Source: a virus. From it: a stretch of 21,064 bases of DNA. Where the stretch lies: IMG/VR virus record IMGVR_UViG_3300025141_000950, positions 1-21,064 of that record. One strand, written 5' to 3'. Under the pieces are notes generated by a model. The model saw only the letters and a list, made by a program, of their open reading frames with translations, made no database searches and was not told where the DNA came from. Position 1 is the stretch's first letter, and every line of letters starts with the position of its first letter. The position numbers and the translations under genes were made by a program. Below, in pieces: positions 1 through 21,064 of this stretch.

Positions 1-49
1 TTTTAAGGGTGGTAAGCCGTGATTTCATTTTTTCCATATTAATTGACAT
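1..49 (-). CDS. 5' end of a gene running out of the window (possibly ssDNA-binding protein)
   Basis: Sixteen codons are visible, starting at the ATG at 47-49 and open to the window edge; they read MSINMEKMKSRLTTLK. A Shine-Dalgarno sequence (GAAGGA, 61-66) sits 11 nt upstream and a sigma70-like promoter lies about 60 nt further up. A short Met/Lys-rich start ending in L-x-x-L-K is reminiscent of gp32-type single-stranded DNA-binding proteins of T4-like phages, but this is a weak memory-based resemblance over 16 residues. What is well supported is only that a translated gene begins here. Confidence 0.5.
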   Translation of the reverse strand, partial: MSINMEKMKSRLTTLK

Positions 50-106
50 AGTAGTTTTTTTCCTTCGTTAAAGTCAGAATGATAACTCTCTCACTCTGCT
101 GGTTTT

Positions 107-136
107 AATATATCATATTTATTATTTATTTGTCAA
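107..136 (-). promoter_or_regulatory. sigma70-type promoter for the gene leaving the left edge
   Basis: On the minus strand there is a perfect -35 TTGACA (131-136), an 18-nt very AT-rich spacer, and a -10 TATATT (107-112). The -35 overlaps the stop codon of the tubulin-like gene. Transcription would start near 100, leaving a leader of about 50 nt before the ATG at 49. It differs from the motif upstream of the virion genes, so it may be an early or host-polymerase promoter. Confidence 0.6.
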
Positions 137-981
137 GTATTTTTTTCACTTTCTTGAATAAGTGTGCTATTGGATAGACAATAAACATAAGGTTGTTCGT
201 AGTTCGTTGAATATATTCCATAGCTGATCTTCATCTTATCATGTTCTGTATTTTTTTTAATGTGTTTTTTAATTTTTTTCATCAGAGTCCCGTCTGATTC
301 AATTGCTTCTTCTGGGTATGCATAATAGTATTTTTTCTCTCGGGGCATCTGGAGGTCGAAGAACATTTTTTCATTTTCTTCTTCAATATTCACCAGGCCA
401 AAGGTGAATATTCTTGCAGTCTCTATCGGCTGAGAGAAGTTATCCAACACAGAATTAGAATTATCAAATACATTAATCATATGCATCGTAGAGGCGATGG
501 CTTCATTCAAATAATTATAATGTTCTTTTATTGGGACATCTCCAACAATTTCTGTTAGTAGTGCATTGTCGACAAGGTAAGCCCTTTTAAGGGCTGCTGA
601 GCGCGCGTATTCTTGTAATACGTGGAAAACTACGTTCTCTTGCGGTTTTTTTGTTTTAGGTAATAGGCTTAAGTCTGGCCTTATATATAAAACACTAATG
701 TTGTCTGCTTTGATTTTTATTTGTTCTAAAATACGCAACAAAGCACCAGATATATCCCCAGAGCTTGTAATAAATAACACTTCATTACTCACCTCCTTCA
801 AAAATGTCTTCAAATTTGGACATTTAGATTCGTAAAGCTCTGGATGATTTTGATGCCTCATTGCGTATGAGTTGGCCTCTTTCAAGCCAACATCTATCTT
901 ATAAATTTTATATTGAGGGTATTTTTTGAATTTTTCTGCGATATTGCAGCCAGCTTGGCCTAAGCCAATTATTGTTTTCAT
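133..981 (-). CDS. divergent tubulin/FtsZ-superfamily protein
   Basis: 282 aa. The N-terminus IIGLGQAGCNIAEKF (residues 4-18) matches the first strand and T1 glycine loop of FtsZ/tubulins. A strand follows (EVLFITSSGDISGALL, 67-82) where FtsZ has its GGGTG[T/S]G nucleotide box; here it is SSGDISGA (73-80). Next come a strand ending VLYIRPD (97-103), like the FtsZ segment before the long helix, and a strand-plus-loop RAYLVDNALL (133-142), like the FtsZ VIPNDRLL segment, then a helix like H7 (158-171). The protein is shorter than FtsZ (about 380 aa) and closer to phage PhuZ (about 315 aa). Known phage tubulins form filaments that position DNA or a phage nucleus. Whether this one binds GTP or polymerises is unclear given the altered glycine box and no clear T7-loop catalytic Asp. 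Its start has an AGAGGC ribosome site and lies 9 bp after the 120-aa gene. Confidence 0.72.
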   Translation of the reverse strand: MKTIIGLGQAGCNIAEKFKKYPQYKIYKIDVGLKEANSYAMRHQNHPELYESKCPNLKTFLKEVSNEVLFITSSGDISGALLRILEQIKIKADNISVLYIRPDLSLLPKTKKPQENVVFHVLQEYARSAALKRAYLVDNALLTEIVGDVPIKEHYNYLNEAIASTMHMINVFDNSNSVLDNFSQPIETARIFTFGLVNIEEENEKMFFDLQMPREKKYYYAYPEEAIESDGTLMKKIKKHIKKNTEHDKMKISYGIYSTNYEQPYVYCLSNSTLIQESEKNT

Positions 982-990
982 TTTGCCTCT

Positions 991-1353
991 TTACTTTCGT
1001 TGATTAATTTCTTCTGCGGCCTTGTCGGCCATGGAAAGACCTCTTCTGAGAGACATCTCGGCGGTGGCTTCTGTTTCTATAAAAGATTCAATTAGTGCCT
1101 TAAGATGTTCAAAAAACATAATTTTTTCCGGGCCAGAAAATTGCACTTGATGGGTCATGATAATCTGCGCCATTGCCTGCATAGATCCTTGCACAGATCC
1201 GCCCGGTTTAAGCTTTTCTAATCCCGCGGGAGTTTGTGGGGCGCCCACTCTTTCTTGCTCGCGCGGTTCTTCAACATCAAAAGGCCCTTCGTTGAGCACT
1301 GCTGCGACTTCCTCTTTAATTATTTGTTCAAGTATTTGTCTAGAAAGTTTCAT
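991..1353 (-). CDS. 120-aa protein with capsid-targeting-like N-terminus
   Basis: Function not recognised. The first 22 residues form an amphipathic, Glu-rich helix (RQILEQIIKEEVAAVLNE, 5-22) followed by Gly and a Pro/Glu-rich linker (23-50), then a helical C-terminal half (55-118). In T4, short N-terminal sequences ending in a (L/I)-x-E site target internal proteins into the prohead and are cut by the gp21 protease; here I12-K-E14 and L20-N-E22 fit that rule. This makes a virion-internal or scaffold-associated protein possible, but this is inference. The ATG has a strong AAGGAG site 11 nt upstream. The gene sits between the polymerase and the tubulin-like gene in the same transcription direction. 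Confidence 0.8.
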   Translation of the reverse strand: MKLSRQILEQIIKEEVAAVLNEGPFDVEEPREQERVGAPQTPAGLEKLKPGGSVQGSMQAMAQIIMTHQVQFSGPEKIMFFEHLKALIESFIETEATAEMSLRRGLSMADKAAEEINQRK

Positions 1354-1370
1354 TGGATCTTCTCCTTGTA

Positions 1371-1382
1371 TTATAATTAGTT
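1371..1382 (-). promoter_or_regulatory. variant copy of the shared nACTAtTTAtwA motif
   Basis: The minus strand reads AACTAATTATAA, overlapping the polymerase stop codon and ending 17 nt before the ATG of the 120-aa gene. It is almost identical to the copy at 19551-19562, which has the same distance to a start codon. That spacing leaves little room for a leader, so a promoter role is less certain here than for the longer-spaced copies. Confidence 0.3.
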
Positions 1383-2571
1383 AATGAACGTTTAATCTTT
1401 TCATCTCGCCATAGTTTTTTCCAGCCGAACTATTCACTTTAAACTTGCCGAATTGTGTATTTTCAAATTTTTCTTTAAGTTCATTTAGCAAATATTGTTC
1501 TTCTTCGGAGAAATCAATTACAAGAGAATCATGCATACAAAATGCAATGTAAGACTTTTTGCCTTTGAGCAATTTCCAAACTTCAATCATTTGCCGAAGA
1601 AACAAATCAGCTGCCGTTGACTGAATGATGTAATTTAATGCGTGATGTGCGTCCGCTTCAATCTCTCTATTAAAATATGTTTTTACATTAGTTCCGTCCC
1701 AATGCTTATTTAAAAGTTCATTTCTATCATATGCTTTGCTTGAGAGAGCATCTTTTGATTCTGGATTGTACAGCCAAGCAAATATTCTTTTCTTTGCTTC
1801 TTCTCGCGTGCCAGTTCCGTTATATACATTTTTCAAATTCCACTCATGTATATCTTCTTTTGGTTGTTCTTTCCCTGACAACCCAAGCATTACACGAAGC
1901 TCTGCCGCATTGTAATCAAACTCTAAAAACCAATCGTTGTTTGGTTTGAGAATTTTACGGTAAGATTTATCCATTGTTAGGATAGGAAAAGAATTTGAAT
2001 ACGCGGCTAAGCGTCCAGTTTTTGTTCGAAAGGAATCATATTTTATATAAGGTGCAATTCTTTTTATTTTCTTTACAAAGCGGCGTACTTTAAACTTATG
2101 AAGCTCTTTGCTCAACTGTGTTGCATCTACATTTAATTTTTTATTTTTAATCTCAGTCAAAACTTTTGCTAGGCCCAATAAGTAATCATAGTTTTGTGGC
2201 TTTTCATATGTGTTAAAAACATGAGCGCATATTTTATTTTTGATTTCTGCATAGTCGATTAAAAAACTTTGCGGAACCATATCATAAAAACAATGCTCGT
2301 TAAGATCTAACTCTGCTTCCAAAACAGATCTGTAAAAAGCTTTTAGTTTGTTGCTTACCTTTTCCCAATCTTTTTTTAAATAGTCTGGACAAACTTGGTC
2401 TAGAGATTTGCCGGCGCAATAAAGTTGGGCACATTCGACATCTTTATCTACCAAAAATTCTGAGTATGACCAAGTTTTAGTTAGTTTGGAAGGCGGTTTT
2501 TTGAAGAAAAGCTTTCCTTTGGCGTATAATGCAACACATCTTTCTTTATCATCAAATGTTTGGAACAGCAA
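1381..2571 (-). CDS. short family A DNA polymerase (polymerase domain only)
   Basis: 396 aa. Family A landmarks are clear: RTKTGRL (182-188) corresponds to the conserved TGRL region; motif A is FDYNAAELR with catalytic Asp219; motif B (O-helix) is R256-x3-K260-x3-F264-x3-Y268, aligning position by position with Taq R659/K663/F667/Y671, but with Asn269 where Gly is usual; NYIIQSTAADL (313-323) matches the conserved QGTAAD segment; motif C is HDS with Asp348. Klenow-type enzymes are about 600 aa and T7 polymerase 704 aa. The N-terminal 180 residues show no 3'-5' exonuclease DxE or YxxxD motifs that I can see, so the exonuclease is absent, degenerate or encoded elsewhere. The start is TTG with AGAGG 5 nt upstream; it follows the 563-aa gene by 8 bp. 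It should catalyse template-directed DNA synthesis in phage replication or repair. Confidence 0.88.
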   Translation of the reverse strand: MLFQTFDDKERCVALYAKGKLFFKKPPSKLTKTWSYSEFLVDKDVECAQLYCAGKSLDQVCPDYLKKDWEKVSNKLKAFYRSVLEAELDLNEHCFYDMVPQSFLIDYAEIKNKICAHVFNTYEKPQNYDYLLGLAKVLTEIKNKKLNVDATQLSKELHKFKVRRFVKKIKRIAPYIKYDSFRTKTGRLAAYSNSFPILTMDKSYRKILKPNNDWFLEFDYNAAELRVMLGLSGKEQPKEDIHEWNLKNVYNGTGTREEAKKRIFAWLYNPESKDALSSKAYDRNELLNKHWDGTNVKTYFNREIEADAHHALNYIIQSTAADLFLRQMIEVWKLLKGKKSYIAFCMHDSLVIDFSEEEQYLLNELKEKFENTQFGKFKVNSSAGKNYGEMKRLNVH

Positions 2572-2579
2572 AGCAACCT

Positions 2580-4271
2580 CTAAGACCAGTCTAAAATCAT
2601 TTCTTCTGGTTCTGGCCGCGAAACATATATATCTTGTATTTCGGGCATTTTGTGTTTTGTCACTCCATTAATATACTCTACGGCCTGATGAAAGTCAAAT
2701 GATTTACGTAAAAAATTAATTTTTTTCATTTTCTTCTTATATTCCGCCGGCTTAAATTTTATTTTATTTTCAAAGATTCGAATGTCAAAATAAAATTTTA
2801 ACCAAAAAAGATCTCCATATTGAGATTTATATTTGCGCCATTTGATATCTTGAACCTCTTTGTGTTCAACAACTTTTGTTTTAAAGCCGTTTTCAACACA
2901 GCCTACAGTACGAATTTTTTTAGTATATGGATTTTTATTAATCCAGCTTTTCCAAAATTGCCAAACCATCCTTCGCAAATCCCAAGCATCTTCCAAGTGT
3001 GCCTTGCTATAGTACCTTTGAAAAAAGAAATCTAATTTCATGATTCTAGTTGGGCAAATTGTGCCGTCGCAATCTGGCACCAATACCATTTTCTTTTCTA
3101 CTTGGTCGGTTTCGTCTATCGTGACTTCGATTTCTACTAGATGCATTTTTGGATCCGCAGCCCCCTTCATATTTACTGTTTCCCAAACTCCCGCATTGTC
3201 CGTCGCAATTTCGGCTCTCACTGCCTCTATCTGTTCCAATGTTTCTTTTTGGAAATTTGAAACCTTCTCGGGTGGCCACTTGCCTAGCGGGTTTGGTATA
3301 TCGCCATCGATAATATCATCCACTGTAATTATGCCCGGCGTAATTTCTTCTAAGGCTTCTTTCCTTGCTTGCAAAACTTCACTTTGTCTTGCTTCAATTT
3401 GTGGCCGCTCGAAGGCAATACGCATGTATTCTCTCATTTTATATGATGTAACATCGGCAACTAAACGCCATGGTACATTTCTATCTAAGATGAAGCCATG
3501 CATGCGCGCGGCGCATTTAAAAAAATTAAAATTAGAATCTTCTATAAATTGCTGTTTTGCGCTATCATCATCGTAAGCCGCATCATGAATTTCAATACAT
3601 AAACCAGTCGACAAGGGCGAGGCGTACGTAGTATTCAGTATACCGCTGCGTGTAATTGGAAATTCTGGTGACGCCGTTTTTAAAAACTCAATATAATATT
3701 TTACGAACTTAGAAAAATCATCGATCTCGTCTTTTAAAGAAAAGTTCCTTAAAGTATCATCAGCCGAAGGCAATAATAAATATACCAATGAAAAGTGGCC
3801 CCAATGAAGTTCTTTAAATTGCCTAGCGAGTGGTTGAAAATCAACAAAAGATTTTTTGGGCATGCATTGTCCAATTATTCCGCTTGATTTAATAAATCCA
3901 TTATTAGCCTGAGCAGTGATGTATGACTTGAGATCTTCGAAGGCCTCTGCAACAAAATTAAAAGTTTTCAAATCTATGCCAGAAGATCCTGCACTGTTTA
4001 ATTGTTTCATGGTTCCAACTGATGAAATAAGCCCGCCTTCGAGTGCGGCTGTGCCAACGTCTGTTTTGGGATAGATAAAATCTTTTTCCAAATTAACTTT
4101 GCCATATAAAGGATTGTCATTGATAAAATCGATTGGACGATCAACCCATGGCAATTCGCCATCAGGATACACTTTGTCGTAATAAAGCTTTTTTTGTCTA
4201 AATATTGGCTCAGCCGATAGTGAATTCTTACCTGAGACAACTAATTTTTCTATGTTTTTTTCATATGCCAT
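2580..4271 (-). CDS. 563-aa protein of unknown function, probable virion/baseplate component
   Basis: No family recognised with confidence. The N-terminal half (about 1-290) is mixed alpha/beta with conserved-looking stretches such as FKCAARMHGF and VPWRLVADVTS. A charged helical segment follows (about 290-365, with EARQSEVLQARKEALEE), and the C-terminal half is rich in Trp, Phe and Lys. There are no signal peptide or membrane segments. It lies directly after the hub-like gene (19 bp gap) and before the polymerase, on the same strand, so it was probably co-transcribed with baseplate genes. A baseplate or tail structural role is inferred from position only. Confidence 0.8.
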   Translation of the reverse strand: MAYEKNIEKLVVSGKNSLSAEPIFRQKKLYYDKVYPDGELPWVDRPIDFINDNPLYGKVNLEKDFIYPKTDVGTAALEGGLISSVGTMKQLNSAGSSGIDLKTFNFVAEAFEDLKSYITAQANNGFIKSSGIIGQCMPKKSFVDFQPLARQFKELHWGHFSLVYLLLPSADDTLRNFSLKDEIDDFSKFVKYYIEFLKTASPEFPITRSGILNTTYASPLSTGLCIEIHDAAYDDDSAKQQFIEDSNFNFFKCAARMHGFILDRNVPWRLVADVTSYKMREYMRIAFERPQIEARQSEVLQARKEALEEITPGIITVDDIIDGDIPNPLGKWPPEKVSNFQKETLEQIEAVRAEIATDNAGVWETVNMKGAADPKMHLVEIEVTIDETDQVEKKMVLVPDCDGTICPTRIMKLDFFFQRYYSKAHLEDAWDLRRMVWQFWKSWINKNPYTKKIRTVGCVENGFKTKVVEHKEVQDIKWRKYKSQYGDLFWLKFYFDIRIFENKIKFKPAEYKKKMKKINFLRKSFDFHQAVEYINGVTKHKMPEIQDIYVSRPEPEEMILDWS

Positions 4272-4290
4272 TTTTAAATTTAATCCTAAG

Positions 4291-7200
4291 TTATTGTCCC
4301 ACGTCCGGAGTTCCCTCTGCCGCGCTGCGCGCCCGGGCTTTGCCGGTATTTGTTGTTACTGTCTTCCCTTTTTCGTTGGCTATCTTGGCATTTTGGGTTT
4401 GTGGGTCGCTCTCTTCACCGCAGCCGCCAGCAGTAACATATCGCAATTTTAATTTTGTTTGCTGCGTTACGTTGCCTTCTTGTAAAAGAGTGTGTTCAAC
4501 TTCAGTTATCAAATAAAACCCTCCGATACCTAATCGTTTCCATTCCCTAAATTCAAAAGCGCCATCTTTCGTTGGGTCAAGAAATACAAGCGATCCCACT
4601 TTAAATGCATTAATACCAAATAGGGTGATATTGGCATCATAAACATCCCTTAACATTTGCCCACCAGTTCGAGACATGGCGCCGGCAATTTTCATTTCTC
4701 TCCAGTAAGGAACTTCCATTCTTGAAAATGCACACGATTGAATTATAGATGACATCTGCCCTAAATGTAAATAATAAATTCCTTTTCGAATATTCTCCTT
4801 TTCTTTATAGGGATCTAAATTTTTAGGAGTGTAGCTGTGCACATAAATAAGCATATAATTAAATTGCTCGTCCAATGGTGTGCCAGGGAGAACTTCTGTT
4901 ATTTTACCGGCAGCGTTTTGTGGCTTCAAATGCTTCATCCACGGAACAATCCTTTTCGGGCTTAGAAAGTCCCAGCCGTCCTGCAGCTGTAATCCACCAT
5001 TGCTAGTTACAAGTTGAACATTTGAAGTGCCTGCGTCCGCCTGGCTGACCGGCATGCTTGAGGGGGCGCCGCGCGAAAAAGCCGGGTAAAAGGGTGGAAT
5101 GAGTTTCCCACCCTTTGATTTAAAAGCAGTGCTTGTAAAATTTAAAATTTTAATATTTTCGCCATGGCGGCGGTCGCCGGATCCTTCGATGCACGATTCT
5201 CCTAGCATCTTGACAACTAAGTCTTTAATTAGATCCCGAATAAAATCTCCCAACGTGTAAGTTTGCCTATCCCTTGCAACTACATTTTTCAACCACCAGC
5301 CCATCAACAATGAAAGAGAAATTGGCGTGTGAGCCAAATTAAAAGTTGATTTTCTCTTACCTTGAAGTGTTTTGGACCCTTCATCTACCAATGGGCCAAT
5401 CAATATGCCCAGGCGCCGGTCAAAAAGGCCCGGGCCAAAAGTGCCAACAATTTTGTCGGCCTCAACTTTATCTCGTGTTGCGATATCAATAGCAATGTCA
5501 AGAATGTCGCCAAAAGTTGTAAAATAAACTAATTTACCACTTTTGTCTGCTGTCGTTAGCTGAAGAGTGCCTTCTTTTTTAGATTTTAAAAGGGCTGGTA
5601 AGGCTTTGTTTATGCCGGCTGTACCAATTTCAGCTTTATTGATGGCATTTACTGTTTGCTCTTGGAATTCATCAATTTTTTTACCAATGTTGCCGTGTGG
5701 CGGAACTTCAAGAGGTCGTACCACTTCGGCGCCTTTGCCAGCCCACTGCTCGCCGGCGGCCGGCGATGGAGCTTCGCCTCTTTCTTTCGAAACTACAAGA
5801 TCACCTTTGGTTGCAAAACTGTTCATGCCGAGTGCCTCGCGAACAGCTTTAATTTTATAAAGCCTGCCACGAGTGAGAAGCATTGCAAAAAATTGTCTAT
5901 ATCTTTCATGCTGAAAGGCGCGCCGCTGGCGCGCCAAGAAAGCTTTATATTCTTGGACCAATTCTTCAAAAACTGCGACTGCATTTTGTTTTTTCACCGC
6001 CAAGCGAAAATCTGTTTCTGTTTGCCCAGGTGCTAGTTGTCCCTCTTTTGGGTTAAGAGTTCTTTTAAGTCGATTACCTCTGTTGTGCCAGCGAGGCTGG
6101 CGCTTTGGATTGGCGGCTGCTTTAATTCTTTCTCGATTAACGTCAGGGATAATTTGATCATACGGCACTCTTGCGCCAGATCTGTTTATTGGGAGTTTAA
6201 TTAGCCAAGTTCCATAAATAGGATTGTCCGGTGTTCCCATTTTCTCGGTTAATTTCCTCCGGAAAGACGAATATGCCACAATGGCACTATTGGAATCGGT
6301 GCTGCCTTTTCCTTTGGGCATGCCGCCAACGGCTTGATCTAACGTAAGATTGTTGCCTCTGACCTCTGCCAGTAATCGCTTAGTATATGCAAGATCGCGT
6401 TCGAGCATCGATAAAGAATGCTCGTGTGCGTTGTTTAATTTTAGTAAATCCAACTCAGGGGAGCTTAGCACACCCTCTAAATATGCAGCATAATCTAAGT
6501 CAAGAATAAATTCCGCGTCACTACCCCCAGAAGCGCCCACATTATAACGAATTGTATGCTGCTTAAACTGCAAACGAACGACCAGCGCAGAGCTTCGTAA
6601 GAAATTTTTAAGTTTTTCTTTTTCCGCGTCATCCCACCGCTTTTGAACATCCCATCGAATTTTCGGGTCATAAGCACTTCCACCAGCCATCTCCCAATCT
6701 ATTGCTGAATCATCATATCTTATAATGGCTTGAATTTCAAAGTGTTGTGAATTTGTAGATTCTCCAACACTTTTTGGTTCGGCGCCGGGGATCTTGGCGT
6801 CATTCCATTGATAAGAACATTCAGACGCGTTTAGCGCATCGACACTATTTATCTTTGGCGCCACATCTTTTGGATCCACTAAAAATTTATTTGAAGTTGA
6901 TATTAAATCTGTATAGGACCATTTTAAATAGTCGGCTGATGCATCCAGCGGGTCTGGAGTTTGAAATTCATGGTTAAAAAGTTTAAATGAAGAAAAAGAT
7001 AAACTAAAACTAAACCGATCAATGGCATTCACCCAGGCAATATCTTTGCCGGCAAATTTAATATTAAAATCATGTGGCATCACGTTTCCTAAAGAGCCAT
7101 GGCTTCTAAATAATTCACCTATGGCTGACAGACCTGATTCTCCCAAGAAGTGGTCCCGGGCGTCGCGAGTTTCCTCAGTGCTTATTCCCTCTCCTAATAA

Positions 7201-7599
7201 AAATGGGATTCTAACTGGCGTCTTAACGCCGGCTTTGCTCGTAATGTTCTTGTGCGGATAAATTTTATAAAGCTCAACAATCGGCTTAAGTTGAGAAAGG
7301 ATTGTAGCATCTAAGCCAAAAAACACATCTGCCCCGTCAATGGCATTTATTTGAGAAGCTAAAGTCTCCGGGTTGTTTGAATCTAACATCACTATATGAT
7401 CATAACTAAGTGCCCGTTGAGATCCAGTCTTTGGTTTTTTCTTGTCGTTGAGTATTAAAAAATCACGGGTTTTGGTTATAAGTTGTTGTTTTATCGCATA
7501 TCTGTTATACAAGAGAAAACATTGTTCCTGAAATCGCGCGCGCCGAGCAAGTTCTGATTCTGTGTCCGATTGTGTAGCTAGTAAATGTTCCTTAGCCAT
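4291..7599 (-). CDS. very large putative baseplate hub protein (gpD/gp27-like C-terminus)
   Basis: 1102 aa. The region near residues 980-1060 has the order expected at the end of hub proteins of the gp27/gpD type: a segment giving a fixed property of the surface (INAFKVGSLVFLDP), then GGFYLITEVEHTL, then a strand TKLKLRYVTAG. Hub proteins of this class often end in YxItxVeH followed by a final beta strand. Most of the first 900 residues are not recognised; they include Trp/Tyr-rich beta segments (about 190-400), a basic helical region (about 480-590) and a linker with Pro/Gly (about 610-650). The last 45 residues look disordered and charged. T4 gp27 is 391 aa, so this protein is much enlarged or fused. 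It lies between the LysM/gp53-like gene and the 563-aa gene, consistent with a baseplate hub. Hub identity is a family-level inference. Confidence 0.6.
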   Translation of the reverse strand: MAKEHLLATQSDTESELARRARFQEQCFLLYNRYAIKQQLITKTRDFLILNDKKKPKTGSQRALSYDHIVMLDSNNPETLASQINAIDGADVFFGLDATILSQLKPIVELYKIYPHKNITSKAGVKTPVRIPFLLGEGISTEETRDARDHFLGESGLSAIGELFRSHGSLGNVMPHDFNIKFAGKDIAWVNAIDRFSFSLSFSSFKLFNHEFQTPDPLDASADYLKWSYTDLISTSNKFLVDPKDVAPKINSVDALNASECSYQWNDAKIPGAEPKSVGESTNSQHFEIQAIIRYDDSAIDWEMAGGSAYDPKIRWDVQKRWDDAEKEKLKNFLRSSALVVRLQFKQHTIRYNVGASGGSDAEFILDLDYAAYLEGVLSSPELDLLKLNNAHEHSLSMLERDLAYTKRLLAEVRGNNLTLDQAVGGMPKGKGSTDSNSAIVAYSSFRRKLTEKMGTPDNPIYGTWLIKLPINRSGARVPYDQIIPDVNRERIKAAANPKRQPRWHNRGNRLKRTLNPKEGQLAPGQTETDFRLAVKKQNAVAVFEELVQEYKAFLARQRRAFQHERYRQFFAMLLTRGRLYKIKAVREALGMNSFATKGDLVVSKERGEAPSPAAGEQWAGKGAEVVRPLEVPPHGNIGKKIDEFQEQTVNAINKAEIGTAGINKALPALLKSKKEGTLQLTTADKSGKLVYFTTFGDILDIAIDIATRDKVEADKIVGTFGPGLFDRRLGILIGPLVDEGSKTLQGKRKSTFNLAHTPISLSLLMGWWLKNVVARDRQTYTLGDFIRDLIKDLVVKMLGESCIEGSGDRRHGENIKILNFTSTAFKSKGGKLIPPFYPAFSRGAPSSMPVSQADAGTSNVQLVTSNGGLQLQDGWDFLSPKRIVPWMKHLKPQNAAGKITEVLPGTPLDEQFNYMLIYVHSYTPKNLDPYKEKENIRKGIYYLHLGQMSSIIQSCAFSRMEVPYWREMKIAGAMSRTGGQMLRDVYDANITLFGINAFKVGSLVFLDPTKDGAFEFREWKRLGIGGFYLITEVEHTLLQEGNVTQQTKLKLRYVTAGGCGEESDPQTQNAKIANEKGKTVTTNTGKARARSAAEGTPDVGQ

Positions 7600-7614
7600 T
7601 TAAAATATTCCTCA

Positions 7615-7953
7615 TCAATAATAAAGCTTATAATATTTGAGCACAGTAGCTAATGGCGTAGGGATATATATGGCATCTCCCAGCGAAACATGGCTTTCTG
7701 TGGGTTTTTGGTTATACCATGCAATTACCCACCATAGTTTTGAATCTTTATAGTGTTTATGTGCCAACTTATAAAATCGATCTCCTTGAATCCACGGGTG
7801 CACAATCTCATTTAAATTTTTTATCTGATCGGCATTCGGGTGAATAAATGAGGGAGTGGTGTATTGATGAATAAATGGGAGGCCGCGGTTTTCAAAATGA
7901 TCTTTATAAAGTTCATCATCATTTATTGCAATCAATCTTTGTTTATAACGCAT
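7615..7953 (-). CDS. LysM/gp53-like baseplate wedge protein
   Basis: 112 aa. The core WIQGDRFYKLAHKHYKDSKL (74-93 region) followed by WWVIAWYN, then a short loop and GDAIYIPTPLATVL, is the LysM-like pattern seen in baseplate proteins such as T4 gp53 and in gpX-type tail proteins: a G-D-x-x-Y/L-A helix, the dipeptide WW, and a closing G-D-x-x-x-I-P-x-P-L. These proteins join baseplate wedges or the hub to the tube. It sits between the tube-like baseplate gene and the hub-like gene. The ATG has a purine-rich GAGAGGG site upstream. Confidence 0.75.
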   Translation of the reverse strand: MRYKQRLIAINDDELYKDHFENRGLPFIHQYTTPSFIHPNADQIKNLNEIVHPWIQGDRFYKLAHKHYKDSKLWWVIAWYNQKPTESHVSLGDAIYIPTPLATVLKYYKLYY

Positions 7954-7972
7954 TTTTTAATTTTACCCTCTC

Positions 7973-8800
7973 TCATCCCAAAATAGTGTTGCGGCCGCCA
8001 GTTGCCGAACGTGCACACACATCGTATCCAGCAAATCCCTTTTCTTTGGCATTATTTAAGCATAATTCTGCAGAATCTTCCCAGTCGTCGGCATCATCCG
8101 TAATCCATTCAAAATCTGCACCATATGGCCATCGGGCGTCTGTCCAACCTTCTCCATGTATATATCCCACTTCTGATCGAATATAGAATGGAACAAAATC
8201 CAAAGCTATATCCACAAACATTGGGGCTAAAATCCCTTCAGTCTTGGAAGAGGTGGCTATGACATCCTTCATTTCTTTCGGAATTTGGGCTTTTTTCTTG
8301 TTTGTTACATAAACGCCTTCTTCAAAATTTGGAGTATAATTAAAGCCTTTAACATACCCAGGCAGTGGACTTCCGTCCGGCTTTTGAATAAAATTTGCAA
8401 ATTTAATTCCTATAAAAGAAGACCTTGGATAAAACATATCATGTTTGCCACCCCATCTGTCAGCCCTTTGTAAAGTCGGAAACATCATCTGCGCCAAAGC
8501 TGAGCATTTTGCTAAATTACTAATGGCTTCGGCTTCGTTTGCGGCAGGAACTGTCCACTCAATATGAAGACTTCGCCTAGGGCGCACTTGATGTGCAATC
8601 GGTACCGATTGATTTGGGTACTGACTCTCCTTCCAGTCTCCATCGAAATTATCAGTAAATCTTTTAACAAAAGCTTTAAATTCAACCATCAATGCTCCCG
8701 TATCTTCAGACCCTAAATGTTGAAATATAATCTTTCCCCAGTTATTTCGATAGCCCATATCACTAGGCATGCCACTTATAACATTTTTAATTTTCCCCAT
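7973..8800 (-). CDS. tail-tube-fold baseplate protein (gp48/gp54-type, tentative)
   Basis: 275 aa. The segments SLHIEWTVPAANEAEA and CSALAQMMFPTLQ (a beta strand followed by a helix that ends in a Pro), GYVKGFNYTPNFEEGVY and PMFVDIALDFVPFY form the pattern of tail-tube-related baseplate proteins, in which a helix packs on a beta sandwich and the last strand carries a P-x-x-x-D/V-x-L pattern. In T4, gp54 and gp48 have this fold and start tube polymerisation on the baseplate. Its place between tape measure and gp53-like gene agrees. A strong AAGGAG site lies inside the end of the tape measure gene; the gap is only 3 bp, so translation is probably coupled. Confidence 0.6.
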   Translation of the reverse strand: MGKIKNVISGMPSDMGYRNNWGKIIFQHLGSEDTGALMVEFKAFVKRFTDNFDGDWKESQYPNQSVPIAHQVRPRRSLHIEWTVPAANEAEAISNLAKCSALAQMMFPTLQRADRWGGKHDMFYPRSSFIGIKFANFIQKPDGSPLPGYVKGFNYTPNFEEGVYVTNKKKAQIPKEMKDVIATSSKTEGILAPMFVDIALDFVPFYIRSEVGYIHGEGWTDARWPYGADFEWITDDADDWEDSAELCLNNAKEKGFAGYDVCARSATGGRNTILG

Positions 8801-8803
8801 TTA

Positions 8804-11188
8804 TTAGGTGCTCCTTAAGCGTGCCGCATTGGCGCGACGGGCTAAACTGTCCTGTACCGCATCTCCAACCGCTTGATTAAAGTGGTATCCAGGAATTTTT
8901 ACATTAATGCTATCTGTAACTAGTACGCCAGGAGGAAGTCGACCTGCTCCACCGCCGGCCGGCAAGGCATTTTGTCGGGCGATATTAACTGCTATGGCTG
9001 TTGATTGGGCCTGAACTGCTGCTGCGCTGCGGCCGCCGGCGCCTCCTGAAACTGCGGCCGAGGCGGCACCAACTTGTCTTGTAACGGTGGCTACTTTAAT
9101 CATTTTTTCCGTTGGCATATCAGCTAATGTATTCCCTAACTTTCTCGCTGCTCCAATCGCCGTTTCGGCACCGGAGACAAAACTGTGCAACCCCTGAGCC
9201 ATGATACCAAATATTTGATAAAATGGTGGAGATTTTTTCTCATGGACCTTCTCATTAAGCTGATAGAACGCATAGCCTAAAACGCCCAACAGAGGTACCA
9301 ATCCAATGATCGCGCTGAGAGAGCTGCCTAGGCCGCCGGCAAACCCAGCCGTAGCTATTCTGGCGGCAGCCACTCTAAGCGTAAATGCAGCGATACCAAG
9401 AGAAAGCTTGTAAAGTCCCATATATAATAGTGCAGTTGAAGGCGACATTTCGTTTAAAATTCTAGCGAATGCTTGTATGTAAGGCACTACTTTTTCCGCA
9501 AAAGTACCAAATTCTTGCATCACGCGAACAAGCCTTTGTGCAATAGGCACTAATTGCATTCCAACCTCGGCCAATCTTTGTTGCGCCTGAACTTGTTGTT
9601 CGGCTTTTTGTTGTAGTGCGGCAACTTTCTCCATATCTCCTTTATAAAAGGCCGCGGCGGTCCCCAATTCTTTAAATCCGGCCGCGGCAGCCAAGGCTCT
9701 TTTGTGGAATCTGCCAAGTGCATCCCAATTCATATTAGTCGCTTGAAATCCCTCACGAAGCAGCTGCAATCTTTCTCCCTCGTCTGCTTTAAGCATCCGA
9801 AGCGTGTTAAAATAGGCGCCGCCTAAAATTGTGTTCAATCTAGAAACTGAAGTGGCTGCGCCCTCAAATGTATCATACTGGGCAACAACACTAAGAAGTT
9901 TTTGTGTTTCAACACCGGTGGCTTTTTGCACTGATACCAATTGTTGAAAAACCCTAACTGCTTGTGGGCCCGAATATTGAGCTAAAGTATCCAGAGATCC
10001 AAGATATGCTTTAACAACTTGTGCTGGTTTTTCGCCAATAGTAATTGCAGTGTTATATAGCTGATTCATTGCTCTCGTTGATTCTTGACCAAAAATACGA
10101 GTAGATTTATCAACCACTGTAGCAAAATCGTCATAAGCTATTCCAGCACGATGGGCAGCTATGCCAAGCCTATCTAATGCTATTCTTTCGGTAGCGGTTT
10201 GTTCTGAGTATCTTTTTGACAAACCAAACAAAGATGATTGTAGCTGAACTAACTCGCCGTATGAAGCGGCCATTTGTTTGATGGCTCTGTCATTAAATGC
10301 TGTCGTGAGGCCGCGAGCAAATTCTTGAGAGGCTCCAGTTGCCGAGCGCAATGAAACTTGTGATCTATCAATCTCTTTGACCATGTAAATCGTTTTCTCT
10401 TGAATCTTCATTATAGTTGAGCCAACGATGTTTGACACGGATGCAGCATTATTTAAAGAATTAACAAGATTGCTTGTTGAGCTAACCAATCCCTTAACGG
10501 CCCCTTGAGATTGTATAGATGACTTTGTCATTGTCGTAAAAGCGCCCATCATCGTATTTTGCCAATCACTACTTATGCCTGTCAACATTCTCATGGCACT
10601 TTCAGAGTGCTTAGAAGTCTGCATCGCGGCTTCTCTAAATCGTATTTGAGCAGAAATTTGTTTAATTAAATTGTCATGTTGCGCCTCGCCTATCTGTAAA
10701 TTGCCGCGTAAGAGACCTGCTTCTTGTTCTTGCAGGGAGTTTTTTCGCTGTTGGAGGCTTAAAACTGTTTGTGACTTTTCGCCCTCGCTAGTAATTGCTT
10801 TTTGAATTTCACCATCTAATGCCCTCTGTTGTCTTCGCAGAGCTTCTATGTTTCGCTTTCTTGTTGCATCTGTGGTAGTTATAAGATTTAATTGTTTTTT
10901 GAGTTCAGCCGTCTCTTCTTTGAGGACAAAATTTCTTCGCTGTTCACTGTTAGAAATTTCGCCTGTGGCTTGTTTTATTTGTAATTTTTGTTTGAGTTCT
11001 GCGTCGAAAGCTTGGACTGTTTGTTGGGCATATTGTAATAGCGCCGCTTCGCTTTGCGTGTGTTCATTTTTAATTGAACTAATTTGAAAAAGTAAGTCGC
11101 GCAGCTGTTCCGTGCCGGCTACTTGGGCATTCAACACATTTGGATCAATCGGAGGACCTCCTCCTCCGCCGGCTGGTTCATCTGCCAT
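8804..11188 (-). CDS. tail tape measure protein
   Basis: 794 aa. The first 25 residues are Gly/Pro-rich, then a long Gln/Glu/Lys-rich coiled coil runs to about residue 175, followed by an extended helical body with many Ala, Gln and Ser. Hydrophobic segments occur at about 588-610 and 620-644 (with AIIGLVPLLGVLGYAFYQL), as is common in tape measure proteins, whose hydrophobic part may help DNA cross the host membrane. The C-terminus is Ala/Gly-rich with a final basic RANAARLRST. At the usual 1.5 angstrom per residue the tail would be at most about 120 nm. It is the longest helical gene downstream of tube and chaperone genes, which fits tape measure position. Confidence 0.82.
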   Translation of the reverse strand: MADEPAGGGGGPPIDPNVLNAQVAGTEQLRDLLFQISSIKNEHTQSEAALLQYAQQTVQAFDAELKQKLQIKQATGEISNSEQRRNFVLKEETAELKKQLNLITTTDATRKRNIEALRRQQRALDGEIQKAITSEGEKSQTVLSLQQRKNSLQEQEAGLLRGNLQIGEAQHDNLIKQISAQIRFREAAMQTSKHSESAMRMLTGISSDWQNTMMGAFTTMTKSSIQSQGAVKGLVSSTSNLVNSLNNAASVSNIVGSTIMKIQEKTIYMVKEIDRSQVSLRSATGASQEFARGLTTAFNDRAIKQMAASYGELVQLQSSLFGLSKRYSEQTATERIALDRLGIAAHRAGIAYDDFATVVDKSTRIFGQESTRAMNQLYNTAITIGEKPAQVVKAYLGSLDTLAQYSGPQAVRVFQQLVSVQKATGVETQKLLSVVAQYDTFEGAATSVSRLNTILGGAYFNTLRMLKADEGERLQLLREGFQATNMNWDALGRFHKRALAAAAGFKELGTAAAFYKGDMEKVAALQQKAEQQVQAQQRLAEVGMQLVPIAQRLVRVMQEFGTFAEKVVPYIQAFARILNEMSPSTALLYMGLYKLSLGIAAFTLRVAAARIATAGFAGGLGSSLSAIIGLVPLLGVLGYAFYQLNEKVHEKKSPPFYQIFGIMAQGLHSFVSGAETAIGAARKLGNTLADMPTEKMIKVATVTRQVGAASAAVSGGAGGRSAAAVQAQSTAIAVNIARQNALPAGGGAGRLPPGVLVTDSINVKIPGYHFNQAVGDAVQDSLARRANAARLRST

Positions 11189-11204
11189 AAGTTAACATAA
11201 TTCC

Positions 11205-11618
11205 TTATTTAAATGGCCATAACAGGCCAGTTATTTTTTCAAATGTTTCAATTGCATCATACAATTCGTATCGAGACTCTTTTGTTCTTTCATCTTTCAA
11301 GCCCCAATGTACATATGCTTCCATATATTTCTTTTCTGCGGCCAAAGCTAGAGCCAGCGCTTTTAATTGCCCTTTGGTGCCTGTAACTTTAACATCAGCT
11401 TCCTCGTATTGGCTGCCTTTTCCATTTTCTTCAGCTTCTGCAACCATTGATTCATATTCGTCTGATGTTGGGATTTTGCCAAACATTCTTTTCAAAATTG
11501 TTTTAAGTGTTTCCCCGAACATTGCCAAAAAACTTTCATTAATTTGGCCTTTTTGTGCAGATCTTAAATCTAAATGATGTAAGTTTAATTTATCCTCAGA
11601 TATAATTCTTTGTTCCAT
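11205..11618 (-). CDS. 137-aa unknown protein preceding the tape measure gene
   Basis: Not recognised. The sequence is mostly helical: an N-terminal segment (1-30), a helix with FLAMFGETLKTILKRMFGK (29-47), an acidic loop (52-75), and a C-terminal helical hairpin with LKALALALAAEKKYMEAYVHW (about 85-106) ending in LLWPFK. No signal or membrane anchor. It is set apart from the chaperone genes by a terminator and has its own upstream motif (11642-11653) and GGAGGA ribosome site, so it may start the transcript for the tape measure and baseplate genes. A tape measure partner or minor tail protein is possible from position. Confidence 0.78.
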   Translation of the reverse strand: MEQRIISEDKLNLHHLDLRSAQKGQINESFLAMFGETLKTILKRMFGKIPTSDEYESMVAEAEENGKGSQYEEADVKVTGTKGQLKALALALAAEKKYMEAYVHWGLKDERTKESRYELYDAIETFEKITGLLWPFK

Positions 11619-11641
11619 GAAAAGAATCCTCCGTCTTCTTG

Positions 11642-11653
11642 TAGTAAATAGTG
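11642..11653 (-). promoter_or_regulatory. candidate promoter motif (CACTATTTACTA)
   Basis: One of four best copies of a motif of form nACTAtTTAtwA. It lies 17 nt downstream of a terminator stem and ends 23 nt before the ATG of the 137-aa gene, where a promoter restarting transcription toward the tape measure gene would be expected. Confidence 0.45.
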
Positions 11654-11670
11654 TTTAAGTTGAAAATAAA

Positions 11671-11692
11671 AAGCCGAGGAGGTCCTCGGCTT
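11671..11692 (-). terminator. intrinsic terminator after the gp26-like/55-aa genes
   Basis: A 9-bp perfect stem AAGCCGAGG / CCTCGGCTT with a 4-nt loop is followed on the minus strand by TTTTTATTTT. Runs of T on one side and A on the other let it act in both directions, but all neighbouring genes are on the minus strand. Confidence 0.85.
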
Positions 11693-11702
11693 CAAAAAAA
11701 TA

Positions 11703-11870
11703 TTAATTTTTATTTTTCATATTTTCATATTCTTCTTTTTCTTGTTCAAATTGCTTTGTGAGCCTTTTTACAAACCAGTTTCTCAGCCCAACAGGGAGAT
11801 TATAGGCTTCAAAAAGGCTCCAGCCGCCGTGATATTTTAATAAAAAGAATTGTTCATATACATCTTGCAT
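11703..11870 (-). CDS. 55-aa ORF, probable frameshift extension of the gp26-like protein
   Basis: The frame is open from upstream of the gp26-like stop to the TAA at 11703-11705. Counting from its only usable ATG (11870) it gives 55 aa, with the features HGGWSLFEAYNLPVGLRNWF (14-33) and a charged helical end (EQEKEEYENMKN). A compact W-x-x-x-E-x-x-x-L-P-x-x-x-R-x-W-F pattern of this kind occurs in small proteins next to gp26-like genes of T4-like phages (from memory). The ATG lies 4 nt beyond the upstream stop with no Shine-Dalgarno sequence, so I favour expression as a fusion by frameshift at the T7 run (11889-11895); reinitiation after the stop is the alternative. It lies between tube and tape measure genes, where tail assembly chaperones are encoded. 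Confidence 0.75.
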   Translation of the reverse strand: MQDVYEQFFLLKYHGGWSLFEAYNLPVGLRNWFVKRLTKQFEQEKEEYENMKNKN

Positions 11871-11874
11871 GTAA

Positions 11875-12714
11875 TCATTGCTTAGGCCAAAAAAAGTCCG
11901 CAGTGAGCGGAACCTCCAGTTTCGTTTCCGAATTGCAATATAAGCATGAAAAATCTTGTGTTAAATCTATGTTTGGAGAAATTTTTGTATACACATTTCG
12001 AAGATGTCTTGAGTCTTTTGCGGGCATGTTCTCAATAAAGCTTGAAACTTGAGATGGATCAGATACTCCATTCACAGCAACGACAAACATTTTTATCTGA
12101 TCCGTTACTGCCGTTTGATTTAAATTATGCTTTTTGTGTTGCTGCACCATAAACATATATTTTTGTTCATCGACGCCAGTCAGAAGCTTGGCTTCAACTT
12201 GGACATCATTGCTGGGCAATGTAATTAAAAATGTTTTATTTTTAGTTACCTCGGTGGATTCAACATTTTTTTCTCCATGATCTACTCTTACATTTTCTAA
12301 ATTAAATTCATAATTTGAAAAATGGTCACAAAAGGGGCATTTTATTTTAGTTTCATATAAAGCGCCATAAGCAGATATTCTCGCAGTAATTAATATTGCA
12401 TTTTTATCACCTACCAAAAGATCCTCCACTCTAACACTCTTATCAACTATTAAATTTTCAATCAGTCTTTCAATCGCAATGCCTTTTTTTAGAAGTGCGC
12501 CAGAAGTTAAAATATCTTCGTCCTTGGCGGTCATTTGTCGAATTTCTATATGCTCTTGACCACATAAAGGATGGCCTTCTTGATAGTATCGCCCCTTTGA
12601 AGGCAATTCAACAAAATCTGTGGGTGTTACAAAATGTAAAGTTTTTACTTCTTCTGAAGGTGGCGGAGTTGAATCTACGTCGCGCGGTTTGAGCCGCTCT
12701 TCATTATTCCTCAT
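11875..12714 (-). CDS. gp26-like baseplate/tail assembly protein with zinc ribbon
   Basis: 279 aa. After a Pro-rich N-terminus comes FVELPSKGRYY (34-44), then an alpha-helical core with MTAKDEDILTSGALLKKG (61-78), LIVDKSVRVEDLLVGDKNAI (88-107) and a helix before a CxxC pair. This order is typical of T4 gp26-like baseplate hub/assembly proteins. Two CxxC pairs, C126/C129 (CPFC) and C257/C260 (CLYC), suggest a zinc ribbon. In T4 gp26 participates in hub assembly. Position between tube and tape measure, plus a slippery U7 five codons before the stop, suggests the short/long product pair of tail assembly chaperones. It starts 34 bp after the tube gene. No terminator separates it from the tube gene. 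Confidence 0.72.
   Translation of the reverse strand: MRNNEERLKPRDVDSTPPPSEEVKTLHFVTPTDFVELPSKGRYYQEGHPLCGQEHIEIRQMTAKDEDILTSGALLKKGIAIERLIENLIVDKSVRVEDLLVGDKNAILITARISAYGALYETKIKCPFCDHFSNYEFNLENVRVDHGEKNVESTEVTKNKTFLITLPSNDVQVEAKLLTGVDEQKYMFMVQQHKKHNLNQTAVTDQIKMFVVAVNGVSDPSQVSSFIENMPAKDSRHLRNVYTKISPNIDLTQDFSCLYCNSETKLEVPLTADFFWPKQ
11887..11898 (-). other. putative +1 (or -2) ribosomal frameshift site, U7
   Basis: The gp26-like frame reads GAC TTT TTT TGG CCT AAG CAA TGA. In a run of seven T, a peptidyl-tRNA-Phe on UUU can slip one base forward to another UUU with full re-pairing, then read GGC CTA AGC into the 55-aa frame. A -2 slip on the same run gives the same downstream frame with one extra Phe. 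The site is 5 codons before the zero-frame stop. No experiment here shows it is used. Confidence 0.55.
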
Positions 12715-12748
12715 TATTACCTCTTATCTTTTTTCAATTTTTCACTTG

Positions 12749-13345
12749 CTAAAGGCCTTTGTTATGGCCTTTCGGGAATGTATTTGTGTTATTGTATATA
12801 CTGCTACCCATGGGGCCGCCCAAATTCTCACCCTTGTTGTAAGTCTTCAAGTAAGCCCAGTCGTAGCGGAGTGTTAACGATATTGTCATAATATCATCAC
12901 TATCATAACTTAAATCGCCAAACTTCACATCTTTGATCCATGGCTTGTGTAGAGTCCAGCTTTCAATATTGTTTCCGTCATGGTCAATCTGTTCAATTCT
13001 TACGCTATTTAAATAGGTAGTAGCACGTTCCTTGCTCATTGTTGGCCAATAATCTTCGTATCCGGTATGCGGGGGTGTATATCCGGAGGCCTCAATAATG
13101 CTCATTACAGTAGAAGCGGCGTCTGGAGAAACTGGGTCAACTAAAACAACACTAATTTGGTTCCATTCTACTCGGCCGGGATACCAAAACGTATGATTAA
13201 TAAATCTATGGGAAATTTCAGAAACTGAAAAACCCGGCTTAGAAACTGATTTCGCTAAATAGGTGGCAATATTATTAATTCTAACTACCCATCTAAAAGA
13301 GCGTTTGGTTTCGGGGGCATTGGACCAAAAATTATTTTGTGCCAT
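12749..13345 (-). CDS. tail tube protein, gp19-like
   Basis: 198 aa, close to T4 gp19 (163 aa). It starts with FRWVVRINNIATYLAKSVSK (17-36), the first strands typical of tube proteins, followed by a helix-turn with the motif PGFSVSEISHRFINHTFWYP, a beta strand pair ISVVLVDPVSP, a helix ASTVMSIIEA, and late strands YLNSVRIEQID and ISLTLRYDWAYL near the C-terminus. The protein polymerises into the inner tube through which DNA is injected. It lies directly downstream of the sheath, the usual order. A strong AAGGAGAAA site precedes the ATG. Confidence 0.9.
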   Translation of the reverse strand: MAQNNFWSNAPETKRSFRWVVRINNIATYLAKSVSKPGFSVSEISHRFINHTFWYPGRVEWNQISVVLVDPVSPDAASTVMSIIEASGYTPPHTGYEDYWPTMSKERATTYLNSVRIEQIDHDGNNIESWTLHKPWIKDVKFGDLSYDSDDIMTISLTLRYDWAYLKTYNKGENLGGPMGSSIYNNTNTFPKGHNKGL

Positions 13346-13375
13346 CTGTTGTTTCTCCTTAAAGGACTACTTCAT

Positions 13376-13387
13376 TAATAAGTAGTG
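13376..13387 (-). promoter_or_regulatory. candidate promoter motif (CACTACTTATTA)
   Basis: A copy of the shared motif in the 64-nt gap between sheath and tube genes, ending 30 nt before the tube ATG. It overlaps one arm of a 7-bp stem-loop (ACTACTT 13366-13372 with AAGTAGT 13380-13386), so the site could also be an RNA structure. Confidence 0.45.
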
Positions 13388-13409
13388 TTAATTTTCTTTT
13401 TCTTCCACA

Positions 13410-16400
13410 TTAATCTTCAAAAGAAGCGCCAGAGCTTGTAATAATAAAATCAAGCGCAATAAACTCAATTGCTCTAGCAGGTTTCAAGAAGATCTTAGCA
13501 TACATAATATTTCTATCAACCATTTCTGGAGTGGTTGTAGTCTCGTCCAAGATTAATTTATAATCAGTCAGACCGTAATTTACTCTAACATCATTTAATA
13601 TTTTGTCGACATGTCCTGAAAATCCATTCCATGTATCTTTAACGTTTTGCTCAAATAAGGTCTGCGAAGCAACTCTTGAAATTTCCTTTTTGAGGAAAAT
13701 CAACAGTCGTCGAACGTTAATTCTATCAAGCGCTGATGCTGTTAGCTGTAAAGTTTTTTGACCAAAAATTACAAGACCTTCCGCGGGGAACGAAGCAATC
13801 GGATTAACATTAACATCATAAAGCTTGTCTCTTTGTTTCGAAGTTAAATGTTGACGTACGCCAGTGACCGTAAGGCCGCCGGCTCCAGTCGCAGTTAAAC
13901 CGCCTCGTGAAAATCCAGCTGGTGCAAACCAAACATCTTTTACGGCTTCACTATATGCCATAGCACCCAAGGCAACAACAGAAGGAGGACACCAGAACAT
14001 CACTCCAGATTGTCTATCCTTAACTTGAACCCATGGATAATATGCAGCACCATAACTTGAATCAAGTTCGCGGTCCTTCATGGAATTTACGGCCTGATCG
14101 ATATCGCCTAAACGAGTTGCGTCGTCACTAGTATTTTCCGTGTCGGGAACAAAGTCATTTTCAATATCAATAATTGCTAATGCATCTGCGCGCTCTTCAC
14201 AAGTTCTTACAAGGCGTTCTGTAATTTTTCTATTAGTTACGCCAGGAATTGTCATTAAATTGCATTCAACTTGTTCTGGATCTCGTACTACATCAATCGC
14301 TCTCATAAGAGTGTGATAAGCATAGCTTAGTTTTTCGTCGCCATCGTCGCTGGCCGCGGCCAAAACATCTTGATTTCTAAATGGTTCTCGCTCTTTAATA
14401 TCTAAGCCGTCGAAACCGCCATAGAAAACAGTTGTAAACTTATTGATGCCTGCAGCAGAAGCAGTCAGGAGATTGTTTGTACCGCTTAATGCGGTCCAAG
14501 AAGTTCCTAATTGGCGGCTACCGCTAACATAATGGAATCTCTTAGTATTGTTATCATAACCAACATCATCCAATGTAAAAACCCAAGAACGTTCCGCATT
14601 GACATAATCAACTGGGCTATCAACGATATCAAATGCATCTTTTGTTTGGCCCGGCAATGAACGTGCAGCATCTTTAACACTGTTTTCAAAGCGTATATTT
14701 CCTGCTGCAGCCTTTGTAGTGTCTGCTCCAAAGTATGCCTTCGTATCATCAACTATGCCGCCCTCAGAAGCACTAGTTCGGAGTGCTATTGCGGGAAATT
14801 TGAAGCTTCCTGTAAAGTCAAAGTTTCCAACATGTACACCATCACCAGCGTGTCTGGATGCACTAACATGACATTGCGAGATATCGCCGGCTGCTTCTAC
14901 AAATGTTGCAGCGGGGGCTGTGAGTCCAGCAAATTTTCCGAATGTACTTCCGCTTTTAATGGTAAATCCTCTAAATCGGATTGGACCATAGGAACCAAAT
15001 GGCATGTGCTCTCGTGTCGGGCTGTCTTCGTGCACTACAACTCTCATAAATTTGGAAACATTGTCATAGTCACCATGATAATCTACACGTCTATCTGTAG
15101 TGTTCCATGTGGTAAACTTTGTACCGATTCTTCGTCCAATATAATTTGGCGAGGAAGGATTCATATTAAGATTTGAATACTTTTCGATAATCTGCTTGCT
15201 CTTATCACTATCAGCAATTCTGCGGAGTTCAACTGCAAATGTTGGCCAGGTTTTGTCTGATTTCGCAGGTTTAATATCAATAATCGAAACCTTTAAATTG
15301 TTTTGGTTCCATTCGCCCGTGTCCATAGCAACAAATCTAAACAATCTTTTAGCTCTATCTTGATCTAAACCATCATAATCATTTGCGGTATTCGCAATAA
15401 CATTTCCAAGATCTTGAGAAATAATCCAGCCAGTTTCAGCATTGATGGATTCTTTTCTTTGTTTACTGTATTCATATTGTGTCGCGCTTCCGGAAGAAAG
15501 TCCCAAAACGACACCAAAGGCTTTTCCGGCGCCGGTTCCAGTTAGTGTTTCGGCAACTGATCTTTCGAAAGTTTCTCCAAGCCAATATTTCTTTGTTGTA
15601 GAGTAAATATTTGAATTTGTCAGCATTGGATTAGTATTGAATACCTTTCGAATATATTTATCTGAAGAGGGATCGAAATTAAATGATGTATCAATAATTT
15701 TGCTTTTATCCGTGTCTTTTAGCATGATTTTAAATTCAGTAGTTGCGCCTGAGCCGCCCAAACTTTGAACCAGGACACAAGAGCCTGAAGTTGGTCCGCC
15801 ATTTGTGTCGCCATCATTTCTTTGACTACCTGTAAGTTCAACTGTTCCTTGATCCATGTACCAAACAGCGGCGAGAGTACCTGTTAAAGCTGCCTGAGCG
15901 TTGTCGACGCCGCCAGCAAATGCGCCAATGGTGACAGTGAAGTTCTCCGCGGACATCGCGGCGGAGGCGCCGGGGAGAACATTCTCTAGTGTCATTCCCT
16001 GCGCGCTGGCATCCGCGGATCCGGGCAGGCCAGTGATTGTTAGTGTACCGGCGTGGCCGTTGGCGTGCTCAATTGCAGCTTTTAACACGCTTAAAAATGT
16101 GTATTGATTGTCGCCACCAGTTATATTGATACCAACAGCCACCGCTTTAGATGCGCCGGAAGTAATTGTATGGGTTGTACCAGTGTTAACGTTGTCGGTT
16201 TCACCACTTATAAGTACGGTACCACTACCTTGGCCGCCGCCGGCACCAGTGTCTGATGCGACATAATCTATTTTTGTACCAACACCATCAGTGATGGTAA
16301 TGTAATCACCAGATGATACTGCCATTGTGGCGTGACTAGCGGCAAGAGTGCCTTGAGCGACATTAATTGTTCCTGTTGCTTTGGCGCCCATCGAACCAGA

Positions 16401-16844
16401 CGCAATAACAAAAAGTCCATATGCACCACCAGAGGTCCCGTCATCTCCGATGTCGGGACTTACTTGTTTTGTCGTATTCCAACCGGCCAATCCTTTATTG
16501 GTAAGAGTGGCATCAGCTAAGCTATGTTCCTTTCCTAAAAGTCGGACAAACGTTATGGGGCTGTTATTTCGTAAATATGCTTGTGCGGCAAAAGCGCCAT
16601 ATGTTGGGCCTGAATAATTACCATTTCTCCAAACATCATCTGCTTTTCCGCCGGGGATCGGATCACCAAATATTTCAGTAAACTCTAAAAATGAATTAAC
16701 TGTAACCGGCTTCATTGCTGGGCCGCGTTCTGCGCGTCCAATGATTACCGGTCCCATTTTAACCGGTACGGCCGGCAGTTGGGATTGATCAATTTCGTCA
16801 ATAAAAACCCCGGGCGAAACAAACTTAAATTTATTAACAGACAT
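13410..16844 (-). CDS. tail sheath protein, gp18-like, with large insertion
   Basis: 1144 aa, far longer than T4 gp18 (659 aa). The N-terminus SPGVFIDEIDQSQ...VGPVIIGRAERGPA (10-43) and EFTEIFGDP (54-62) are hallmark sheath motifs, and the C-terminal domain contains RINVRRLLIFLKKEISRVA, FEQN and a final beta strand IEFIALDFIITSS, the part that makes the contractile mesh. Residues about 150-315 are Gly/Ala/Thr-rich beta sequence with a D-G-x-G-T-x-I-D-Y and L-x-x-A-I-x-H-A-N pattern that does not belong to the sheath core; a second less certain insertion (about 640-790) also looks beta-rich. The protein surrounds the tube and contracts on infection. A GAGGAG site precedes the ATG; the upstream motif and 79-nt gap suggest separate transcription. 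Confidence 0.92.
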   Translation of the reverse strand: MSVNKFKFVSPGVFIDEIDQSQLPAVPVKMGPVIIGRAERGPAMKPVTVNSFLEFTEIFGDPIPGGKADDVWRNGNYSGPTYGAFAAQAYLRNNSPITFVRLLGKEHSLADATLTNKGLAGWNTTKQVSPDIGDDGTSGGAYGLFVIASGSMGAKATGTINVAQGTLAASHATMAVSSGDYITITDGVGTKIDYVASDTGAGGGQGSGTVLISGETDNVNTGTTHTITSGASKAVAVGINITGGDNQYTFLSVLKAAIEHANGHAGTLTITGLPGSADASAQGMTLENVLPGASAAMSAENFTVTIGAFAGGVDNAQAALTGTLAAVWYMDQGTVELTGSQRNDGDTNGGPTSGSCVLVQSLGGSGATTEFKIMLKDTDKSKIIDTSFNFDPSSDKYIRKVFNTNPMLTNSNIYSTTKKYWLGETFERSVAETLTGTGAGKAFGVVLGLSSGSATQYEYSKQRKESINAETGWIISQDLGNVIANTANDYDGLDQDRAKRLFRFVAMDTGEWNQNNLKVSIIDIKPAKSDKTWPTFAVELRRIADSDKSKQIIEKYSNLNMNPSSPNYIGRRIGTKFTTWNTTDRRVDYHGDYDNVSKFMRVVVHEDSPTREHMPFGSYGPIRFRGFTIKSGSTFGKFAGLTAPAATFVEAAGDISQCHVSASRHAGDGVHVGNFDFTGSFKFPAIALRTSASEGGIVDDTKAYFGADTTKAAAGNIRFENSVKDAARSLPGQTKDAFDIVDSPVDYVNAERSWVFTLDDVGYDNNTKRFHYVSGSRQLGTSWTALSGTNNLLTASAAGINKFTTVFYGGFDGLDIKEREPFRNQDVLAAASDDGDEKLSYAYHTLMRAIDVVRDPEQVECNLMTIPGVTNRKITERLVRTCEERADALAIIDIENDFVPDTENTSDDATRLGDIDQAVNSMKDRELDSSYGAAYYPWVQVKDRQSGVMFWCPPSVVALGAMAYSEAVKDVWFAPAGFSRGGLTATGAGGLTVTGVRQHLTSKQRDKLYDVNVNPIASFPAEGLVIFGQKTLQLTASALDRINVRRLLIFLKKEISRVASQTLFEQNVKDTWNGFSGHVDKILNDVRVNYGLTDYKLILDETTTTPEMVDRNIMYAKIFLKPARAIEFIALDFIITSSGASFED

Positions 16845-16891
16845 TATCGTTTTCTCCTCTTAAAAACAAGCGACTAACATAGTTTTTTCTT

Positions 16892-16903
16892 TAATAAATA
16901 GTA
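16892..16903 (-). promoter_or_regulatory. candidate promoter motif (TACTATTTATTA)
   Basis: A copy of the shared motif in the gap between the gp15-like and sheath genes, ending 47 nt before the sheath ATG. The leader is AT-rich and carries the sheath Shine-Dalgarno site. Confidence 0.5.
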
Positions 16904-16923
16904 ATGAGAATTTCCAAATTCCT

Positions 16924-17751
16924 TTATTCTCTATAAAAAGCATTGTCATCGTTTAACTCCGGAGAGTCGCCCATGACTACACGTTCCCGCGGTATTTTAA
17001 CTTCTACTGCGCTTTCTCTGACAATTACTTTTGGAGTTGGTTGGTTTTTGTCATCACCGATTAAATACCCAAGAACTTTAACATCCAGCATTGTTTGATA
17101 TTTCCTTTCTTCATTTGCCATCAGTTTAATATTATTTTCTGGAGAGAAGGGAGCATCAATAAAACCTTCGTAAAAGTGGTCATTATCTTTCATGACAAAA
17201 TGATTAATACCGCCAGTTCTCGTAATGAAGGGTGTAACCATTTCGTTCATTTGTTGTTGATACTCTGTTCTCAATATAACATTGTAAGTTATATCAACAT
17301 AAACCGGCATTGGAATTATATGGCTTTGATAAACAATTTTTTCATTTTTTCTCGGAAAATTAATTTGGCCTTTTTTGCGAAGGGCTCCTGCCCGGGCAAA
17401 ATTCGCAGTTTTTTCTTGATTCATTTTTCTTGTCACCACGATGGAGCCATTTCTATAATCGCTCTTTGGTGGCACATTTCCCCAAAAAGCTCCTTTTCTA
17501 GTTGGATCTTTAACAACCGATGTTCTTTCAATTGTAATCAAAGGAAGGATCAAAGTGCCAGAATCATCATGTAATTCTTTTTTATTTTTTATTTGATATG
17601 ATCTTTCTGCAGAGGTCCATATAACTGGTGTTTTTTTCCACCCTTCGTTCGTTGTTGCAAAAACATTCATTCTTTCATCGACAAAACGAAAAAATGCTTG
17701 ATCTATTGTTTCTAAAGTTGATGGAACTATGGGAAATTCTTTATGTGGCAT
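16924..17751 (-). CDS. gp15-like proximal tail sheath stabiliser
   Basis: 275 aa, against 272 aa for T4 gp15. Conserved-looking elements are an early helix FFRFVDERM (21-29), the segment PVIWTSAERSYQIKNKKE (42-59), LPLITIER (70-77), and above all MPVYVDITYNVILRTEYQQQ (148-167) followed by MNEMVTPFITRTGG, which is the beta-plus-helix signature of gp15. It joins the top of the tail to the neck in T4-type phages. The start overlaps the end of the gp14-like gene by 11 bp, with AAGGGG as ribosome site, so translation is probably coupled. Confidence 0.8.
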   Translation of the reverse strand: MPHKEFPIVPSTLETIDQAFFRFVDERMNVFATTNEGWKKTPVIWTSAERSYQIKNKKELHDDSGTLILPLITIERTSVVKDPTRKGAFWGNVPPKSDYRNGSIVVTRKMNQEKTANFARAGALRKKGQINFPRKNEKIVYQSHIIPMPVYVDITYNVILRTEYQQQMNEMVTPFITRTGGINHFVMKDNDHFYEGFIDAPFSPENNIKLMANEERKYQTMLDVKVLGYLIGDDKNQPTPKVIVRESAVEVKIPRERVVMGDSPELNDDNAFYRE

Positions 17752-18226
17752 CGAAAAGCCCCTTGCGAGCCTTCACGCAGGTCGCTTCAATTTCCACTTT
17801 ATGATCAGCTTGGCCAAAAAGCTCCTTTGGCTCATTTAAAGTAACTATTTCAAAAAAATCATTACCATAATAAACAAAGTCTCCTTCTCTCACAAAAAGA
17901 TCTTGATCTTCCGTCAATCTTCGTTTGTGAAAATGTATGACAATTGAAGGCCTTCTATCAATTCCCAAATTTGTTGTTTCTGTTTCATAGCCAGCCCACA
18001 TGATCAATGCATAAACACGAACTGGTGACAAAAATGTTTTTGTTATGGCTTCTCCATATAAAGAATGAAAATTGGTATGTTGTATATCTATTGGATAATA
18101 GATAATTTGCTGGCCAATGACTCTTTCAATAAGTTCATCATTAACTTGCTTAACAAGGTCGCGCTCCTTTTTTCCAAGGAATAATGGAGGTGGCGGCTGT
18201 GCTGGCTGTTTCCATTCATTAGACAT
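17741..18226 (-). CDS. gp14-like neck protein
   Basis: 161 aa, shorter than T4 gp14 (256 aa). The order YYPIDIQHTNFHSLYGEA (43-60), KTFLSPVRVYALI (63-75), a variable part, then DFVYYGNDFFEIV and PKELFGQADHKVEIEATCVK (132-151), with RKG at the end, fits gp14-like neck proteins, where ELFGQ-x5-I-x-A-C-x-R-x-x-G is a recognisable end. It would form the neck joining head and tail. It lies between the gp13-like and gp15-like genes, the same order as in T4. Identity rests on these motifs and on position. Confidence 0.72.
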   Translation of the reverse strand: MSNEWKQPAQPPPPLFLGKKERDLVKQVNDELIERVIGQQIIYYPIDIQHTNFHSLYGEAITKTFLSPVRVYALIMWAGYETETTNLGIDRRPSIVIHFHKRRLTEDQDLFVREGDFVYYGNDFFEIVTLNEPKELFGQADHKVEIEATCVKARKGLFDAT

Positions 18227-18234
18227 AACTCATA

Positions 18235-19533
18235 TTATCCCACTATAACCGGTACTGGGTAGGGCATATTTTGTTGAATTTTTGTTGTACTATCAGCTAT
18301 AGCTGCATCTTTTTCTGCTAATTTGGCATATGTTAACTCATCGAGAGTCGTTTTTAATTCTTCTCGAAGTTTTTCTTGTTCTTGTTGACTTTCAGATATT
18401 AAAGCCGAACCATTTAAACTGACGCTTTCACCAGGTATTGGGATAGCGCCAAATTTGCTTCTAACTTGGCCTAACATTTCTTTACATAAAGATAAAGCGA
18501 ACCTTCTAATCCATTGTTTGCCTATGGCATTAATATTAGCATAAGGAAGGTTCTCAAATGGCAGAGTGTTCATGTTGCTGACGCCATCAGTTCCATCATC
18601 TTTATCAGAGTCTATGTCCCAAACATTGTTTCGGATATAAAATTCAAACCACATTTTATTTGGCAAGACGCGCACATTCTTTGGAAACATTCTTAACCTA
18701 TTGTTTTTAATTTCATAAGACCAATGCGAATTTCGTGTATAAATAGCATCTTCAAATGCCATTGCTTGAAGTTTATTTTGCCAAGCAGGAATTATTTCAA
18801 AAGTTGAATCATCTGCAAATTGGCCATAGCTGGCTAAATCTCCAACGGTGTTTAAACCGCCATAATAACCATAAAATCTCCACATTGCTTGTGGGGTCTT
18901 ATACCAAACTCGTGTAACATAAATTTTGCTTTTATCCCTCGGGGATGAATTAAGTACTTGATAAAGGTCTGAACTCGTATCTGCATTTGCTGTTTCGACG
19001 ATTCCCTGCAAATCATAATCTTGCTCGCCCTGAATCGTGTCAAAGGATGCGGAATAGACTCTTGTGCTGCCGGCAAAACCAGCTTCTGTTGACATCCCGT
19101 CGCTAACCCTTTGGCCATAAGAAAATCGCCATTTCGGGTATCTAAGGTTTACATTATTCGGGCCGGAAGAGCCTGTTTGTTGGCCATCGTGATCAAAAGT
19201 GCCTGTAACTCCCCCTAAAGCGCTTCCAAGCATATTTTTTGCTTGGTGGATATTGAGGATATAAGAATATTCTAAGGTTGCTTCTTCATAGGCTGTAAAA
19301 ATACTTCCACTTGTCAATTCAACATCTAATACGTCCCCGCCAAGTTTTTTGAAAACATATGAAACTTGATCTGCGGCGCCAGTACAAAAATACTGGGAAA
19401 ACATAGCGGTGCTATTATCAGAATAAATTTGAAAAGGTAGAGAAGTGTTGTTTCTTACGTCACTGGGGGAACTTCCAGTGGGAAGCGTTGTAGCGCTTGT
19501 TTGACTTGAGGGTGTTAAAGTAGGCACGGCCAT
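18235..19533 (-). CDS. gp13-like neck protein
   Basis: 432 aa, longer than T4 gp13 (309 aa). The C-terminal third holds INAIGKQWIRRFALSLCKEM and LGQVRSKFGAIPIPGESVSLNGSALI (about 332-380), which matches the gp13 pattern KE-x-LG-x-x-R-x-KF-x-x-x-P-x-PG with L-N-G. A Glu/Lys-rich helix follows (QEQEKLREELKTTLDE). The N-terminus is Ser/Thr-rich and low complexity (1-30) and probably disordered. It would bind the portal side of the head in T4-type necks. It has its own AAGGAG site and an upstream motif copy (19551-19562). Confidence 0.75.
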   Translation of the reverse strand: MAVPTLTPSSQTSATTLPTGSSPSDVRNNTSLPFQIYSDNSTAMFSQYFCTGAADQVSYVFKKLGGDVLDVELTSGSIFTAYEEATLEYSYILNIHQAKNMLGSALGGVTGTFDHDGQQTGSSGPNNVNLRYPKWRFSYGQRVSDGMSTEAGFAGSTRVYSASFDTIQGEQDYDLQGIVETANADTSSDLYQVLNSSPRDKSKIYVTRVWYKTPQAMWRFYGYYGGLNTVGDLASYGQFADDSTFEIIPAWQNKLQAMAFEDAIYTRNSHWSYEIKNNRLRMFPKNVRVLPNKMWFEFYIRNNVWDIDSDKDDGTDGVSNMNTLPFENLPYANINAIGKQWIRRFALSLCKEMLGQVRSKFGAIPIPGESVSLNGSALISESQQEQEKLREELKTTLDELTYAKLAEKDAAIADSTTKIQQNMPYPVPVIVG

Positions 19534-19550
19534 TCATTTAGATCTCCTTG

Positions 19551-19562
19551 CTATAATTAGTT
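19551..19562 (-). promoter_or_regulatory. variant copy of the shared motif (AACTAATTATAG)
   Basis: It ends 17 nt before the ATG of the gp13-like gene, with the Shine-Dalgarno site immediately downstream. A promoter here would give a very short leader, so this is a weak call. Confidence 0.3.
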
Positions 19563-19585
19563 AGCCGTGTCCTAAAAAATCATAT

Positions 19586-19897
19586 TTAGTTTTTCTTTGG
19601 AGATTTTCTTTTTCTAGTGGTTGTTTTCTTTTTAGAATCTGACGTTTTTTTCCGGGGCGAAATTTTGCGGGATCGCTTTTTTGGTTTCGGCTCAGCCGTG
19701 GCAGATTCGTCAACTTCTTTTATAATAACTTTAGGAACCTTTTTCTCTTCGACTTCTTTTCTCTCTTCAACCACTTCTTCATAAGTTCCAGCAGTTATTG
19801 AGAGCGCTTCTTCCACTACTGCTCTAAACTTTGCAAACTTTGCTGCAAACTTTGTTGCAAACTTTTGACTAGTCATACGACGTTTTTTCTTTCCCAT
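19586..19897 (-). CDS. 103-aa protein with histone-like basic tail
   Basis: The start MGKKKRRM and a four-residue repeat KFATKFAAKFAKF (12-24) give a basic amphipathic N-terminus; a Glu-rich middle (29-66) follows; the last 33 residues (71-103) contain 18 Lys/Arg with almost no acidic residue, including SPRKK (80-84) and SPKK (99-102). Such S/T-P-K/R-K repeats bind the AT-rich DNA minor groove in histone H1 and sea urchin sperm histones. This suggests a DNA-binding protein, perhaps packaged with the genome or acting on host DNA, but no family is recognised. It lies between a small coiled-coil gene and the neck genes, after a clear CAGGAGA site. Confidence 0.82.
   Translation of the reverse strand: MGKKKRRMTSQKFATKFAAKFAKFRAVVEEALSITAGTYEEVVEERKEVEEKKVPKVIIKEVDESATAEPKPKKRSRKISPRKKTSDSKKKTTTRKRKSPKKN
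19833..19865 (-). repeat. 12-bp tandem repeat encoding KFA[A/T]
   Basis: The unit GCAAACTTTG[C/T]T on the plus strand occurs at 19833, 19845 and 19857, exactly 12 bp apart, with a degenerate copy just left of it (about 19821). On the coding strand it produces the repeated KFAA/KFAT element in the basic protein, so copy number could vary between relatives. Confidence 0.8.
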
Positions 19898-19925
19898 GTT
19901 ATCTCCTGGTATTTTTTTGAAAGGC

Positions 19926-20069
19926 TTATATGTGCTTCACTAATATTCTCATTTGCTCAGCGATATTTTCTAACACTTGACTAACTAATTCAAGGTGCTG
20001 CTCTATTTGATCTAGCCTTTCTTCAGTGGCAATTTGGCGCTCTAAAAGGCTTTTGTATTCTTCTTTCAT
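19926..20069 (-). CDS. 47-aa coiled-coil protein
   Basis: It starts ATG at 20067-20069 and ends TAA at 19926-19928. The sequence is almost entirely a heptad-like helix (LLERQIATEERLDQIEQHLE in the middle, hydrophobics at every third/fourth position) with no tryptophan or cysteine. There is no Shine-Dalgarno site before its ATG; TATAAT (20078-20083) ends 8 nt upstream, so a leaderless transcript is conceivable. Clean start, stop, helical composition and good fit between a terminator and the basic protein support a real small gene. Function unknown; a dimer-forming helper is possible. Confidence 0.65.
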   Translation of the reverse strand: MKEEYKSLLERQIATEERLDQIEQHLELVSQVLENIAEQMRILVKHI

Positions 20070-20109
20070 GTGTCACTATTATACAACATTATATTGGAGA
20101 TTTTAAGAA

Positions 20110-20141
20110 AAAACCCCCAACTTTTTTTGGTTGGGGGTTTT
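20110..20141 (-). terminator. intrinsic terminator downstream of the 210-aa capsid-type gene
   Basis: A 12-bp stem AAAACCCCCAAC / GTTGGGGGTTTT with an 8-nt loop, followed on the minus strand by TTTTTTCTT. It lies 22 nt past the stop of the capsid-type gene. Confidence 0.9.
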
Positions 20142-20163
20142 AAATTAATTAAATATTGTTTTT

Positions 20164-20796
20164 TTAAATTACAGTATACTCAATCGCGACAGTGAATCGC
20201 CCCGCTGTAGCATCAGCATTAAGGCTGGTTTGTGTACAGGCGTACAGATTTACAAGAGTGGTTGCAACCGCAATGTTTGGAGAGGCATATGTCAACGCGG
20301 CCGAGTCGAAGTTCAAATCAGCCTCAGTGTAGCCAGTGGTAGCGCCAGAACCGTCAGGGGCAACCATAGTGGCTCCTGCTCCAAAAATTTCAGTGGGAGT
20401 GGAAATCGCAGCGTTCGCTGCTGTGCCCGATGTCGCACTTAAGGACAAATGTCCTACGAGCGTTTGGCCGGCGGCGGTGGTGACATTAAAATACACCTTA
20501 TCAATTATAATTTTAGTAGCTGTAGCTTGGCCATCGGGCGTCGTAATATCCAATGCACCTAATTCTACAAGAACATCATCGGCGCTGAATGCAGAAGTTC
20601 CGTCCCCTATACCAGCTAAAGTTCCCGCAAAAGTTTGAAACTTTTTACAGCCAATATTCAATGCCTTAGCCGACCCTTGGGTTGTGGTGGCAGCAAGTTT
20701 TGGATTTGTCAACGTCGTGTCGACCAGATTTAAATCCCTATCTAATGCTTCTATTAATGCCTCGACTCTCGCGAGACCTACTCTTTTAGTACCCAT
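20164..20796 (-). CDS. Thr/Ala-rich capsid-type structural protein (decoration candidate)
   Basis: I choose the ATG at 20796 (MGTKRVGLARVEA, 210 aa): AAGGGAGG lies 9 nt ahead. An in-frame ATG at 20826 would add ten residues but has a poorer site. After a helical N-terminus (to about residue 30) the protein is beta-rich, low in Lys and aromatic residues, and rich in Thr, Ala, Gly and Ser, with strands TKIIIDKVYFNVTTAAG and, at the end, FTVAIEYTVI. This composition and its position between the capsid protein and the neck genes suggest a head decoration or minor capsid protein; no family is recognised. Placed between two terminators, it forms a single-gene unit likely expressed at high level. 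Confidence 0.8.
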   Translation of the reverse strand: MGTKRVGLARVEALIEALDRDLNLVDTTLTNPKLAATTTQGSAKALNIGCKKFQTFAGTLAGIGDGTSAFSADDVLVELGALDITTPDGQATATKIIIDKVYFNVTTAAGQTLVGHLSLSATSGTAANAAISTPTEIFGAGATMVAPDGSGATTGYTEADLNFDSAALTYASPNIAVATTLVNLYACTQTSLNADATAGRFTVAIEYTVI

Positions 20797-20797
20797 G

Positions 20798-20836
20798 TTA
20801 GAAACCCTCCCTTGGCTTTTCGCCATTTATAATCAT
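20798..20836 (-). CDS. 12-codon leader mini-ORF
   Basis: The ORF encodes MIINGEKPREGF, stops with TAA, and one base later the ATG of the 210-aa gene begins. A GGAG sits 7 nt before its ATG. Stop and downstream start are nearly adjacent, so ribosomes could be handed on to the structural gene, or the ORF could be a chance product of the AT-rich leader. Confidence 0.35.
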   Translation of the reverse strand: MIINGEKPREGF

Positions 20837-20859
20837 GTCCTCACTCCACAAGGGAATGG

Positions 20860-20881
20860 GAATGGGTCACAATGCCCATTC
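20860..20881 (-). promoter_or_regulatory. leader stem-loop 1 of the capsid-type transcript
   Basis: A 7-bp perfect inverted repeat GAATGGG / CCCATTC with an 8-nt loop lies within the leader between the putative promoter motif (20913-20924) and the first start codon. It may stabilise the mRNA 5' region. Confidence 0.4.
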
Positions 20882-20895
20882 AATAACAAGGTATC

Positions 20896-20909
20896 GAATC
20901 TTTCGATTC
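20896..20909 (-). promoter_or_regulatory. leader stem-loop 2, GAAA tetraloop
   Basis: In the transcript GAATC-GAAA-GATTC forms a 5-bp stem closed by a stable GNRA tetraloop. It follows immediately after the putative promoter motif, so it would sit at the extreme 5' end of the transcript, where such hairpins protect mRNA. Confidence 0.4.
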
Positions 20910-20912
20910 TGC

Positions 20913-20924
20913 TTATAAATAGTC
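20913..20924 (-). promoter_or_regulatory. candidate promoter motif (GACTATTTATAA)
   Basis: Lies 14 nt after the capsid terminator stem and 76 nt before the first start codon of the capsid-type unit, the expected place for a promoter. On the other strand the same bases contain TATAAATA, the T4 late promoter core, but no gene lies to the right in that orientation. Confidence 0.5.
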
Positions 20925-20938
20925 ATTAGATAAAAGAA

Positions 20939-20968
20939 AACCCTGGCTCCTCGAAAGAAACCAGGGTT
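20939..20968 (-). terminator. intrinsic terminator after the capsid gene
   Basis: An 8-bp stem AACCCTGG / CCAGGGTT with a 14-nt loop, followed on the minus strand by TTTTCTTTTAT. It lies 21 nt past the stop of the capsid gene fragment. Confidence 0.85.
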
Positions 20969-20989
20969 AACTCAAAGTTACTTTAACTT

Positions 20990-21064
20990 TTAGCTAGTTG
21001 CGCCGGCCTCACCAAGGAGTCCGCGAACAACTACCAGACCATACATATCAGGTCGAACCATCCT
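20990..21064 (-). CDS. 3' end of a probable major capsid protein
   Basis: The last 24 codons read into the window from the right and end at TAA (20990-20992): RPDMYGLVVVRGLLGEAGAT and Ser. The beta-strand followed by R-G-L near the C-terminus is seen in the HK97-type gp23 proteins of some myoviruses, and it is followed by a terminator and a decoration-type gene, which fits. With only 24 residues, identity is inference. Confidence 0.5.
   Translation of the reverse strand, partial: RMVRPDMYGLVVVRGLLGEAGATS

Follow-up and report, generated by a model that had tools for sequence, protein, structure and literature searches.

Two groups of phage tubulins have been described, TubZ and PhuZ, and both are GTP-driven filaments (PMC7950403, PMC7824862). 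TubZ, which occurs on plasmids and in phage c-st (2xka, 4ei7), acts in segregation together with TubR and a centromere, tubS (PMC7950403). PhuZ, or phiKZ TubZ (3r4v, 3zbp), is a protein of about 300 aa encoded in a large phage genome, and that of phage 201phi2-1 has an intact GGGSGSG box in its sequence and a catalytic T7 Asp (PMC3678025). In FtsZ, loops T1 to T4 touch the phosphates, T6 helps to hold the guanine, and hydrolysis is driven by a pair of T7 aspartates supplied by the adjoining subunit (PMC8936486); the longitudinal protofilament interface of tubulin and FtsZ is built from T7 and S9 together with the base of H8 (PMC3678025). FtsZl1 is a divergent FtsZ-tubulin family in which some canonical elements could not be found (Makarova and Koonin 2010, PMC2875224).

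The window, i.e. the whole 21,064-base stretch analysed here, is one entire virus record, and the gene under study lies at its edge. The reading frame that the first-pass annotation had marked at 133-981 is intact, lies on the minus strand, starts with ATG and encodes a 282-aa protein, called Z below. Upstream of Z the window carries T4-type tail genes (tube, sheath, baseplate), a 563-aa protein, a family A DNA polymerase (PolA) and a 120-aa ORF. The features referred to below are as follows.

2..49, minus strand: gp32-type single-stranded DNA-binding protein (SSB), first 16 codons MSINMEKMKSRLTTLK, then the end of the record; resembles the SSB start of relative L063
107..136, minus strand: promoter-like site in the Z-SSB gap, TTGACA-18-TATATT, 11/12 match
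133..981, minus strand: Z, predicted tubulin/FtsZ-fold protein, 282 aa (AlphaFold2 model, CetZ Z-score 24.4, Foldseek to FtsZ E 9.5e-13)
412..462, minus strand: residues 174-190 of Z, where the T7 loop and H8 would be expected; acid not conserved, and the models show no helix
481..483, minus strand: H167, invariant His of H7 (100% of 130 family sequences)
505..507, minus strand: N159, early H7, presumed guanine contact (93% of 130)
565..567, minus strand: N139, Asn of T6, presumed guanine contact (92% of 130)
598..615, minus strand: QEYARS, residues 123-128; Q123, R127 and S128 invariant (100% of 130)
742..765, minus strand: T4 loop SSGDISGA, residues 73-80; lacks one residue relative to the long form of the family, GGSGxISGA
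937..966, minus strand: T1 loop GLGQAGCNIA, residues 6-15 (hhalign to FtsZ T1; conservation in 130)
991..1353, minus strand: ORF of 120 aa that separates PolA from Z; confined to the window and its close relatives
1381..2571, minus strand: PolA, polymerase domain only, 396 aa (Pfam DNA_pol_A, E 2.6e-17)
2788-2761 and 2698-2670, minus strand: promoter-like sites upstream of PolA, TTGACA-16-TAAAAT and TTGACT-17-TATATT, respectively

The structure of Z was predicted with AlphaFold2 from a 58-sequence alignment (pLDDT 93.3, pTM 0.91), and the model was searched against the PDB with Foldseek, which returned FtsZ (E 9.5e-13) and TubZ (E 1.5e-12). Structural realignment gave Z-scores of 24.4 for CetZ (3.0 Å over 259 residues), 23.5 for TubZ, 22.4 for FtsZ and about 21 for tubulins. 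The matches cover residues 1-282 and therefore include both domains. A model of L094, a GGSG-type relative that belongs to the family's other half, has a pLDDT of 94.5 and CetZ as its top match (Z-score 24.5), so that GTPase domain, core helix H7 and C-terminal domain are all found in both models (residues 1-282 and 1-281, Z-scores about 24). The first-pass annotation had read the protein as tubulin/FtsZ-like and had called for structure prediction and a fold search, naming another Rossmann-type fold as the outcome that would speak against it; both were run on Z, and no such fold was seen. Since the model matches the superfamily over its full length, the tubulin-fold idea survives and, judged by these predicted structures, Z belongs to the tubulin/FtsZ superfamily as a divergent member carried by phages. 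The strings quoted in support of that reading all occur in Z (GLGQAGCN at residues 6-13, VLFITSSGDISGA at 68-80, VLYIRPD at 97-103, RAYLVDNALL at 133-142), the long helix claimed for it is formed by residues 151-173 of the model, and by model and hhalign their order is that of T1, S4-T4, S5, S6-T6 and H7 in FtsZ and tubulins.

The closest structural match, archaeal CetZ (3zid, 4b45), aligns with Z over both domains (Z-scores 23.5-24.4, 3.0 Å, 259-265 residues) at 14-16% identity; Z differs in being about 50 residues shorter, in its T4 box and unconserved T7 acid, and in its phage replication context. TubZ matches in fold (Z-scores 23.4-23.5) and likewise sits on mobile elements, but its partners are TubR and tubS, whereas the neighbours of Z are PolA, SSB and RecA. 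PhuZ resembles Z in size and in being a tubulin of large phage genomes, and the GGGSGSG box and T7 Asp of the 201phi2-1 protein set the two apart; PhuZ chains were not among the structural matches listed for Z, which is uninformative either way. The nearest viral structural matches, the BFVD entries A0A6J5RW92 and A0A8S5UFG9 from uncultured phages (TM 0.77 and 0.66, respectively), are FtsZ-like by annotation, longer than Z (452 and 387 aa) and 12-16% identical to it. FtsZl1 keeps the GTP-binding signature and has no recognisable T6-H7 or C-terminal domain (PMC2875224); Z is its opposite, with a degenerate T4 and recognisable T6, H7 and C-terminal domain. The marks of FtsZl1 and FtsZl2, namely GGGTG(S/T)G, inserts and C-terminal extensions (PMC2875224), do not fit Z, which lacks both the signature and an extension.

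At the sequence level Z is much harder to place. As a single query it gave no useful match in Pfam, PHROGs or the PDB sequences. At E <= 1 it drew no match from a collection of 50,697 phage records, in which PhuZ as query found 141, and so showed no sequence relationship to PhuZ. A profile of 58 members matched only SirA in the PDB sequences, weakly; that protein is unrelated and was set aside. The Pfam family matched by most members is PF00091 (Tubulin), weakly so (16/58, best E 0.0048); the best score in whole-record searches, about 13 bits, does not reach its curated cut-off of 33 bits. Aligned with hhalign to 27 FtsZ sequences, the Z family matched from end to end of the GTPase domain and paired T1, T4, T6 and H7 in order (E 2.4e-4, score 38.6, probability 44%). 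The real score compares with 15.9 +/- 2.8 (maximum 24.8) in 150 column shuffles and with a maximum of 37.5, reached once, in 100 block shuffles, and the profile similarity of Z to FtsZ thus appears moderate. A global hhalign run against FtsZ gave a meaningless alignment and was discarded. The pairing of HMINV in Z with the FtsZ T7 NVD, which hhalign proposed at the cost of a 10-residue gap in H7, was rejected because both AlphaFold2 models keep HMINV inside a continuous H7. Another Rossmann-type fold unrelated to tubulins, which the silence of the single-sequence searches might suggest, is barely credible given a full-length two-domain match at a Z-score of 24 in two independent models, the weak PF00091 matches and the shuffle-tested FtsZ profile match.

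Profile scans of IMG/VR confirmed 389 loci with Z at first and at least 588 in a second round, so Z is not a chance ORF. A working set of 130 sequences, the window protein plus 129 distinct full-length relatives, was drawn from 169 loci; sampled pairs are as low as 29% identical, and the contigs reach 204 kb. No second, canonical tubulin that might serve as a hydrolysing partner was found in 14 large, perhaps incomplete records, where all PF00091 matches fell below the cut-off. No published description of the family was found in the open-access literature. The sole bacterial-genome match (L107, CP070664.1) lies in a WOR-3 MAG that serves as a GTDB species genome, in a phage stretch of about 5 kb flanked by runs of N within a cellular 'chromosome' sequence; an integrated bacterial copy or host gene was rejected on account of these flanks, which point to a scaffolded phage contig, and L107 is probably a phage contig scaffolded or binned into the MAG by artefact.

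Within the predicted nucleotide pocket, T1 is retained as GLGxAGCxI (G6 99%, G8 100%, A10 88%, G11 97% of the 130) and T3 is shortened in the hhalign alignment. The signature GGGTG[TS]G is absent from the family's T4, which keeps some of its glycines. A longer, GGSGxISGA-like form occurs in 78 of the 130 and a form shorter by one residue, T-S[SC]GxISGA, in a clade with 52 members, the window protein among them; on the tree the deletion is a single event (support 0.989). The glycine box that the first-pass annotation called replaced is indeed degenerate in the window, but this is a derived one-residue deletion, and the 78 others carry a form nearer the canonical one. N139 in T6 and N159 in H7, which we take to be the equivalents of tubulin's guanine contacts, were found at the expected alignment positions in 92% and 93% of sequences, respectively. 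Most lineages thus probably bind a guanine nucleotide through T1, the shortened T4 and the T6 and H7 asparagines.

The T7 side is altered as well. The segment after H7 is of equal length in all 130 sequences and, in line with the missing T7 Asp noted in the first-pass annotation, no position in it is acidic in more than 66% of them, a level reached at position 187. Neither AlphaFold2 model has a helix between H7 and S7, the place of H8 in FtsZ, so that the superfamily's arrangement of T7 catalytic acid(s) followed by H8 is not found in Z. Thus Z aligns with FtsZ (PF00091) in T1, T4, T6 and H7 and, unlike it, falls below the Pfam cut-off and has neither GGGTG[TS]G nor a conserved T7 acid nor, in the models, H8. 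Because the T7 acid is unconserved and H8 has no counterpart, canonical GTP hydrolysis by the inter-subunit mechanism is unlikely, although another residue, e.g. position 187, could provide the acid. The earlier expectation of unusual nucleotide use agrees with what the alignment and models suggest: a degenerate T4, an unconserved T7 acid and no H8, next to mostly retained guanine asparagines. Polymerisation is still allowed, since FtsZ with a truncated, non-catalytic T7 loop gave GTP-bound filament crystals (PMC8936486), and by analogy Z may polymerise with a non-catalytic T7 side.

The pocket itself appears to have been given up repeatedly. N139 is absent from 10 of the 130 members and N159 from 9 of these same 10, while none of the 120 that retain N139 has lost N159 (table 120/0/1/9; Fisher 4.5e-13, a statistic that ignores descent). 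T4 carries a Gly-to-Glu change, G75E, in 9 of the 10 N139-less members and in none of the 120 others, and T1 positions 10-11 are often altered in the former. A tree built without the trait columns requires three changes, and with these columns left out an origin in one clade was rejected (AU p 0.0015). In the pocket-less lineages E51, Q123, R127, S128 and H167 are unchanged, the gene keeps its place and the operon is intact. As the pocket residues vanish jointly and others stay constrained, three independent lineages have apparently lost nucleotide binding as a unit, though general relaxation in fast-evolving lineages could also remove pocket residues jointly. A dynamic filament that, like PhuZ or TubZ, places or segregates phage DNA and hydrolyses GTP by non-canonical residues would agree with the shared fold, with the mostly retained guanine Asn and with the way in which known phage tubulins act (PMC7950403). 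We consider it improbable, because T3 and T4 are shortened, the T7 acid is unconserved, H8 is missing from the models, and a GTP-driven motor should not survive in three lineages that keep gene and operon without a pocket. A DNA-positioning filament, as proposed in the first-pass annotation, is possible, though one without the parts for GTP-driven dynamics.

The gene neighbourhood is strongly conserved. PolA lies directly upstream of Z in 125 of 132 testable loci found via Z, and a gp32-type SSB and RecA/UvsX, assigned by Pfam, lie downstream in 121 of 124; the SSB of L063 matches Pfam gp32 at E 2e-15. Because these loci had been found through Z, the test was reversed: Z lies downstream in 79 of 79 loci found by PolA alone (among the best 80 PolA matches). 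In most loci the start of Z touches or overlaps the PolA stop. Promoter-like sites (>=10/12) occur upstream of PolA in 43% of loci, compared with 5% after shuffling, and between Z and SSB in 42%, compared with 2.5%, the loci being partly non-independent; before Z they occur in 12% versus 6%, a weak difference. Sites are thus enriched around the pair and not clearly before Z, which makes PolA and Z look like one unit apart from SSB-RecA. The site at 136-107 (minus strand) that had been described as a phage-edge promoter is present, but it is directed at the next gene, the gp32-type SSB.

Z belongs to the core genes of a single clade of uncultured T4-like myoviruses. The nearest cultured phages, judged from PolA, RecA and sheath, are Microcystis phage Mel-JY01 and Flavobacterium phage immuto, in which PolA, SSB and RecA follow in the same order with genes other than Z between PolA and SSB. 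Since these outgroups lack Z, Z as such is not a requirement for replication by the PolA/SSB/RecA set. The Mel-JY01 protein in the matching slot (WWT39336) was considered as a tubulin and rejected, its N-terminal half matching S-adenosylmethionine lyase. In two cultured outgroups (L183:1346-1801, L182:23675-24064) the slot after PolA holds a small protein with a conserved ILVHRKKESNT[LM]YTIN stretch.

Anti-host genes are usually variable. That Z acts as a decoy, capping or poisoning host FtsZ and so blocking division, is quite improbable: an FtsZ-like fold whose T7 side is non-catalytic might, in principle, cap a filament end, but the similarity of Z to FtsZ is only moderate, and Z is among the core genes of its phage clade (79/79 among the best 80 PolA matches) and fixed beside PolA, gp32-type SSB and UvsX/RecA. 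A static scaffold or accessory fits better than a GTP spindle or decoy, because Z is core, PolA-coupled and without hydrolysis apparatus, and its pocket is dispensable in three lineages. From the computed fold, residue patterns, synteny and parallel losses we infer a part in replication, so that Z may be a relative of tubulin that became a permanent component of viral DNA replication; the tie between Z and PolA is an association of adjacent genes.

Our preferred reading, to which we give an even chance, is that Z is a non-hydrolysing, possibly oligomeric tubulin-fold scaffold of the phage replication module, with a nucleotide that is structural and a pocket dropped in three lineages. Z would be made as one unit with a pared-down family A DNA polymerase, whose gene it mostly follows directly, and in most lineages would hold a guanine nucleotide as a structural element. 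Without T7 acid and H8 it would not turn over GTP by the inter-subunit route, and as a scaffold it would organise the phage polymerase and the ssDNA-recombination proteins (gp32-type SSB, UvsX/RecA); three lineages would dispense with the pocket. More tentatively, Z might be an obligatory tubulin 'pseudo-GTPase' scaffold of the replisome, non-hydrolysing and nucleotide-free in several lineages, where G75E would place a carboxylate near the phosphate site.

The invariant residues of Z are Y24, E51, Q123, Y125, R127, S128, H167, Y218 and Y261. By fold topology, Y24, Q123-S128 and H167 would lie toward the T7-side end, facing a would-be neighbour. This topology bears on a doubtful though conceivable alternative, a monomeric replisome accessory, nucleotide-sensing or purely structural, that would form a 1:1 complex with PolA (or SSB) and no polymers. 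The contact or overlap of Z with PolA in most loci, the pocket dispensable in three lineages, and the altered region of the longitudinal interface (PMC3678025), with H8 missing from the models, would all suit a monomer; yet the invariant residues, mostly toward the T7-side end by topology, could equally be a polymer interface. On the scaffold reading Z would be a third phage tubulin group, widespread in uncultured phages, missing from the searched cultured-phage collection, Pfam and PHROGs, and sitting in a replication module, not in a segregation or spindle system. The three parallel pocket losses, with other residues frozen, would amount to a natural experiment on a GTP-free tubulin fold, and the question whether the fold works without GTP is directly testable on these small (~280 aa) proteins.

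Several observations concern the neighbouring genes. The PolA motifs in the window are DYNAAELRV, TREEAKKRIFAWLY and HDS; the enzyme, at about 396 aa, has no recognisable proofreading domain, and its motif C reads HDS instead of HDE. In relatives a separate 5'-3' exonuclease gene lies slightly past the RecA gene. A protein of 465-563 aa precedes PolA in nearly all loci (window 2580-4271, minus strand; L063:5372-6769); it has no Pfam match, and its position is as conserved as that of Z. The module border is mixed, since tail genes sit upstream of PolA. The 120-aa ORF at 991..1353 has no match in Pfam or PHROGs. Its start, MK[LI][ST]RxxLxQLIxEE, is common to otherwise unrelated small ORFs (window 991-1353, minus strand; L063:11112-11537; L023; L090; L178), and a similar stretch lies near the C-terminus of Mel-JY01 WWT39336. 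The tail sheath gene (13410-16844, minus strand) encodes 1144 aa, of which only the last ~300 align to most cultured sheaths; the protein therefore carries a very large insert.
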